Positions 1 to 64,000 of a stretch of 64,000 nt of DNA are shown piece after piece. The position numbers and the translations under genes are program-made. The notes beneath the pieces were generated by a model. That model had not been told where the DNA came from. It ran no database searches and saw only the letters and a program-made list of their open reading frames with translations. This stretch comes from Lachnospiraceae bacterium (GTDB lineage: Bacteria; Bacillota; Clostridia; Lachnospirales; Lachnospiraceae): assembly GCA_017473115.1 (NCBI GenBank), contig JAFUNC010000007.1, forward strand, positions 62,001-126,000, in the 5' to 3' direction. Each line of letters starts with the position of its first letter. The first letter of the stretch is position 1.

Positions 1-2664
1 AGCGCAGGTGCTGCGCCACAAAGTACGGATGTGGCAGGAACACTTGCACCAATAGAAGAAACGGTGCAATCAGCAACTATTGCTTGGACGGACTTTTTGG
101 CTATCGTTTGGCTGGCAGGTATTATCGTTATGCTTTCGTATTGCATCATATCTTACATTCGTCTAAACAGGCGTATGGCAGATGCGGTTATTTACAACGG
201 TGGCTTGTGTGCCGATGGTTGTACGCGGGATGTGTCTGAAAAATACGGTAAGAAATATTCGATTTATCAGAGTGAAAAAGTGGTGTCCCCTTTTGTGCTT
301 GGATTTTTTATGCCGAGGATTTATATACCGTTCCAAATGGGTGCGAAGGATATGGAATGTGTTATCGCCCATGAAAAAGCGCACATTGCAAGGAAAGACC
401 ACTGGATAAAACCGATTGCTTTTATGATTCTTTCCTTTTATTGGTTTAATCCCCTGGTGTGGGTTGCGTATATTCTATTGTGTCGGGATATGGAACTTGC
501 CTGCGATGAAAAAGTAATCAAAGAAATGGGTATTGAACATAAAAAGGCTTATTCCGAAGCACTTTTAAAATGCAGTGCACCGGGACGTATGATTTCAGCC
601 TGCCCGCTGGCATTTGGTGAGGTTGGCGTGAAAAAGCGTATTGTGAATATTTTAAACTATAAAAAGCCTGCATTTTGGATTGTTCTGGTATCGATACTTC
701 TGTGTGTGGTAGTGGCGGTTTGTTTTATGACAAAGCCGAAAGAACAGACGATACCCTATATCAATGACGGTAGCGTAGAATGGGAGAATGTGGATGAAAT
801 TATCATCTATTCCGACGGATATTACGGACGAACTTTGGAAGAACCGTTGGTGATTACGGATGAAGAAACTTTGCAGGAATTTATTGAGGCGACTCTGGAT
901 GCGAATGAGTATCGGGAAGTGGAAGACGGAGAACAGTTGGAAGGTTTGAGTGTCATTTTCATTGACTATCAGAATGGTACTGTTTTATCGATGTACAGTG
1001 AACCGAATTATGGGATGATTTCGGATACTATGCAAACTACGGGTGCGACTTGTTATTATGTGCCGAAAGATTTGTATGATAAGGTGATTGATATTTTGAA
1101 AGATGAGACAAAAAGTGTGGAGTTGGAAGAAGTTCAATTGTCTTCAGAGTTGGAGGCGGTAGAGGAGCAATACCTACAACAACAGATTGCGGTGGAGACA
1201 CTTTCTACAGAGTTACAAGAAGTTCGGAGGCGATTGGAAAATGAGCGCATAAAGTTGGCGCAATTAGAGCAAGAGGCAGCACTGAAAGAACTGATTGAAC
1301 AACAGGAAAAGATTGTACAGGACCTGGCGCAGGAAGAAGAAGTAATGTTGGCTCTTTTGGAGCAAGAGAATGTAAAATTGAAGGTGTTAGAGGAAAGGCA
1401 AGAAATATTAGGAGAAATGTCATCGGAAGAAAATTCTTTTGAAACTGTTACTTCTGTACAAATTCTAAAAGAACCGCCCACATTGACTATGCAGGATGCC
1501 TTATCCAGTGCCATAAATTTTACCTATGTGGAAAACGGAACCTATGAGTGGAATTATTCTACAGGAAAACCGAATGAAATGGTGAGCGTAAATGCTTCCG
1601 GTCCGTTTCCGACGGTAGCAGTAAAAGGCAAGGAAGATGAGTGGATAGAGGTGCGCGATTATAACGGTATCGATTATGCCCCGTATATGTTAAATTGGGG
1701 AATTGATCCGGACCGCATTTATGTGGTGGAGTATGATTTGCTCGATTTGGGTGATATGGAGCCATTGGTGTTAGATGAATATACCTTAGAGGATGTTTAT
1801 TTCCTGGAATTGCGCCCGAGACGCATTTACGAGATAATTGCCCGGTGGGATGAGGGCAGTAACGGAAATGGTTTTTACGGAGAAGCAACTTATATTTTTG
1901 CCACGGATAATTATGCGGTAAGTGGTACTGTGGCAGAAGGCGAGGGACAGCCGGTGCTTATTCAGGCAACCATAAAAGAAGTTATGGCAGATGCTAAAGA
2001 TAAAATCTGTATTACTTCCGAGTCGGAGAATTTCCCGGGCGCCTTTGTGGTGCAGATTCCGGAAGACGTTTATCCGATTGATGCGTTGCAAGGCGGTCAG
2101 GCAATTACGTTATCGATGAAAGATACAGGGGAAATGTATGATGAGCATTTGCCTTTATATACGGCATTGACTCTTAGAGTGCACTATTCGGATGCAGGAA
2201 CTTTATCAGAGGATGGAAATGCGATGTCAGGAATGAATTTGCCCGCGGTGGTAGATGCCCCTTGGGAACATGAAGTAAACACATTGGAAGGTGTAAGCCT
2301 TTCTATGGAAAAATACACTGATGTGAATGGCGATTTAGAGATAAATAATCAGTTGCGTTTAAATTATCTGTCTTCCGGTGATGTAGGAAAGATATTGCAG
2401 ACCGGTGCGTGGTTTACTATTCAGCGTGAGATGGATGGAGCGTGGTATGACTTGGCGCCAATTGCTGAGGTTGCGTGGCATCAGATTGCTTATGAAATAT
2501 CTGCCGGAGAAACGACTGTTTTACCTGTTACGTGGGAGTATTTATATGGTGAGTTACCAACCGGGGAATATCGTATTGTAATTTCAATTCAGGATTGGCG
2601 TGCGCCGGGAGATTTTGACACCTATTATCTGGCAGATGAGTTTGAGATTATGAAATCGTATTAG
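1..2664 (+). CDS. BlaR1/MecR1-like M56 metallopeptidase, 5'-truncated by window edge
   Basis: The reading frame is open from the first base, so the true start lies upstream; numbering here is from the GTG at 31. A membrane helix (about 21-43) is followed by the M56 zinc site HEKAH (114-118) with ELACDE near 155-160 and another helix near 214-233, the layout of antibiotic-sensing BlaR1/MecR1 sensor-proteases that cleave a BlaI-type repressor. The outer part differs from classical BlaR1: there is no penicillin-binding domain. Instead there is a small alpha/beta region, a Glu/Gln-rich coiled coil (about 370-455), a beta-rich region and a C-terminal bacterial Ig-like domain (about 760-875). The partner repressor would be expected just upstream, outside the window. 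The family call is firm; the inducing signal is unknown. Confidence 0.85.
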   Translation, partial: SAGAAPQSTDVAGTLAPIEETVQSATIAWTDFLAIVWLAGIIVMLSYCIISYIRLNRRMADAVIYNGGLCADGCTRDVSEKYGKKYSIYQSEKVVSPFVLGFFMPRIYIPFQMGAKDMECVIAHEKAHIARKDHWIKPIAFMILSFYWFNPLVWVAYILLCRDMELACDEKVIKEMGIEHKKAYSEALLKCSAPGRMISACPLAFGEVGVKKRIVNILNYKKPAFWIVLVSILLCVVVAVCFMTKPKEQTIPYINDGSVEWENVDEIIIYSDGYYGRTLEEPLVITDEETLQEFIEATLDANEYREVEDGEQLEGLSVIFIDYQNGTVLSMYSEPNYGMISDTMQTTGATCYYVPKDLYDKVIDILKDETKSVELEEVQLSSELEAVEEQYLQQQIAVETLSTELQEVRRRLENERIKLAQLEQEAALKELIEQQEKIVQDLAQEEEVMLALLEQENVKLKVLEERQEILGEMSSEENSFETVTSVQILKEPPTLTMQDALSSAINFTYVENGTYEWNYSTGKPNEMVSVNASGPFPTVAVKGKEDEWIEVRDYNGIDYAPYMLNWGIDPDRIYVVEYDLLDLGDMEPLVLDEYTLEDVYFLELRPRRIYEIIARWDEGSNGNGFYGEATYIFATDNYAVSGTVAEGEGQPVLIQATIKEVMADAKDKICITSESENFPGAFVVQIPEDVYPIDALQGGQAITLSMKDTGEMYDEHLPLYTALTLRVHYSDAGTLSEDGNAMSGMNLPAVVDAPWEHEVNTLEGVSLSMEKYTDVNGDLEINNQLRLNYLSSGDVGKILQTGAWFTIQREMDGAWYDLAPIAEVAWHQIAYEISAGETTVLPVTWEYLYGELPTGEYRIVISIQDWRAPGDFDTYYLADEFEIMKSY

Positions 2665-2716
2665 ACAGATTTTGTATTAAGTTTAATTAGTTATAAACTG
2701 AAGTCAGAGATGTATA

Positions 2717-2756
2717 AAAGCAGAACGGATGATATGAAATACATTCGTTCTGCTTT
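2717..2756 (+). terminator. Intrinsic terminator after the M56 peptidase gene
   Basis: A 15-bp stem (2717-2731 with 2742-2756, one G-U pair) with a 10-nt loop lies 52 bases after the stop codon. The T-run is only three bases, so termination may be weak. Confidence 0.55.
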
Positions 2757-2817
2757 GCCTATAGTATGCTTATAGAGGAAAATATGCTTTGCATATAATT
2801 CCATAAATAGAAATGAA

Positions 2818-3813
2818 TTAAGATTGTTTAGAATATCGATTCAGATAACCTTGGGCTTCTTCTTTGGTTATAGAAAAATTGGACATGAGTTCATTCATAA
2901 TTTCATCGTCGTTTGCGTTATATTTGCGGCAAATTCTGATGTTGGCAAAGATTCCTTCTTCGCGTCCGGCGGCAAGTCCTTCTTCGCGTCCGGCTGCAAG
3001 TCCTTCTTCGCGTCCGGCAGCAAGCCCTTCTTCAAGACCGGTAGCATAACCCTCTTCACGCCCCACGATTAAACCGTGGTCCCGTCCGATTTTTTGATTG
3101 TATTCATCCCATTCCCATGATTTCATATAGTCTAAATTTATCTCCCCTTGTTCTTTTAGCCGGCCAACCACATAATGTATAAATTCAATATCAGGATTGG
3201 TTACATTTGCCGATACAGAGTGCTCAAAATATTTTAACATATCCTGTAGTTCTTTACTAGCGTTTCCGGCCTTTCCTTTTGTATACAGTATCATTTTCAA
3301 TGCGCCGTCGTTATAGTCATAGGACGGTTCTTCTTTTATCATATTATGTATGGTGTAAATCATACGGTCGCACCCAAACGGGTCATAAGGCAAGATAAAA
3401 ATAATGACCACGTTGGGAAGACTTGTGTATGCCTGACCTCTCTTCAGGTTAGCGGCGTCTATCATTCCCTGATAAAAACGCATCCGCCTGGGGATAGAGT
3501 CTTTCTCATAAGTAAGATTAGGTTCGATGTCATAGATATCAGGTAAAATATCCGCATCCAGGGCATCGCAGTCGCTGATGTCTTCCAGATAAGCATCCAT
3601 ACGGATGCCGTGCATATCTGTATCCAGTCCGTACAGTTCTTTCTGGGGGGTGATTTTAATGTGCCGTATTTCTTTATTCAGAATGGTCCGTAAAAGAATA
3701 CGACAAAACTCTTCGCCGGTCTCTTTGTCATCAATCATCTTATGAAATAAAAAATTATCAATAAGATTCAATTCTGTAAGAGGCCGAAACTTTAGAAAAC
3801 CGGTATGCGCCAT
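2818..3813 (-). CDS. Rpn/PD-(D/E)XK nuclease family transposase-like protein
   Basis: A 331-aa member of the Rpn (recombination-promoting nuclease)/PD-(D/E)XK transposase-like family. Members are DNA endonucleases, often present in many copies and often variable in length. The N-terminus (FRPLTELNLIDNFLFHKM) and the GIRMDAYLED and RMRFYQGMIDA stretches are typical of the family core. Near the C-terminus the octapeptide LAAGREEG is repeated three times plus degenerate copies, followed by a short helical tail. The ATG at 3813 is chosen because AAGGAGG sits 9 nt upstream; an ATG two codons earlier is too close to it. The gene stands alone, with no terminal repeats or partner transposase seen. 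Confidence 0.8.
   Translation of the reverse strand: MAHTGFLKFRPLTELNLIDNFLFHKMIDDKETGEEFCRILLRTILNKEIRHIKITPQKELYGLDTDMHGIRMDAYLEDISDCDALDADILPDIYDIEPNLTYEKDSIPRRMRFYQGMIDAANLKRGQAYTSLPNVVIIFILPYDPFGCDRMIYTIHNMIKEEPSYDYNDGALKMILYTKGKAGNASKELQDMLKYFEHSVSANVTNPDIEFIHYVVGRLKEQGEINLDYMKSWEWDEYNQKIGRDHGLIVGREEGYATGLEEGLAAGREEGLAAGREEGLAAGREEGIFANIRICRKYNANDDEIMNELMSNFSITKEEAQGYLNRYSKQS
2954..3049 (-). repeat. 24-bp in-frame tandem repeat inside the Rpn-like gene
   Basis: Three near-identical 24-bp units (2954-2977, 2978-3001, 3002-3025) and a degenerate fourth (3026-3049) encode repeats of LAAGREEG. The length is a multiple of three, so copy-number change by slippage keeps the frame. Confidence 0.9.
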
Positions 3814-4156
3814 AGGCATATTCCTCCTTATGATTTGTATTTGATTCATTTCCGCGCGACATAATAAAAGCAACAGGAAATAAAATCATTTTGTGCTTCC
3901 TTGTTGGAAATAAAAGAAATAATTGATATGACTTAAGAAAGTCAGAGTAGGTCGCACCTACGTAAACATGAGTTGTGAGATAACTATAATGCAAATACAA
4001 TAAAAAGGCAAGAGAAAAAAGATAACTAACATTGATTTTTTTGGAGAATTAGTTTATGCTAACTGATAGAACTTAGAGAAAATAAGTAAGTACATTTTTA
4101 GTTTACAATACCCTAAAAATAAAAAATCAATATGAAATAAATAGGAGGTTTATAAT
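3814..4156. other. Intergenic region with a 6-3-6 palindrome
   Basis: This 343-base AT-rich gap separates the divergent Rpn-like gene and the small FakA-C-like gene. The only clear structure is the perfect inverted repeat GTAGGTCGCACCTAC at 3947-3961, which could be an operator. I found no convincing promoter and no copper-type CopY (TACAnnTGTA) or CsoR site, although a copper ATPase gene lies downstream. Confidence 0.4.
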
Positions 4157-4408
4157 ATGCTTGAATTTAAATACGATACACAATTACTTATTGAAGGAAA
4201 AGATTTGGATGAGGATGCTATCAGCGATTATTTTACAGAAAACTTCAAAGGTGACTGTCTTCTGGCAGTTGGAGATGAAGAATTGATTAAAATTCATTAT
4301 CATACCAACGAGCCTTGGAAAGTTTTGGAATACTGTGCATCTTTAGGCGAAATTTATGATATTGTTATTGAAGATATGGACAGACAGTCCAGAGGATTGC
4401 AGGGATAA
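4157..4408 (+). CDS. Small stand-alone FakA/DAK2-family C-terminal-like protein
   Basis: An 83-aa protein with an AGGAGG site 8 nt before the ATG. The segment KIHYHTNEPWKVLEYCASLG followed by EIYDIVIEDM resembles the end of the C-terminal region of fatty-acid-kinase FakA/YloV-type proteins (pattern: IHxHTNxPGxVLEYxxxxGExxDIxIxNM), which contacts FakB/DegV proteins. The ATP-binding DhaL domain is absent, so kinase activity is not expected. It precedes copA by 74 bases and may be co-transcribed. Whether it is a remnant or a functional small protein is open. A DegV/FakB-like gene is present elsewhere in the window (55771-56661). Confidence 0.55.
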   Translation: MLEFKYDTQLLIEGKDLDEDAISDYFTENFKGDCLLAVGDEELIKIHYHTNEPWKVLEYCASLGEIYDIVIEDMDRQSRGLQG

Positions 4409-4482
4409 TTTTTATAATATTGTATTTTGTAAAAGATAAAAAATTGCAGGGATTTGATATCACTGTAAAAATAGGAGATTTT

Positions 4483-7014
4483 ATGAAGAAATATACAGTA
4501 ACCGGTATGAGTTGTGCAGCCTGCAGTGCCCGGGTAGAACAGGCGGTGTCTAAGGTGGCGGGAGTGACAAACTGTACCGTAAGCCTTTTGACCAATACCA
4601 TGGGCGTGGAGGGCAGCGCGAGCGAAACTGATATTATCAAAGCAGTGACTGATGCAGGGTATGGTGCAAGCGTTTTGAGTGATGTACCGGCATCTGCTGC
4701 GAATAAAAAGAGTAATGGTGCGGAACTCTTGGAAGATACCGAGACTCCTAAGATGAAAAAGCGTCTGATTGCGTCAGTAGGCTTTCTTGTTGTGCTGATG
4801 TACTTTTCTATGGGACATTCTATGTGGGGATGGCCCGTGCCTGCGTTTTTTGCCCATAATCCTTTGGCTTTGGGGCTTTTGCAACTATTATTGACCGCAA
4901 TAGTCATGGTAATAAACCAGAAGTTTTTTATCAGCGGATGGAAAGGCGTTCTTCACAAAGCGCCCAATATGGATACTTTGGTGGCCTTGGGTTCCGGCGC
5001 GGCTTTTGTTTACAGTACTTACGCGCTTTTTGCAATGACGGCACAGGTGAATGCGGGAAATGCGGAAGGTGCACACGCGTTGATGCACGAGTTTTATTTT
5101 GAGTCGGCGGCGATGATTTTAACTCTGATTACAGTGGGTAAAATGTTGGAGGCCCGTTCAAAGGGAAAGACTACGGACGCGTTAAAGTCTTTAATGAATC
5201 TTGCACCGAAAACGGCAATCGTGGTTCGCGACGGCGTGGAAAAAAAAGTTACAATCGAAGAAGTGTTAAAAGGCGACATTTTCGTGGTGCGTCCCGGTGA
5301 GAGCATTCCGGTGGACGGTGTTGTGTTGGAAGGCAGCAGTGCCATTGATGAGTCGGCCCTTACGGGTGAAAGTATTCCCGTGGATAAAAATACGGGCGAT
5401 TTAGTATCGGCGGCAACCATCAACCGTTCCGGTTTCTTAAAATGTGAAGCAACTCGTGTGGGTGAAGATACGACACTGTCTCAAATTATTCAGATGGTAA
5501 GTGATGCGGCAGCAACCAAAGCACCCATTGCGAAAGTGGCGGATAAAGTGTCCGGTGTTTTTGTGCCTGTGGTCATCAGCATTGCGGTGATTACAACGCT
5601 GATTTGGCTTTTTCTCGGAGAAGGTATCGGTTTTGCACTGGCAAGAGGAATATCCGTCCTTGTCATCAGTTGCCCCTGTGCACTTGGACTTGCGACGCCT
5701 GTGGCAATTATGGTAGGAAACGGTGTGGGTGCCAAGAACGGTATTCTTTTTAAAACAGCGGTTTCTCTGGAAGAGACCGGCAAAGTGCAGATTGTTGCCT
5801 TGGATAAAACAGGAACCATTACGGCAGGAACTCCAAAAGTAACTGATGTAGTGGCTGAAAACGGTGTGACGGAGGATGAACTTTTAACGCTGGCGTATGC
5901 ATTGGAATGTAAAAGCGAACATCCCCTGGCCGGTGCGGTAGTGGAATACGCCCGTGAAAAAGGTGTAAAAGAAACGGAAGTTTCGGACTTTGAGATTTTA
6001 CCGGGAAACGGATTAAAAGCAAAAATTGAAGGCGCTGATTTGGTAGGCGGAAGTCTTAAATACATCAAAGGCCGGGTTATGGTTTCCAAGGATATGGAAA
6101 TGCAGGCGGAGGCCCTTGCAATGCAAGGTAAAACGCCGTTGTTTTTTACCAAAGGAAATGAACTTCTTGGTATGATTGCGGTAGCGGATGTAATGAAACC
6201 TGACAGCAAAGAAGCCATTGCGCAACTTCAGAATATGGGTATTCGCGTTGTCATGATTACCGGAGATAATGAGAAGACGGCCAACGCTATCGGGGTAGAA
6301 GCCGGGGTGGATTCTGTGATTGCGGGTGTGCTTCCGGATGGCAAAGAAGCGGCGATTACCGAATTGATGAAACTTGGTAAGGTTGCTATGGTAGGGGACG
6401 GAATTAACGATGCTCCTGCCCTTGTGAAAGCGGATATGGGGATTGCCATCGGTGCCGGTGCGGACGTTGCTATTGATGCTGCGGATGTGGTACTGATGAA
6501 GAGCAGCCTTTTGGATGTACCTGCGGCAATTCGTTTGAGCCGCGCGGTATTGCGAAATATTCATCAGAATTTATTCTGGGCATTCTTTTATAACTGCATC
6601 GGAATTCCTTTGGCAGCAGGTGCTTTTATTGCTGTGCTTGGTTGGGAATTGAATCCGATGTTTGGTGCGGCGGCAATGAGTCTGTCAAGTTTTTGCGTAG
6701 TGTCGAATGCCTTGCGTTTGAATTTGGTTAAGGTGTATAATGCAAAGAGAGATAAGAAAGTAAAACCGGCGTTGGCAGCAGAAGAAAGAGAGGAAGTAAA
6801 TAATATGAACAAAACAATGAAAATTACAGGTATGATGTGCGGTCATTGTTCAGGACGTGTAAAAAAGGTTCTTGAGGCAATGCCGGAAGTAGATGAGGCG
6901 ATTGTAAGTCACGAAGAAGGAACCGCGATTTTGAAATTGAATGCAGATGTAGCAGATGATGTGTTGAAGAAAATCGTAGAAGATGAAGGGTATGAAGTGA
7001 CGGGGATTGAATAA
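4483..7014 (+). CDS. copA: Copper-translocating P1B-type ATPase with N- and C-terminal HMA domains
   Basis: An 843-aa ATP-driven Cu(I) exporter of the cytoplasmic membrane. It has an N-terminal HMA domain with GMSCAAC (residues 8-14), the actuator TGES loop near 292, the transmembrane CPC metal site near 397, the phosphorylated Asp in DKTGT near 440 and GDGINDAP near 637. Unusually, a second complete HMA domain (about 775-843, GMMCGHC) is fused to the C-terminus, where many relatives have a separate copZ chaperone gene. The ATG at 4483 is chosen because AGGAG lies 7-8 nt upstream and the HMA domain begins at once; the frame stays open 21 codons further upstream. A possible internal start for the HMA domain is listed separately. 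Confidence 0.95.
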   Translation: MKKYTVTGMSCAACSARVEQAVSKVAGVTNCTVSLLTNTMGVEGSASETDIIKAVTDAGYGASVLSDVPASAANKKSNGAELLEDTETPKMKKRLIASVGFLVVLMYFSMGHSMWGWPVPAFFAHNPLALGLLQLLLTAIVMVINQKFFISGWKGVLHKAPNMDTLVALGSGAAFVYSTYALFAMTAQVNAGNAEGAHALMHEFYFESAAMILTLITVGKMLEARSKGKTTDALKSLMNLAPKTAIVVRDGVEKKVTIEEVLKGDIFVVRPGESIPVDGVVLEGSSAIDESALTGESIPVDKNTGDLVSAATINRSGFLKCEATRVGEDTTLSQIIQMVSDAAATKAPIAKVADKVSGVFVPVVISIAVITTLIWLFLGEGIGFALARGISVLVISCPCALGLATPVAIMVGNGVGAKNGILFKTAVSLEETGKVQIVALDKTGTITAGTPKVTDVVAENGVTEDELLTLAYALECKSEHPLAGAVVEYAREKGVKETEVSDFEILPGNGLKAKIEGADLVGGSLKYIKGRVMVSKDMEMQAEALAMQGKTPLFFTKGNELLGMIAVADVMKPDSKEAIAQLQNMGIRVVMITGDNEKTANAIGVEAGVDSVIAGVLPDGKEAAITELMKLGKVAMVGDGINDAPALVKADMGIAIGAGADVAIDAADVVLMKSSLLDVPAAIRLSRAVLRNIHQNLFWAFFYNCIGIPLAAGAFIAVLGWELNPMFGAAAMSLSSFCVVSNALRLNLVKVYNAKRDKKVKPALAAEEREEVNNMNKTMKITGMMCGHCSGRVKKVLEAMPEVDEAIVSHEEGTAILKLNADVADDVLKKIVEDEGYEVTGIE
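6788..6807 (+). promoter_or_regulatory. Possible internal ribosome binding site and ATG for a CopZ-like domain
   Basis: Within copA, AGAGGAAG lies 8 nt before an in-frame ATG at 6805. Initiation here would give a 69-aa protein starting MNKTMKITGMMCGHC, which is a complete CopZ-like copper chaperone. The linker codons look like a former intergenic ribosome binding site. This is inference from sequence only. Confidence 0.4.
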
Positions 7015-7024
7015 GGAGCAACTT

Positions 7025-7702
7025 ATGACTCAACGCGATTTTGATGCAGTGATTTTTGATATGGACGGTGTTATTTTCGATTCTGAAAGATTGGTAGTGG
7101 AATGTTGGGTAGAGACTGCTGCCCAATATGACATTCCGGATATAGAGGAGGCTTGTCGCGAGTGTGTCGGCATTAATGCCACAGCAACACGGGAGAAGAT
7201 GAAACTGCGTTACGGACAGGACTTCCCTTATGATGAGTACAAGGCTGAGATGTCTGCATTGTTCCATGCCCGTTACGGAGAAGGCAGACTTCCCATGAAG
7301 AAGGGCATCAGGGAACTTTTAGAATTTCTAAAAGAAAACGATATTCGCATTGCCCTTGCTTCTTCCACAAGAGAAGCGGTAGTAAAGCAGGAACTTCGGG
7401 ATGCCGGTTTGTTAGACTATTTCGATGCGGTGATTTGCGGTGATATGGTAAAAAGAAGCAAACCCGCACCGGATATCTTTTTGAAAGCCGCGGAAAGCCT
7501 TCAAATTGCCCCTAAACGGTGCTATGTCATAGAAGATTCCTATAACGGAATCAAAGCGGCGCACAGCGCCAATATGCGGCCGCTGATGGTGCCGGATATG
7601 TTACTGCAAAATAAAGAGATGGAAGAACTGTCTGAACACATCCTTCCATCACTAATTGAAGTAAAAGAATATTTAATGGCGCACTTTTTCAACCTTTGCT
7701 AA
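7025..7702 (+). CDS. HAD-superfamily phosphatase/phosphoglucomutase-like protein
   Basis: A 225-aa haloacid dehalogenase-like hydrolase of the beta-phosphoglucomutase/phosphatase subgroup. Motif I is DMDGVIFDSE near the N-terminus (nucleophile Asp, acid/base Asp), motif II is the SST after IALA, and the Lys and acidic motifs appear in KRSKPAPDIF and VIEDSYNGI. The cap region lies between motif I and II. The ATG at 7025 has AAGGAG 7 nt upstream and starts 10 bases after the copA stop, so the gene is probably co-transcribed with copA. Its end overlaps the convergent GH3 gene by 30 bases. Substrate cannot be told from sequence. Confidence 0.85.
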   Translation: MTQRDFDAVIFDMDGVIFDSERLVVECWVETAAQYDIPDIEEACRECVGINATATREKMKLRYGQDFPYDEYKAEMSALFHARYGEGRLPMKKGIRELLEFLKENDIRIALASSTREAVVKQELRDAGLLDYFDAVICGDMVKRSKPAPDIFLKAAESLQIAPKRCYVIEDSYNGIKAAHSANMRPLMVPDMLLQNKEMEELSEHILPSLIEVKEYLMAHFFNLC

Positions 7703-10084
7703 AAATGCTTGCCTGCTGCTCTCACTTGGAGCAGCGGGCATTATTTGTTCTATGGTGCGGTTGGGTGTGTACTGGTAATTGCTGGCAATAATCTGCATAT
7801 CCCAATCATTTTCTTTCCACAGCATAAACAACGCTTCTTTTAATGCCTCTTTTTCAAAAATGGTTTTTACGGTAGAAGTAAAACCATAAGAGTAAGGGGA
7901 ACGGATATCCAAGTATACGCGGATATCGCCCTTGATATCTGCTTCTGCACTTGAGGTCGCAATCAGAATGTGATAGTAACCTTCTTCTGCCAGCCATTCA
8001 TTATAATCCATATCGAAAGACATAAAATCTTTTAAAAATAATTCAAATGTTATATCTTTGCTTTCACCCGGTTGTAAAAATACCTTGCGGAATTTTTTTA
8101 ACTCTTTGACAGGCTTCGGCAGCATAGAAGTTTCATCTGAGATATAGACCTGTACCACTTCTGCACCGGGAAGTTTGCCTGTATTGGTAACCGTCAGACT
8201 TATCTTCAAATCACCGTCAAATTCTTTTTTATCCGCCTTGCAATGATCAATCTTAAAAGTAGTATACGAAAGTCCATAGCCAAAAGGATAAGCAGGAGCA
8301 ACTTTCTTTTTATCGTAATAGCGGTAGCCTATATAAATGCCTTCGCCGTAATTGACTTCATACCCTTCACCGGGGAAGTTTAAAAAGGTCGGTGTATCTT
8401 CGTAACGCTTCGGGAAGGTGATAGGAAGTTTGCCGGAGGGTGTTCTTTTGCCAAGCATTAAATCGGCCAGTGCGCGGGCACCTTCCATGCCGGGTAAAAA
8501 TACGCACCAGATGGCATCCAAACATGCTTCGTAATCACGCAAATCTACAGGTCCGCAAACATTCAATACAAGCGTCAATGAAAAGCAGTTATTCTGTTTC
8601 AAAGTAATCAGTTTCCGAAGCAACATATCGTCGGCATCAGAGATTTTCATATGCGGTCTGTCGTTGCCTTCCATACCACTGACCGTTGCGGTCAAAATAA
8701 CGTGAAGCCCTTTATTTTCCTTGCATAAATCCTCAAAGTCGTAATCATATCCTACATAAGTTCCACCAATACAATCTGTGAAAGAAGTATTACGGTTTGT
8801 GGTAATACCGGCACTTCCTGTACCGCAGGTTAAGAACTCGTGGCTGCCGGTAAGAAGGATTCTTTCTTCTGACGAAAGGGGGTAAACTCCTTCATTTTTT
8901 AATAATACAATGCCTTCCGCCGCGCTTTCATATGCGGCAGCAGTAGTTGCTTCGTACATTACATCTAAATCCGGAGCACCATCGCCGCAGGAGTTCACAG
9001 CCCACATAGGGATTTCTTTTTCGCCGATGCTTACGGAAGATACATTTTTATACGGATTTTCGAGACAATAAGCAATGGTTTTCAGTAAGCGAAGTACAGC
9101 CTGGTCCAATATATCCATAGACAGACGACCGCCTTTTACAGCCTCTATAATCGGTTCAGCGGGTAAAGGTCCGGGCATTGCCAAATCGTTTCCGGCCTGT
9201 AAGGCTTCTACCGGATGATATACCGCGCCCCAGTCTGATAAAACGGTTCCTTCAAAGCCCCATTTGCCACGTAGTTCTTCTGTCAGTAATTTATAACTCT
9301 CCGTGCAGGGAATGCCGTTAATGCGATTATATGCACTCATTACGGTTTCGACTTTGCCTTCCTGCACGCATGCCTTAAACCCGGGGTAATAGATTTCCTG
9401 CAGTGCACGTTCTGAAATGGTTTCGTTAATGCCGACACGGTTGGTTTCCTGATTGTTGGCAGCGAAGTGTTTTACATTGGCGGCCACCTTGAATTTCTGT
9501 ACGCCTTTTACCAATTCCGGCGCAAGGGTGGATACCAGACAGGGGTCTTCCGAATAGCCTTCAAAGAGACGGCCGTTGAGCGGGTCTCTATGTATATTAA
9601 CATTGGGACTTCCCAAAAGAATGTGTACGCCGAAAAGTCGCGCTTCGGCGCCCAATGCCTCTCCAACGGTTTTCACCACATCAGGATTAAAAGTAGCACC
9701 CAGTAAAATACCCGGAGGAAAGCAGCCCGGCGCATAGTCGCGTCCGGTGTGGGCACGCAATTGTGCTTCAATCCAACTGCGCACTTCCAATTCTTCTTCT
9801 GTTAATTTTTCGGGTTCATAATACCAATCGATTACATGGGTCAGCACAGTGGAACCTACCATACCGTTGGTGCTGTTGGTTTCTTTCTCAGAGCGGGAGT
9901 ACATATCACCGAATAACTGCTCAAAATTCATGCCGGTGCCGCCATCCAACAACTGCAATGCCGGAATATCAAATCGATCCAAACCTGCCATACCGAAGAA
10001 AGAGGCACCGTTTACAAGCGCAGCCTTCTCTTCCAATGTCATTTGGGTAAGAATTTCTTCAGGTGATAATTTCAATGTGGTCAT
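7673..10084 (-). CDS. Glycoside hydrolase family 3 (beta-glucosidase-like)
   Basis: An 803-aa family 3 glycosidase without a signal peptide, so probably a cytoplasmic enzyme cleaving beta-linked oligosaccharides taken up by the cell. The N-terminal TIM-barrel carries the catalytic nucleophile Asp in GTVLSDWGAV near residue 282 and the substrate-binding stretch VAANVKHFAANNQE. The second alpha/beta domain includes LPITFPKRYEDTP, and the C-terminal fibronectin-III-like domain begins near FKIDHCKADKKEF. A GGAG site precedes the ATG. No transporter or sugar regulator is adjacent, so the substrate is not indicated by context. Confidence 0.92.
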   Translation of the reverse strand: MTTLKLSPEEILTQMTLEEKAALVNGASFFGMAGLDRFDIPALQLLDGGTGMNFEQLFGDMYSRSEKETNSTNGMVGSTVLTHVIDWYYEPEKLTEEELEVRSWIEAQLRAHTGRDYAPGCFPPGILLGATFNPDVVKTVGEALGAEARLFGVHILLGSPNVNIHRDPLNGRLFEGYSEDPCLVSTLAPELVKGVQKFKVAANVKHFAANNQETNRVGINETISERALQEIYYPGFKACVQEGKVETVMSAYNRINGIPCTESYKLLTEELRGKWGFEGTVLSDWGAVYHPVEALQAGNDLAMPGPLPAEPIIEAVKGGRLSMDILDQAVLRLLKTIAYCLENPYKNVSSVSIGEKEIPMWAVNSCGDGAPDLDVMYEATTAAAYESAAEGIVLLKNEGVYPLSSEERILLTGSHEFLTCGTGSAGITTNRNTSFTDCIGGTYVGYDYDFEDLCKENKGLHVILTATVSGMEGNDRPHMKISDADDMLLRKLITLKQNNCFSLTLVLNVCGPVDLRDYEACLDAIWCVFLPGMEGARALADLMLGKRTPSGKLPITFPKRYEDTPTFLNFPGEGYEVNYGEGIYIGYRYYDKKKVAPAYPFGYGLSYTTFKIDHCKADKKEFDGDLKISLTVTNTGKLPGAEVVQVYISDETSMLPKPVKELKKFRKVFLQPGESKDITFELFLKDFMSFDMDYNEWLAEEGYYHILIATSSAEADIKGDIRVYLDIRSPYSYGFTSTVKTIFEKEALKEALFMLWKENDWDMQIIASNYQYTPNRTIEQIMPAAPSESSRQAFLAKVEKVRH

Positions 10085-10297
10085 AGTTATTCTCCGTAGT
10101 TATGATGATAAAAGAACCGGCGTACGCATTAATAAAATATAAACCGGAATATAGTATCATTTTATAATAAAAGCCGCAGGAAATCTATCACAATGTGGCA
10201 GTAAAATTTAACATTTGTGCAACCAAAGACGTTTTCGTTTGGTGTTATATGTGAAAGGCATTAAAAAATATAAAGTTTTCTTTGAGGAGGAAGTGTG

Positions 10298-10651
10298 ATG
10301 AAGAGATTTTGGTACGGAGTATTGGCGTTTGCACCGCTGGTAAGTATGATTGGATATTTTGTGGTATTTGCTTTGATTATGTTGGTAATATTTGCGCTCG
10401 GAATGGCAGGTGCAACGGATGAAAATTTGTTGGGACAGATGGCGGTTCTGGCGATGATAATATGGACGTGGTTGGGGATTTTTATTGTTGTAGCCGTAGA
10501 CATTGCGGATATGGTTGTATTTACGGTTCTTGCTGTTAAAAATTCTCAATTGGATGCTACGGCCAAAGGCTTGTGGTGCGGGTCCTTTTTTACATTCCAG
10601 ATGGTGGCTTTTCCCGTATATTGGTGGATATTTATGAGGAAATCACAATAA
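10298..10651 (+). CDS. Small membrane protein of unknown function
   Basis: A 117-aa protein with about three hydrophobic segments (roughly 5-33, 45-75 and 90-112) and no motif that I recognise. GAGGAGG lies 7 nt before the ATG at 10298, supporting real translation; the GTG one codon earlier is less well spaced. It is the first gene on the plus strand before the lipid-type cluster but is separated from the next gene by 134 bases, so membership of that cluster is uncertain. Confidence 0.6.
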   Translation: MKRFWYGVLAFAPLVSMIGYFVVFALIMLVIFALGMAGATDENLLGQMAVLAMIIWTWLGIFIVVAVDIADMVVFTVLAVKNSQLDATAKGLWCGSFFTFQMVAFPVYWWIFMRKSQ

Positions 10652-10785
10652 TAGGTGTAATAATTGTCGTAATATGATAAAATGTAGCGGGATGGTTTTT
10701 ATATTTATATATAAATATAAAATTACCCCGTCTGTCATGCTTGGTATGCTATGGCAAATAAAAAAATACGGCAGAGGAAGAGGAT

Positions 10786-11382
10786 ATGAATATCTTGCGG
10801 ATACTTGCTACCATGTACGTGACTTTAATGGGCCCGGTTGTGGCCGGCATCATTAATTCGCTTTGGTGTAAGTTAAAAGTAATGAAGAAATTGCAGATTC
10901 CCATGGATGGTGGGAAAAACTTTAAAGACGGTAAAAGGATTTTTGGTGATCATAAAACCTGGAAAGGTTTTATCGGATACATACTTTGGAATATGGTTTG
11001 TATGGTATTATGGGGATTTGTGTGTAAGGCAGCAGACTTGGAATCTTATAATATGCTATACACCAATTACGAGAATACCTTTGTTTTTAATTTGATTGCA
11101 GGAGCATTGGTGGGCTTTGGTTATGCATTGTTTGAACTTCCCAACAGTTTCTTAAAGAGACGTATCGGTATTGAACCAGGGAAGAGTATGAATGGTGCGC
11201 TGAAAGCCTTTTTTGTGTTTTTTGACCAGGCAGATTCCGTATTCGGCTGTGTGCTGGCAGTATGTATTTTTACACCTATGCCGGTGTGGTTTTATTTCCT
11301 GTATGTGGTAGTCGGCGCAGTAACGCATATTATTATTAATATGCTTTTGTATTTTTGTAAGTTGCGCGGAAATATGTTTTGA
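10786..11382 (+). CDS. CDP-archaeol synthase (CarS)-like CTP:lipid-phosphate cytidylyltransferase
   Basis: A 198-aa integral membrane protein resembling the CarS/DUF46 family, which transfers CMP from CTP to a lipid phosphate such as unsaturated archaetidic acid; bacterial CdsA does the same for phosphatidic acid. The family signature is seen as DGGKNFKDGKRIFGDHKTWK (residues 41-60), followed by about four more membrane segments. Length is normal for CarS. An aspartate in FDQADSVFGC fits the conserved C-terminal part. It opens a run of plus-strand genes for lipid-type chemistry (dikinases, decarboxylase, UbiA, acyltransferase, ligase), so a role in activating a lipid phosphate is likely. The exact substrate is not known, and bacterial members need not make archaeol. 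Confidence 0.7.
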   Translation: MNILRILATMYVTLMGPVVAGIINSLWCKLKVMKKLQIPMDGGKNFKDGKRIFGDHKTWKGFIGYILWNMVCMVLWGFVCKAADLESYNMLYTNYENTFVFNLIAGALVGFGYALFELPNSFLKRRIGIEPGKSMNGALKAFFVFFDQADSVFGCVLAVCIFTPMPVWFYFLYVVVGAVTHIIINMLLYFCKLRGNMF

Positions 11383-11532
11383 ATTTTTTATTTCTACCCG
11401 TTCTGTACCGCTGCATTCACAGGGGTCTTTATGGAATAAAAATATCCATACAATATCAGGCGAGGGAAACATATAAAAAAAAGGCAAGAACAAAAAGAAA
11501 AGGAGAGTCCGGGAAAACTCGGAAATAAAAAT

Positions 11533-12969
11533 ATGTTACAGAAGATTAGCGAAAAGTTACGGAACAGTGGAGATGATTTGGGAAACAAAGGTAAGTTCCT
11601 TTGTGTGATGCATGAAGCAGGATTTCGTGTACCGGACGGTATTATTCTTGATAAAACGGAATATGAAGAATTTGTCCGTATGAATGGTATCGCAGAAGAA
11701 ATCACAAAACATTTATCCGAGTTAAAAGGCGAGAATGTAAGCGAGAAAAGTGCATCCATCACGGCATTGTTTGAAGGTACGAGACTTACGGAACAGGTAT
11801 ACGAAACATTGCAAAGTTATATCAAAGAGGATTGCAATTACGCAGTACGAAGCAGCGGAACCAAAGAGGATTTGGAAGAGTTCTCTTTTGCAGGACAATA
11901 TCAGACGTTTTTAAATATACAGGGAACGGAAGCAATTCAGACAGCAGTGATTGATTGTTACAAATCCATGTTTACCGAAGTGTGTCTGAATTATCTTGTT
12001 AACAACCGCATCGATTGTTCTGACCTTGCAATGTCTGTTGTTATACAGGAAATGGTGGATTCGGATTACAGCGGCATTTGCTTTTCTTTAAATCCCGTAA
12101 CCGGTAAAGATACGGAGATGTCTATGGAAGTGGCACCCGGTCTCGGAGAAAATATTGTAAGCGGTAAGGTGGCACCGGAGCAGTATTATTACGACTGGTA
12201 TGAGAAGTCCTGCCGCATGGCAAAAGAGAATAAAATTTTAACCGAAGAACAGGTAAAACAATTTGGTGAAACCTTCTTAAAAGTGCAACTTCTGTTCGGC
12301 TATCCCTGTGATATGGAATTTGCCATCAAAGATGACGAATTGTATCTTTTACAAGCCAGAAGAATTACAAGCATCAATTACGGCGGCTATCCGGACATCT
12401 GGTCTACGGCAGACTTCAAAGACGGCGGCGTGTCCGCTACGGTTTGTACACCTTATATGTGGAGTTTGTATGAATATATCTGGGAATTTACCCTCCGTAA
12501 ATTTATGTTGGACGGAAAGATTCTTACGGAAAAAGAAACAGATAAAAAACTGGGTGATATGTTTTACGGAAGATGCTACTGGAACATGTCTATTGTAAAA
12601 CTTGCCATGAGTAAAATTATCGGTTACAAAGAACGTGAATTTGACAGTGAGTATGGTGTCAGAATTACCTATGAAGGCGACGGCGAAACCACGGGACTTA
12701 CACCGGGAACTTTATTTGCCATAGCAAGAATGTTTTTTGCCCAGAAGAAGATTCTCAAAGAGCGTAATGAGAATAGCGAAAATTACAAAAAAGACCTGCT
12801 GGAGAAATACGAGAATTACAAACAGCAGTATGATAATAAATCAATTGAGGACATTGAAAAAACCTGGTATACCTTAACCCGTAAAACTTATTTGCAGAGT
12901 GAGGCGACTTACTTTTGGCAGATTTTTATCAATACGGTACATCAGTCCCTCTACAAGGACAGCCTTTAA
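11533..12969 (+). CDS. PEP-synthase-like dikinase, N-terminal part of a frameshifted gene
   Basis: A 478-aa frame covering the ATP-grasp (PPDK N-terminal) domain and part of the middle region of a PEP/pyruvate-binding dikinase of the PEP synthase/rifampicin phosphotransferase type. RSSGTKEDLEEFSFAGQYQ near residue 107 matches the nucleotide-binding RSS..ED..SFAGQ signature. Such enzymes split ATP to AMP and phosphate and pass a phosphate via a swivelling histidine domain to PEP/pyruvate or another acceptor. The frame stops at 12969 in the middle of the helical region, while the next frame continues the same protein to 14048. The join falls near 12965, at a TTT run; one missing T would restore the frame. 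The ribosome site is weak. A full-length paralogue lies at 15958-18192. Confidence 0.75.
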   Translation: MLQKISEKLRNSGDDLGNKGKFLCVMHEAGFRVPDGIILDKTEYEEFVRMNGIAEEITKHLSELKGENVSEKSASITALFEGTRLTEQVYETLQSYIKEDCNYAVRSSGTKEDLEEFSFAGQYQTFLNIQGTEAIQTAVIDCYKSMFTEVCLNYLVNNRIDCSDLAMSVVIQEMVDSDYSGICFSLNPVTGKDTEMSMEVAPGLGENIVSGKVAPEQYYYDWYEKSCRMAKENKILTEEQVKQFGETFLKVQLLFGYPCDMEFAIKDDELYLLQARRITSINYGGYPDIWSTADFKDGGVSATVCTPYMWSLYEYIWEFTLRKFMLDGKILTEKETDKKLGDMFYGRCYWNMSIVKLAMSKIIGYKEREFDSEYGVRITYEGDGETTGLTPGTLFAIARMFFAQKKILKERNENSENYKKDLLEKYENYKQQYDNKSIEDIEKTWYTLTRKTYLQSEATYFWQIFINTVHQSLYKDSL

Positions 12970-14048
12970 AATATGTGTCCGAAAGTGAGTATCTTACTTT
13001 GCTGGGAGCCATTGATAATATTTCACATCTGTTACCTTTTTATGAAATGTGGGATATCTCCAGGGCAATCCGTGGAACTGAAGAGACTAAGAATTTCTGG
13101 GAAAGAAAGACACCGGAAGAATTGGCGGAAATTTATGCCCGGGGCGAAGAAGGCTATTGCTTAAAGCAGGTAAAAGAATTGGTGGAGAAATACGGTTATC
13201 ATTCCGACAAGGAATTGGATGTGACCTACCCCTGCTATTATGAGGACATTATCCCCCTGATTGTCAGCATCAAGGATATGGTGGCGTTAAGCGATGAATT
13301 CAGCCCTGTGGAAGATAAGAAAAAGGGTGAAGCCGCATACAAGGAAATTCTTGAAACAATCCAAAGTAAGGTAAGCAAATCCAAGTATAAAAAAATTGAA
13401 ACCAAGATCATGAATATGCGTAAAATGTTGTGGTGGCGTGAAGAGTTCCGTGACCTGTCAACAAGATTTTATTATATTATTCGTATTTACACCGTAGAAC
13501 TTGGTAAGCATTTGGTGCAAAAAGGTGTGCTGAACGAAGTGGAAGATATTTGGTTCACAAGAGTATCTGCTTTGTGGGATTATCTTGATGGCAAAATGTC
13601 AGCCGAAGAACTTCGCCAAATGGTTACAAGTAAGCGCGAATATTACAATGCATTCCGTAACTACATGAGTGAGAATGAAATCGGAGGTGTGTTCGGAGAA
13701 GCATTGGCAGAGACGAAGATGTCCAATGGACAAATCAAAGGCTTAGGTGCCAACAGCGGTCGCATTACCGGTACTGCCCGTGTCATTGAAGATTTTAGTC
13801 AAATCGGAAGATTGCAGGAAAAAGATATTTTGGTTACCCGATTTACAGATACCGGATGGACACCGAAATTTGCTATTTTATCGGGTATTGTTACGGAGTA
13901 TGGCGGAATTCTTTGCCATGCAGCGATTGTATCCAGAGAGTATGGTATTCCGGCTATTGTCAGTTGCCATGATGTCATGAAGAAGATTAAGGACGGAGAC
14001 ACCATTACCATCGACGGAAGTACCGGTGTGGTAACGGTGGAGCAATAA
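12915..14048 (+). pseudogene. PEP-synthase-like dikinase, C-terminal part (phosphohistidine domain) of the frameshifted gene
   Basis: This frame completes the dikinase begun at 11533. It has no credible start codon or ribosome binding site of its own; real homology appears to begin around KYVSESEYLTLLGAI, directly at the point where the upstream frame stops. The C-terminus carries the swivelling phosphohistidine domain with the phosphorylated His in GGILCHAAIVSREYGIPAIV, followed by the usual GDTITIDGSTG end. Together both parts would make about 838 aa, comparable with PEP synthase-like and rifampicin phosphotransferase-like proteins. All active-site regions are intact, so the break is either a recent mutation or a sequencing error in a homopolymer. 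A canonical slippery site was not found. Confidence 0.7.
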
Positions 14049-14118
14049 ACACAACCGTTTGACGTAAGGAGCAGATTATCACAATTCTGTTTGGAAGAAT
14101 GGAAGGAGAGAACATTCA

Positions 14119-14982
14119 ATGTCTCAAATATATAACAGGCAGACAAAGGAATATGCGGAGAATTCCCAGTACGGTGGTAAAGCACTGGATTTTTTATATA
14201 ACAGTCCTGTGGGAAGAATACTGTTAAAGTTTATTATACATCCCTGCTTTTCCGAAGTTTGCGGTTGGTATTACAGAAGTTGTTTCAGTCGGAAAAAGAT
14301 TCGGGAATTCATACAAGAATATAATATTTGTATGGATGATTTTCAGAAGAAAGAGTATCGGAATTTTGATGAGTTTTTTATCCGTAAAATCAAACCCGGG
14401 AAACGTCCGACAGACAGGACGGAGGAACATTTCATTGCTCCGGCAGACAGTAAGTTGTCCGTATATGTCATCGGACAAGATAACCGCATTACAATCAAGG
14501 GTGTAAGTTACACTGTATCGGAATTGGTTGGCGGGCAAGTGAAATTGGGGGCGTATGAAGGCGGACAATGTCTGGTATTCCGACTGGCAATGGACGACTA
14601 TCACAGATATTGTTTTGTTGACAGAGGAAAACTTGTAAAACGCTACAGAATAAAAGGTCGTCTTCATACCGTAAGTTCCATTTCCAAAGACCATAAAATT
14701 TACCGGGAGAATACCCGAGTGGTTAATTTAATGAAAACGAAGAATTTCGGTAATGTCATTTGTATTGAAGTGGGCGCTTTGCTGGTGGGTAAAATTCATA
14801 ATCACCCCATCAAAACCTTTTATAAGGGACAGGAAAAAGGATATTTTGAACTGGGCGGTTCCACCATTGTATATTTAATCAAACCAAACCGTATGGTTTT
14901 GGATGAAGACATTCTTGCCAACTGCAATGAAGAGACAGAAGTAAAAGTTCTAATGGGTGAGCGAATCGGAAGAATGTTTTGA
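14119..14982 (+). CDS. psd: Phosphatidylserine decarboxylase family protein
   Basis: A 287-aa membrane-associated pyruvoyl enzyme that converts phosphatidylserine (or an analogue such as archaetidylserine) to the ethanolamine lipid and CO2. The family signatures are NFDEFFIRKIKPGKRP near residue 82, MDDYHRYCF with the His of the catalytic site, GALLVGKI, and the self-cleavage site YFELGGSTIVYL near residue 247, where the chain is cut before Ser to make the pyruvoyl group. The clostridial GGST form replaces LGST. AAGGAGAG lies upstream of the ATG. It sits 70 bases after the frameshifted dikinase and 63 before the UbiA gene, inside the lipid-type cluster. No phosphatidylserine synthase gene is adjacent. 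Confidence 0.92.
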   Translation: MSQIYNRQTKEYAENSQYGGKALDFLYNSPVGRILLKFIIHPCFSEVCGWYYRSCFSRKKIREFIQEYNICMDDFQKKEYRNFDEFFIRKIKPGKRPTDRTEEHFIAPADSKLSVYVIGQDNRITIKGVSYTVSELVGGQVKLGAYEGGQCLVFRLAMDDYHRYCFVDRGKLVKRYRIKGRLHTVSSISKDHKIYRENTRVVNLMKTKNFGNVICIEVGALLVGKIHNHPIKTFYKGQEKGYFELGGSTIVYLIKPNRMVLDEDILANCNEETEVKVLMGERIGRMF

Positions 14983-15045
14983 TAAAAAAGAAGCAAAGAA
15001 ACATAAGAAGAATTCTTTCGGAAAAGAGTCAGGAGAAAAATAACC

Positions 15046-15945
15046 ATGCTGAAGAGATTACATATTTATTTTAAAGAAAGATATCCGTTGTTTGCACGAT
15101 TCCTTTTGGGCTGCATTGTGTTTTTGGAGATTCATTTTATTATTCTGTTAAATCACGGAGTAACGGATTTTCATATTGGCTTTCAGGAACTGGTTGGTGC
15201 ATATACCGTATTTGCGTTTCTGTTTTGGCTTCGCGTTGCGGATGATTTGAAAGATTATGAAACAGACTTGAGACTGTTTCCGGACAGACCGTTACCCAGC
15301 GGGCGTGTGTATAAAAAGGATATTGTAATCATCTGTATGATTTTTCAGGCCATTGCGTTAATTCTCAATATTGTTTTTATGAACAATTTCCTGTTTTTCT
15401 GTATTCTGTATGCGTACGGTTATTTAATGAGTAAATGGTTTTTTAAGAAGAAAAAAATCCAGCCGTCGCTGCCGTTGGCATTGATTACACACAATCCGGT
15501 GCAGATGTTTGTGAATGTGTATATTATCTCTTTTACGGTGATTAAATATGATTTACCTGCGATTACTTTGTATACCGTGATGGCGCTGTGGACCTTGTAT
15601 TTTCCTGCGTTGATTTGGGAAGTGTCCCGCAAGATTAAAGCACCGAAAGATGAGAATGACTATACCACGTATTCGAAGTTATTCGGGCATAAAAAGAGTA
15701 CGATTTTTGTAATGATTTTGACGCTTGTGGATATTGTTACCAATATGATTCTGGTATTTAACCTAAACAAAGCAACCATTCTTTTATTTATCATTTTGGT
15801 TTCATGGATGACGTGGAAATTCATCCGTTTTATCAAAAATCCGGAAAAGTTTGTGTTGGTACAGAAGGTCGAGATTTACACATATATACAGGAGACATTG
15901 ATGTTGCTTACGATTGTACTGTTTTTAATCGTTGGTAAGGTATAA
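15046..15945 (+). CDS. UbiA-family prenyltransferase-like membrane protein
   Basis: A 299-aa protein with about eight to nine membrane helices. The first aspartate-rich motif of the UbiA superfamily appears as ADDLKDYETD (65-74), followed by PDRPLPSGRV, both typical; the second Asp motif is less clear (around APKDENDY). UbiA enzymes move a prenyl group from a prenyl diphosphate to an aromatic ring, a haem precursor, a sugar phosphate or, in archaeal DGGGP synthase, a glycerol ether. AGGAG precedes the ATG. Only 12 bases separate it from the next dikinase gene, so the two are surely co-transcribed. No quinone or haem genes are nearby, which favours a lipid acceptor, but this is inference. Confidence 0.8.
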   Translation: MLKRLHIYFKERYPLFARFLLGCIVFLEIHFIILLNHGVTDFHIGFQELVGAYTVFAFLFWLRVADDLKDYETDLRLFPDRPLPSGRVYKKDIVIICMIFQAIALILNIVFMNNFLFFCILYAYGYLMSKWFFKKKKIQPSLPLALITHNPVQMFVNVYIISFTVIKYDLPAITLYTVMALWTLYFPALIWEVSRKIKAPKDENDYTTYSKLFGHKKSTIFVMILTLVDIVTNMILVFNLNKATILLFIILVSWMTWKFIRFIKNPEKFVLVQKVEIYTYIQETLMLLTIVLFLIVGKV

Positions 15946-15957
15946 CAGGGGATACAA

Positions 15958-18192
15958 ATGCTTGGTAAAAAGATTACGAATCTGACAATTTTAAAAGAGA
16001 AAGGCTTCGTAGTGCCGGAGTTTCTTGTGGTAAAACCGGGAGAAGAGATTTCTGTTTCGGATATTCCCTGGGATATTTGTTCCGTACGTTCTTCCGCGAA
16101 TATGGAAGATGGTGCGGATAGCAGTTTTGCGGGGCAGTTTGACACCTATCTGAATGTGGAAAAAGCAGATGTACCGGCAAAGATGGAAGAATGTCGCGCT
16201 TCTGTAGGAAAACCGGCTGTACAGGAGTATCTTGCGAATCGGGGCTTGAATGCCGATGCACTTCAAATGAATGTGATTGTGCAACAAATGATTCCGGCGG
16301 AAGTGTCCGGCGTTTGTTTTACGGCAAATCCCCAAGGGCTTTTGAATGAAACGGTAATTGTTGCGGGAAAAGGAACCGGAGATAACGTGGTAGAGGATAA
16401 AACAGATACTACCGCCTATTATTATAATACAACCGACGGGAATTATTATTATGAGGGTGCCGAGGATTATTTGGGCGATGCCATGGTACAGAAACTGGTA
16501 CAAACCGCAACGGATATGACTGAGGTGCTCGGTCCCTATTTAGACATAGAATTTGCCGTATGGAACGGTGATTTATATATACTGCAGGCAAGGGATATTA
16601 CCACCGTTCACGGAGAAACACCGTTAATTCTCGATAACAGTAATATTGTGGAAAGTTATCCCGGCATCAGTCTGCCCTTGACCTGTTCCTTTGTAAATAT
16701 TGTATACAGCGGAGTATTTCGGAGTATCAGTAACCGTGTATTAAAAAATAAAAAGCAATTGTACAAGTACGAAAGTGTTTTTACCAATATGGTAGGCGAC
16801 GTAAACGGTCGTATGTATTATAAAATCAGCAATTGGTATACGCTGATTAAGTTTTTACCCATGAATGGTAAGATTATTCCCATCTGGCAGGACATGTTGG
16901 GCGTCAAAGTGCGAAGTTATGATGCGCAGGCGGTAAAACTGCCCTGGTATGTGCGCTTGGGTACATATTTCAATGTGGTATATGAAATGCTACGTGTACC
17001 GAAGAATATGGAGAAACTAAATCGTGATTTTATCAAGATTAACGAAGGTTTTTATACGAAATACCACGATGAAATTTCGGCAGGGGAATTGAAAGAATTA
17101 TATGATGAGTTATATGCTACATTACTTTCCTGCTGGGATGTGACTTTATTAAATGATATGTATTCGTTTCTTTTTACGGGCATGGTAAAGAAGCGTCTGG
17201 GCGAGGAAAGCAATGAGGTGATTTCCGGTATTTCCAATATCGAAAGTTTAAAGCCCATCAAAGAAATGATTCGTCTGGCGTTTGAGAAAAAAGACTTGAC
17301 GGAAGCGGAATACCGGGAGCACTTTGATGCTTATATCAAAGAATACGGTGACCGTAATTTGGAAGAACTGAAATTGGAAAGCAAAACGTTTCGAAGTCAT
17401 CCGGAACTTTTGGAAGAAAAGTTGGAAGAATATAATCGGGATCCGGAGAAACTAGCAGATATGTATGCAAACCTTTATGCAGAGGATGCGGTCTTCAAAC
17501 CCTTAAAAGGATTCAACGGATTTCTTGCAACAAATGCGGCAAAAGGCATTGCAAACCGTGAAATTTCCAGATTGAACCGAAGCCGTATATTCGGAATCGT
17601 GCGATTGATTTTTACCCGTATGGGACGGATTTTTGCGGAAGCCAATCTTTTGGAAACACCGGAAGACATATTCTGGATTACGGCAGAAGAGGCTTTCTCG
17701 CTCATAGACAATCCGGTGCCGATGCAGGAACGTGTGGCGGAGCGCAAAGCAAAGTATGAAGTGTATCGGTTACTTCCCGCATATCAGCGCCTGATTTTTA
17801 TGGAACGGGAATTCGATAAAAATCACAGAAGCATCAATGCACATGTATTTCAATCAACGGATGATCAATTAAAAGGAATTCCCTGTTCTGACGGCATTGC
17901 GGAAGGGGAGGCTCTTGTGGTAACCGATGTCACTAAGGTAAAAGAGTATCAGAACAAAATCCTTGTGACTAAAATGACAGATCCCGGCTGGGTTTTTCTT
18001 CTGGTGAGTGCCAAGGGTGTCATTTCCGAGAAAGGTTCCCTTCTTTCTCACACGGCCATTATTTCCAGGGAAATTAAAATTCCTTCCGTGGTTGGTGTAG
18101 AGAATTTGATGAGTACGGTGCGAAGCGGCGATAAAATTCGTATGAACGGCAATACGGGAGAGATTGAAATCCTTGAGCGTGCTCCACAATAA
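15958..18192 (+). CDS. PEP-synthase/rifampicin-phosphotransferase-like dikinase
   Basis: A 744-aa intact paralogue of the frameshifted gene at 11533-14048. The ATP-grasp domain comes at once, with RSSANMEDGADSSFAGQFD from residue 44 and NVIVQQMIPAEVSGVCFTAN further on. A long helical central region follows, and the C-terminus has the swivelling domain with the phosphohistidine in LLSHTAIISREIKIPSVVG near residue 698. There is no TIM-barrel PEP/pyruvate domain as in PPDK, as in rifampicin phosphotransferase-type enzymes, so the acceptor may be a small alcohol or lipid. Twelve bases follow the UbiA stop and 41 precede the GNAT gene. Its context argues for phosphorylation of a cluster intermediate and against a central-metabolism role. 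Confidence 0.85.
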   Translation: MLGKKITNLTILKEKGFVVPEFLVVKPGEEISVSDIPWDICSVRSSANMEDGADSSFAGQFDTYLNVEKADVPAKMEECRASVGKPAVQEYLANRGLNADALQMNVIVQQMIPAEVSGVCFTANPQGLLNETVIVAGKGTGDNVVEDKTDTTAYYYNTTDGNYYYEGAEDYLGDAMVQKLVQTATDMTEVLGPYLDIEFAVWNGDLYILQARDITTVHGETPLILDNSNIVESYPGISLPLTCSFVNIVYSGVFRSISNRVLKNKKQLYKYESVFTNMVGDVNGRMYYKISNWYTLIKFLPMNGKIIPIWQDMLGVKVRSYDAQAVKLPWYVRLGTYFNVVYEMLRVPKNMEKLNRDFIKINEGFYTKYHDEISAGELKELYDELYATLLSCWDVTLLNDMYSFLFTGMVKKRLGEESNEVISGISNIESLKPIKEMIRLAFEKKDLTEAEYREHFDAYIKEYGDRNLEELKLESKTFRSHPELLEEKLEEYNRDPEKLADMYANLYAEDAVFKPLKGFNGFLATNAAKGIANREISRLNRSRIFGIVRLIFTRMGRIFAEANLLETPEDIFWITAEEAFSLIDNPVPMQERVAERKAKYEVYRLLPAYQRLIFMEREFDKNHRSINAHVFQSTDDQLKGIPCSDGIAEGEALVVTDVTKVKEYQNKILVTKMTDPGWVFLLVSAKGVISEKGSLLSHTAIISREIKIPSVVGVENLMSTVRSGDKIRMNGNTGEIEILERAPQ

Positions 18193-18233
18193 AAAGGCAG
18201 TTTGAACGATAAAACAAAATTTGAAGAAGAGGT

Positions 18234-19328
18234 ATGGCGGTGAATTGCATACATTTTACCAATGAAGAAAAATACATCAAAGATTTTATTAAATTACCGG
18301 GGAAATTGTATTCCAAGGCAGACAATATGGAGGATGCGCAGGATATGAAAGCATTGCTTAAGGGAGAACATCCTTTAAGCGGTTATTTTAAGTTGTATCC
18401 GTTTCTTGTTTATGATAACAGGCAGGTTGTGGGACGTTTTGGAATTACGGTTTATCCGAATGATACTACGGCCTATCTTGGCTTTTATGAATGTGCGGAC
18501 CGGGACGAGGTCGCAAAGATGATTTTTGAAGAGGCAGAGAACTTTGCGGGAGAACTTGGATGTGAGAGGATAGAAGGCCCCGTGGATGCTTCTTTCTGGA
18601 TTAAATATCGTTTGAAGATTAATCTTTTTGACCGGTTACCTTATACGGGTGAGCCGTACAATAAGGAATATTATTTGAAACAGTTTACGGATAACGGCTT
18701 TTGCGTGAGCCAGCATTATACGTCAAATTTTTATGAGCCTTTGGCTGCAGAAAATGAAGATCCTTTGTATGATAACCGTTTGGCCATGTTTACGGAAAAA
18801 GGATATGAAATTGAGAGTCCGAATATTAAGGATTATGATGTGATTCTTGGTCAGTTATATAAACTTTTAACGGAACTCTACAGTGATTTCCCTATTTATA
18901 AGGATTTGTCGGAATCGGATTTTCGCAAGGTGTTTGATAATTACAGATATATTCTGAATTTGACCATGGTAAAAATGGCTTACTACAAAGGTGAACCGGT
19001 AGGATTTCTGGTAAGCGTTCCGGATTATGGGAACCGAGTGTATCATCTTAAGAATCCGTTCAATCTTTTAACGGTTTTGAAATTAAAAAAGAAACCGAAA
19101 CAATATGTCATGTTGTATATGGGTGTGGACCAGTCGCACAGAGGATTGGGAAAGGCCTTGGCAGGCAGCATTATGGAAGAGTTGAGAAAGAACGGGTTGC
19201 CAAGTATCGGAGCCCTTGCCAGGGATGGTAAAATTACCCAGAAATACGGAGAGGACTATATTGAGCAGTTATATGAATATGTTTTGTTGGAGAAGAATGT
19301 AACTAAAATATACAAAAGAGAAGGATAA
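18234..19328 (+). CDS. GNAT-fold acyltransferase, YghO/bacterial ceramide synthase-like
   Basis: A 364-aa protein with a GNAT acyl-CoA-binding C-terminal half (MLYMGVDQSHRGLGKALAGS). The N-terminal pattern is GRFGITVYP, then GFYECADRD, then IEGPVDASFW. This overall pattern resembles the YghO-like family that includes the Caulobacter bacterial ceramide synthase, an enzyme that N-acylates a long-chain amine. No serine palmitoyltransferase gene is visible, so the acceptor here need not be a sphingoid base. The ATG at 18234 is very close to its GAAGAAGAGG site; the GTG two codons later is better spaced. Four bases separate its stop from the acyl-AMP ligase, which suggests that the ligase supplies the acyl donor. 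Confidence 0.7.
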   Translation: MAVNCIHFTNEEKYIKDFIKLPGKLYSKADNMEDAQDMKALLKGEHPLSGYFKLYPFLVYDNRQVVGRFGITVYPNDTTAYLGFYECADRDEVAKMIFEEAENFAGELGCERIEGPVDASFWIKYRLKINLFDRLPYTGEPYNKEYYLKQFTDNGFCVSQHYTSNFYEPLAAENEDPLYDNRLAMFTEKGYEIESPNIKDYDVILGQLYKLLTELYSDFPIYKDLSESDFRKVFDNYRYILNLTMVKMAYYKGEPVGFLVSVPDYGNRVYHLKNPFNLLTVLKLKKKPKQYVMLYMGVDQSHRGLGKALAGSIMEELRKNGLPSIGALARDGKITQKYGEDYIEQLYEYVLLEKNVTKIYKREG

Positions 19329-19332
19329 GGAT

Positions 19333-20790
19333 ATGAACTTAGAGAAGGTATTAAAAGAGAATTATATAAAATGGAAAAACAGGGAATATGCCTACGAAAA
19401 AAAGAACGGTGTATATGAAGTCGTTACCTATGGTGATTTTTTGGAGAAGACATGGCGTTTTGCTGCGTTCCTTTTATCCAAAGGTTTTAAAGGGAAAAAC
19501 ATTATGCTGTACGGCGCCAACAGCATTCATTGGATGATCGCGGATCTGGCAGTCCTTCACTATGTCGGTGCCGGTGTTTGTGTATCCAAAGAGTGGAAGT
19601 ATGAAGATATTGCCGGTGCGATTCAATTATTGGATATTCCCTGCGTGCTTTACGGAGAGGATAAAAAAGAGGTAATAGACGAAATACGTAAGACATTTCC
19701 GGAACTTACATATATTTCACTGAATAAACTGGATGACTATATTTCGGATATTACAATGGAAGAAGCGGAGAAGGTATGTATTCCAAGGGAGGAAGATGCC
19801 TGTTGTAAAATTGTTTTTTCCAGCGGTACTACTTCAAAACCGAAGGCAGCGATGTTGTCACGCAAAAATGTATTTGCGGGACTTCCGTCACTTTTACGAA
19901 GATGTCCTTTTAATGAAACAGATGTGGATTACTTATTCTTGCCGTTGAATCATACTTATGGCGGAATTTATAATTACCTGTACTCTCTGGTAACGGGATT
20001 TCGGGTTTACTTATGTTCTTCAGTGAATGATATGGCCAAAGAAATTTTAGAAGTGAATCCTACCATTTTCAGTACTGTTCCTTTGATTTGCAGGAAATTT
20101 TATGAGGGTTACGGAGAACATGTTGGCAAAGCCTTCGGTCCCAATATAAAATATATTTTCTGTGGTGGTGCAAAGTTGGACGAAGAAATATTCCAAGCTT
20201 ATAAAAACAGTGAGTTGAATCTGATGAATGCATACGGATTATCGGAAACCGCTTCTACATTTTCCATTCAGTATCCTTATGACCCTGACAATGAGACGGT
20301 TGGTACGGTGGCAGAGGAAGCCGATGCAGTTATTTTAAATCCGGATGAAAACGGTGTGGGAGAAATTGCAGTAAAAGGTGATTTGGTATTTCTGGGCTAT
20401 GCCGGTGATGAAGAATTAACCGGTAAGGTATTTACGGAAGACGGTTATTTTAAGACCGGTGATATGGGTTATATGTTGCCCGATGAACGAAACGGTGGAT
20501 ATAAGTTGTACATTACGGGACGTATTAAAAAAATTCTGCTCGGGGAAAATGGTGAAAACATTGACCCCGCTCATATCGAGGATATGATTGCCGGGCGGAA
20601 TGACAATATTAACAAAGCATTGGTTTATATGCAGGAAAATACACTGTCCTGTCATATCTATTTAAAGGAGGCGGAAGAACGGGATTGGGATGCCTTCTTC
20701 GAAGAATTGAATGCACAATTACCTTCTTATGAAAAGATCCGCAAATATGATGTATCCGTTGATTCCGTAGAGAAACGTTTAAAACAATAG
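19333..20790 (+). CDS. AMP-forming acyl-CoA synthetase/ligase family protein
   Basis: A 485-aa member of the adenylate-forming (ANL) family, closest in pattern to long-chain fatty acid-CoA ligases. The P-loop-like motif is FSSGTTSKPKAAMLS, the A5 region is NAYGLSETAS, the A7 region is YFKTGDMG and the hinge is GRIKKILLGENGENIDP. The C-terminal subdomain is short. It activates a carboxylic acid with ATP and probably loads CoA or a carrier protein. It is the last gene of the tightly spaced run with UbiA, dikinase and GNAT; the promoter of the next gene begins 41 bases after its stop. No acyl carrier protein gene is next to it. Confidence 0.85.
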   Translation: MNLEKVLKENYIKWKNREYAYEKKNGVYEVVTYGDFLEKTWRFAAFLLSKGFKGKNIMLYGANSIHWMIADLAVLHYVGAGVCVSKEWKYEDIAGAIQLLDIPCVLYGEDKKEVIDEIRKTFPELTYISLNKLDDYISDITMEEAEKVCIPREEDACCKIVFSSGTTSKPKAAMLSRKNVFAGLPSLLRRCPFNETDVDYLFLPLNHTYGGIYNYLYSLVTGFRVYLCSSVNDMAKEILEVNPTIFSTVPLICRKFYEGYGEHVGKAFGPNIKYIFCGGAKLDEEIFQAYKNSELNLMNAYGLSETASTFSIQYPYDPDNETVGTVAEEADAVILNPDENGVGEIAVKGDLVFLGYAGDEELTGKVFTEDGYFKTGDMGYMLPDERNGGYKLYITGRIKKILLGENGENIDPAHIEDMIAGRNDNINKALVYMQENTLSCHIYLKEAEERDWDAFFEELNAQLPSYEKIRKYDVSVDSVEKRLKQ

Positions 20791-20831
20791 GTGTAGGTGT
20801 GTGAAAACCTTGTGAATACGTACTTTTTACA

Positions 20832-20860
20832 TTGACAAAGTATAACAAAAATACTATCAT
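20832..20860 (+). promoter_or_regulatory. Sigma-A-type promoter with possible operator for the Nudix-like regulator
   Basis: TTGACA (20832-20837), a 17-bp spacer and TATCAT (20855-20860) form a good housekeeping promoter. Just downstream, AGTTG and CAACT (about 20864-20883) form a short inverted repeat with a 10-bp centre near the expected transcription start, which could be an autoregulatory site. Confidence 0.65.
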
Positions 20861-20906
20861 TTAAGTTGTAAAGTAGTGCAACTATACTAAGAGACGGGGT
20901 AAAAGA

Positions 20907-21608
20907 ATGAAAAAGACAACATTAGAAGAAAAAGAATTTTTACAGCAATATGACAGTTCCGCGTTTGAGAAGCCGTCCGTGGCTGTGGATGTGCTTATTT
21001 TTACCATTGAAAATGATACCTTAAAGGTAGTAATGGTAGAACGTAAAGAATTTCCTTACAAGGGATGTTTGGCACTGCCCGGTGTATTTGTGGGCATTGA
21101 TGAGAGTCTTGAAGATGCCGTAAAACGTGGCGTAAAAGTAGAAACCGGATTGACGGATATTTATTTTGAGCAACTCTATACATGGGGAGAGGTTAAGAGG
21201 GATCCCCGTATGAGAATTATTTCGGTTTCTTATATGGCAATGGTATCCATTGAACAGTTACGTGCAAAGTCCAAAAACGGTAACATTAGTGATTATTTAT
21301 ATCCGGTGGAAGAAATGCTGAAGGCGGAAAATGAATTGGCATTTGATCATCAGCAGATTATTGCTTATGCAAGGGAGCGAATCAAAAACAAGGTGGAATA
21401 TTCCGATATTGCCTTTAATTTTATGCCTGCAAAATTTACGTTGCCGGGCCTTCAGAAGGTATATGAAATTCTTTTGGATAAGCCTTTGTATAAGGCAAAC
21501 TTCCGTAAAAAAATCAGCCCTATGGTACTGGAAACCGATGAGTCTACTTCGGGAGATGCACATCGCCCCAGTAAATATTATGTGAAAAATCAAGAGTATC
21601 GTCCTTAA
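20907..21608 (+). CDS. NrtR-like Nudix-domain transcriptional regulator with degenerate Nudix box
   Basis: A 233-aa protein with an N-terminal Nudix fold (about 20-150) and a C-terminal winged-helix-like part (FTLPGLQKVYEILL, then FRKKI), the layout of NrtR regulators that sense ADP-ribose-type ligands and repress NAD or sugar genes. The Nudix box reads RGVKVETGL where active enzymes have REUxEExGU, so two of the metal-binding acids are missing and hydrolysis is unlikely. Ligand sensing is therefore the probable role. The ATG follows GAGACGGGG; a promoter sits 47 bases upstream. The regulated genes are not evident: no NAD genes are adjacent, and the neighbours are the lipid-type cluster and a DHH phosphoesterase. 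Confidence 0.75.
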   Translation: MKKTTLEEKEFLQQYDSSAFEKPSVAVDVLIFTIENDTLKVVMVERKEFPYKGCLALPGVFVGIDESLEDAVKRGVKVETGLTDIYFEQLYTWGEVKRDPRMRIISVSYMAMVSIEQLRAKSKNGNISDYLYPVEEMLKAENELAFDHQQIIAYARERIKNKVEYSDIAFNFMPAKFTLPGLQKVYEILLDKPLYKANFRKKISPMVLETDESTSGDAHRPSKYYVKNQEYRP

Positions 21609-21670
21609 ACATTAATATATTGTCCTATGGTTATAAAGTACGAAATCATGGGAACAGTAAAAGGATGAGA

Positions 21671-23227
21671 ATGAAAGGAAAGCAGAAAATGCAGGATTAT
21701 GGGAATACACTCACATTAAACGAATTAGAAAAATATAATCCGATTACCATCCAATGTCATGATAATCCGGATGCGGATGCCATTGCTTCCGGCTATGGAT
21801 TGTACTGCTATTTTAAAAGTAGGGGTAAGGATGTGGAATTGGTTTACAGCGGAAGAAATGTTGTACAGAAAGCCAATTTGCAGTTGATGATTCAATTAAT
21901 TAATATACCGCTTGTGCATATTCCCATAGAAGAGGCGGATATGCATCGTGATGGTCTTTTGATTACGGTGGATTGTCAGTACGGTGCCGGAAATGTAACG
22001 AGTCTTTCGGCAGATACCGTTGCGATTATTGACCATCATCAGGTGGAAATGGAAGATGTGGAACTGAGTCTGATCCATCCGGGCTTGGGTGCATGTTCCA
22101 CGTTAATTTGGAAAATGCTTCGGGAGGTTGGATATGAAGTGACGGACGAGGCAGGGCTTGGTACAGCACTTTATTATGGATTATTTACGGATACGAACCA
22201 GTTTGCTGAGATTTTTAATCCAACGGACCGTGACGCAAGGGATGCGCTTCCTTTTAATCAGTCTATGATTACGACTTTCCGCAATTCCAATATTTCATTG
22301 GAAGAATTGGATATTGCATCTGAGGCAATGCGGGATTACTTTTTCGATGCGGAATATCGCTTTGGCGTAGTACGCGCAAAACCCTGTGATCCGAACATTT
22401 TAGGTTTGATTAATGACTTTCTTTTGCAAGTGGATAAAATGGAAACAAGTGTTGTATTTAATGAAACATCGGATGGGTATAAAATTTCGGTGCGAAGTTG
22501 TGTGCGTGAAGTCAATGCCAGTGAATTGGCCGGTTTTCTGACGGAAGGAATTGGTTCCGGCGGCGGTCATTATGAGAAGGCCGGCGGTTTTATCAGTAAG
22601 AAAAAGTTTGTTTCGAAATGCGGCGACATTTTACCGGAAGAATATATTAAGAACCGGATGAAAGAGTATCATAATTATTTTGAGATGATATATGCCAAAA
22701 CGTATGAAGTTGATTTGTCTGAGTTTCAATTATACGAGAAAGTAAAAGTTCCCATCGGTTATGTCAAAGCAGATGAGGTGGTTCCCGTGGGAACACCGAT
22801 TATTGTACGAACCATGGAAGGTGATACGGATATTATTTGGGTGACAGATAAAGATTATATTATGATTGGTGTGGACGGAGAGGTATATCCCATCAAAGAA
22901 GACAAATTTTTACGTTCCTATGAAACAATGGATCGTGATTATTGTTTTGAACAGGATGTTGTGGATGCACAGTATATCCCGACAATCCGAAATTGCCTTT
23001 CCGGCGAAAACACCCCGATTACTCCTTATGCAAAATGCTGTGTGGCAACCGGTCAGGCACGCATTTATGCAAAGCCGGTTGAAGGCAATGTGAAAGTGTT
23101 TACCCAGTGGGGCAAATATTACAGAGGACGAAAAGGTGATTTTCTGGCAGTTCGTTGCGATGATTTGCATGACGTTTATTTAATTAACAAAAATATTTTT
23201 GCCAGAACATACGCAGAGTGCCAATAA
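21671..23227 (+). CDS. DHH/DHHA1 phosphoesterase (NrnA-like) with C-terminal extension
   Basis: About 518 aa. The first 310 residues are a DHH-DHHA1 phosphoesterase of the NrnA/oligoribonuclease type, with HDNPDADAIASG (Mn-binding), TVDCQYG, the DHH signature IIDHHQ and the GGGHYEKAGGF substrate loop. Such enzymes degrade short oligonucleotides (including pGpG from c-di-GMP) and pAp. The remaining 200 residues are an extension not present in the 328-aa paralogue at 56806-57792 and not recognised by me. Starts at 21665, 21671 and 21689 are possible; 21671 has AAAGGA at good distance. A diguanylate cyclase gene at 33460 gives a loose functional link through pGpG, as inference only. Confidence 0.82.
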   Translation: MKGKQKMQDYGNTLTLNELEKYNPITIQCHDNPDADAIASGYGLYCYFKSRGKDVELVYSGRNVVQKANLQLMIQLINIPLVHIPIEEADMHRDGLLITVDCQYGAGNVTSLSADTVAIIDHHQVEMEDVELSLIHPGLGACSTLIWKMLREVGYEVTDEAGLGTALYYGLFTDTNQFAEIFNPTDRDARDALPFNQSMITTFRNSNISLEELDIASEAMRDYFFDAEYRFGVVRAKPCDPNILGLINDFLLQVDKMETSVVFNETSDGYKISVRSCVREVNASELAGFLTEGIGSGGGHYEKAGGFISKKKFVSKCGDILPEEYIKNRMKEYHNYFEMIYAKTYEVDLSEFQLYEKVKVPIGYVKADEVVPVGTPIIVRTMEGDTDIIWVTDKDYIMIGVDGEVYPIKEDKFLRSYETMDRDYCFEQDVVDAQYIPTIRNCLSGENTPITPYAKCCVATGQARIYAKPVEGNVKVFTQWGKYYRGRKGDFLAVRCDDLHDVYLINKNIFARTYAECQ

Positions 23228-23297
23228 AACTCTTTGATGTGTAAGTGTCGGCGAGAGACGTTTTTAAACAGATGTAAAAACATCTAAGGAGAAACGC

Positions 23298-25748
23298 ATG
23301 GAAAGGAAATATAAATACGATGCCTTTATCAGCTATACGCATGCTGATTTGGATAAGTTTGTAGCAGAAAACCTGCATAAAGAATTGGAAAAATTTCATC
23401 TGCCCAAGGCTTTGGCAAAGAAACGTCCGGGGAAGAAAAATCGTATTGAGAGGGTATTTCGAGACAAGGAAGAGTTGCCGTCTACCAGCGATATGAACGA
23501 TACCATTATGGCGGCTTTGCATGACAGCGAGCACCTGATTGTAATATGTTCGCCCAGACTTCGGGAATCCGTGTGGTGTAAAAAAGAAGTGGAGACATTT
23601 CTGGAGTTGCGCGGCCGGGAGAATATTATGGCGGTTCTGGTGGAAGGAGAACCGGCAGAATCTTTTCCGGAAGCATTATTGTTCCATATTGAAAAAAAGG
23701 AAACGAAAGACGGTGGCATAGAAGAAATTAAAATTCCCAGAGAGCATTTTGCTGCAGACGTACGCGGTAAAAACAAGAGAGCGGTAAAGAAACTGATTCC
23801 CAGGGAAGTGCAGCGTTTGTGTGCCGGAATGTTTCATGTGGATTTTGATGATATCCGTCAGCGCCATAAGGAACAAAAAATGCGTCGGACGCTTCTTTTA
23901 TCAACTATTATAGGGGCTGTCTTTTTTGTGGTGGGGCTTTACAGTACTTTTATGGCAATCCATATTCATAATCAAAACCGTGAACTGGAAGCCTTGTCTG
24001 CAGAAGTACAGAGCAATGCAGAGCAGATTATGCAGCAGAACCGGGAATTGGCATATAAGCAGGCGTTATCGTTAGCGGAGGATGCTGAGAGGTATTTGGA
24101 AGAAGGGAATTGTCAAAAGGCTATTTCAACGGCTGTGGAATCTTTAACGGAAAGCGATGGCGTAGAATTACCCTATACACCGGAGGGGCAGTATGTTTTG
24201 TGTGAAAGTCTGCGCGTATATGACATCGGTGTTACGGCACGGTCTGACTATCAGGTTGAGGTAAAAGGTTGTATTAAAGAAATTAAGCAATCTCCGAATA
24301 AAGAGATATTAGCCATTTTAGATGATACCAAAACGATTACGCTGTTTGACTTAAAGAAGCGACAGTTGGTCACCGTAATTGCTTTGCAGTTATACGGTTC
24401 GGGAAATGAATATGGATTTACTTTTTTAGGGAACGACAGATTTGCCTATATTAATTCAAGTAATGTTATTTGTATTTTGAATCTGGAAACAAAGGAAACC
24501 GTAAAAGAGATTGAACTGAATACGGCGATGACATTGACTTCGGACGAAGAAGGTAAATATCTGGTGGTACAACGGTGGGATGATACTTTTGTTGTGCTGG
24601 ACGGAACAACATATGAAGAAATAGGTGTTACTCCGGATGAACAAAAAGAATTATATATGAGTTTGCCCTATATTTCATCGGAAGGCATTATGGCGTTCGG
24701 TTATGCTGATGAACAGGAAGAATATGATTTATGTTTTATGGATTTGAATACCATGGAAAGAATGTCTTCTTTGGAGTTGGGACATCAGAAAGCCAAAGAC
24801 ATAAAGATAAAAGACGATGTGGCTTATGTAGCGTTGGGTAAATTTGAAGATAAGTATACCGAGGTTGCGGCAGTGGCGGCGGCAGTAGACATTCAAAGCG
24901 GCAAAATAATGTGGGAAACTGCAGTGGACGAGGACGTCCGGGCCGATGAAATTGTGATACCGATGAGTAATAGCGGTACGGAACTGCTTTTTGCTACGAA
25001 TGAGAGTGTCAGCAGAATCAATATGCAAACAGGAGAGATTTCGTTTACTTCTTTTGTGAATGATGAAGTCGCGGATACGGTGGTATATTCGGAACCTTGT
25101 GATTATATGATTTTATTGAAAAACGGCGAGATGATTTATGTCGGTAATGATTTGAATATGACCATAGATATGGGTTACCGGTTTGATTGTAAAACAACGG
25201 ATAATTCGCATGTTTTTTATACGGTTCACGGCATTGCCGTTGCGGAAAATGATGCACACGTCATTACGGTATATACCAATCAAAAAGGACCGGAAATCAA
25301 GGAGACTGATAGGGAAGTTGTGTTGCCTGCAGATGAAGAAACATTATCGGGTAAAGATGCTGAGAGCGTTGCAACATCTTACGGTCTGGAAGATGCCGAG
25401 TATGTTAGAAAAGTCTATTACGATCCGGATAAAAAATATTGTTTCGTTACATATATGGATGATAGTTTTATCGTTTATGATGTGAAGAAAGAACAGATAA
25501 TTTATTCCGGAGATTCAGCCCGTGATACGGAACTGTGCCTTGGTACGGACAGTGAGGGTTATACTTATTTGGCAGGTGTTTATGGTATATATGTTTTGAA
25601 TGAAGATATGTGTCCTGTTATGTGGATCGAGCACGCCAAAGATGTGGATATGGAAAATAAAAAGGTATATTTGAGTTGGAACGGAAAATATTACGAAGCA
25701 CCTCTTTATACTGTGGAGGAGTTGCTGGATATTGCGGGACAACAGTAA
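23298..25748 (+). CDS. TIR-domain transmembrane receptor with C-terminal beta-propeller-like domain
   Basis: 816 aa. An N-terminal TIR domain (about 6-150) begins YDAFISYTHADLDKF and contains RVFRDKEELP and the ESVWCKKEVE stretch, where the Glu after WC is the usual NADase glutamate position of catalytic TIRs. Basic residues (KMRRT) precede one membrane helix near 197-217. A coiled coil (about 225-270) follows, then about 500 residues with repeated strands such as TITLFDLKKRQLV, VICILNLETKETV and VAAVDIQSGKIMW, typical of WD40/PQQ-like propellers. By the positive-inside rule the TIR part is cytoplasmic and the propeller extracellular. Together with the next gene it forms a tandem pair. Ligand and effector role (signalling or NAD depletion) are unknown. 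Confidence 0.8.
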   Translation: MERKYKYDAFISYTHADLDKFVAENLHKELEKFHLPKALAKKRPGKKNRIERVFRDKEELPSTSDMNDTIMAALHDSEHLIVICSPRLRESVWCKKEVETFLELRGRENIMAVLVEGEPAESFPEALLFHIEKKETKDGGIEEIKIPREHFAADVRGKNKRAVKKLIPREVQRLCAGMFHVDFDDIRQRHKEQKMRRTLLLSTIIGAVFFVVGLYSTFMAIHIHNQNRELEALSAEVQSNAEQIMQQNRELAYKQALSLAEDAERYLEEGNCQKAISTAVESLTESDGVELPYTPEGQYVLCESLRVYDIGVTARSDYQVEVKGCIKEIKQSPNKEILAILDDTKTITLFDLKKRQLVTVIALQLYGSGNEYGFTFLGNDRFAYINSSNVICILNLETKETVKEIELNTAMTLTSDEEGKYLVVQRWDDTFVVLDGTTYEEIGVTPDEQKELYMSLPYISSEGIMAFGYADEQEEYDLCFMDLNTMERMSSLELGHQKAKDIKIKDDVAYVALGKFEDKYTEVAAVAAAVDIQSGKIMWETAVDEDVRADEIVIPMSNSGTELLFATNESVSRINMQTGEISFTSFVNDEVADTVVYSEPCDYMILLKNGEMIYVGNDLNMTIDMGYRFDCKTTDNSHVFYTVHGIAVAENDAHVITVYTNQKGPEIKETDREVVLPADEETLSGKDAESVATSYGLEDAEYVRKVYYDPDKKYCFVTYMDDSFIVYDVKKEQIIYSGDSARDTELCLGTDSEGYTYLAGVYGIYVLNEDMCPVMWIEHAKDVDMENKKVYLSWNGKYYEAPLYTVEELLDIAGQQ

Positions 25749-25793
25749 ATTTTTTATATTCAGTAATCAAAGTATTTGTTAAAAGGTGAAAAG

Positions 25794-28316
25794 ATGGAAG
25801 AATTAAAAAAAGAAGAGTCGATGCAAAATGAATCAAAAGCAGAGATGCCGGATGCCCTTCATTATGATGCTTTTATCAGTTACAGACATACGGATTTGGA
25901 TAAGTTTGTGGCTGAAAATCTTCATAAACAGTTGGAAGCATATCGTATGCCTGCAGATGTGGCAAAGAAACGTCCGGGAATGAAGAATCGAATTGAAAGG
26001 GTGTTCCGTGACAAAGAGGAACTTCCGTTGACCAGTAACTTAAATGACCCGATTATGATGGCATTGCGTAACAGTGACTGGTTGATTGTCATCTGCTCTC
26101 CGAGATTAAGAGAGTCAGTATGGTGTAAAAAAGAAATTGAGTCTTTTATTCAGCAGCATGGCAGAAACCGGGTGTTGGCAGTTCTGGCGGAAGGTGAGCC
26201 TGCCGAATCTTTTCCGGATGAACTTTTATTTAAAACGGAAGTGGTGACGAAACCGGACGGTAGTAGGGAAGAAGTGAAGGTTCCCGTGGAACCGCTTGCT
26301 GCAGACATCCGTGGCAAAAATAAAAAAGAAATTCTGAAAAATATGAAGGCGGAGTTGCTTCGCATTCTGGCTGCCATGTTTCATATGAATTTTGATGATT
26401 TACGCCAACGTCATAAAGAGCAGGAACACAAACGTAAAATGCGTTATATGGCTCTGGGGATTGTTGTATGTTTTGTGGTATCACTGGTATCCATTGGTAT
26501 TGCATTACAGATGAATCATCAGAATAAAGTAATTCAGGGATTGTCGGATTACACGTATATGCAAAATGAGATGATGAAAGCAGAGCAGGCCGAAAATTTA
26601 GCAGACAAGGCATTGACGTATTTGGAAAAAGGCGATAGAGAGAGTGCAATTCAGTATGCAGTTTGGGCAAGTACCCAATATGAAAGTATGACAATGCCTT
26701 ACACGGAAGAAGCGCAATACGCATTGGCGGAATGTCTCGGGGTATATGAAACCGGAGAAATTTATGAACCAAGATATCAGATTGAAACTATGGGTATCAT
26801 TACGCATATGGATGTAGCACAGGATAAAAAAACATTGATTATTTTGGATGATTGTCAAACGGTAACGGTTTATGATACGGAATCACGGGAGGTGATTTTG
26901 GAACTGGGTGCGGGTGAACATTTTATTGCCAAGGATACAGGATATGCTTTTTTATCAAACAATCGACTTGCCTATTTGAATGCAAACAATGCAGTTGTTA
27001 TTTTCAATATAGAGACCCGTGCGGTTGAGAAAGAGTTAAAGGATGTCAATGCAATCGAACTGATTGCGGACAGTGAAGGAAAATATTTTGCCGTACAAAC
27101 ACTTTCTGCGGAATATATGGTTTATAACGGTGAAACATTGGAATGCCTCGGAATGACACCGGATTTTACAAATGGTATTGATTACAGTTTTATGAACAGC
27201 GAAGGCATTCTTGCATATTCGCATTATTATAACAACAGCAACGAATCCTACCAAATCCATTTTCTTGATTGCAAAACGATGCAGGAATTATCTTCATTGA
27301 CAATGGATACTATTACATTGGAAGATATGGCTGTAGACGGAGACCGTGCGTATGTATTTGCCAGCCGTTACAGCGATGAGCCGGCGGAAAATGAGTGTAT
27401 TGTTTACGGAATTGATATTACAACCGGACAGGTGTTGTGGGAAAACAGTCAAAAGGGCTCTGTGGGCATTATTATGACTTTGCCTGCGTGCGAAAACAAA
27501 AAGGAATTGTTGGTATTAACAAAACAGACCGCACGATTGGTGGATATGCAAACCGGTGAAAACGGATTTCAGATTTCTTTGGATTCCACACCGGTGGAAG
27601 CATTCCGGACCACAACCAATAACAGTTTTCAATTTTTCTGTGAAGATGGAACTGTTATCATGCTGACATCGGATATGGATTATGATGTTCCGATGACGCA
27701 GACATTTCATTGTAAAACGACGGATAATAAAGCATATTGTCTCATTGCAAACGGAATTGTTACGTTACCGGAACAAAGCAATCAAATTACCGTCTATACA
27801 GCTGAATGTGCGGATGGAGTAGAACGGATTGATGCGGTGGAGATTGCACAACCGGAATGTTATTATCAGGACACAGCGCAGAACTATGCAAGAGAGTATG
27901 GGCTGGAACAACCGGAATATGTGAAGACATTGTTCTTCGATCCGGCTAAGCATTACGTTTTTGCAAGTTATTGGAATAATGATTTTATCATATATGATGT
28001 TGTGTTGGGCAGGGTAGTCGGCACCTTTGAAGACTGCGATACCATGTGCGGATATTGGGGAGAAGATGCAAACCAAAATATGTATATAAAAGGGGAAAAG
28101 GGAGGCTATATTATTTCCGTCAATACAAAAATAGTTATGCGTATTCCCTATATGAAAGGTTTGGATTTGGAGCAGAATAAAGTATATCTGCAACCGTTTT
28201 CCGCATTATATGAAGCACCGATTTACACGTCTGTGGAACTGATTCAGATGGCAGCACCGTATATGCAGGAAAAGGAAGAAAGCGCAGGAAATGAGACACC
28301 GGATTCGGAAGGGTAA
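25794..28316 (+). CDS. TIR-domain transmembrane receptor, paralogue of the preceding gene
   Basis: 840 aa with the same architecture as the gene 45 bases upstream: a TIR domain (YDAFISYRHTDLDKF, RVFRDKEELP, ESVWCKKEIESF), a basic stretch then a membrane helix near 222-243, a short helical linker and a propeller-like C-terminal region (TVTVYDTESREVI, AVVIFNIETRAVE, CIVYGIDITTGQVLW). The TIR parts are much more alike than the outer domains, so the outer parts have diverged, as expected if they sense different ligands. The ATG at 25794 has AAAGGTG upstream; the frame is open six codons earlier. A strong terminator follows, closing the pair. Confidence 0.8.
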   Translation: MEELKKEESMQNESKAEMPDALHYDAFISYRHTDLDKFVAENLHKQLEAYRMPADVAKKRPGMKNRIERVFRDKEELPLTSNLNDPIMMALRNSDWLIVICSPRLRESVWCKKEIESFIQQHGRNRVLAVLAEGEPAESFPDELLFKTEVVTKPDGSREEVKVPVEPLAADIRGKNKKEILKNMKAELLRILAAMFHMNFDDLRQRHKEQEHKRKMRYMALGIVVCFVVSLVSIGIALQMNHQNKVIQGLSDYTYMQNEMMKAEQAENLADKALTYLEKGDRESAIQYAVWASTQYESMTMPYTEEAQYALAECLGVYETGEIYEPRYQIETMGIITHMDVAQDKKTLIILDDCQTVTVYDTESREVILELGAGEHFIAKDTGYAFLSNNRLAYLNANNAVVIFNIETRAVEKELKDVNAIELIADSEGKYFAVQTLSAEYMVYNGETLECLGMTPDFTNGIDYSFMNSEGILAYSHYYNNSNESYQIHFLDCKTMQELSSLTMDTITLEDMAVDGDRAYVFASRYSDEPAENECIVYGIDITTGQVLWENSQKGSVGIIMTLPACENKKELLVLTKQTARLVDMQTGENGFQISLDSTPVEAFRTTTNNSFQFFCEDGTVIMLTSDMDYDVPMTQTFHCKTTDNKAYCLIANGIVTLPEQSNQITVYTAECADGVERIDAVEIAQPECYYQDTAQNYAREYGLEQPEYVKTLFFDPAKHYVFASYWNNDFIIYDVVLGRVVGTFEDCDTMCGYWGEDANQNMYIKGEKGGYIISVNTKIVMRIPYMKGLDLEQNKVYLQPFSALYEAPIYTSVELIQMAAPYMQEKEESAGNETPDSEG

Positions 28317-28354
28317 TTCGTTGTTGCGGTTGAAAAATAAAAGTGAATAAAGAG

Positions 28355-28391
28355 AAAGAAACAGGTGGTTATTTAGGCCACCTGTTTCTTT
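28355..28391 (+). terminator. Strong intrinsic terminator after the TIR pair
   Basis: A perfect 14-bp stem (28355-28368 with 28378-28391) with a 9-nt loop and a T-rich end follows the second TIR gene and also lies just past the end of the convergent aldolase gene, so it may work in both directions. Confidence 0.85.
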
Positions 28392-28428
28392 TTGGTAAAT
28401 TAGAAAATTTTTGACAAAAGAAAATTTT

Positions 28429-29391
28429 TTACTTCTGTACAAGATGCATTGCAAAACCGCCGAATTCACCTTTCATGTAGATTGCTGCCGTTTTGCCTTT
28501 GGCATTTGTTTTAACGGTGTCGTAATCGAAAACAACGCCTTGACGTTCCAGATGATAAATAGCGCGTTCGATGTATCTGGTACCGATGGCAATATGACCA
28601 TGGGTTCCGAGGTATTTTTCTTTCATTACTTCTACGGCAGTTCCGGCAAAAACGGAAGAATTGCCGTTCTTTACGGGGAAGCCGAACATGTTTGCAATTA
28701 TGGTTGCAATACCGATGGCTTCTTCTTCGTTTTCTGCGTTAATGCCAACGTGACGGATTTCAAAGCCTAACATTGCTTTTACCGCTTCACGGGTCATCTG
28801 TTCAATCTTATCAAATTCTTTGTTGGCAATCATATCCTTGGTAACCATATAGGTACCGCCGCAGGCAAGAATTTTATCAAAGTCAAGATAATCAGTAAGG
28901 TTCTTGGCATTGATGCCGCCGGTAGGCATGAATTTTACATTGCCGTAAGGAGCGGACATTGCCTTAATCATATTAAGACCGCCTGCTGCTTCCGCAGGGA
29001 AGAATTTCACTTCCGTAAGACCTAAAGAAAGTGCCATTTCGATGTCGGAAGGGTTGCTGCAACCGGGGAGTACAGGCACGCTTTTGGACTGGCAATATTT
29101 CACGATTTCAGGGTTCAAGCCGGGGCTTACAATGAATTTGGAACCTGCATGGATTGCTTTATCAACCTGTTCGGTAGTAAGGACAGTTCCTGCGCCGACT
29201 AACATATCCGGGCAAGCCTCTGCCATCAAACGAATACTTTCTTCTGCAGCAGCAGTTCTAAAAGTGATTTCTGCACAGGGGAGACCGCCTGCCATCAACG
29301 CTTTTGCCAAAGGTACGGCGTCATTTGCATCATCAATTGCGATTACGGGTACAATACCGATTTTACTGAGTTCTTCTACGATTTTGTTCAT
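28429..29391 (-). CDS. eda: KDPG/KHG aldolase fused to a VOC-like domain
   Basis: 320 aa. Residues 1-210 are a 2-dehydro-3-deoxy-phosphogluconate aldolase: the proton-acceptor Glu in AEITFRT, GAGTVLT, and the Schiff-base Lys in EVKFFPAEAAGG, with the phosphate loop MPTGGIN. It cleaves KDPG to pyruvate and glyceraldehyde 3-phosphate. Residues 211-320 (FEIRHVGINAENEEEA to GGFAMHLVQK) form an extra domain that resembles the vicinal-oxygen-chelate/glyoxalase fold; its function is unknown. GGAGG precedes the ATG. Third gene of the regulator-uxaC-eda operon, 60 bases after uxaC. Confidence 0.9.
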   Translation of the reverse strand: MNKIVEELSKIGIVPVIAIDDANDAVPLAKALMAGGLPCAEITFRTAAAEESIRLMAEACPDMLVGAGTVLTTEQVDKAIHAGSKFIVSPGLNPEIVKYCQSKSVPVLPGCSNPSDIEMALSLGLTEVKFFPAEAAGGLNMIKAMSAPYGNVKFMPTGGINAKNLTDYLDFDKILACGGTYMVTKDMIANKEFDKIEQMTREAVKAMLGFEIRHVGINAENEEEAIGIATIIANMFGFPVKNGNSSVFAGTAVEVMKEKYLGTHGHIAIGTRYIERAIYHLERQGVVFDYDTVKTNAKGKTAAIYMKGEFGGFAMHLVQK

Positions 29392-29451
29392 GGGATACCT
29401 CCGTTTGTTATAAAAAAATAAGATTGTTATGGAATCGTTTTGATTGCTTGT

Positions 29452-30858
29452 TTACAAGGGGAATTTAAAATATCTTACGGCATTATAGTAAGAAATATCT
29501 TTTACGATTTCGCCTAAAATATCATAATCTTCCGGAAATTCACCGTTTTCTACAAGAGTACCCAGGTAGTTGCAGAGAATTCTGCGGAAGTACTCGTGGC
29601 GGGTGTAGGAGAGGAAACTTCTGGAGTCTGTCAACATCCCCACGAAACCGGAAAGATTTCCCAAACTTGCAAGGGATGCCATCTGATCCTGCATTCCGAT
29701 TTTATGATCATTAAACCACCATGCGGAGCCCTGCTGGATTTTGGCAACGGCTTCCGCATTCTGGAAACATCCTAAAATAGTGCCGATATATGCGTTATCT
29801 ACAGGATTTAAACTGTAAATAATTGTTTTGGGCAGTGCGTCAGTGACTTCAAGAGCATTTAAGAAATCAGCCAGTTCCGCTGCCGATGTCTCGTTTTTGA
29901 TACAATCGTATCCGGTGTCCGGTCCTAATTTGCGGAACATTTTTTGGTTATTATCGCGCTTTACTCCGTAATGTAACTGTAATACCCAATTGCGTTTGGC
30001 GTATTCGCGGCCGGCAAATAACATAAACTCAGTTTTAAACCGAAGTTCTTCGCCACGGCTGGGAAGCGTTCCGGCAAGTCGTTTGGCAAAGATTTTTTCA
30101 ACCTGTTCTTCGGTTCCGGGCTGATACATTACATACTCAAGACCATGGTCGGATACGCTGCATCCCATAGATGCAAAGAAATCCATTCTTTTGGATAAGG
30201 CAACTTTTAAATCTTTGAATGATTGAATGGAAACGCCGCTTGCTTTTTCTAATTGACTTAAATAGTCAAGATAGTTTTCCTTTTCTATATTCATTGCTTT
30301 GTCGGGGCGCCATGCGGGAAGTACTTTTACGTCGAAGGTATCATCTTCAGCGATTATTTTATGATAATGTAAGTCGTCAACAGGGTCGTCTGTAGTGCAA
30401 AGCAGAGTAACATTGGAACGACGGATAATGTTTCGGGCACTCATATCGTCCTGTGCAAGTGCGGCATTGCATACTTCCCATGCTTCTTCGGCGGTATTTT
30501 TATTTAAAGGCTTTTGAAAGTTGAAATAACGTTGCAATTCCAAGTGGCTCCAGTGATAGAGCGGATTGCCGATTGCCTTACCCAATACCTCAGCCCATTT
30601 TAAGAATTTCTCTTTGTCACTTGCATCGCCCGTGATAAATTTCTCATCAATTCCGCAGGAGCGCATATATCTCCATTTATAATGGTCGCCGCCTAACCAA
30701 ACCTGAGTAATATTGTCAAATTTACGATCTTCCGCAATTTCTTTGGGATTGATATGGCAGTGATAATCAAGTACAGGTGTGTGTTCGGCAAAATCATGAT
30801 ACAGTTTTACTGCCGTGGGATTGGAAAGTAAAAAATCCTTGTCCATAAATGCTTTCAT
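29452..30858 (-). CDS. uxaC: Glucuronate (uronate) isomerase
   Basis: A 468-aa uronate isomerase of the amidohydrolase superfamily that turns D-glucuronate into D-fructuronate and D-galacturonate into D-tagaturonate in the cytoplasm. The length and the motifs are standard: metal-binding HCH in LDYHCHINPKEIAED, LLCTTDDPVDDLHYH and QLHYGVKRDNNQ. GGAGG lies 7 nt before the ATG. It lies 50 bases downstream of the LacI-type regulator and upstream of eda. The intermediate steps (fructuronate reductase UxuB, mannonate dehydratase UxuA) are not in this window and must lie elsewhere. Confidence 0.96.
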   Translation of the reverse strand: MKAFMDKDFLLSNPTAVKLYHDFAEHTPVLDYHCHINPKEIAEDRKFDNITQVWLGGDHYKWRYMRSCGIDEKFITGDASDKEKFLKWAEVLGKAIGNPLYHWSHLELQRYFNFQKPLNKNTAEEAWEVCNAALAQDDMSARNIIRRSNVTLLCTTDDPVDDLHYHKIIAEDDTFDVKVLPAWRPDKAMNIEKENYLDYLSQLEKASGVSIQSFKDLKVALSKRMDFFASMGCSVSDHGLEYVMYQPGTEEQVEKIFAKRLAGTLPSRGEELRFKTEFMLFAGREYAKRNWVLQLHYGVKRDNNQKMFRKLGPDTGYDCIKNETSAAELADFLNALEVTDALPKTIIYSLNPVDNAYIGTILGCFQNAEAVAKIQQGSAWWFNDHKIGMQDQMASLASLGNLSGFVGMLTDSRSFLSYTRHEYFRRILCNYLGTLVENGEFPEDYDILGEIVKDISYYNAVRYFKFPL

Positions 30859-30908
30859 AAAATACCTCCGTTATCATTTTTATATAAAATTAAAATATTA
30901 AGTGTTTG

Positions 30909-31946
30909 TTATTGCTGCGCGTTCGGTGATTTGGGTTCGGTGGTTCCGCGCTCGATAAGGTCACCGAAAAAAATGGATTTTTGCGGGGTGCTTTCGCCGT
31001 TTAATACATTAATTAATGTATGAACCAACGTTTTACAAAGGGTTTCCAACTGATTATCCACACTGGTCAACTCTGGATTGCAACACTTGGCAAGCAGGGA
31101 ATTGTTATAGCCGATGACAGATAATTCTTCCGGTACTGAAATACCTGTGTTATGGGCATATTTGATTGCGGCCAGTGCCAGTGTATCATCCGCGGCGATA
31201 ATACCGTTGAATTTAAGTCCTTCCTGTACCAGATTATTGATAAAAGCAACCATCTCATCAAAATCTTCGTGGCTACCGCTGTAGTACCGTTGATACTCTT
31301 TTATGACAGGTAAACCTTCGGCTTCCAGTCCGGCCGTAAAGCCGTCCAGTTTACGCATGCTGCTGGAAGTGTGTGAGTTATATAAATATAAGATGTCCGT
31401 ATGGCCGGAACGAATCATGGTTTTGGTAGCGTTTGCCATTGAGCGTCTGTCATCACAAAAGCAGGAATACACATTTTCGTAATCATAGTCTGCATTCAGC
31501 ATCATAACGGGTAATTGTTTTGCGGCCTGACGGATATATTCGTTATCTTTATTTTTATCATGTAAAAAATTGGAGCCGCAAAGGATAATGCCGTCCACGC
31601 GCTTGGATAAAAGCAATTCCATGCTGTTCTTTTTGTGTTCCGGGTCAAAACCGGTACAACATAGAATGGTATCATAAGAATTCTTGCGTAAGAGTTGCTC
31701 TAAATAGTATACCGCTTTTGCTAAATATAAATCGGAAGAATCCGCACAAAGAATACCGATGGTTTTCATGGTATCCAAGCCTAAACCTCTGGCAAAAATA
31801 TTGGGAGTGTAGCCGCTGGCTTCCATGACATCCAATACTTTTTGGCGTGTTTTATCGCTAACATTGGAACTGTTGTTTAATACACGGGAAACGGTGGCAA
31901 TGGAAACGCCGGCCTGTTCTGAAATGTCATAGATTGTTAATCCCAT
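30909..31946 (-). CDS. LacI-family transcriptional regulator of the glucuronate locus
   Basis: 345 aa. The N-terminal helix-turn-helix and hinge read MGLTIYDISEQAGVSIATVS then RVLNNSSNVSDKTR, followed by a periplasmic-binding-like effector domain (TIGILCADSSDLYL, GIIAADDTLALAAIKYA). AGGTG precedes the ATG. It is the first gene of the operon with uxaC and eda, is divergent from kdgK, and both promoters carry the same 14-16-bp palindrome just after the -10 box. It is thus very likely an autorepressor and repressor of kdgK, released by a uronate or a pathway intermediate. The ligand is inferred from context only. Confidence 0.92.
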   Translation of the reverse strand: MGLTIYDISEQAGVSIATVSRVLNNSSNVSDKTRQKVLDVMEASGYTPNIFARGLGLDTMKTIGILCADSSDLYLAKAVYYLEQLLRKNSYDTILCCTGFDPEHKKNSMELLLSKRVDGIILCGSNFLHDKNKDNEYIRQAAKQLPVMMLNADYDYENVYSCFCDDRRSMANATKTMIRSGHTDILYLYNSHTSSSMRKLDGFTAGLEAEGLPVIKEYQRYYSGSHEDFDEMVAFINNLVQEGLKFNGIIAADDTLALAAIKYAHNTGISVPEELSVIGYNNSLLAKCCNPELTSVDNQLETLCKTLVHTLINVLNGESTPQKSIFFGDLIERGTTEPKSPNAQQ

Positions 31947-31978
31947 AAAATCACCTCATATAAAAGTTTGCACATAAA

Positions 31979-32028
31979 ATGTAAGTGCTTACATAAAACA
32001 GTATACTTTTTTTCAATGAAATGTGCAA
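31979..32028 (-). promoter_or_regulatory. Promoter and LacI-type operator of the regulator-uxaC-eda operon
   Basis: On the minus strand TTGCAC (32023-32028), a 17-bp spacer and TATACT (32000-32005) form the promoter. The perfect palindrome ATGTAAGTGCTTACAT (31979-31994) begins five bases after the -10 box, over the expected start, so bound repressor would block initiation. The same motif occurs at the kdgK promoter. Confidence 0.85.
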
Positions 32029-32123
32029 TACCTAAAATTACATAAATTATGGGAAAAGAAGAAAAAATATCCAAAATTTAATATCTGTACCAAAATAATA
32101 TGTTATTTTATTTGAAAATACAC

Positions 32124-32174
32124 TTGACGAAAAAGAAAAAGCATTGTAATATCGAAATGTAAGCACTTACATTT
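32124..32174 (+). promoter_or_regulatory. Promoter and LacI-type operator of kdgK
   Basis: TTGACG (32124-32129), a 17-bp spacer and TAATAT (32147-32152) are followed after two bases by a 20-bp operator (32155-32174) with core TGTAAGCACTTACA. Its arms match those of the operator in the divergent promoter, so one regulator should control both units. Confidence 0.85.
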
Positions 32175-32274
32175 ACGGCTCGATAATAAAAGGAACAGTT
32201 GCCGGGAATGATAAGATTTTGATGAACTGTATTCACGAACTATTTTTATAATGAAGAAAGGTTGGGGTTAAAAG

Positions 32275-33294
32275 ATGAAGGTAATTACATTTGGTGAAAT
32301 TATGTTGAGACTGGAGCCGGAAGGATACAATCGCTTTTTGCAGGCGGAAAAGTATCTTGCAACATATGGCGGTGGTGAGGCTAACGTAGCGGTTTCGCTT
32401 GCAAACTTCGGCTTGGATGCTGCATTTGTCACAAAACTTCCGAAGCATGAAATCGGTCAGGCAGCAGTAAATTCTTTAAGAAAATTTGGTGTGGATACTT
32501 CTTATATTGCACGTGGCGGCAGCAGAGTAGGTATTTATTTCCTCGAAAAAGGCGCAAGCCAGAGAGCATCGAAAGTAATTTACGACCGCGCCGGTTCTGC
32601 GATTTACGAAGCGACAGCGGAAGATTTTGATTGGGATAAAATTTTTGACGGTGCAGACTGGTTTCATTTTACGGGTATTACTCCCGCATTGAATCAAAAT
32701 GTGGCAGATCTTTGTATGGCAGCGTGTAAGGCAGCAAAAGAAAGAAACATTACCGTAAGTTGTGACTTAAATTACAGAAATAAACTTTGGAGCAAAGAAG
32801 AAGCGGGCCGTGTAATGGGAGAACTTTGCAAATATGTGGATGTTTGTATTGCAAATGAAGAGGATGCATCGGATGTATTCGGTATCCGTTCCGAAGGTAC
32901 GGACGTAACAGGCGGTAAGGTGAATCATGAGGGATACAAAGAGGTTGCGGCAAAATTGCAGGAACGTTTCGGTTTCAAGGCAGTGGCAATTACATTGAGA
33001 ACGTCTATTTCTGCAAATGATAATAAGTGGGCAGCAATGCTTTACGAAAATGGTGAGTACTTCTTTAGCAAGAGTTATGACGTTCATATCGTTGACCGCG
33101 TTGGCGGTGGTGATTCCTTTGGTGCAGGTTTGATTTATGCATTTTTACAGAATATGGAATCTCAGAAGAAGATTGAGTTTGCAGTTGCGGCAAGTTGTTT
33201 GAAGCATACCATAGAGGGAGATTTTAATATGGTAACCGTGGATGAAGTGAAGAAACTTGCGGAAGGTGACGGTTCCGGCCGTGTTCAGCGATAA
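32275..33294 (+). CDS. kdgK: 2-dehydro-3-deoxygluconate kinase (PfkB family)
   Basis: 339 aa. A ribokinase/PfkB-family sugar kinase that phosphorylates 2-keto-3-deoxygluconate to KDPG, the substrate of the aldolase encoded on the opposite strand. Family signs are the N-terminal GEIMLRLEPEGYNRF, the substrate-binding GGGEANVAVSLANFG and the C-terminal PfkB signature DRVGGGDSFGAGL with the catalytic Asp. The ATG follows GAAAGG. It has its own promoter with a LacI-type operator and ends in a strong terminator, so it is monocistronic. The assignment to KDG and not another sugar acid rests on similarity and on the eda/uxaC neighbours. Confidence 0.92.
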   Translation: MKVITFGEIMLRLEPEGYNRFLQAEKYLATYGGGEANVAVSLANFGLDAAFVTKLPKHEIGQAAVNSLRKFGVDTSYIARGGSRVGIYFLEKGASQRASKVIYDRAGSAIYEATAEDFDWDKIFDGADWFHFTGITPALNQNVADLCMAACKAAKERNITVSCDLNYRNKLWSKEEAGRVMGELCKYVDVCIANEEDASDVFGIRSEGTDVTGGKVNHEGYKEVAAKLQERFGFKAVAITLRTSISANDNKWAAMLYENGEYFFSKSYDVHIVDRVGGGDSFGAGLIYAFLQNMESQKKIEFAVAASCLKHTIEGDFNMVTVDEVKKLAEGDGSGRVQR

Positions 33295-33316
33295 TTCAAT
33301 AAGATAACAGAGCGTG

Positions 33317-33353
33317 AAAGCCAACGATATTTGCATATATCGTTGGCTTTTTT
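33317..33353 (+). terminator. Intrinsic terminator of kdgK
   Basis: A 14-bp perfect stem (33317-33330 with 33337-33350), 6-nt loop and six-T run lie 23 bases after the kdgK stop. Confidence 0.9.
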
Positions 33354-33459
33354 GTTAATCAACTTTGAAAGGATACTGTGAAATAAAAGCATTTGAAGTA
33401 TCCATACAAGAGTGATATAATAACAATATGTATGGGTATTTATCATAGGGGGAAAACAT

Positions 33460-35376
33460 ATGAAATCAAAACACAAAAACATTGCCGTTTTAATTACGGG
33501 TGTTGATTCAGACATACAGGCACGTATGCTAAAGGGTATTGAGCAGTTCGGAAAAGAGAATGATTGCAACATTGCTGCATTTGGATGGTTTACGGGGGCT
33601 TATGAGAAGGGACCGCACAATGTAGGAGAAATCAATATTGCCAATCTTCCTGATTTGCATTTGTTTGACGGTGTAATCGTATTTGCCAATACCGGACATA
33701 TTGAATTTAATCGTAAAAGAATAGAGAAAATATTGAAAGATCTTACTTGTCCGATTGTATGTGTAGGCGGAAAAATGGAAGACTATTACAGTATTATGAC
33801 TGACGGATACACTGCTATGCGTAAACTTGTGGAACATTATGTTGTAGACCACAAGATGAAACGGCTTCATTTCGTAAAAGGTGTTGTGGGAAATCCGGAT
33901 GCTGAGGCACGTTATAAAGCATATGTGGATGTATTGTCTGAGCATGGAATTCCTGTTATTTCAGAGCGTATCAGCCAGGGTGATTTTTATGTGACCGGTG
34001 CCGAGTTGGCAGCAAGAGAAATTATGAGTTCCAAACTCCCTTTTCCGGAAGTAGTAATTTGTGCCAATGATACAATGGCGCTTACCATGTGCGATTGCTT
34101 GAAACGAAACGGTTATCGGATCCCGGAAGATGTTGCGGTCTCCGGTTATGATTACTCTTTTGAAGGACAAAACAGCAGTCCCACACTTACCACCGTGCGC
34201 ACGAATTTTGAAGAACTGGGTGCGAAAGCATGCGGTGTTCTTTTGGATGTGTTTGCGGGTGAAGATGTCTCCAAAGAGATTTTGTTGGCAGATGAAGTGA
34301 TTTATGGCGAAAGTTGCGGATGTACTTCGCGAAATGAAAGCATCACAATATTGAAAGAACAGCACGGAGATGTTTTTCATCGTAAAATGATTCACGAGAT
34401 GATAGATCTTGAAAAAAGCATTATGGTGGCTGAGGATTATGAAGGTTGGTTGGCTGCCATGAAAGAGTATATTGCATTGGTGAATCCGCCTGAATTTTAT
34501 TTTTGCACCAATGAAGATTTTATTGAAAATGTTTTCGAGAGCAGTTCCATGGATCAGGAAAGCATGAGCGAAGAGGAAAAACTGGCTTACAGTGAAAAAA
34601 GTACTGTATTGATTGCTTACCAGAACGGCGTGTTTAAATCAAAAGAACCGTTTGAGTCCAGATATGCGTTAGATGATTTGTTTATGGACAAAGACAAGGG
34701 AAAGTTGTATTTCTTTTCACCGGTGCATTGTTTGGAACGTAATTACGGGTATATGGTATTTGTGGACAGCGATTATGTAATGGGTAATCAGTTGTTTGCA
34801 TATTGGTTACTCTCCATGGGACATTCCATCGAGAATATCCGCAGACAGAATTTGCTTCGAAATGCAATGGACCGTTTAGATGAAATGTATATTAAAGATT
34901 CTCTGACAGGAGCATACAACCGTTTTGGTATGGAGCGTTTCTTTGTGGAAATCAAGATGAAATCCATGATGTCAAAAAGTAAAATGCAGATATCCTTTAT
35001 GGATTTGGACGGACTCAAAAATATTAATGATGAGTATGGTCATGAAGAAGGCGACCGTATTATTAATGTTGCAGCAGAAATTCTTATGAAAAATGCCGGT
35101 AAGTACTATGTAGTACGTTACGGTGGTGATGAATTTATCGTTATGGGAACCGTACAGAATGAAAATGAGGTAATCAATTACTGGAAGAAAGTCCAGAATG
35201 ATGTGGAAGATTATAACCAAAATCATAAAAAACATGCGGATTTGTCAATGAGCTTTGGATATGATACCTTTGTCCTTGACCATAAGACATACCTTGAGGA
35301 CTGTATTCGCGTGACAGACAAAAAGATGTACGAAGAGAAAAATCGTAAAAAAGCGATGGCGGCTTCAAAAAAATAA
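33460..35376 (+). CDS. Diguanylate cyclase with LacI-type ligand-binding domain
   Basis: 638 aa. Residues 1-285 form a periplasmic-binding/LacI-type sugar-binding fold (NIAVLITGVDSDIQARMLKG, EVVICANDTMALTMCD, VAVSGYDYSFEG) without the LacI DNA-binding helix-turn-helix and without a signal peptide, so it acts in the cytoplasm. A middle linker region follows, then a GGDEF domain from about 480 (DSLTGAYNRFGMERFF, MDLDGLKNINDEYGH, RYGGDEFIVMG). The intact GGDEF motif indicates synthesis of c-di-GMP from two GTP. The RxxD inhibitory site expected just before GGDEF is absent. The likely role is to couple an intracellular sugar-like ligand to c-di-GMP. It stands between kdgK and lgt, 21 bases before lgt. 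Confidence 0.9.
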   Translation: MKSKHKNIAVLITGVDSDIQARMLKGIEQFGKENDCNIAAFGWFTGAYEKGPHNVGEINIANLPDLHLFDGVIVFANTGHIEFNRKRIEKILKDLTCPIVCVGGKMEDYYSIMTDGYTAMRKLVEHYVVDHKMKRLHFVKGVVGNPDAEARYKAYVDVLSEHGIPVISERISQGDFYVTGAELAAREIMSSKLPFPEVVICANDTMALTMCDCLKRNGYRIPEDVAVSGYDYSFEGQNSSPTLTTVRTNFEELGAKACGVLLDVFAGEDVSKEILLADEVIYGESCGCTSRNESITILKEQHGDVFHRKMIHEMIDLEKSIMVAEDYEGWLAAMKEYIALVNPPEFYFCTNEDFIENVFESSSMDQESMSEEEKLAYSEKSTVLIAYQNGVFKSKEPFESRYALDDLFMDKDKGKLYFFSPVHCLERNYGYMVFVDSDYVMGNQLFAYWLLSMGHSIENIRRQNLLRNAMDRLDEMYIKDSLTGAYNRFGMERFFVEIKMKSMMSKSKMQISFMDLDGLKNINDEYGHEEGDRIINVAAEILMKNAGKYYVVRYGGDEFIVMGTVQNENEVINYWKKVQNDVEDYNQNHKKHADLSMSFGYDTFVLDHKTYLEDCIRVTDKKMYEEKNRKKAMAASKK

Positions 35377-35397
35377 TTTTAGGAGATAACGTAAAGA

Positions 35398-36171
35398 ATG
35401 CACAATGAAATTTTTACAATTGGTAAAATTACCATTCACGGCTATGGTTTGATGATTGGTATCGGTTTTTTGGTGGCGGTTTTGGTAGGTATGTACCGTG
35501 CCAAAAAGAAAGGATTAAATCCGGAAGCTGTTTTGGATATTGCCATTTATGCAATACTGGCAGGTTTTTTGGGCGGTAAAATTCTTTTTGTTATCGTAGA
35601 ATGGAAGCGTTTTTTGGAGAATCCCTGGAGTGTATTGGGCAGTTCCGGTTTTGTGGTATACGGCGGTATTATTACCGGTGTGTTGGCAGGCTATATTTAT
35701 ACCAGAATAAAGAAAATTTCTTTTGCAAAGTATTTTGATCTTGTAATGCCTGAGATTGCGCTTGCACAAGGATTTGGTCGTATTGGTTGCTTTTTGGCAG
35801 GATGCTGTTACGGAAGGCAGACGGATTCCTGGCTTGGGGTTATTTTCCCGGCAGGGAGTATGGCGCCTTCAGGCGTCAAACTGTTACCTACCCAGTTATT
35901 TATGTCTGCAGGAGATTTTCTGATTGCTCTTATATTGATTTTATATTCCCGTAAAAATAAAATCGACGGCAATGTGGGTGCCGGTTATTTGGTTCTTTAC
36001 GGTGCAGGAAGATTTGCAATTGAGTTTTTAAGAAATGATGCAAGGGGAAGTGTGGGAACGTTATCTACCTCTCAGTTTATTTCCATCTTTATTGTGGCGG
36101 CGGGAATCGGATTGATTGTATGGAATACAATGCGTGCCCGGAGAGGTGTACAGAAAGCAGACGAAAAGTAA
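35398..36171 (+). CDS. lgt: Prolipoprotein diacylglyceryl transferase
   Basis: 257 aa, about seven membrane helices. Lgt moves a diacylglyceryl group from phosphatidylglycerol to the lipobox cysteine of prelipoproteins. Seen are the HGYG motif near the N-terminus (ITIHGYGLMIG) and the Lgt signature AQGFGRIGCFLAGCCYGR, with the later YGAGRFAIEFLRND also typical. TAGGAGA precedes the ATG. A terminator follows. Lipoproteins encoded in this window (37607, 54782) would be its clients. Confidence 0.96.
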   Translation: MHNEIFTIGKITIHGYGLMIGIGFLVAVLVGMYRAKKKGLNPEAVLDIAIYAILAGFLGGKILFVIVEWKRFLENPWSVLGSSGFVVYGGIITGVLAGYIYTRIKKISFAKYFDLVMPEIALAQGFGRIGCFLAGCCYGRQTDSWLGVIFPAGSMAPSGVKLLPTQLFMSAGDFLIALILILYSRKNKIDGNVGAGYLVLYGAGRFAIEFLRNDARGSVGTLSTSQFISIFIVAAGIGLIVWNTMRARRGVQKADEK

Positions 36172-36190
36172 AAGGATTGTGATATGAAAT

Positions 36191-36240
36191 AAAATGCATT
36201 TTGGCAGTGAAAAGTATCGGCTTGCCAAGGTGCATTTTTT
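36191..36240 (+). terminator. Intrinsic terminator after lgt
   Basis: A two-part stem (AAATGCA 36192-36198 with TGCATTT 36231-36237; inner TTGGCA with TGCCAA) followed by six T's lies 20 bases after the lgt stop. Confidence 0.75.
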
Positions 36241-36300
36241 AATTTGTTGCATACCATATAAAAAGAACAGACTTTAGTATGATTTTTTTGTGGAGGCAAA

Positions 36301-37407
36301 ATGAGAACAATCAATAATTTACCACTTTCCGGTATGAGTTTAAGAAACGTAAGAAATGCTGCACCGGCAATTCCGCTGCCAAACCCGGGAGAGGGCGGTG
36401 CCGTGTATCCCGGTAATACCATGAACGGAGAGACGGATGGACAGATTAATGATACGGATGCCAATAATATGGGTAATGGCGTGAATGGCAACGATGGAGG
36501 CTTTAACAACGGCAGCAGTAACGATGGAGCGGCAATGCCTGTGATTCCCCTGCCAAACCCCGGAGAGGGAGGCGCGGTATTTCCCGGTAACGGTGGCAAT
36601 AACAATGGAAACAGTAACGGAAACGGTGGAGTTGCAATTCCCGTAATTCCGCTGCCAAACCCGGGAGAAGGCGGTGCGGTATTCCCCGGTAACAGCGGTA
36701 ATAATAACGGGAATCGCCCCGGAAATAATTTTGTACCGAGTATTCCGGGTACAGTGATTATTACTTATCCGCGCCCCAATGATAATTGCACATTTTGCAA
36801 TCCCGGCAGCAATCAGAACAGTCAGGTACGTTTTCTGAATGCGGCAAGCGGTTACAATCCGTTTTGGGTTTATATCAATGACAAACTTTTGGTAAACGAT
36901 TTTGGTTTCGCAGATATTACGGAATATGTAGAGGTTGCAGCGGGAAGACCGGTCATTACTCTGATGGGAGAAAACGGTTATGTATATTTACAGCAGCCGG
37001 TAGAGGTATCGGCAGGCAATACGTTGACCATGGCAATCGTCAATACGGACTCCGGTCTCGGGCTGAAGGTAATCAGTGATACGAATTGTGACCGGAACCG
37101 TAATGCATCCTGCATCAGGGTCGGAAATTTAACGTATCAGGGTGGTCCTTTGAATGTGGTAATCGGAAACCGATATGTCACATTCCGTAATGTGAATTCC
37201 GGCGAAGTGACGGATTTCGCCACAATCTGGCCGGGCGAATACCCTTATACCGTCAGCAGAACCAACAATACCATGTATCCGGTATGGGGAAGCAACACTC
37301 TTTTACAATCCGCACTGTATTTGCAGCGTGATAAAAATTATACGATTTATCTTTTCCAATATAATCCGTCAGCAGATGCCATTAAGGCTCTGATTGTTGA
37401 GGATTAA
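36301..37407 (+). CDS. DUF4397-like protein with Pro/Gly/Asn repeat linker
   Basis: 368 aa. The N-terminal 145 residues carry three copies of a 16-residue motif (IPLPNPGEGGAV[YF]PGN) joined by Asn/Gly-rich linkers. After a Cys pair (CTFC), residues 175-368 resemble two DUF4397-type beta-sandwich units: QVRFLNAASGYNPFWVYIND, VEVAAGRPVITLMG, then YVTFRNVNSGEVTDFA. DUF4397 proteins are usually exported or cell-surface, but no signal peptide is visible, so export, if any, is by another route. TGGAGG precedes the ATG. Function unknown; the layout suggests a low-complexity spacer holding a beta-rich domain. Confidence 0.75.
   Translation: MRTINNLPLSGMSLRNVRNAAPAIPLPNPGEGGAVYPGNTMNGETDGQINDTDANNMGNGVNGNDGGFNNGSSNDGAAMPVIPLPNPGEGGAVFPGNGGNNNGNSNGNGGVAIPVIPLPNPGEGGAVFPGNSGNNNGNRPGNNFVPSIPGTVIITYPRPNDNCTFCNPGSNQNSQVRFLNAASGYNPFWVYINDKLLVNDFGFADITEYVEVAAGRPVITLMGENGYVYLQQPVEVSAGNTLTMAIVNTDSGLGLKVISDTNCDRNRNASCIRVGNLTYQGGPLNVVIGNRYVTFRNVNSGEVTDFATIWPGEYPYTVSRTNNTMYPVWGSNTLLQSALYLQRDKNYTIYLFQYNPSADAIKALIVED
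36370..36693 (+). repeat. Three 48-bp coding repeats (IPLPNPGEGG motif)
   Basis: Copies at 36370-36417, 36544-36591 and 36646-36693 are separated by unequal Asn/Gly codon tracts. The protein copies are nearly identical while some third bases differ, which suggests selection on the peptide. Confidence 0.85.
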
Positions 37408-37469
37408 AAATGCAGGAGTTATAGTTTTATTTTTATACGTAAACTGAGATGTTTTCATCCGAAATAATA

Positions 37470-37516
37470 TTGACAACTATGACAAAGTGAGTATACTAAA
37501 ATGAGAATAATTCTCA
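37470..37516 (+). promoter_or_regulatory. Promoter with Fur/Zur-type 7-1-7 operator of the zinc operon
   Basis: TTGACA (37470-37475), 16-bp spacer and TATACT (37492-37497) are followed by the perfect palindrome TGAGAATAATTCTCA (37502-37516), which has the 7-1-7 form of Fur-family boxes and covers the expected transcription start. A Fur-family gene closes the operon, so zinc-dependent self-repression is likely. Confidence 0.85.
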
Positions 37517-37606
37517 AATTGGCATACTCACTTTTGTATATGCTGTTAAGGTTATTTTTATAAAAGATAAAAAGGTCAATGAAATTTGGGGACCGGAAAG
37601 ATTTGT

Positions 37607-38596
37607 ATGAAAAAAGTTAATTTGATAGTACTGTTATGTATATTGTGCCTGACGGGTGTTATGACCGGTTGCAATACAGGTAACAGCGCGGATGATAAAA
37701 TTACAATAGTATGTACGAATTTTCCGCTATATGACTGGACAAGCAGATTGCTTGGAGAGAGTGAAGCGGAAGTTATTCTTCTCTTAAATAACGGGGCGGA
37801 TATGCATAGTTTTCAACCCTCTGCGGAGGAAATGATTCAGATCGCAAATTGTGATATGTTGGTTCATATTGGTGGTGAGTCTGATGCATGGCTGGAAGAT
37901 GCGTTAGAGGCCAATCCAAAAGAAGAGCGCATTGTGGTCAATCTGATGGATGTGTTAAAAGAGGATGTTTTGGAAGAGCAATATGTGGAAGGGATGCAGA
38001 CAGAACATACGCATGAGGAGGAAAATGTGTGTGAAACGGAACATGACCATAATGAAGCGGTTTCGGATGAACATATTTGGTTATCGTTGCGTATGGCGGT
38101 GAAGTCCTGTGGGGCCATCGAGAAGGCTTTGTGCCAGTTAATTCCTGCGGAGGCAGAACAAATTCATAACAACAGCAATTCTTATTACGGAGAATTGGCG
38201 GATTTGGATCAAAAGTATGCGGATATGGTAGCGAATCATGCTGATCACAATACGGTTATCGTAGCAGACCGTTTTCCCTTTTTATATCTGATGGAGGACT
38301 ACGGTTTGGAATATTATGCGGCATTTCCCGGATGTTCCACGGAGTCGGAAGCGGATTTTGAAACCGTGGTATTTTTGGCCGAAAAGGTAAAAGAGCAGGA
38401 GAACAAAGTGCTTTTTATTACGGAAAGCGGCACGGATACTCTGGCTAATACGGTTTTTGATAATATCAATGTTACCGGAGAGACGGCGGTTCTGCATTCC
38501 ATGCAGGTGGTGTACCAAAGCGATATAGAAGCAGGTGCATCTTATTTGGGTTATATGGAAGAGAATCTGGCTGTGTTGGAGCAGGTGCTTCGATAA
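37607..38596 (+). CDS. znuA: Zinc ABC transporter substrate-binding lipoprotein
   Basis: 329 aa. A lipoprotein signal peptide ends in the lipobox VMTGC (Cys22). The family A-1 metal-binding protein fold follows: ITIVCTNFPLYDWTSRLLG, NGADMHSFQPSAEE with a metal-binding His, a His/Glu-rich loop (HTHEEEN, then EHDHNEAVSDEHIWLS) typical of zinc and not manganese binders, and late VADRFPFLYLMEDYGL. It would be tethered outside the membrane and deliver Zn(II) to the ZnuBC transporter. The ATG at 37607 is chosen for the signal peptide and GGAAAG site. First gene of the znuA-znuC-znuB-zinc ribbon-zur operon. Confidence 0.93.
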   Translation: MKKVNLIVLLCILCLTGVMTGCNTGNSADDKITIVCTNFPLYDWTSRLLGESEAEVILLLNNGADMHSFQPSAEEMIQIANCDMLVHIGGESDAWLEDALEANPKEERIVVNLMDVLKEDVLEEQYVEGMQTEHTHEEENVCETEHDHNEAVSDEHIWLSLRMAVKSCGAIEKALCQLIPAEAEQIHNNSNSYYGELADLDQKYADMVANHADHNTVIVADRFPFLYLMEDYGLEYYAAFPGCSTESEADFETVVFLAEKVKEQENKVLFITESGTDTLANTVFDNINVTGETAVLHSMQVVYQSDIEAGASYLGYMEENLAVLEQVLR

Positions 38597-38668
38597 AGGC
38601 GAAGATTGATGTGACAAGGTTTCGGAAGCGGAACCTGTGAATGAAAGATGAATTGTTGGGAGAAATCA

Positions 38669-39364
38669 ATGGCACAGTTGACATGTGACAATGTAATACT
38701 GGGATATGAGAAGACTGCAGTAACCGGGCTTATTAATTTTAGTCTTAATAAAGGAGATTATCTTTATATTATCGGTGATAACGGTTCCGGCAAGTCGACT
38801 TTGATGAAGGGGATTCTCGGGCTTCGTAAGCCTATGGAAGGAACCATTCTTTTTGGTGACGGATTAAAACAGAATGAAATCGGTTATATGCCGCAACAGA
38901 CGATTGTACAGAAAGATTTTCCGGCGTCGGTAGAAGAAATTGTGATTTCGGGTTGTTTGAGCAGAAGCGGTCTGCGTCCTTTTTTTACAAATAAAGATAA
39001 AATGCTGGCAGATGAGATGCTTTCCAAAATGGAGATTTTGGATTTGAAGAAGCGCAGTTATCGTGAGTTGTCGGGCGGACAACAGCAGATAGTGTTACTG
39101 GCAAGGGCTTTGTGTGCTACACAGAAGATGCTTTTGTTGGATGAACCGGTTGCGGGACTGGACCCGGAAACAACGGAAGAATTATATGAGTTGGTCAAAA
39201 AATTAAATCGTGAAGAAGGTGTGACCATTATTATGGTTTCTCATGATATGCATGCAGTATCCAAATATGCAAGTCATGTTTTGAATTTGGTAAAGGAGCC
39301 GGTCTTTTTCGGCACTGCAGAAGAATATTTTGCATCACATGCAAAAGGGCAGGAGGATAAATAA
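38669..39364 (+). CDS. znuC: Zinc ABC transporter ATP-binding protein
   Basis: 231 aa. Walker A is GDNGSGKSTLMKG, the signature is RELSGGQQQIVLLARAL, Walker B is KMLLLDEPVAGLD and the switch His is in MVSHDMH. It powers zinc import by ZnuB. The ATG at 38669 has GGGAG upstream; the frame is open seven codons earlier. Its stop overlaps the ATG of znuB by one base, indicating translational coupling. Confidence 0.94.
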   Translation: MAQLTCDNVILGYEKTAVTGLINFSLNKGDYLYIIGDNGSGKSTLMKGILGLRKPMEGTILFGDGLKQNEIGYMPQQTIVQKDFPASVEEIVISGCLSRSGLRPFFTNKDKMLADEMLSKMEILDLKKRSYRELSGGQQQIVLLARALCATQKMLLLDEPVAGLDPETTEELYELVKKLNREEGVTIIMVSHDMHAVSKYASHVLNLVKEPVFFGTAEEYFASHAKGQEDK

Positions 39365-40212
39365 TGGAATTGTTTGAAAAACTTATGTATTATTTGTCCT
39401 ATCCTCTTGTGCAGTATGCATTGGTGGTAGGCGTGTTCATTGCTCTGTGCTCCTCTCTGCTGGGAGTGACTTTGGTCTTAAAACGCCTTTCATTTATCGG
39501 GGACGGTTTGTCCCATGTGGCGTTCGGAGCCATGGCGTTTGCAGTCGTATTGAATTTCAGTAATCAGATGCTTTTGGTCTTGCCGGTAACGGTTTTGGTA
39601 GCCATCCTTCTTTTGTGTACAGGGAAAAACAGTAAGATAAAAGGAGACTCTGCCATCGCTATGTTGTCCGTTGGCGCGCTGGCGTTGGGCTATCTTGTGT
39701 TAAATGTATTTCCGGAAATGGTAACGTCCGGAAATGTAGCCGGAGATGTGTGCAGTACATTATTCGGCAGTGCGTCGTTATTGACGTTATCATCGAAGGA
39801 TGTATGGCTTTGTATTGGCTTGTCCGTATTTGTAATCGGCGTGTTTGTATTCTTTTATCATAAATTGTTTGCCATTACCTTTGATGAGGATTTTGCAGCG
39901 GCAACGGGCATCAGGGTTCAGGTATATAATATTCTTTTGGCAACGGTAATAGCGGTAGTAATTGTGCTGGCCATGAAACTGGTAGGGTCGTTGTTAATTT
40001 CGGCATTGATTATTTTTCCGACCATGTCGGCAATGCGGGTGTTTAAAAGTTTTAAAAGTGTAATTATATGTTCTGCCTGTACTTCGGTTGTGTGTGCATT
40101 AACGGGTATGTTGGTCTCCATTCTGTTTTCTACTCCCGTAGGAGCCACCGTGGTAGCTGCAGATATGGTATTGTTTGGAGTTTTTGCACTGATTGGTGCA
40201 TTGAAAGGATAA
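39364..40212 (+). CDS. znuB: Zinc ABC transporter permease
   Basis: 282 aa with about eight membrane helices of the ABC-3 family. Typical stretches are LLGVTLVLKRLSFIGDGLSH near the N-terminus and MKLVGSLLISALIIFPTMSA near 205-225. It forms the membrane channel for Zn(II). It starts in the TAATG overlap with znuC and ends 7 bases before the zinc-ribbon gene. Confidence 0.94.
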   Translation: MELFEKLMYYLSYPLVQYALVVGVFIALCSSLLGVTLVLKRLSFIGDGLSHVAFGAMAFAVVLNFSNQMLLVLPVTVLVAILLLCTGKNSKIKGDSAIAMLSVGALALGYLVLNVFPEMVTSGNVAGDVCSTLFGSASLLTLSSKDVWLCIGLSVFVIGVFVFFYHKLFAITFDEDFAAATGIRVQVYNILLATVIAVVIVLAMKLVGSLLISALIIFPTMSAMRVFKSFKSVIICSACTSVVCALTGMLVSILFSTPVGATVVAADMVLFGVFALIGALKG

Positions 40213-40219
40213 GGATAAA

Positions 40220-40489
40220 ATGGATTATAGAGAAGCGAATGCGCGGTCAAATACTTTTTTAATTATTGCAATGGTGTTATTTATCGGTTGCCTGCTGATT
40301 CAGAATTGGATTGTACAGATGCTTTGTTTGATCGGAGGTATTGTACTGATTGTGTTGGCAATCGTGTTACGGGTTAAATATTCCAAATGTCCGTATTGTA
40401 AAAAGAAACTTCCGCTTGGATTCCGCAGCGAACCGGACAAGTGTCCTCATTGCAAAGAAACTATTATAAAAAACGAAAGTGAAAAGTAA
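40220..40489 (+). CDS. Small membrane protein with C-terminal zinc ribbon
   Basis: 89 aa: two adjacent hydrophobic segments (about 12-30 and 31-52), then a rubredoxin-like zinc ribbon (KCPYCKKKL and KCPHCKE, Cys at two CxxC knuckles). It lies between znuB and zur with 7- and 6-base gaps, so it is part of the zinc operon. A zinc-binding or zinc-sensing accessory role is inferred from context and from the four cysteines; I do not know a characterised relative. Confidence 0.7.
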   Translation: MDYREANARSNTFLIIAMVLFIGCLLIQNWIVQMLCLIGGIVLIVLAIVLRVKYSKCPYCKKKLPLGFRSEPDKCPHCKETIIKNESEK

Positions 40490-40495
40490 TATCCG

Positions 40496-40906
40496 ATGAA
40501 AAGCACATATCAGACACAACAACGAAAAATACTGTTGGACTTTTTGGCAGCCTCTCACGACAGGCAGTTTACCATTGAAGAAATTATGGAAGGTTTGTAT
40601 GAAGAAGGAAGAAGTGTGCCACAAAGTTCCGTTTACCGCCTGATGAAGAAACTGGTGGAGGAAGGTGTGGTACGTCGCCATTCCAAAGAGGATTCCAGAC
40701 AATTTGTCTATCAGATTATAGAGAGTGAGGAATGCCATTCCCACTTGCATTTACAGTGTACAGCCTGTGGGAAATTAGTGCATTTAAGTCATGAGGCAAC
40801 CAAAGAAGCAAAGCAATGGATGCAAGGGACTACCGGGTTTGAACTGGATCAGGAGAAAACCTTTCTTTACGGCACCTGTACAGATTGTAAAAGTAACAGA
40901 ATATAA
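40496..40906 (+). CDS. zur: Fur-family metalloregulator, probably Zur
   Basis: 136 aa. An N-terminal winged helix (QRKILLDFLAASHDRQFTIE, SVYRLMKKLVEEGVVRR) and a C-terminal dimerisation domain with the regulatory His cluster (ECHSHLHLQC) and two CxxC structural zinc sites (CTACGK, CTDCK). Context (end of a ZnuABC operon behind a 7-1-7 palindrome) favours zinc over iron or peroxide sensing. With zinc bound it should bind the box at 37502-37516 and shut off its own operon. Confidence 0.9.
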   Translation: MKSTYQTQQRKILLDFLAASHDRQFTIEEIMEGLYEEGRSVPQSSVYRLMKKLVEEGVVRRHSKEDSRQFVYQIIESEECHSHLHLQCTACGKLVHLSHEATKEAKQWMQGTTGFELDQEKTFLYGTCTDCKSNRI

Positions 40907-40913
40907 AGTTCAG

Positions 40914-40945
40914 AAAACCCCGAAGGATAATCCGTTCGGGGTTTT
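40914..40945. terminator. Bidirectional terminator between zur and cls
   Basis: An 11-bp stem (AAAACCCCGAA 40914-40924 with TTCGGGGTTTT 40935-40945) has A's on one side and T's on the other, so it can end both the zinc operon and the convergent cardiolipin synthase gene. Confidence 0.85.
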
Positions 40946-40961
40946 GATATTTATAAAATTA

Positions 40962-42512
40962 TTAAAAATGGCATTTGAAGAAATATAAAAATTTCTGTAG
41001 GATTTTTTGATTGAGGGGGCGATTTTGCCATTCCTCATAAGTGACTTGCCGGCATTGTCGGATTGTTTTTTCAAAATCATCATCAATGTCTTTTAATACC
41101 TTGCCGTCCGGAATCCAGACACCGTTTTCAAAATGGGTATAAAAACTTCGGAAATCCATATTGATTGTGCCGACAATGGCGGAAGACTCATTGGTGCAAT
41201 GTTTGGCATGGATAAAGCCCGGGGTATATTCATAGATTTCAACGCCGTCTCGAAGTAAGGGGCCGTAATGTACTACGGTTAAATGATGAACTATCTTTTT
41301 ATCGGGGATACCCGGTACGATAATTCGCACTTTTACACCGGATTTTGCAGTCAGACTGAGTACGTCCTGCATGGTATCGTCCAAAATCAAATAGGGCGTC
41401 ATAATATTTACCCGTTCTCCGGCATTGCTGATAATATGCATAAACATATCTATGGCCGGGTTGTTCGGATTATTAGAGGGACCGTCGGCGAAGGGTTGGC
41501 AATAGGTTCCGTTGGGGACGATTTGTTTTGGGATTTTAAAATTATTAATGTTCATATGTCCGCCGGAAGCATTCCACATACCGATAAAAATCAACTGCAT
41601 ACCGTAGATGGCATCGCCTTCCAAACGTAAGCCTGTATCTTTCCAATGTCCATAGGGTGAAACAATATTAGCATAACGGTCGCTGATATTAATACCGCCG
41701 GTGTATGCATATTTTCCGTCCACTACCAGAATTTTTTGATGATTACGGTAGTTAAAAAACAGGCGGTGATAACTTTTTTCCACAGGATTAAAAATTAATA
41801 CTTTAAATCCTTTGGCTTTTAATTCTTTGATGGAAGTATCGGACATCTGCATAAAAGAACCGGTATCATCAAACATGATATATATTTTAACGCCCTGATT
41901 TAACTTTTCTTCCAGAATTTTAGTATAGCGTTCCCAGATGGAACCGTCTGCGATAATGAAAAAACTGATAAAAACATATTTGGTAGCAGATTTTAATTTT
42001 TCTTCCACATCTTCAAAAAAACGTTCGCCTACTTCAAAATAGGTAATAGCAGTATTTTCATAGAGCGGGTAATTTTGGTTATACAGATAGGTGGCAATTT
42101 TTCCTTTGTCTGCGTTTTCTTTGGAAAGTTTCTCTACCAGAGCATAATCCATTATTTGATTTTCGTTTGCTTTGTCAATTGCCCTTTGGATTTCACGATG
42201 TGCTTTTCGGTTAATGACGGAGCGTCCCCAAAATAGGTACATAATGTGTCCGGCAATGGGAAGTACAAGGGCAACTCCAAGCCAATACAGTTTGTATGCT
42301 GCGTTTCGGTCGCTGGAAATCAAAGGAATCATTACGATAATACTCAGTAATTCAATGAATGCATACAAATAAACCGTATATTGATTCAAAACATAGGAAC
42401 CAACCAGAATGATGGCCAGGTCTACCAGAAATAAAAGAAAAATCAGTAAAAAACGCATAAAGGTTTTGACATAACTGTATTCTCTTTGTTTTTTCTTTTT
42501 CGGTCTGCTCAA
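40962..42512 (-). CDS. cls: Cardiolipin synthase (phospholipase D family)
   Basis: About 516 aa. Two N-terminal membrane helices are followed by two PLD domains. The first HKD motif is HQKILVVDGKYAYTGG; the second reads HAKHCTNESSAIVGT, so Glu stands where Asp is usual (HxKxxxxD). The enzyme joins two phosphatidylglycerol molecules into cardiolipin and glycerol. The TTG at 42512 has AGAGGTG at proper distance; the GTG at 42521 lies inside that site. Monocistronic, ending at the bidirectional terminator. Confidence 0.9.
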   Translation of the reverse strand: MSRPKKKKQREYSYVKTFMRFLLIFLLFLVDLAIILVGSYVLNQYTVYLYAFIELLSIIVMIPLISSDRNAAYKLYWLGVALVLPIAGHIMYLFWGRSVINRKAHREIQRAIDKANENQIMDYALVEKLSKENADKGKIATYLYNQNYPLYENTAITYFEVGERFFEDVEEKLKSATKYVFISFFIIADGSIWERYTKILEEKLNQGVKIYIMFDDTGSFMQMSDTSIKELKAKGFKVLIFNPVEKSYHRLFFNYRNHQKILVVDGKYAYTGGINISDRYANIVSPYGHWKDTGLRLEGDAIYGMQLIFIGMWNASGGHMNINNFKIPKQIVPNGTYCQPFADGPSNNPNNPAIDMFMHIISNAGERVNIMTPYLILDDTMQDVLSLTAKSGVKVRIIVPGIPDKKIVHHLTVVHYGPLLRDGVEIYEYTPGFIHAKHCTNESSAIVGTINMDFRSFYTHFENGVWIPDGKVLKDIDDDFEKTIRQCRQVTYEEWQNRPLNQKILQKFLYFFKCHF

Positions 42513-42687
42513 TTGTATCACCTCTTACACAAATATATTAAACGACAAGTTGTAAAAATATTCCTCTTTTATGGATACTATAGCATTGAAATTTTAAAAA
42601 AGTGTTAAGTTATGGCATTAATTTACAGACTGCAGATGCTATATTAGTTTATAATATACAAATTTCTCTTTTATACTTAAATTTTAA

Positions 42688-42716
42688 TGGAAAAATTGTA
42701 GAAAATCTAGTATAAT
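42688..42716 (+). promoter_or_regulatory. Probable promoter of the kinase-phosphatase operon
   Basis: TGGAAA (42688-42693), a 17-bp spacer and TATAAT (42711-42716). A hairpin (GTGTAC.. near 42731 with ACGGTACAC near 42769) lies in the leader, 30 bases before the start codon. Confidence 0.55.
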
Positions 42717-42800
42717 GTGTAACAGGGGAAGTGTACCCGTTTTTCAATATTTTTATGGCGACGGTACACAAAATGATAAGGGATTGGAGATTGATGAGAG

Positions 42801-44678
42801 ATGGAAATGTCTGAAATCCGCAAATTATGTATGAACTGTATGCATATGAGTAAAGAGGATGAATTCTGTCCTGTTTGCGGTAAAGCAAAAAAAGGTTTAA
42901 AGAGTTATGGTCGTGCGTTAGAGCCCGGCACTATTTTGAATGGAAAAATTTTAATCGGAAATATTCTGGGAATGGGTAATTTCGGTATTACTTATATGGG
43001 ATTTGATTTGTTACTGGAATATCGTGTTGCGGTAAAAGAATTCTTCCCGGATGAAATGGTGGAACGTGATACCAACGATGCTTTATATGTAGCGGAAGGT
43101 ACTACACCCGAAGAATACTATGAGGAGTTGAAAGCGTATCAGCGTGAAGCCAAAACTTTGGCGCAGTTTTCTAAATATCCCGGTATTGTTTCCATTAAAG
43201 AACTTTTTTATGAAAATAATACTGCCTATATGGTTATGGAATACTTAGAGGGCGGTACACTCAGAAGATATATCGATAATCACGGCGGCAAATTGGATGT
43301 GGAACATGCACTTGCCTTGATGGAGCCGGTAATCACATCCATGGAAGAAATTCATAAAAGCGGTCTGATTCATCGAGACATCAGTCCGGAAAATATTATG
43401 CTCGATAAAGACGGAAGTATTAAGGTAATCGATTTCGGTGCTACCAAGAAATTAAGCAATAAGACTGCCCAGATTTATTTCGGTAAATTCGGTTATGCGC
43501 CTTTGGAACAGATGGTGGGTGAAGGACAGGGGCCTTGGACGGATGTATACGGTATCTGTGCAACCATGTACTGTATGATTACCGGAGATATTCCTACCGA
43601 TGCGTTTGAGAGAAGCCAGAATGAGCCCTTGATGCATATTGCGGATTACGGTATTCCTATGGAGCGCAGAATTGCGGATGCCATTATGCGTGGCCTTTCT
43701 ATGGAATGTAAGGACCGCCAGCAGGATATGGGACAGTTAAAACGTCATCTGTACGGACAGAAGATTAATAAGGAATTTGCAGAAACGTATGAGATTCAAT
43801 ATCCTCACAGTAATGCGTTGATGATGTATGATAAAAAGAACCGTCGTGTGTGGTTCGGTCATTATCCTATGAATGAAGTGACCGGTTCACGTCTTACAAC
43901 AGATATCATTTATGCTAATTATGACGGTAATGATAAGGCTGTTTTGGATGGGGGTAAATTTAAGAGATTTTCCGTAAAAGATGCATTGATGTCGAAGGAA
44001 TACCGCTTGATTAATAAGCAGAAAATCAAAGACGAAAGCAGAATGTATCGTATTTTTGAATATACGGATATTCCCTGGGTTATTTTACACCAGAGCGGAA
44101 ATAAAATGATTCTTCAGTCTGAATATGTACTGGATTATCAGATGTTTGATGAGAAGACATATCTTGATATGACAGACAGGGAAGTGACTAAAGTCCGTAC
44201 CGGAATCAGTTGGGAATTCAGTAAAATCCGAGAATGGTTAAACCGTGATTTCTTCCGTGAAGCATTTACAAAGGAAGAGCAGGAAAAGATTATTATTAAG
44301 GAAGTTAAAACGCCGATTTCATCTTTTACCGATCAAATCACCTATGACCGTGTATTTCTTCCTTCTGTAGAGGAAGTGATGAATGGATTCGAGAATCGTG
44401 CCGTACGAGGCGGAAATGCATTGAAGACGCCTGTGAACCAGAGTCAGATTCTTTTCTCTCAGTATGCGGCAGCAAAGAAGTTAGATGATGCATTACCTAT
44501 GGGATATGCCCTTAGAACCAGAGGTACCATTAATGCAGAAAGTGCAACATTTACCTATGGTGAAAATTGTGACGGACATTCTATCCAGAACGGTAAGATG
44601 AAACAATGGAAGTTAAGTATACCTATGGGTATCAGACCGATTATTCAGGTTGATATCAGTGATATTGTAGAAGTGTAG
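42801..44678 (+). CDS. Ser/Thr protein kinase with zinc ribbon and DUF6273-like C-terminal domain
   Basis: 625 aa. An N-terminal zinc ribbon (CMNC, CPVCGK) comes before a eukaryotic-type kinase domain (about 40-310): Gly loop GNILGMGNFGITYMG, VAVKEFF Lys, catalytic loop LIHRDISPENIMLD (Ser replaces the usual Lys/Leu of HRDxKPxN) and DFG in VIDFGATKK. Residues 340-625 match the DUF6273 pattern (IPWVILHQSGNKMILQSEYV, IREWLNRDFFREAF, DRVFLPSVEEV), often fused to signalling modules in Lachnospiraceae. There are no PASTA repeats or membrane helix, so it is not a PrkC-type cell-wall kinase. A phosphatase gene follows 12 bases later, giving a reversible phosphorylation pair. Confidence 0.88.
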   Translation: MEMSEIRKLCMNCMHMSKEDEFCPVCGKAKKGLKSYGRALEPGTILNGKILIGNILGMGNFGITYMGFDLLLEYRVAVKEFFPDEMVERDTNDALYVAEGTTPEEYYEELKAYQREAKTLAQFSKYPGIVSIKELFYENNTAYMVMEYLEGGTLRRYIDNHGGKLDVEHALALMEPVITSMEEIHKSGLIHRDISPENIMLDKDGSIKVIDFGATKKLSNKTAQIYFGKFGYAPLEQMVGEGQGPWTDVYGICATMYCMITGDIPTDAFERSQNEPLMHIADYGIPMERRIADAIMRGLSMECKDRQQDMGQLKRHLYGQKINKEFAETYEIQYPHSNALMMYDKKNRRVWFGHYPMNEVTGSRLTTDIIYANYDGNDKAVLDGGKFKRFSVKDALMSKEYRLINKQKIKDESRMYRIFEYTDIPWVILHQSGNKMILQSEYVLDYQMFDEKTYLDMTDREVTKVRTGISWEFSKIREWLNRDFFREAFTKEEQEKIIIKEVKTPISSFTDQITYDRVFLPSVEEVMNGFENRAVRGGNALKTPVNQSQILFSQYAAAKKLDDALPMGYALRTRGTINAESATFTYGENCDGHSIQNGKMKQWKLSIPMGIRPIIQVDISDIVEV

Positions 44679-44690
44679 AGGACTGTGGTG

Positions 44691-45482
44691 ATGAGCAATT
44701 ACGTAATGAGCGATGTCCATGGTCAATACAAGTCTTACATGAAAATGTTGAAGAAAATTGACCTGAAGGCAGAAGATACTTTGTATGTGTTAGGTGATGC
44801 CATTGACAGGGGAAATGATGGTATCAAGATTCTGAACGATATGATGAAACGTCCGAATGTGGTATTAATTTTAGGAAACCATGAGATGCTGATGTTGGAT
44901 GCGTTAAGGAATTTTGATGAAATCAAGAGTAAAGACCGTCATGATACGGATGATATTGATTTGTGGCTTGATCCCTGCAATGGTGGTGAATATACCTATG
45001 AAGACTTTTCGAAATTAACCATACCCAAGAGAAAAGCAATTATTGATTATTTGGAAAATGCATGGATTATTAAGAAGATTACGATTGGTAATAAAAATTA
45101 TCATTTATCTCATGCATATACTACTAACCGCAAGAGTAAAGATGGTTTTCGATATGCGGATTTGTCCCATGATGAAATTTGGGATATTGTATGGATGAAT
45201 ATTTTTGACCGCGCTTTTATCCGGGAGAATAACAGTAAACTGTATCCAAACAAAAAGACGATTTATATTTGCGGTCATACCTTTACCCAACGTTTGGATT
45301 GTATTGATGAACTGGGCAGAGGACTGGTGTATCATAATACGGATTATTATGGATATCACGTTTATAATATTGATTGTGGTATGGCATTGAAAAACAAGTC
45401 GAGCCAGTTGGCTTGTATGCGTTTAGAGGACGGAGAGATCTTTTATGTCCCATTAGAGACACCGTCCAAAATCAAAGAATAA
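44691..45482 (+). CDS. Calcineurin-like Ser/Thr protein phosphatase
   Basis: 263 aa. Metallophosphoesterase motifs in order: MSDVHGQY, GDAIDRGNDG, LGNHEMLM, a His in YHLSHAYT and CGHTFT. This is the PPP-family bacterial phosphatase pattern with a two-metal centre. It starts 12 bases after the kinase stop (ATG at 44691; two in-frame GTG codons precede it), so it is co-transcribed and probably reverses phosphorylation by that kinase. Substrates unknown. Confidence 0.9.
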   Translation: MSNYVMSDVHGQYKSYMKMLKKIDLKAEDTLYVLGDAIDRGNDGIKILNDMMKRPNVVLILGNHEMLMLDALRNFDEIKSKDRHDTDDIDLWLDPCNGGEYTYEDFSKLTIPKRKAIIDYLENAWIIKKITIGNKNYHLSHAYTTNRKSKDGFRYADLSHDEIWDIVWMNIFDRAFIRENNSKLYPNKKTIYICGHTFTQRLDCIDELGRGLVYHNTDYYGYHVYNIDCGMALKNKSSQLACMRLEDGEIFYVPLETPSKIKE

Positions 45483-45489
45483 AAGAATA

Positions 45490-45541
45490 AAAAGCCTCTT
45501 TTTATCGCAAACTATTGTTAGTTTGGTAAAGGGAGGCTTTT
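45490..45541 (+). terminator. Terminator after the kinase-phosphatase operon
   Basis: A 9-bp outer stem (45490-45498 with 45533-45541) encloses a CAAACTA/TAGTTTG inner hairpin and ends in a T-rich stretch. Confidence 0.75.
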
Positions 45542-45547
45542 ATTTTT

Positions 45548-45673
45548 ATGAAAGAAAAATTAGGTATTCTGTTCATTGTGGTGGTTGCGGCTCTCTGCCT
45601 TTTTGGTTGTGCGGAGGAATTGCCGGAACATGAGATGGTCCGGTCATATGTTTTATGTCCAACCACCGTCTAA
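45548..45673 (+). CDS. Possible 41-aa lipoprotein-like small ORF
   Basis: A short frame starting MKEKLGILFIVVVAAL with lipobox LFGC and then about 20 residues ending LCPTTV. The signal peptide is convincing, but the mature part is tiny and its last 21 bases overlap the convergent SDR gene. GGGAGG lies 11 nt upstream but inside the terminator stem. It could be a real small lipoprotein or the remnant of a longer one. Confidence 0.35.
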   Translation: MKEKLGILFIVVVAALCLFGCAEELPEHEMVRSYVLCPTTV

Positions 45674-46372
45674 GGTAATAATCTGTCCTGTAAGGTATGA
45701 GGGCATATGAAGCAGGCTGATGACCGCTGCACCGACTTCTTCGGGTGTGCCCATTCGACCGGCAGGTATTTCTTCTGTCAAAGCAGTTAGGTCATCTTCG
45801 GACAAGTGTGAATTCATTTGAGTATCAATTAAACCGCAGGCAATGGCGTTTACCTGAATGCCGCTGGGAGCCAGTTCTTTGGCGAGGGCTTTGGTAAATG
45901 CATTCAGACCGCCTTTTGAAGCGGAATAGGCAGTTTCCGTAGATGCCCCTATGTTTCCCCAAACGGAAGAGATATTAATGATGTGACCGGCGCCTTTTTG
46001 CAACATAAGAGGTATTGCATATTTGGATGTATAAAAAACGGAGGAAAGATTCGTGGACATTACCTCATCCCATTCCTCAGGTGTCATATCCTGCAATAAA
46101 CCTACATAAGAGATTCCGGCGTTGTTGATTAAAAGGTCAAGGGTGGGAATCTCTTCAAATAAAAGACGCACGGCTTCGGCATTTTTCATATCACATTGTC
46201 TTGCAGTGCAGGTAATATTATATTCTTTTTCAAGATATTCGGCAAAACTTGTTAACTGTTCCAAGGATTTGTGACAGGTTAAAACCAGATGATAACCATC
46301 CTTGGCCAGACTTTCAGCGATACTTCTTCCGATTCCGCGGGAAGCACCGGTTACCAGAGCAAAAGTTTTCAT
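45653..46372 (-). CDS. Short-chain dehydrogenase/reductase (FabG-like)
   Basis: 239 aa classical SDR. The NAD(P)-binding loop is TGASRGIGR, NNAG is in LLINNAGISYVG, the catalytic Ser is in INISSVWG and the Tyr-Lys pair in YSASKGG; the end LTGQIITLDGGW is typical of 3-oxoacyl-ACP reductase relatives. It reduces a ketone or oxidises an alcohol with NAD(P)H/NAD(P). No other fatty-acid synthesis genes are adjacent, so FabG function is not certain. Monocistronic. Confidence 0.88.
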   Translation of the reverse strand: MKTFALVTGASRGIGRSIAESLAKDGYHLVLTCHKSLEQLTSFAEYLEKEYNITCTARQCDMKNAEAVRLLFEEIPTLDLLINNAGISYVGLLQDMTPEEWDEVMSTNLSSVFYTSKYAIPLMLQKGAGHIINISSVWGNIGASTETAYSASKGGLNAFTKALAKELAPSGIQVNAIACGLIDTQMNSHLSEDDLTALTEEIPAGRMGTPEEVGAAVISLLHMPSYLTGQIITLDGGWT

Positions 46373-46583
46373 AACTACTCCTTTTTATATTGTTCTGTTT
46401 CAATTGCTTTTTATACAAGGGTTAAAGACGTGAGGTTGAAATCCTAACTGCTTACAGTATAGTGGATTCCGGAAAACACTGCAAGGTTTTGTGGGTAATG
46501 TGATTGAATTTTATTGTAAAAACTGATAGAGTAAAGAATAGATAAAAACGGAAGTAAGGATAGGAAAACAGGGAGGAATTAAC

Positions 46584-47492
46584 ATGTATGATTTGGTGAT
46601 TATCGGTTCCGGTCCGGCCGGAATGTCGGCGGCAATTTATGCAAAAAGAGCATGTTTAAATACATTGGTATTGGAACGGACCGGCTTTGGCGGCGGTCAG
46701 GTTTTGAATACTTATGAAGTAGATAATTATCCGGGGCTTCCGGGTATCAGCGGTTTTGAACTTGCACAGAAGATGAGCGAACACGCGATGAAAATGCAGG
46801 CGGAGACCGTAGAAGATGATGTGAAAGAAATTCAAACGGAAGCAGACGGATATGTGATTGTAGGAGAAAATAAAACCTATAAGACCAAAGGTATCATTAT
46901 TGCCACAGGTGCAAAGCATGCACCTTTGAATGTTTCCGGTGAAGAAGAACTGGCCGGAATGGGTGTATCCTATTGTGCAACCTGTGATGGTGCATTTTTT
47001 ACGGGAAGAGACGTGGCTGTCGTAGGTGGCGGCGATGTGGCCGTGGAGGATGCTGTTTTTCTGGCACGAAACTGCCGTAAAGTATATTTGATTCACAGAA
47101 GGGATGAACTGCGTGCGGCCAAGACGTTACAGGAGGCTTTAAAAAAGTGTGATAATGTGGAAATATTATGGAATACCACGGTGGAAGCAATTCAAGGTGA
47201 CGAAGCAGTGGAATCTGTAATACTGCGTAACAAAATTACCGAAGCGAGCGATACACTTTCTGTGGCAGGCGTGTTTGTTGCGGTAGGAATTTTGCCTAAT
47301 TCCGAGGCCTTTGAAGGCTTTGTAGGAAAAGATAACGGTGGATATATTGTAGCAGGTGAAGATTGCAGAACTGACAAGCCGTTTGTATATGCTGTGGGAG
47401 ATGTAAGGACGAAACCTTTGCGACAGGTTGTGACTGCAGTGGCAGACGGTGCGAATGCAGTTACATCATTCCAAAAAGAATTGTTACAATAA
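46584..47492 (+). CDS. trxB: Thioredoxin reductase
   Basis: 302 aa. FAD-binding GSGPAGMSAAIYAKR, redox-active CATC in SYCATCDGAFF, NADPH-binding GGGDVAVEDAVFL and the late VYAVGDVRTKPLRQ. The flavoenzyme passes electrons from NADPH to thioredoxin. GGGAGG lies before the ATG. No thioredoxin gene is adjacent, so the partner is elsewhere, and a ferredoxin-dependent variant cannot be excluded. Confidence 0.93.
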   Translation: MYDLVIIGSGPAGMSAAIYAKRACLNTLVLERTGFGGGQVLNTYEVDNYPGLPGISGFELAQKMSEHAMKMQAETVEDDVKEIQTEADGYVIVGENKTYKTKGIIIATGAKHAPLNVSGEEELAGMGVSYCATCDGAFFTGRDVAVVGGGDVAVEDAVFLARNCRKVYLIHRRDELRAAKTLQEALKKCDNVEILWNTTVEAIQGDEAVESVILRNKITEASDTLSVAGVFVAVGILPNSEAFEGFVGKDNGGYIVAGEDCRTDKPFVYAVGDVRTKPLRQVVTAVADGANAVTSFQKELLQ

Positions 47493-47585
47493 ATATTACG
47501 AAAAAATTTCATGGTTTTTATGTCTGATTTTAATAAAAAAGCCCGAAAATCAAGGCTTTCCAAATATTGTAAGTTATAAAATGTG

Positions 47586-47640
47586 TTGACAAATGTTACG
47601 AAAACTGTTATATTGTTACATGAACGTAACAATTTCGTAA
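47586..47640 (+). promoter_or_regulatory. Promoter with inverted repeats upstream of the NlpC/P60 gene
   Basis: TTGACA (47586-47591), 17-bp spacer and TATATT (47609-47614). An 8-6-8 inverted repeat (ATTGTTAC 47612-47619, GTAACAAT 47626-47633) overlaps the -10 and start, and TTACGAAA/TTTCGTAA (47596-47603, 47633-47640) form a second, wider pair. TGTTA(C/T) occurs three times. It resembles but does not match the spacing of WalR boxes. Confidence 0.6.
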
Positions 47641-47700
47641 TAATTCAATGCTGATTTGTAGGCAAACGAGTGGAAAGAAAGGTTTTACGGTGTAATTTTT

Positions 47701-49251
47701 ATGAGACGCAAAAAACTGATAGTGGGTGTGTGTGCGTTGGTAATCAGTATCGTGATTACGGGACTTTCACTTCCGACGGAAGCAACCGGAAAGTTCGCCA
47801 AAATGCCCGCGGCAGGAGCGGCGGTTGATATGGGAGAAGGTTCTTCCTATGTTGACGTGCAAGCTTCTATCGAATCAATTATAAAAGATAATAAGTCTTA
47901 TACCACAGGCACCAGTTCTGTTGGGTTGGAGACGATTGAAAATGATGTATCCGTTGTACGTGTCAGCAGTGTTACTGAACCGCAGGAAACTGTAAATGCT
48001 ATGGTTTCTTCGGAAGCGGCCGTTAGCGAAAACGATGTGAAATCCATTCAGCCGGTTACAGTGAATACTGTACAAGAGGTAACAAGTGATGTAGCCGCTG
48101 AGGAGCAGACATCTGTCACTCCGGAAGTGGTAAAGGCGAATTCCGCTACTGATAATATGGTTACGGTAGCAGATAATAATGCGGAAATTGCCACAGCGAA
48201 TGTATTTGGCGAAGCAACGGCTACAGAAAACGGAACATTAGAAACGGGTACAGAATCTGTAGAGATTATCCCTACTGAAGAATTGGAGATTCCCGGTGAG
48301 AATGTAGCGGTTAAGGAAGAAATTCCGGCAGAATTTCAGAATCTTGTGATTGCGCAGGTAAATGATTATGTAAATGTACGTGCGGAAGCCAATACAGAGG
48401 CTGAAATCGTAGGTAAGTTATATGATGAATCTGTAGGTACTCTTGTAGAAGAGAAGGACGGATGGTATCAGATTACTTCCGGTAATGTAACAGGATATGT
48501 AAAGGCTGAGTTTTGCGTAACCGGCGAAGCTGCGATTGCATTGGCTGAAGAAGTTGGAACCAAGATTGCTACAGTGAATACTACAACATTAAAGGTACGT
48601 AGCGAAGCAAATATTGAGTCTTCTGTTTTAGGACTTGTTCCTCTTGGAGAAGAACTGGTAGTAGTAAAGGAAGAAGAGCCTGTCGAAGGTTGGGTTAAAA
48701 TTTCAATCGAAGAAGGCGAAGGTTATGTATCTACAGAATATGTAAGTTTGCGTACGGATTTTGTAAAGGCTGAATCAAAGGAAGAAGAGGCACAGCGTTT
48801 GGCGCAGGAGGCGGCTGCAAGGGCAGAGGCTCAGAGAGCGGCTCAGCAGGCAATTTCAAACAATGCCAATAACACTACTGCAGTACCGGTGATTGCGGGT
48901 GACAGTGAGATGGGTGTTGCGGTTGCGGAATATGCATGTCAGTTTGTTGGAAATCCTTATGTATGGGGTGGCACAAGCCTTACCAATGGTGCGGATTGCT
49001 CCGGTTTTGTAATGAGTGTATATGCTAATTTTGGTGTTGCACTTCCGCATTCGTCAACAGCAGACCGTACACAGGGCTATGCAGTAGACGGAATCGCAAA
49101 TGCGCAACCCGGTGACTTGGTTTGTTATTCCGGACACGTTGCCCTTTATATCGGTAACGGTCAGATTGTACACGCAAGTTCAAGCAAGACAGGTATTATT
49201 ATATCAGATGCTGAATATAAGAAGATTTTAGCAGTGCGAAGAATTTTCTAA
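47701..49251 (+). CDS. Secreted SH3-domain NlpC/P60 peptidoglycan hydrolase
   Basis: 516 aa. An N-terminal signal peptide (RRKK then a hydrophobic stretch to about 29), a Thr/Val/Glu-rich region (to about 210), two bacterial SH3 domains (around 215-275, NDYVNVRAEANTEAEIVGKL, and 285-345, TLKVRSEANIESSVLGLV), an Ala/Glu/Gln helical linker, and a C-terminal NlpC/P60 domain (400-516). The catalytic Cys is in GADCSGFV near 433 and the His in GHVALYIG near 478. It cleaves stem-peptide bonds in peptidoglycan, probably in growth or division. Single gene with its own promoter and terminator; the ribosome site (GAAAGG) is far from the ATG. Confidence 0.93.
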   Translation: MRRKKLIVGVCALVISIVITGLSLPTEATGKFAKMPAAGAAVDMGEGSSYVDVQASIESIIKDNKSYTTGTSSVGLETIENDVSVVRVSSVTEPQETVNAMVSSEAAVSENDVKSIQPVTVNTVQEVTSDVAAEEQTSVTPEVVKANSATDNMVTVADNNAEIATANVFGEATATENGTLETGTESVEIIPTEELEIPGENVAVKEEIPAEFQNLVIAQVNDYVNVRAEANTEAEIVGKLYDESVGTLVEEKDGWYQITSGNVTGYVKAEFCVTGEAAIALAEEVGTKIATVNTTTLKVRSEANIESSVLGLVPLGEELVVVKEEEPVEGWVKISIEEGEGYVSTEYVSLRTDFVKAESKEEEAQRLAQEAAARAEAQRAAQQAISNNANNTTAVPVIAGDSEMGVAVAEYACQFVGNPYVWGGTSLTNGADCSGFVMSVYANFGVALPHSSTADRTQGYAVDGIANAQPGDLVCYSGHVALYIGNGQIVHASSSKTGIIISDAEYKKILAVRRIF

Positions 49252-49266
49252 AGAAAAGAATTCAGA

Positions 49267-49297
49267 GCGGTCCCTATTTGATAGGGATCGCTTTTTT
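49267..49297 (+). terminator. Intrinsic terminator of the NlpC/P60 gene
   Basis: An 11-bp stem with one G-U pair (49267-49277 with 49281-49291), a 3-nt loop and six T's. Confidence 0.9.
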
Positions 49298-49800
49298 ATG
49301 TTATATCAAAGATGTTTGTAAAATAGGATGAAAATTAAGGCATCAAGTCGTTGGAAATCAATATTTGTACAAGTTGCACAAATTTACTGAATGCAAGTGA
49401 AAAGTCAAAAAAAGTCAAAAAAAGATATCCACAGATAAAATTGTCGAAAAATGCCGAAAAATCATTTATACACGAAGTTATACACATTATCCACCGAGAA
49501 AATGGTAAAAAAGACAACAATTTTATGGAAACTAACAAAACATCCGTTTTGTATATTACGTAGAATTTGTCGAAAAATGCGAAAAAAAACAACGAAATAC
49601 TTGACTTTTTTAATGTCAAAAAAGTGTAAAACAATTGGATAAATTTTCAGTACAATTTGAGAAAATATTGCAAATGTATGGACAAATATGGTATAATAAT
49701 CACGTACAATAAGAAACTTGAAAACAAGGTGGAATATGTACAGACCATAGGTATTTTATAATGCTTATGGATACGATAAACCAATGAAAGGGTGATCAGT
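49298..49800. other. AT-rich intergenic region with DnaA-box-like and Spo0A-box-like sites
   Basis: This 503-base gap has no credible gene. Four sequences fit the DnaA-box pattern TTWTNCACA with at most one mismatch: ATATCCACA (49425), TTATACACG (49466), TTATACACA (49478, perfect) and TTATCCACC (49487), all in one orientation. Spo0A-box-like sites are TTGTCGAAAAA (49441), TGCCGAAAAA (49452) and TTTGTCGAAAAA (49566). GTCAAAAAAA is repeated twice near 49404. ACTTTTTT/AAAAAAGT is an inverted repeat near 49605-49626. The hpf promoter follows. Confidence 0.55.
49668..49697 (+). promoter_or_regulatory. Promoter of hpf
   Basis: TTGCAA (49668-49673), 18-bp spacer and TATAAT (49692-49697) with an extended TGG before the -10. 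The leader to the hpf ATG is about 95 bases. Confidence 0.7.
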
Positions 49801-50328
49801 ATGAAATTTATTATTATTGGGAAAAACATTGAGGTTACACCGGGACTTCGCAGTGCAGTAGAGGATAAGATCGGTAAACTGGAGAAGTATTTTACACAGG
49901 AGACAGAGGTACATGTAACACTTAGTGTAGAGAAGGATCGTCAGAAGATTGAAGTTACCATTCCCGTGAAAGGTAAGATTATCCGTTCTGAGCAGGTAAG
50001 CAACGATATGTATGTTTCTATCGACTTGGTAGAAGAAATTATCGAAAGACAGTTGAAGAAGTATAAGAATAAAATTGTGGACCAGAAGCATAACTCAGAT
50101 TTCTTTAAGACTGATTATATTGAGAAAGAGTTTGTGGATGATGAAGAAATTAAGATTATCCGTTCCAAGAAGTTTGATATTAAGCCCATGTATCCGGAAG
50201 ATGCTTGTATTCAAATGGAACTCTTAGGACATAACTTCTTTGTATTCAACAATGCAGAAACGGATTTAATCAGCGTTGTTTATAAGAGAAAAGGGAATAC
50301 CTATGGTTTAATTGAACCTGAGCAATAA
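49801..50328 (+). CDS. hpf: Ribosome hibernation-promoting factor, long form
   Basis: 175 aa. The N-terminal S30AE domain (about 1-100; IIIGKNIEVTPGLRSAVEDK) binds the 30S decoding site; the C-terminal domain (about 115-175; IKPMYPEDACIQMELLGHNF) dimerises and joins two ribosomes into 100S particles in stationary phase. The ATG at 49801 has AAAGGG 8 nt upstream; a GTG three codons earlier is less likely. In many Firmicutes hpf is directly followed by secA and prfB; here they are 8 kb away. Confidence 0.95.
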   Translation: MKFIIIGKNIEVTPGLRSAVEDKIGKLEKYFTQETEVHVTLSVEKDRQKIEVTIPVKGKIIRSEQVSNDMYVSIDLVEEIIERQLKKYKNKIVDQKHNSDFFKTDYIEKEFVDDEEIKIIRSKKFDIKPMYPEDACIQMELLGHNFFVFNNAETDLISVVYKRKGNTYGLIEPEQ

Positions 50329-50357
50329 AATTGAATATGGAGCCGTTTAGGCATATG

Positions 50358-50386
50358 AAAAGGCAACCTTTTAACAGGTTGCCTTT
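50358..50386 (+). terminator. Intrinsic terminator of hpf
   Basis: An 11-bp stem (AAAGGCAACCT 50359-50369 with AGGTTGCCTTT 50376-50386), 6-nt loop, short T tail. Confidence 0.8.
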
Positions 50387-50434
50387 GTAAATGGGTCGCT
50401 TTGTATGAAAATTACATTTCATAATAAGCCTTTT

Positions 50435-50644
50435 TTATGCTTCGTCGATGGAAAGTCTTTTATAAAACATAATCGAATATATTCCGGCAAGACCTACCAA
50501 AGCATAGATGACTCTGGAGAATCCGCTCATATCGCCAAAGAGTGCGGCAACCAAGTCAAATCCAAAGAAACCGATAAGGCCCCAGTTAATGGCACCGACA
50601 ATTACAAGTGTTAATGCAATCGCATTTAAAATTCTAAAAAGCAT
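50435..50644 (-). CDS. DUF378 small membrane protein
   Basis: 69 aa with two hydrophobic helices; the pattern ALTLVIVGAINWGLIGFFGF followed by DLVAALFG and VIYALVGLAGIY is the DUF378 signature. Function of the family is unknown. The ATG at 50644 has AAAGGAG 8 nt upstream; an ATG two codons earlier is too close. Single gene between terminators. Confidence 0.85.
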   Translation of the reverse strand: MLFRILNAIALTLVIVGAINWGLIGFFGFDLVAALFGDMSGFSRVIYALVGLAGIYSIMFYKRLSIDEA

Positions 50645-50713
50645 ATTCATTTCTCCTTTCGTAAAAAAGTGCCTATACATAATATGTCTTTTTAGCCAAT
50701 TCTTTATTCTTAT

Positions 50714-50760
50714 AAAAAAAGAGTCCTGCAGGTAAAATATACCAAACAGAACTCTTTTTT
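50714..50760 (-). terminator. Terminator of the YdjG/YdjH-like genes
   Basis: Read on the minus strand, AAAAAAGAGT (50751-50760) pairs with ACTCTTTTTT (50714-50724) with a T-run at the end. It lies 28 bases after the YdjH-like stop. Confidence 0.75.
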
Positions 50761-50787
50761 AATTTTCATTAAAATATTTTTATAATA

Positions 50788-51651
50788 TTATTTTAATTCC
50801 TTGATTGCGGAGAAATTCCATGCATGAATGTTAAATTCAACGATAGGAGTACCGCAGTAAATACAGTGTTTTGCCCCGAGATTGGATATGGGAGCCGCAC
50901 AGTTGGGACAATTAATGCCCATAGCGGAATTTGCCGATTCTTTGGCCAAATCGCGGTTCTGAACATACATTAACTGAATTTCGTACTTTGCTTGTGTCAT
51001 TTGGTCTTTGCGGCCGGTTTTGATGCGGTCGCCTTCCAGAATGTAATGATAATACTGTATAGCAGCCTGGAATGTTACGGTGCAAAGCCCTTCTTTTTTG
51101 ACATAATTGGAAATTTCACATTTGTGAATTTTCATTCTTTCAAAATGTTCATCATAATTACGGTCTTTTAAAAGTTGCAAATGCATGTTGAGAGCATTTT
51201 TCAGTTCATCATTTCCTTCCGATAATTTAGAAGGGGAATCCTGGTCAATACAGTAAAGGTAAGATGTCAGTACATTTTTAGCACGTTCACGCATTTCGTC
51301 ATAGTGGAATTCCGGGAAATCCTTTTGGATTTGCGGAAGATAAATGCCGGACATATTGGAAATGGTCCGTGGTGTGGTAGCGTGCTCGAACTGTTGTCTT
51401 TTTACGCCTTCTACCACGTTGGTAGTGCCATAAACAGCCTTGGAAACACCTTTGACTGTATTGGTCACTGATTTAATTTGGCGTGAAGCATAGGTTACTT
51501 TTTTCAATACTTTTACAAGTACTACAATAAGAATTACCAAAACAATCACGGCGATTATGATTCCGGCAATAAAAGCAATAGAACCGACAGCCAGCATACT
51601 TCCGATATTCAGTGTGCTTAAATTACTTATTTTTATGAATGTATTCAGCAT
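50788..51651 (-). CDS. Membrane protein with Tim44-like and zinc-ribbon parts (YdjH-like)
   Basis: 287 aa. A strong membrane helix near 20-48, a helical linker, a middle region resembling Tim44-type lipid-binding-like domains (FPEFHYDEMRERAKNVLTSY, CTVTFQAAIQYYHYILEG) and a C-terminal zinc ribbon (CPNCAAPISNLGAKHCIYCG). It starts one base after the stop of the gene upstream. With that gene and the SPFH gene it resembles the ydjGHI part of the Bacillus subtilis ydjFGHI operon, which works with the PspA-like YdjF in membrane stress. No PspA gene is seen here. Confidence 0.6.
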   Translation of the reverse strand: MLNTFIKISNLSTLNIGSMLAVGSIAFIAGIIIAVIVLVILIVVLVKVLKKVTYASRQIKSVTNTVKGVSKAVYGTTNVVEGVKRQQFEHATTPRTISNMSGIYLPQIQKDFPEFHYDEMRERAKNVLTSYLYCIDQDSPSKLSEGNDELKNALNMHLQLLKDRNYDEHFERMKIHKCEISNYVKKEGLCTVTFQAAIQYYHYILEGDRIKTGRKDQMTQAKYEIQLMYVQNRDLAKESANSAMGINCPNCAAPISNLGAKHCIYCGTPIVEFNIHAWNFSAIKELK

Positions 51652-51652
51652 T

Positions 51653-52771
51653 TTATTCACCCATTACAGAACCAATTAAGAGTAGTAAGCCAAGAGCCGC
51701 CAATACTGCAATAATGGTAATGATTACCTTTGCAACAGAGACAGGAGTCTTACCGGATACTTTTCCGGTTTGGCCGTTTACCATAAACTGGTATACCTTA
51801 TCGTTATATTTAAAAGATGAAATCCAAATCGGAAGCATCAAATACTTATATGTAATGTTGGTGTATGCCGTACGAATGCTTAAATCTTTTACGTGATCAG
51901 CATTTTTTTCGTGACGGATTTTTTTGGTAATATTGTTACGTAAGCGGAGTTGAATGGCTGCTTTGGCTTTTTCCCAGCCTTCTTTTAAACCTACAGAATA
52001 ACGTTCAGCACCAAAACCTGCCACGTATTCGGGCTTGTAAGTTTTGTTATCAGCAGTGTTAAACGGTTCAATGCCTTTTAACATCCAATTGTTGTGACGG
52101 TTGGTTGCAATCACTAACTGGTCATCAATGAATTCGTTATAGATGCCGCTGGTGCGATACCAGTCGGTAACCACTTTGGTTTCTCCCTGGCTGTTTCGTA
52201 CGCGACGATCCTTGCCGTATTGTGCACGATAACTTGTTTTGGTTTGTGCATCATAGGTCCAGTAGGGGAGATATACGCCCTTGAAAGAGTCTGCTCTGGC
52301 AGATTCTTTGGCAAGTTTCGGACAGAAGAATTTCTTGCCGATCCATGTTTTAAATAATTTAGACGCTTCATCGTCTGAGATTTTAAAAGGTACTACGCCG
52401 TTGGGGGCTAAAGTATCTTTTCCTTTGGCCTCCATTACCTGGTTGGAACCGCAGTAAGGACATTCACTGGAGACTTCCAAAGCGTCATAGATGGATTCGG
52501 CACCGCAACTTTTACAGAGAACGGTTTTCTTCTCAACACCCCAGTTGCAGTTTCCGGTGGATTCGGCACTGTCAAAATCCAATTCTTCTGCAGTTTCGGG
52601 GAAATCTTCATCGACCTCTATTTCTTCCACATATCCGCAATAGGGGCAGGCTGTACTGCCGGTTGCGGGATCATAACTCATTACACCTGCACATTGGGGA
52701 CACTTGCGGTCGGTTTCTTCCTTGGTTTCCACGATGTTAGGTTCATTATTCATCATATCATTTGTATCCAT
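51653..52771 (-). CDS. TFIIB-type zinc-ribbon membrane protein (YdjG-like)
   Basis: 372 aa. Two N-terminal zinc ribbons (KCPQC with CPYCGY; LCKSCGAES with CPYCGS), a soluble middle part (GVYLPYWTYDAQTKTSYRAQ, YRTSGIYNEFIDDQLVIATN, LMLPIWISSFKYNDKVYQFM) and one C-terminal membrane helix (about 345-368). The pattern fits the YdjG-like family found beside SPFH/YdjI proteins. The ATG at 52771 has GGAGG 5 nt upstream. It is coupled to the next gene by a one-base gap. Confidence 0.65.
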   Translation of the reverse strand: MDTNDMMNNEPNIVETKEETDRKCPQCAGVMSYDPATGSTACPYCGYVEEIEVDEDFPETAEELDFDSAESTGNCNWGVEKKTVLCKSCGAESIYDALEVSSECPYCGSNQVMEAKGKDTLAPNGVVPFKISDDEASKLFKTWIGKKFFCPKLAKESARADSFKGVYLPYWTYDAQTKTSYRAQYGKDRRVRNSQGETKVVTDWYRTSGIYNEFIDDQLVIATNRHNNWMLKGIEPFNTADNKTYKPEYVAGFGAERYSVGLKEGWEKAKAAIQLRLRNNITKKIRHEKNADHVKDLSIRTAYTNITYKYLMLPIWISSFKYNDKVYQFMVNGQTGKVSGKTPVSVAKVIITIIAVLAALGLLLLIGSVMGE

Positions 52772-52858
52772 GGTTTCCTCCATATTAAAAATATATGCGT
52801 ATACTATTTTGCAAAGGAAGTATTATAGTACGTTTCTGAAAATTGATTTTTATTAAAA

Positions 52859-52890
52859 ATAGCGGCTTGCACCTAAGCACAAACCGCTAT
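52859..52890 (-). terminator. Terminator downstream of the SPFH gene
   Basis: A 7-bp outer stem (ATAGCGG 52859-52865 with CCGCTAT 52884-52890) extended by GC(T)TGCAC/G(T)GC pairing, followed on the minus strand by a T-rich tail. Confidence 0.75.
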
Positions 52891-52924
52891 CTGTTTTTAA
52901 TCGAATTTCACGATTCGGCTAATA

Positions 52925-53107
52925 TTATTTCTGAACATCATTGTCATCAAATACGTCGCCACATTCAGGACAGAACTTAGGAGGATTGGTAGGATCCTCG
53001 GGTGTCCAACCGCACTTGTCACACTTGTAAAGAGGAGCTCCGGCGGGTTTCTTAGCACCACATTCCTGACAGAACTTACCCTGATTTACTGCACCGCATG
53101 CACAAGT
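52925..53107 (-). pseudogene. In-frame continuation of the SPFH gene beyond an amber codon (zinc-ribbon tail)
   Basis: After the TAG at 53108-53110 the same frame runs on for 60 codons to TAA (52925-52927) and encodes a well-formed double zinc ribbon: CACGAVNQGKFCQECGAKKP, then KCDKCGWTPEDPTNPPKFC and PECGD. Related SPFH/zinc-ribbon proteins normally end this way. The position of the TAG corresponds to Trp in the preceding repeat (GWACACG versus G-stop-TCACG), so TGG to TAG is the simplest explanation. Confidence 0.75.
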
Positions 53108-54325
53108 CTATCCTTCTGAAGGAACAGGTCTTGCCTGACCGCAGTTCATACAGAACTTACCTGTGTTGCCGGTTGTGCCGCAAGCACATGCCCAACCTGC
53201 GGGAGCCGCTGCTGCACCAACAACTGCGCCTGCGGGCTGCATAGGAGCCTGAGGTGCCTGCTGCTGACCCATAGCAAATAAACTGTTCGCATTCATACCG
53301 CCTGTCATCTGTGCCATGTTCATACCTGCGAAAGCCATCATAGGTCCGGTTGCTTCGTTGCTTGCTGCAGCTTCCATAGCGTTAGCCTGAGCAGTAGCCA
53401 TACGAGCAGCTGCCATGTTTACGTTGGTGTAAACAGCAACATCCTGGAACTTCTTGATTCTTTCTTCGTCTTCGGGAGTAGCCTTGATGGTGTTGATGGT
53501 AACGGAAGCCACCTTAATACCACGAAGTTCGCCCCACTTTTCAGATAACTGAACGTTTAACTGATCGGTTAATTTATCTGTAAGAGTAGTAATCTGGCTG
53601 TAGCGTAAACCAACTTCTGAGAAAGTTCCCAAAGCAGGCTGGAACGCTGTCATAAATTCAGAGCGAAGAATGCTGTGAATTTCTTTTTTGTTGAATTCGT
53701 CTCTTACGTTACCTGCATGGAAAGTATAGAAACGAACAGGGTCAACGATCGTATATGTAAATTCACCGTTACACATAATGTTGATATCACCCTGGAAACC
53801 TGTTACCTTATCGTGAATGAAGAAGGGGAAGGTTCCTGCTGTACCCCAAAGGTTATTACGGATTTCAAGTAAGTTAACGTAGTAAACGCGCTGATCCTTG
53901 GGGATTTCACCACCAAAAGAAATACGCTTACCAAGCTGAATGAAAGAATTCTTAATGTTCTCGCCTAAGTTTCCGTAGAAGATAGAAGGTTCGGTAGAAG
54001 CATCATATACGAATTCGCCGGGTTCTGCGCAGACTTCGGTAATTTTACCCTGATCTACGAGAATCATACACTGACCTTCGTTAACAATTACAACAGAACC
54101 GTTAGAGATAATGTTGTCGCTACCCTTGTTGTTACCCTTCTGGTCACGCTTGCGGCCCTTCTGAATCAAAATATCATTGGGGAATGCGTCGCAGTAGAAG
54201 AACTCTCTTGCAGCAACATCGCCTAATACTGTGTTAACACCGCTGCTAACACCGCCTAATACGTTGCCAAAAGTACCTTTTACTGACTGGCCCATTGAAC
54301 TTAAAGTTGATTTAATTAATCCCAT
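53108..54325 (-). CDS. SPFH/band-7 protein with zinc-ribbon tail (YdjI-like), amber-shortened
   Basis: 405 aa up to the TAG. An N-terminal region (MGLIKSTLSSMGQSVKGTFG) is followed by an SPFH/virion-core-like domain (about 45-285: VVIVNEGQCMILVDQGKITE, VYYVNLLEIRNNLWGTAG, IKVASVTINTIKATPEDEER), an Ala/Met-rich helix and one zinc ribbon (CACGTTGNTGKFCMNCGQ). SPFH proteins build membrane microdomain scaffolds; the B. subtilis relative YdjI recruits PspA. AGGAGG precedes the ATG. The frame continues past the stop with a second ribbon module, so the protein is probably truncated by a nonsense mutation or partly read through. Confidence 0.85.
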   Translation of the reverse strand: MGLIKSTLSSMGQSVKGTFGNVLGGVSSGVNTVLGDVAAREFFYCDAFPNDILIQKGRKRDQKGNNKGSDNIISNGSVVIVNEGQCMILVDQGKITEVCAEPGEFVYDASTEPSIFYGNLGENIKNSFIQLGKRISFGGEIPKDQRVYYVNLLEIRNNLWGTAGTFPFFIHDKVTGFQGDINIMCNGEFTYTIVDPVRFYTFHAGNVRDEFNKKEIHSILRSEFMTAFQPALGTFSEVGLRYSQITTLTDKLTDQLNVQLSEKWGELRGIKVASVTINTIKATPEDEERIKKFQDVAVYTNVNMAAARMATAQANAMEAAASNEATGPMMAFAGMNMAQMTGGMNANSLFAMGQQQAPQAPMQPAGAVVGAAAAPAGWACACGTTGNTGKFCMNCGQARPVPSEG

Positions 54326-54474
54326 TTTACATTTTCCTCCTAAAAGTCTATTACTTTTTGATTATTTGCGTATGTAAAAGGAAGTGTATATACACTTCGC
54401 CTCTATTATATAATTTTTTCTGATAAAAGTCTATGATTATTTTTGGTTATATATGAAAAAATGTGGGTAATGGC
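54326..54474. other. Gap before the structured element; no gene seen
   Basis: An AT-rich stretch upstream of the divergent SPFH gene (its ribosome site is at its left edge). Together with the element to 54670 and the leader to 54781 it forms a 456-base gene-free region. Confidence 0.5.
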
Positions 54475-54670
54475 GAAATAAAGGTTGAGAGGGTGTGATG
54501 ATGCCCGGAATAGGATGTCTGTATTCTCAGGGACACTTTCGTTTGGTTGCCTTAACGTAACGGCACATAGGATTGCAAAATACGCAATCCAAATGCCGAC
54601 GAAGGCAAACACCCTTCGAACTGCAGACATCCTATTTCGGGCAATTTGTATACCGAAGAACCTTTATTTC
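54475..54670 (+). repeat. Structured inverted-repeat element, copy A
   Basis: The ends pair perfectly over 12 bp (54475-54486 with 54659-54670). Inside, GCCCGGAATAGGATGTCTG (54503-54521) pairs with 54624-54642 (18 pairs and one G-U). The loop holds nested hairpins: CGGCA/TGCCG enclosing GGATTGC/GCAATCC (54570-54576, 54584-54590) and CGAAGG/CCTTCG (54600-54605, 54613-54618). The single-strand blocks GACAC, TTTCG and ACGTAACGG are shared with copy B. Short open frames across it are by-products of the palindrome. Confidence 0.8.
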
Positions 54671-54781
54671 ATCGAGCAATATTTAACTATAAAAAATGAA
54701 AATTCGAGAGTTTTTTCCTTGACATTATATATATATATAATGATTGCAAAAAAAAAATCAGCCATTAAAGGAGAAAAACAA

Positions 54782-55525
54782 ATGAAAAAGGTGTTAACCA
54801 GCATGCTGATATCAATCATGAGTGCGGCATTGTTAACGGGTTGTGCAAGTGACGCTGAAACAGTGATTGGTGATAGTGTATTGAGTGATACAACAGAAGA
54901 GATAAGTGAGGAAACTCCGGTTGCATCCGAAGAAGTTGCAACTTCCGAAGAAACATCCATCGAAGAGGTTGAAGAAGCGGTGATATATTCTGCCGATGAA
55001 GTAATGGCACATATTGATTCTTTAATTACGCAGTATCAGTATAATGATCCTGAGCATATCAAAGCATTGGTAATAGCTGCAAATCTGGATTATATTTCAG
55101 AGGATGACTTGAATACGATTCTTAGTACATATGGATATACCATGGAAGAACTGGCTGTAAAGTACGATGAGTGTATTTTGGATAATGGCGAGGCGCATCA
55201 ACAAACATTTGATTTTCGTCAAGGAAATATTGATACATTAACTGATGAGAATACTTATAAATATAGAATTACATTAAATGCTGTTATGATGAATGAGACA
55301 GATGCGGAAAATGCAAGATGGTACGATGGAATTCTTTATCAATCTGCACATAGTGGCACAAATAGAAAAGACATTGAAAAATTTAGAGAGTATATTTTGG
55401 GTATTAAAGGTAATGAATTAAATGTAGCCGCTCGAGTATGTTATAGCTATACTTGGGGAGTATTTTATAATCAATTAACCTATATTGATTATCTGGATAA
55501 TCCATTTGTGGTCCATAATAAATAA
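54782..55525 (+). CDS. Lipoprotein of unknown function between two structured repeats
   Basis: 247 aa. A lipoprotein signal peptide (MKKVLTSMLISIMSAAL, lipobox LLTGC, Cys20), a Glu/Ser/Thr-rich acidic linker (about 30-65, SEEVATSEETSIEEVEEA) and a folded part with helical start (YSADEVMAHIDSLITQYQYN) and no recognised domain. GGAG is 8-9 nt before the ATG; the frame is open further upstream through copy A but without a start site. Codons are more AT-rich than in neighbours such as secA. It is enclosed by copies A and B in opposite orientation, which suggests a mobile or acquired unit. Confidence 0.7.
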   Translation: MKKVLTSMLISIMSAALLTGCASDAETVIGDSVLSDTTEEISEETPVASEEVATSEETSIEEVEEAVIYSADEVMAHIDSLITQYQYNDPEHIKALVIAANLDYISEDDLNTILSTYGYTMEELAVKYDECILDNGEAHQQTFDFRQGNIDTLTDENTYKYRITLNAVMMNETDAENARWYDGILYQSAHSGTNRKDIEKFREYILGIKGNELNVAARVCYSYTWGVFYNQLTYIDYLDNPFVVHNK

Positions 55526-55606
55526 GCATATATTTTGATGACAGTTATTCAATATTTATGACAATTTTCGAATAAGCGATAATTATTATTTGTATTTCAT
55601 AGCACA

Positions 55607-55757
55607 GCAAGGGGATGGGTTTCCATGTTCGATGACCGTTTTTTTGGTCGTCGGCGCTTAATGAGAGGATTTGTTTACAAATCCACGAATTTAGCGTCCG
55701 TTACGTATCCAAAATCGAGCGAAAGCGTGTCAGAGAACATGGAAACCCATCCCTTGC
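55607..55757 (-). repeat. Structured inverted-repeat element, copy B
   Basis: A 23-bp stem with one bulged G (55607-55630 with 55735-55757) closes a 104-nt loop. On the minus strand the loop has the same order of blocks as copy A: GACAC (55727-55731), TTTCG (55720-55724), ACGTAACGG (55698-55706), a GGATTTG/CAAATCC hairpin (55667-55673, 55678-55684), GCCGACGA (55648-55655) and a last hairpin (GGTCGTC/GATGACC). Stem sequences differ from copy A but pairing is kept. Confidence 0.8.
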
Positions 55758-55770
55758 GTCCTCATAAAAA

Positions 55771-56661
55771 CTATTTCGTTTCCTTTGCAGCAGCCTTAAT
55801 TCCGCCGTAATATACAAGACCCAAAGCACCCGGGCCTGCATGGGCACCGATACTGGGGCTGATATCATTAATAATCACGTTGGTAAACTGTGTTTTTTCT
55901 TTTACGATAGCGGCTAAAGTTTCCGCATCATCAATACAGTTACCGTGTACGATACCGACGGGAAGTGAAAAATCTGTATTGTCGGCCATGGTTTCAATCA
56001 TACGGTCTACCAGTTTGTTGATGGATTTTTTGCGTCCGCGTGCGGTGCCGTCTGAGGTAAGACCACCATCTTTATTTACATAAAGGAAAGGTTTTAAGTT
56101 TAATGTACTTCCCAATACAGCGGTTGCCTTGCTGACACGACCGCCGCGCTGTAAGTGGAATAAGTCATCAACCGTAAACTGGACATTGATATGATTACGG
56201 AACTCATTTAATTCTGCAACCACATCATCATATGCCACAGCGTTGGCTTTTAAATTCTCGGCGTGAATTACCATAATGGTTTCGCCCAGAGAAACATTTA
56301 ATGTGTCGATGACTGTAATTTTTGCGTCCGGATATTCTTCCAACAATTCATTTGCCACCATGCATACGTTATTGTAACTTCCGCTTAATGCAGAAGAAAA
56401 GGCAATGTGAATGATATCCATACCCTTATCCAAAACATCCCGGAATTTTTCTTCGATGACTGCGGGATTATTGGCCTGAGACTGGGGAAGCGCGCCTTCT
56501 TTCATTTTTTCATAAAATTCCTTTGGAGACATATGCAATTCGTCACCGTAAACCACATCGCCGAACGAGTAGTATTGGGGAATGATGGTAGTACCGAATT
56601 TTTCAATATATTCCTGAGGTAAATCGGAGTTTGAGTCAGTTGTGATACAATATTCTCTCAT
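55771..56661 (-). CDS. DegV-family fatty-acid-binding protein (FakB-like)
   Basis: 296 aa. DegV fold with N-terminal TDSNSDLPQEYIEKF, the fatty-acid carboxylate-binding Ser region AFSSALSGSYNN, FTVDDLFHLQRGGRVSKA and the C-terminal ISPSIGAHAGPGALGLVYYG. Such proteins present a bound fatty acid to the kinase FakA for acyl-phosphate formation. No full FakA gene is in the window; only a FakA C-terminal-like small protein at 4157. Its 3' end lies 14 bases from copy B of the structured element, and no separate terminator is seen, so transcripts may run into copy B. Confidence 0.92.
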   Translation of the reverse strand: MREYCITTDSNSDLPQEYIEKFGTTIIPQYYSFGDVVYGDELHMSPKEFYEKMKEGALPQSQANNPAVIEEKFRDVLDKGMDIIHIAFSSALSGSYNNVCMVANELLEEYPDAKITVIDTLNVSLGETIMVIHAENLKANAVAYDDVVAELNEFRNHINVQFTVDDLFHLQRGGRVSKATAVLGSTLNLKPFLYVNKDGGLTSDGTARGRKKSINKLVDRMIETMADNTDFSLPVGIVHGNCIDDAETLAAIVKEKTQFTNVIINDISPSIGAHAGPGALGLVYYGGIKAAAKETK

Positions 56662-56774
56662 GTAAAATCTTCCTTTGCTAAAAAACTTTTATATTAAAAC
56701 TATTTTTACTATAACACAGTTCAGATGGTTGTGCAATTATTTTGAATATAAAACTTTTATAAAATAAAAGAAAT

Positions 56775-56800
56775 TCCCGGATTGTGTAAACAACCCGGGA
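56775..56800 (-). terminator. Terminator of the 56.8-kb DHH gene
   Basis: TCCCGG (56775-56780) pairs with CCGGGA (56795-56800), with inner TTGT/ACAA pairing and a T-rich minus-strand tail. Confidence 0.75.
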
Positions 56801-56805
56801 GTTGA

Positions 56806-57792
56806 TTATTCTTCGGAAATTTCTTCGTCTATGGAATATAGTACGTTCATAAAAAGTTGCTGAATTTCAAAGTGAGGATGATCTCCCAAAAGATACATTT
56901 TTTCAGGGAGAACGATACCGCCGGCCATGGCAAAGTGTCCGCCGCCGTCGCCTAAGTCCTTCAATGCCCTGGCGGTTACGGTACCGGCATGATAATGTTT
57001 GGTTTCGTTACGGACCGAGAATTTGTAACCGCCGTTTCTTGCTGCATACACAACTGCAAACTGAACAATATCCAAGCCGAGGATGAAGTCGGAAATCATT
57101 GCGACCAAAGCATCCGGACAGTCAAAGGAAATGGATGCAAATCCTACGTTATCATAAATTTTAATATTTCGGATTGCTTCGCCGTAGGCATACAAATCCT
57201 GAATTTCATAATTATTGTGCGATAGGGCAGAAATGGTGTGGTTATCGGCAATTTTATGAAGGAAAGCAAACATTTCGATGTCAAAATCCGTAACACCGCG
57301 GTTAAAGGAATCCGTGTCCATTTTAATTCCGTATAAAAGAGCAGTGGCCGTATTGGTATCCAGAGTGGTTTCGCTTTCTTTGAAATAATTAGCAACCATA
57401 GACGCACAGGCTCCGCAGATACGCAAATCGCTGTAGCGGTAAGCGCAAGGTTTCATTGTGGGATGATGGTCAATACAAGCCACTTCATTGCCGGGGAAAT
57501 CCGTAAGGTTGGAATTGTATTTTTGTCCGTCAATGGTAACGATATAATCATCCGGTTTCATATCATGGATATCATCAATTTCAATTGCTTCAATGTGAAA
57601 TACTTCCAACATTTTTTTTGTACTGTTTGCTTCTACTTCACCTGCATAACAAATGGTGGATTCCACACCGTGGCATTGTAAAAAAACCTGCATTCCGTAA
57701 GCGGATGCCAATGCATCCGGATCAGGGAAATTGTGAGTCTGCAAATATACCTTGTGTCCCTTTAACAATTCAATTAATTTCAGCCAATCCAT
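56806..57792 (-). CDS. DHH/DHHA1 phosphoesterase (NrnA-like)
   Basis: 328 aa. Motifs HNFPDPDALASAYGM, TIDGQKYN, CIDHHPTMKP and GDGGGHFAMAGGI mark the DHH-DHHA1 family of oligoribonuclease/pAp phosphatases. It is the compact form; the 518-aa paralogue at 21671-23227 has an extra C-terminal region. In motif I, PDPDA is retained, so catalysis is plausible. The ATG lies 5-6 bases after a weak AGGAGCG. Monocistronic. Confidence 0.88.
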   Translation of the reverse strand: MDWLKLIELLKGHKVYLQTHNFPDPDALASAYGMQVFLQCHGVESTICYAGEVEANSTKKMLEVFHIEAIEIDDIHDMKPDDYIVTIDGQKYNSNLTDFPGNEVACIDHHPTMKPCAYRYSDLRICGACASMVANYFKESETTLDTNTATALLYGIKMDTDSFNRGVTDFDIEMFAFLHKIADNHTISALSHNNYEIQDLYAYGEAIRNIKIYDNVGFASISFDCPDALVAMISDFILGLDIVQFAVVYAARNGGYKFSVRNETKHYHAGTVTARALKDLGDGGGHFAMAGGIVLPEKMYLLGDHPHFEIQQLFMNVLYSIDEEISEE

Positions 57793-57936
57793 ATAACGCT
57801 CCTAATGTTAAAATATAAAAGACACAGTTTTCGATTGAACATATTTTTCAACCGCCCCATATTAACACTGTGTTCAAGGTAATTTTATCATAAAAAATTT
57901 TTTTTCTCAACCGATTTGGCGTTTGGAATAATTCAG

Positions 57937-57965
57937 TTGTAAGAAATGAGAAAAAGGGCTATAAT
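57937..57965 (+). promoter_or_regulatory. Promoter of the small basic membrane protein gene
   Basis: TTGTAA (57937-57942), 17-bp spacer, TATAAT (57960-57965). The start codon follows 31 bases later. Confidence 0.65.
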
Positions 57966-57996
57966 ATAATAGAAATCCGATATGGGAGGGATAGAT

Positions 57997-58260
57997 ATGT
58001 TCGGAAAAAAGAAAACTTACGGTCAGAAGTTACAGGCGACAGTAAAGAAACGTGAAAAAAAGATTAATAAACTGGTTAAGAAATTTCTGAAGTCCAGCCG
58101 CCGCTCCCAGAAAAGAGTGATTAAAATTTTAACAAAGGGACCTGCGTGGTTTGAATTGTTTATACATGCCGTTTTTGCCATCGTGGTATGTTATCTGTTT
58201 TGGCGTAAGGCGAAAGATCCTACCTTTTTGGAAAATTTCGGAGAGACAAAGATTTCATAA
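57997..58260 (+). CDS. Small basic single-span membrane protein
   Basis: 87 aa: a strongly basic N-terminal half (FGKKKTYGQKLQ, KREKKINKLVKKF, SRRSQKRV) and one membrane helix near 51-68 (WFELFIHAVFAIVVCYLFW). GGGAGGG lies 6 nt before the ATG at 57997. No family recognised. It has its own promoter and terminator and sits just before secA; a membrane or ribosome-near role is possible from its charge but unproven. Confidence 0.6.
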   Translation: MFGKKKTYGQKLQATVKKREKKINKLVKKFLKSSRRSQKRVIKILTKGPAWFELFIHAVFAIVVCYLFWRKAKDPTFLENFGETKIS

Positions 58261-58296
58261 TGTGACATTTTTTAACAAGATATGTCGAATATTATT

Positions 58297-58343
58297 AAGG
58301 GATTCACACTTTGTTTACACATAAGTGGTTGAATCCTTTTTTT
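58297..58343 (+). terminator. Terminator between the small membrane protein gene and secA
   Basis: 58297-58311 pairs with 58323-58338 (imperfect 14-bp stem) followed by a run of T's. The secA -35 box lies inside the right arm. Confidence 0.75.
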
Positions 58344-58357
58344 AAATCTGTTAGAAT
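58329..58357 (+). promoter_or_regulatory. Promoter of secA
   Basis: TTGAAT (58329-58334), 17-bp spacer, TAGAAT (58352-58357). It overlaps the upstream terminator, so readthrough and initiation may interfere. Confidence 0.65.
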
Positions 58358-58444
58358 AGTCAGGATGTAAATTATAAATGGTAATATGGAGAGTGTGGGC
58401 TTTGACCACGGATTTGTATTATCAGGGAATGATTGGAGAATAAA

Positions 58445-61012
58445 ATGAATTTAGTGGAAAAGGTTTTCGGAACACATAGTGAAAGAGAACTGAAACGAAT
58501 TAATAAAATCGTAGATAAAATCGAAGCGTTACGTCCTGACATGCAGGCATTGTCCGATGAGGAACTTCGCGGAAAAACAGCAGAATTCAAGAAGCGTTTT
58601 GAGGAAGGCGAAAACTTGGACGATCTTTTGCCGGAGGCGTTTGCGGTGGTGCGTGAAGCCGGAAAACGTGTACTGGATATGGAGCATTACCGGGTGCAGT
58701 TAATCGGTGGTGTTATCTTACACCAGGGTCGTATTGCAGAAATGAGAACCGGTGAAGGTAAAACATTGGTATCTACCCTGCCGGCATATTTGAATGCATT
58801 AGAAGGTAAGGGTGTATATATTGTTACCGTTAACGATTATCTTGCAAAACGAGATGCAGAGTGGATGGGACAGATTCACGAGTTTTTGGGACTTAAAGTA
58901 GGTGTGGTATTGAACAGCCTGAAGGCGGAAGAGCGCCGTGCGGCATACAATTGCGATATTACTTATGTTACCAATAACGAGTTGGGATTTGATTATCTTC
59001 GTGACAATATGGTTATTTATAAAGAGCAATTGGTACTTCGTCCGTTGCACTATGCCATCATCGACGAAGTTGACTCTGTTTTAATTGACGAAGCAAGAAC
59101 ACCGTTGATTATTTCCGGACAGAGCGGTAAGTCCACAAGACTTTATGAGGCATGCGATATTCTTGCGCGCCAGATGAAGCGCGGTAAAGATATGGAAGAG
59201 CAGTCTAAAATGGATATTCTGCTTCGCGTAGAGCAGGAAGAAGACGGCGATTTTATTGTAAATGAAAAAGATAAGGCGGTAAATCTTACAGCAGCCGGTG
59301 TGGAGAAGGTAGAGAATTTCTTCCGTATTGAGAATCTTGCGGATCCCGAAAATCTTGAAATTCAGCATAATATTATCTTAGCGCTGCGTGCACATAATTT
59401 GATGTTCCGCGACCAAAACTATGTTGTAAAAGACGATCAGGTTATGATTGTTGATGAATTTACGGGACGTATTATGCCGGGACGTCGTTTTTCCGATGGT
59501 TTGCATCAGGCAATTGAAGCCAAGGAACATGTTAAGGTTAAGAGAGAGAGTAAAACACTTGCAACCATCACATTCCAGAACTTCTTTAATAAATTTGATA
59601 AAAAAGCCGGTATGACCGGTACTGCATTAACAGAGGAAAAAGAATTCCGTAACATTTACGGAATGGATGTTATTGAGATTCCTACCAACAGACCCGTTGC
59701 GCGTATTGACCATAATGATGCGGTCTATAAAACAAAACGCGGCAAATTACTTGCAATTTGTGAAGAAGTGGAAGCATCTCATAAGACCGGACAGCCGGTA
59801 TTGGTAGGTACCATTACCATTGAGTCTTCGGAAGAAATCAGCCGTATGCTTCGTAAGCGCGGCATTCCTCATCAGGTTTTGAATGCCAAGTTCCATGAGA
59901 TGGAGGCTGAAATTGTAGCCAAGGCCGGACAGTTCGGTGCGGTAACCATTGCAACCAACATGGCAGGTCGTGGTACGGATATTAAATTGGATGAAAAGTC
60001 AAGAGAGGCAGGCGGTCTTAAAATTATCGGTACGGAGCGTCATGAATCCAGACGTATTGATAATCAGTTGCGCGGTCGTGCGGGACGTCAGGGTGATCCC
60101 GGTGAATCCAGATTTTTTATCTCTTTGGAAGATGACTTAATGCGTCTTTTCGGCTCTGACCGGTTAATGACGGTATTCAATTCTTTGGGTGTGGAAGAAA
60201 CCCAGGAAATTCAGCATCCGATGTTGACTAAGACCATTGAGAATGCTCAGAAGCGAATTGAGAATAACAACTTTGGTATCCGTAAGAATCTGTTGGATTA
60301 TGATCAGGTTATGAATGACCAGAGAGAGATTATTTATGCAGAGCGTCTTCGCGTATTAAGCGGTGAAAGCATGCGCGATGTTATCTATAAAATGATTACG
60401 GATATTGTAGAAAATACCGTAGATAATTGTATCAGTGACGATGCATCCCTTGATGAGTGGGATTTTGCAGAATTAAACAATGCATTATTACCGATCATTC
60501 CTCTGGAACCGATTACTGCAGAACGTGTGGAAAAGCCCAAGAAGAACGCATTAAAGCAGCAGTTGAAGGAAGAAGCGGTTAAATTTTATGAAGCCAAGGA
60601 AGCCGAGTTTCCCCAGGCAGATGCAATCCGTGAAGTGGAACGTGTTGTATTGTTAAAAGCAATTGACCATAAATGGATGGCACACATTGATGATATGGCA
60701 CAACTTCAGCAGGGAATTCATATGGTGGCATACGGACAAAAGGATCCGCTGGTAGAGTATAAGATGAGCGGTTTCGATATGTTTGATGCAATGACGGAAG
60801 GAATTCGCGAAGAAACCGTACGATTGATTATGCACGTCAGAGTTGAGCAAAAACTGGAGCGTGAGCAGGTGGCTAAGGTAACAGGTACCAACAAAGATGA
60901 TTCGGTAGCCAAGGGCCCGATAAAGCGCGAAAATGAGAAGATTTATCCCAACTCACCCTGCCCTTGCGGTTCCGGCAAGAAGTATAAGCAGTGCTGCGGC
61001 AGAAACGCATAA
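58445..61012 (+). CDS. secA: Preprotein translocase ATPase SecA
   Basis: 855 aa, normal length. The motor that pushes unfolded preproteins through SecYEG. Seen are the N-terminal helix ([19 protein letters not shown]), Walker A in [20 protein letters not shown], the DEVD box in [20 protein letters not shown], the crosslinking domain with [20 protein letters not shown], motif VI in [13 protein letters not shown] and the C-terminal zinc SEC-C motif [13 protein letters not shown]. The ATG at 58445 has GGAG 7-8 nt upstream. prfB follows as in many Firmicutes. Confidence 0.98.
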
Positions 61013-61032
61013 AAGGTAAAATATTGAAATGT

Positions 61033-61080
61033 ACACCCGGTAAGGTTGGCTTGCAAAGCGCATGTTGCCGGGTGTCTTTT
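61033..61080 (+). terminator. Terminator between secA and prfB
   Basis: ACACCCGG (61033-61040) pairs with CCGGGTGT (61068-61075), enclosing a TTGC/GCG(C)A inner pairing, then CTTTTAT. The 27-nt loop makes it moderate; partial readthrough into prfB is likely, as no separate promoter was found. Confidence 0.65.
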
Positions 61081-61115
61081 ATAAATAAATCAAAAAGAAA
61101 AGGTGGTGACGCAAA

Positions 61116-62253
61116 GTGGTTGAATTAGATGCAATGAAAAGCGAATTGCAGACCTATGTAACTCCATTGGCGGAAGTGAGGGATTCACTTTGACTTAGTG
61201 AATAAGACTGAGCGGGTGAAGGAATTGGAAAGAGAAAGTCAGGAGCCCGGATTCTGGGACAATCCCGAGATTTCCAATCGTAAAATGAAAGAAATGAAGA
61301 ATCTTCAGGATACTATCGATATGTATAACCATTTGGAAAGCCAGTTGGAAGATATCGGTATGCTGATTCAAATGGCGTATGAAGAAAATGATGCAGAGTT
61401 GGTGGCAGATATCCGTGCCGAACTGGATGAATTTGTGGAAGAATTTGAGAAAATACGTATTTCAACACTTTTATCGGAAGAATATGATACCAACAATGCA
61501 ATTCTCAGATTGAATGCCGGTGCCGGCGGAACGGAAAGTTGTGACTGGGCAGCCATGCTTTATCGCATGTACGTACGATGGGCGGAGCGTAAGGGGTATA
61601 CAGTGGAAGTGCTGGATTATCAGGATGGTGATGAAGCCGGAATCAAGTCCGTGTCATGGCAGGTAAACGGCTTGAATGCATATGGTTATTTAAAGTCTGA
61701 AAAGGGTGTGCATCGTTTGGTGCGTATTTCCCCTTTTAATGCGCAGGGAAAGCGACAGACATCTTTTGTTTCTTTGGATGTAATGCCTGAATTGCCGGAA
61801 GATGTGGAACTGGATATTAATCCGGATGATTTGCGCATAGATACGTATCGAAGCAGTGGTGCCGGTGGTCAGCATATTAATAAGACGTCTTCGGCAGTTC
61901 GAATTACACACATTCCCACCGGCGTAGTGGTACAGTGCCAGAATGAGCGTTCACAGCACAGCAATAAAGATAAGGCAATGCAGATGTTAAGGGCCAAATT
62001 ATTGATGTTAAAGCAGGAAGCAAATGCGGAGAAATTATCCGATATCCGGGGAGAAATCAAAGAAATCGGATGGGGCAGTCAGATACGTTCATATGTTATG
62101 CAGCCATATACTTTGGTTAAGGATACCAGAACCGGTGAAGAAACCGGTAATGTAGATGCGGTTTTAGACGGTGATTTGGATAAAATGATGACGGCCTACC
62201 TAAAGTGGAAAAGCCTCGGAGGTAAAGCCGTCGGTGATGATACCGTTGATTAA
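61116..62253 (+). CDS. prfB: Peptide chain release factor 2, with programmed +1 frameshift
   Basis: Two frames make one protein of about 378 aa. The first 25 codons start at GTG 61116 (VELDAMKSELQTY) and end CTT TGA at 61188-61193; skipping the T at 61191 gives Asp (GAC 61192-61194) and the rest to 62253. The SPF-type anticodon region is read as TYRSSGAGGQHINKTSSAVR, holding the GGQ that triggers peptide release. RF2 recognises UGA and UAA; its own UGA lets the cell sense low RF2. AGGTGGTG precedes the GTG. The stop overlaps the convergent DUF975 gene by 4 bases. Confidence 0.96.
61179..61194 (+). promoter_or_regulatory. RF2 autoregulatory frameshift site
   Basis: AGGGATTCACTTTGAC: an AGGG Shine-Dalgarno-like element upstream of CTT TGA C, at the same codon spacing (AGG NNN NNN CTT TGA C) as in the classical RF2 genes. 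Confidence 0.95.
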
Positions 62254-63002
62254 TGATTCAGACGTTTGGCCGATAAATCCGTATAAAAACAGGCAGAAGC
62301 GGTGTTCATATAGGGAATCAACCAAAGGTTTCCGATACCGAATGTCAATAGTGAAATGAATTGTAAAGGAAGGAAGCTTAAGTTTAGTCCGAGAAGGCGA
62401 ACTTTGCTTCCTTTCATTAACCATATACTCATCTTCATTGCTTTTGCGGCAGTGAGAGAAGGCATATCTACCAACATGAAATAAACGGGTTCAAAATATA
62501 GACAAATCAGAAAATATATCAGTTCTCCCACACCCAGAATCAAATAAGCAATTCCCATATATTGTAATACTTCAGGTTTTGCATTCATTAGTTCTTCCAT
62601 CGTAAAAACAGGCATAAAGAAAAGCGTGTAAATTACATAGGGAAGCGTACAGACCATATGAGTCAATGATAACATCAGTGAAACTTTTAGGGCTTTATCA
62701 GGATTGTGTGTAAAAGCATAAAAAAGATCATACAGTGAAGCCCTTGATTTGCCGGTGGATACGTTTAGATAAAAGTATGCAACGCCCATTTGCAGAAGCC
62801 CTGCAAATAAATCAATCAATAATGTTGTAAATTCATAAATAAGCAATTCCATAACACTGCCGCCGCCGGGGTATACCATCAGGCAACAGGTGCACAGATT
62901 TGTAAGCATAATGTACATAAACGTAAAGAAGACTGCTGTCCACATATGTGACAGCAGTTGTTCTCTTGCATATGCTTTGATTTCTTTGATTTTAGAATAC
63001 AT
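62250..63002 (-). CDS. DUF975 family membrane protein
   Basis: 250 aa with about six hydrophobic segments. Typical DUF975 features are the N-terminal SKIKEIKAYAREQLLSHMWT, YFYLNVSTGKSRASLYDLFY and the late AKAMKMSIWLMKGSK. Function unknown; the family is common in Firmicutes and membrane-embedded. AGGCAGGA lies before the ATG. Probably transcribed with the HExxH gene 15 bases upstream. Confidence 0.88.
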   Translation of the reverse strand: MYSKIKEIKAYAREQLLSHMWTAVFFTFMYIMLTNLCTCCLMVYPGGGSVMELLIYEFTTLLIDLFAGLLQMGVAYFYLNVSTGKSRASLYDLFYAFTHNPDKALKVSLMLSLTHMVCTLPYVIYTLFFMPVFTMEELMNAKPEVLQYMGIAYLILGVGELIYFLICLYFEPVYFMLVDMPSLTAAKAMKMSIWLMKGSKVRLLGLNLSFLPLQFISLLTFGIGNLWLIPYMNTASACFYTDLSAKRLNH

Positions 63003-63017
63003 AATATATCCTGCCTT

Positions 63018-63512
63018 TTATTTCAGTGATACGTCAAAATTAGAACCGGTAAAAGCATCTTTCTGTAATTTCTTCAGTTCTTTTGTATAGGGATTTTCCT
63101 CGTTGGCATATTGAATTCTGGTACTGGTTACGCCTCCGGATACATAAGAGCGTCCGCATTCCGGGCACACGGATGTGTGTATTCTTACACTTGCCTGTAA
63201 TACTTTGCCGTTATCCTGAGCGGCTTTTTTGTAAGCGTTGGACACATGTTCCTGTTCGTGAGCACGCACGGCGGTACCGGCTGCCAAAGGCGATATATGC
63301 TGGGCAGACTTAAAAGAAACCATTTCGTCGGAACCGTCCTGATATTTGCGGTTGGCGCAGGTCTGGCATTCGCCGGAAGGGTCTGCTTTTTTGATGCCGG
63401 AAACATCATTATTTTCTTTTTTATCTGTAAGAGGAGCACCGGGGATTACGATTTTGTCGGCATTGTTTACGTTCTGATAATCCATGGCACCAATATATGC
63501 GATTCCGTTCAT
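63018..63512 (-). CDS. SprA-related-like HExxH protein (putative metallopeptidase)
   Basis: 164 aa. After a variable N-terminus with one CxxC (CQTCANRKYQDGSDE), the segment AAGTAVRAHEQEHVSNAYKK carries a zinc-protease-type HEQEH and is followed by CPECGRSYVSGGVT. This order resembles the SprA-related putative metalloprotease family (RAHExxH, later GGEV). No signal peptide, so probably cytoplasmic. AAGGAG precedes the ATG. Activity is unproven; the CxxC pairs could instead make a structural zinc site. Confidence 0.65.
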   Translation of the reverse strand: MNGIAYIGAMDYQNVNNADKIVIPGAPLTDKKENNDVSGIKKADPSGECQTCANRKYQDGSDEMVSFKSAQHISPLAAGTAVRAHEQEHVSNAYKKAAQDNGKVLQASVRIHTSVCPECGRSYVSGGVTSTRIQYANEENPYTKELKKLQKDAFTGSNFDVSLK

Positions 63513-63590
63513 AGGCGTCTCCTTTCTGAAATATTGCTGTATTTCAAGTATATTGTTATGTTTGTTACAGTAACTGTAATTACAATTTAT

Positions 63591-63977
63591 CTACTGTTCC
63601 GAGGGTATTTCGCTATATTCCGGTAATGAAAACATATATGAAGTATATTCGTCCATACTCATTCCGTATAGTTGCTCCAATGTTTCGTCCAACTGTTCCC
63701 GGTATTCCTCATTAAAGAATACATTATAAAAGACAAAACCCGTAAAGGCGGTGTTGCCGATTAGAGCAATACAGGACACGATGATTGCGATTCGTGCATT
63801 GAGTTGATAGTGGGCGGTATTTCCTTTGGATAAAACCGCAAATATAATGGATAATCCGCCGAAGATAAAAGGAAAAATCATAGTGCCGAATAAAGCAGTA
63901 ATGACTGCCGCAAAGGCAAAGGTGCCGGCGGTCTTGGCCATAGCAAAATGGCGATAGTTTGGCTCGGAAGTATTCAT
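63591..63977 (-). CDS. Small membrane protein, DUF4190-like layout
   Basis: 128 aa. Two or three hydrophobic segments (about 15-50 and 60-85) in a layout like DUF4190 proteins (AAVITALFGTMIFPFIFGGL, LNARIAIIVSCIALIG), then an acidic C-terminal tail (EEYREQLDETLEQLYG). The ATG at 63977 has GAGGC 6-8 nt upstream, which itself begins within an earlier in-frame ATG at 63989; the region upstream is cut by the window edge. Function unknown. Confidence 0.65.
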   Translation of the reverse strand: MNTSEPNYRHFAMAKTAGTFAFAAVITALFGTMIFPFIFGGLSIIFAVLSKGNTAHYQLNARIAIIVSCIALIGNTAFTGFVFYNVFFNEEYREQLDETLEQLYGMSMDEYTSYMFSLPEYSEIPSEQ

Positions 63978-64000
63978 AGTTTGCCTCATAAAATTCAAAA

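Follow-up and report, generated by a model that had tools for sequence, protein, structure and literature searches.

A block of seven genes in the window, the 64,000-nucleotide stretch of Lachnospiraceae DNA analysed here, may well encode a second, dedicated phospholipid pathway that operates beside the ordinary one and yields a lipid with an isoprenyl- and acyl-bearing core and a phosphoethanolamine head (Table 1). The first-pass annotation placed seven functions on one strand, and both the coordinates and all six intergenic gaps (150, 70, 63, 12, 41, and 4 bases in order along the block) have been reproduced. All seven of its family assignments hold according to Pfam, with the cut-offs of 22 bits for CarS, 22 for PS_Dcarbxylase, 34.2 for UbiA, 20.7 for GNAT, and 29.9 for AMP-binding exceeded; however, the dikinase DIK1, which it treated as one gene, consists of two open reading frames in different frames (11533–12969 and 12915–14048), with a one-base switch at about position 12966. 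The two halves of an intact 838-residue-long DIK1 from a related locus (L020) match the two reading frames of the window. The frameshift counts against the proposed pathway. A scan for promoters and terminators returned counts at the level of shuffled sequences (33 versus a mean of 31.8; 11 versus a mean of 9.3).

Table 1 Genes of the block, with their positions in the window and profile matches
Gene product	Position	Strand	Profile match (bits)
CarS-like CTP:lipid-phosphate cytidylyltransferase, 198 aa	10786..11382	+	PF01864 70.8
DIK1, rifampin-phosphotransferase-like dikinase, frame-broken in the assembly	11533..14048	+	PPDK_N 211, PEP-utilizers 90
Phosphatidylserine-decarboxylase-type enzyme (PSD), LGGST motif	14119..14982	+	PF02666 161.3
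UbiA-superfamily prenyltransferase, own subfamily (PRK13592)	15046..15945	+	PF01040 39.8
DIK2, rifampin-phosphotransferase-like dikinase	15958..18192	+	PPDK_N 119.6, PEP-utilizers 72.3
YghO-like GNAT acyltransferase	18234..19328	+	PF00583 31.0
Acyl-AMP/acyl-CoA ligase	19333..20790	+	PF00501 166.8

The block is a real unit, the genes of which co-occur far above chance. Loci were selected by their UbiA, and a gene was scored as present if tblastn matched it at any point of the retrieved sequence. The best 80 of 330 relatives were kept, and the 44 of these with full flanks are the basis of the presence counts. CarS, DIK1, UbiA, DIK2, and the GNAT are present in 44/44 loci, PSD in 42, the ligase in 41, and a PssA-like CDP-alcohol transferase in 37; the absence of the ligase from three loci and of PSD from two counts against the proposed pathway. 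The genes present always share one strand. The commonest form of the block has eight genes, with the CDP-alcohol phosphatidyltransferase, which is absent from the block of the window, usually positioned between DIK1 and PSD. The complete set of eight is found in 33 of the 44 loci. The description as an apparently uncharacterised cluster of lipid type whose genes travel together is borne out, and the loss of co-occurrence that was to speak against it has not been seen. The count of seven genes is right for the window; however, the first-pass annotation missed the eighth gene, which joins CarS to PSD, as well as the frameshift and the patchy spread. The set is conserved as a group in a minority of gut clostridia; 12 of 299 Lachnospiraceae, including the genome of the window, carry it. 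Among 391 Clostridia, CarS matches above 60 bits occur in seven genomes, which are exactly the seven with a close UbiA. Matches to the CarS model below 34 bits, the only ones in 125 of 134 genomes, were put aside; judged mostly from the length of their reading frames, they are probably CdsA. In a draw of 398 genomes across the phylum, which tells little beyond rarity, the UbiA profile matched only its own genome and none of the other carriers from the survey of Clostridia. The distance matrices of the eight proteins from 37 loci correlate at 0.70–0.94, to which shared ancestry contributes, and UbiA is the least diverged of the eight (mean distance 0.23 versus 0.36–0.49 for the others).

No additional gene is tied to the block among flanking reading frames of at least 100 residues; the commonest flanking family occurs at 17 loci in scattered positions. 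The window neighbours NrtR, a DHH protein, and a 118-residue reading frame have no match among the flanking reading frames of other loci, and the neighbouring GH3 gene has weak matches at five loci. A second GNAT lies in tandem between the GNAT and the ligase in four loci. Four variant loci (L017, L018, L019, and L118) keep UbiA and the adjoining DIK2-type dikinase with the rest of the block swapped. Loci L017–L019 combine a DUF3419 protein with a YghO-like GNAT and ligase and lack CarS and PSD, which counts against the proposed pathway. They also encode a 445-residue membrane protein with RKxxH and ADSxAALIG motifs, which we take to resemble those of phytol and dolichol kinases. Locus L118 contains CarS, a CDP-alcohol transferase, and a predicted HMG-CoA reductase fused to an EcKL/APH kinase; judged by homology, this fusion is a link to isoprenoids.

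We infer every substrate of the pathway, the order of its steps, its backbone, and its chain types as follows. UbiA would place an isoprenyl chain on the core, and the ligase would activate a fatty acyl chain for transfer to the core by the YghO-like GNAT. CarS would activate the core phosphate with CTP, a CDP-alcohol transferase, encoded in trans in the genome of the window, would exchange CMP for serine, and PSD would then decarboxylate the head group. The end product would most likely be a phosphoethanolamine lipid with isoprenyl and fatty acyl chains. The dikinases may phosphorylate hydrophobic alcohols. A slight preference goes to an isoprenoid alcohol, phosphorylated in two steps to give the diphosphate donor for UbiA; alternatively, they may act on the completed lipid alcohol, giving the substrate of CarS. 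The pathway is favoured by the conservation of the block, the co-occurrence of CarS and UbiA, the presence of CarS as an extra enzyme, the resemblance of the UbiA profile to digeranylgeranylglyceryl phosphate (DGGGP) synthase, the likeness of the in-trans transferase to PssA and archaetidylserine synthase, the YghO-like GNAT, the dikinases without a PEP/pyruvate domain, and the variant loci.

The CarS of the window scores 75.3 bits against the NCBIfam model of CDP-2,3-bis-geranylgeranylglycerol synthase, below its cut-off of 148. Of 65 block members, 60 share the motif FGxxKTxKG; its usual form is FGDNKTWKG, and the window has FGDHKTWKG. CdsA-family genes above cut-off are present in all 18 genomes of a panel of 16 block carriers and two variant carriers; CarS is therefore an extra enzyme. 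However, according to the retrieved passages of PMC7852524, CdsA can replace CarS in making archaeal lipids, which weakens the deduction of an isoprenoid chain from CarS. UbiA scores 406.5 bits against NF010118 (cut-off 443). The best solved match of its profile is DGGGP synthase 6m31 (E 6.4e-6), whereas a single-sequence search of the PDB gave nothing useful. The profile match covers 98 of 299 positions, a third of UbiA, and the score against the DGGGP synthase model PRK12883 is 19.7 bits, far below the cut-off of 353; both count against the proposed pathway. Neither UbiA nor CarS was assigned to an unrelated known pathway by the NCBIfam models or the PDB profile search, an outcome that the first-pass annotation had named as contrary to its reading.

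The in-trans transferase scores highest against PssA (89.5 bits, cut-off 107) and archaetidylserine synthase (86.6 bits, cut-off 240), in both cases below cut-off, and the CDP-alcohol motif is present in 59 of 60 block transferases. PSD scores 272 bits against NF001941 (cut-off 371), and the motif [GA]GS[ST] is present in 73/73 block PSDs. The serine CDP-alcohol transferase and the self-cleaving PSD form a predicted set for converting a phosphatidylserine-type head to a phosphatidylethanolamine-type one. A search of 16 block carriers for PSD found none in the genome data of G401, which counts against the pathway.

The C-terminal PEP/pyruvate domain was not found in the DIK1 halves, DIK2, or the intact DIK1 of L020, whose dikinase domains are PF01326 and PF00391 only. 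A role as PEP synthases was therefore rejected, in agreement with the earlier view that the dikinases have no obvious place in central metabolism. The best NCBIfam models for both phosphotransferase families carry the name PEP synthase. DIK2 reaches 788 bits against NF004882 (cut-off 850), and its best PDB matches are 5fbs/5hv2. Like rifampin phosphotransferase and PigC/RedH, the block dikinases have an ATP-grasp domain, a middle region, and a C-terminal phosphohistidine domain, with no PEP/pyruvate domain found. Unlike them, the two block dikinases are linked to UbiA and CarS, and their scores are far below the cut-offs of those families: against the rifampin phosphotransferase model NF041857 (cut-off 999), DIK2 scores 186.4 bits and the DIK1 halves 159.2 and 149.3.

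The first-pass annotation read CarS, UbiA, and PSD as steps of an archaeal-style ether phospholipid route. The archaeal-type resemblance of CarS and UbiA stands; however, a canonical diether phospholipid with a glycerol-1-phosphate (G1P) backbone and two isoprenyl ethers is highly improbable. As in the archaeal route, a UbiA-type prenyltransferase, CarS, a serine-type CDP-alcohol transferase resembling archaetidylserine synthase, and PSD occur together, but geranylgeranylglyceryl phosphate (GGGP) synthase (PcrB, PF01884) is above cut-off in none of the 18 genomes (two weak partial matches of 21.8 and 20.6 versus 23.9 bits), compared to five of 14 control genomes above cut-off and seven with a match. 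The full archaeal route was rejected on this count. The failure to find, in the 18 genomes, any enzyme known to attach the first prenyl chain to glycerol also counts against the preferred isoprenyl/acyl lipid. G1P dehydrogenase (PF13685) is above cut-off in 18/18 genomes; however, this cut-off is unspecific, because 13/14 controls pass it as well. Matches above 110 bits occur in five of the 18 genomes and not in that of the window, whose best is 39.5 bits; such strong matches are not uniform among carriers. A diether would, moreover, leave the ligase and the GNAT, together the acyl arm, without a role, and the archaeal route lacks the dikinases. In the retrieved passages of PMC7852524, Candidatus Cloacimonetes bacteria have an enzyme of UbiA type alongside lipid genes that resemble archaeal ones; they have GGGP and DGGGP synthases and no CarS, whereas the block has CarS and GGGP synthase was not found. 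The resemblance to bacterial ceramide synthesis, also noted earlier, holds for the GNAT, which is truly YghO-like as judged from its profile: E. coli YghO scores 48.3 bits, and the best other protein among 532 scores 5.3. The ligase profile likewise finds the fatty acyl-AMP ligase of E. coli BL21 at 74.7 bits, with the next protein at 6.1; the ligase scores 147 bits against the long-chain-fatty-acid--CoA ligase model NF004837 (cut-off 476). PDB searches with the GNAT, by single sequence and by profile, gave nothing useful. In the retrieved passages of PMC9386255, yghO and CC_1154 are listed as aca, needed for dihydroceramide synthesis, alongside an acyl-ACP synthetase, and GNAT relatives with a characterised activity transfer the acyl chain to an amine and not to a glycerol hydroxyl, which counts against the acyl step proposed here. 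The GNAT adjoins the ligase as in the ceramide clusters of Caulobacter and E. coli BL21 (yghO/aca, AasR, epi, AcpR, spt); by contrast, the block of the window includes no serine palmitoyltransferase, ketoreductase, or ACP gene (none was seen between its genes; flanks were surveyed for reading frames of at least 100 residues) and has the prenyltransferase, CarS, and PSD. Relatives of E. coli Spt (E ≤ 1e-5) occur in just two of the 18 genomes (G278 and G376) and not in that of the window, and the sphingolipid route was rejected on these grounds. A ceramide- or sphingolipid-type phosphoethanolamine lipid, which would leave UbiA unexplained, is improbable.

It is unlikely that the transferase and PSD perform plain phosphatidylethanolamine synthesis and only happen to lie next to an isoprenoid or secondary-metabolite pathway to which they are unrelated. 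This would fit the displacement of the transferase/PSD pair in three loci (L013, L079, and L085) and its absence from two (L061 and L067), where CarS, DIK1, UbiA, DIK2, and the GNAT are still together. It would also fit that no second PSD was found in the 85%-complete genome of the window. However, CarS, constant in all full-flank loci, is sensible only with a head-group step, and the correlated distance matrices argue against such a chance neighbourhood, with the same contribution of shared ancestry. A bolder form of the preferred pathway is salvage of an isoprenoid alcohol taken up from outside, for example the phytol that chlorophyll supplies in the guts of herbivores. The dikinases would phosphorylate this prenol to the diphosphate, UbiA would join it to a polar lipid, and the remaining block enzymes would complete the head group. 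Such salvage is rather unlikely. UbiA and a DIK2-type dikinase recur with a further kinase-like protein, which is DIK1 in the block, the membrane protein in L017–L019, and the EcKL/APH kinase in L118. Herbivore hosts are named, in a raw count made by reading, in 32 of the 80 record titles of kept loci, and no other kind of host is. The membrane protein has no Pfam or NCBIfam match, the HMG-CoA reductase of L118 suggests synthesis instead, and no such phytol pathway in rumen bacteria is among the first eight of 27 literature matches listed.

No previous description of the gene set was found in the open-licence literature, as judged by titles, beginnings of abstracts, and passages, and the retrieved parts of the Lipocone paper (PMC12419801) do not describe it. 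A more far-reaching and less probable reading is that the product is a hybrid phosphoethanolamine lipid of gut clostridia, with one archaeal-type isoprenyl chain added by UbiA, possibly from dietary phytol, and one bacterial-type acyl chain added by the ligase and YghO-like GNAT. It would be made without GGGP synthase, by way of a CDP branch specific to CarS and a pair of dikinases acting on lipid alcohols, and as a natural lipid it would span the lipid divide. Butyrivibrio sp. XPD2006 and INlla14, Lachnospiraceae P6A3 and AC2028, and Ruminococcaceae YRB3002 are probably isolates, because their records carry no MAG label, and such carriers make the lipid reading testable. If true, a hybrid product would explain what an orphan UbiA subfamily, a CarS found in bacteria, and two families of phosphotransferases do, and it would offer a case from nature on which to test the divide between archaeal and bacterial lipids.

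The block of lipid-type biosynthetic genes is a real conserved set, usually of eight genes, and is larger than the first-pass annotation stated. Gene calls on the window place its seven genes on the plus strand, with all the coordinates and gaps that had been claimed. Pfam and NCBIfam upheld the family assignments: CarS, two PPDK_N/PEP-utilizer dikinases (DIK1 and DIK2), a phosphatidylserine-decarboxylase-type enzyme (PSD), UbiA, a GNAT protein, and an AMP-binding ligase. A scan of a genome collection with a UbiA alignment identified 330 relatives. The top 80 were retained, and 44 of these loci have full flanks. The expected conservation as a block was borne out, since CarS, DIK1, UbiA, DIK2, and GNAT genes each occur in all 44 full-flank loci, together with PSD (42), the ligase (41), and a PssA-like CDP-alcohol transferase (37), as scored by tblastn matches anywhere in the fetched stretch. 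The full set of eight is present in 33 of the 44, and the commonest order is CarS, DIK1, CDP-alcohol transferase, PSD, UbiA, DIK2, GNAT, ligase. Pairwise correlations of distance matrices are 0.70–0.94 (37 loci with eight proteins), to which shared ancestry contributes in its own right.

Among 391 Clostridia genomes, UbiA matches at 1e-10 were found in ten, seven of them close (51–100% identity, including the window's own genome) and three distant (26–32%). The CarS model matched 134 of the same genomes, only nine above 45 bits; seven of these exceed 60 bits, and they coincide with the seven that have a close UbiA. The other two are a variant cluster, L118, and locus L119, which we read as a remnant holding CarS and a 572-residue piece of DIK1.

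Coordinates of the block, variant clusters, and neighboring genes
Locus	Coordinates	Content
Window	10786–20790	Block
Window	20907–21608	NrtR-like Nudix/winged-helix regulator
Window	23298–25748	Large TIR protein; weak beta-propeller matches
Window	25776–28316	Large TIR protein; weak PQQ-propeller match
L012	18466–19521	G1P-dehydrogenase-type gene
L017	9406–17364	UbiA, DIK2-type dikinase, YghO-like GNAT, ligase, DUF3419 protein, ~445-residue membrane protein
L018	7020–15670	As in L017
L019	7033–15570	As in L017
L118	6011–13481	Divergent UbiA, DIK2-type dikinase, CarS, CDP-alcohol transferase, HMG-CoA reductase/kinase fusion

DIK1 of the window spans two overlapping frames, and each half matches the same intact 838-residue relative; the one-base frame switch near position 12966 may reflect a fault in the assembly or a genuine mutation. 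Both dikinases of the window contain RSSxxxED and the phosphohistidine motif, UbiA contains DDLKDYETD, and PSD contains LGGST. The motifs are kept in most, though not every, relative: DDxKD[YF]E[TS]D of UbiA in 72 of 77, the histidine motif of DIK1 in 69 of 70, RSSxxxED and the histidine motif of DIK2 in 58 and 75 of 77, and FGxxKTxKG of CarS in 60 of 65. The regulator directly after the block is without a relative among the other flanking open reading frames surveyed in loci L020–L099. The two tandem proteins beyond it both carry a TIR domain at the N terminus and a stretch that looks transmembrane by eye; they are possibly a signaling or defense pair.

In the window, PSD follows DIK1 directly, without the CDP-alcohol transferase, which is also absent from seven of the 44 full-flank loci. 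Another contig of the genome (85% complete, two CDP-alcohol transferases found in all) encodes a block-type transferase with 38% identity to a block member and 186 bits with the block profile. Its top models are PssA and archaetidylserine synthase, with 89.5 and 86.6 bits against cut-offs of 107 and 240, respectively. The block PSD is the sole PSD found in this genome. Together, the two enzymes plausibly complete a predicted serine-to-ethanolamine branch in trans.

Two known routes were considered in 18 chosen genomes, of which 16 carry the block and two (G084 and G353) a variant; 11 of the 18 were reached through loci and are without stated completeness. The block UbiA falls in a subfamily of its own (NF010118, 406.5 bits, cut-off 443), and among proteins of solved structure a 30-sequence profile matches DGGGP synthase best (98 positions covered, E 6.4e-6). 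The canonical archaeal route was rejected because its first committed enzyme, GGGP synthase, is over the cut-off in none of the 18 genomes, with two weak partial matches beneath it. CdsA-family genes exceed the cut-off in all 18, which makes CarS an extra enzyme; a passage of one report indicates that CdsA is able to replace CarS, which counts against the inference from CarS to an isoprenoid chain (PMC7852524). In one carrier, at L012, a gene that scores strongly as G1P-dehydrogenase-type (120.6 bits) lies roughly 3 kb away from the block; this gene may be unrelated, because its neighbor is glycosidase-like by eye. The GNAT is YghO-like, as first annotated: its profile gives E. coli YghO 48.3 bits and the best other of 532 proteins 5.3. 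Passages of PMC9386255 list yghO and CC_1154 together as aca, a dihydroceramide acyltransferase gene whose product "might be" an N-acyltransferase. Ceramide synthesis was rejected because relatives of its first enzyme, SPT, occur in only two of the 18 genomes.

The variant clusters retain UbiA and DIK2 as a constant pair; the dikinase adjoining UbiA scores higher as DIK2 than as DIK1 in all four. In L017, L018, and L019, the latter two from the same genus, CarS, DIK1, and PSD are replaced by a DUF3419 protein, a member of the BtaA family, and the membrane protein, which has no Pfam or NCBIfam match and what we take to be phytol/dolichol-kinase-like motifs. These clusters possibly provide a betaine-type head on the same core. 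The 923-residue L118 fusion joins HMG-CoA reductase to an EcKL/APH-type kinase. In our reading, each variant has a second kinase-type protein close by. The best structure matches of the block dikinases are chains 5fbs and 5hv1–3, labeled PEP synthase in the table of matches, which we take to be rifampin phosphotransferase.

Scored by UbiA, the block occurs in 12 of 299 Lachnospiraceae. The one further genome sampled from the window's genus lacks it, and five additional families of the class carry it. Patchy spread and compact gene order suggest that it may have moved between lineages. By our reading, 32 of the 80 record titles (best 80 of 330 UbiA relatives) name a herbivore host. The best reading of the block is an additional phospholipid pathway whose product would carry an ethanolamine head on an isoprenyl/acyl core; we infer its substrates, backbone, and step order. 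The constant UbiA and DIK2 pair with a second kinase-type protein nearby makes us slightly prefer a scheme in which the dikinases would supply the donor for UbiA, and head-group modules would be exchanged between lineages.
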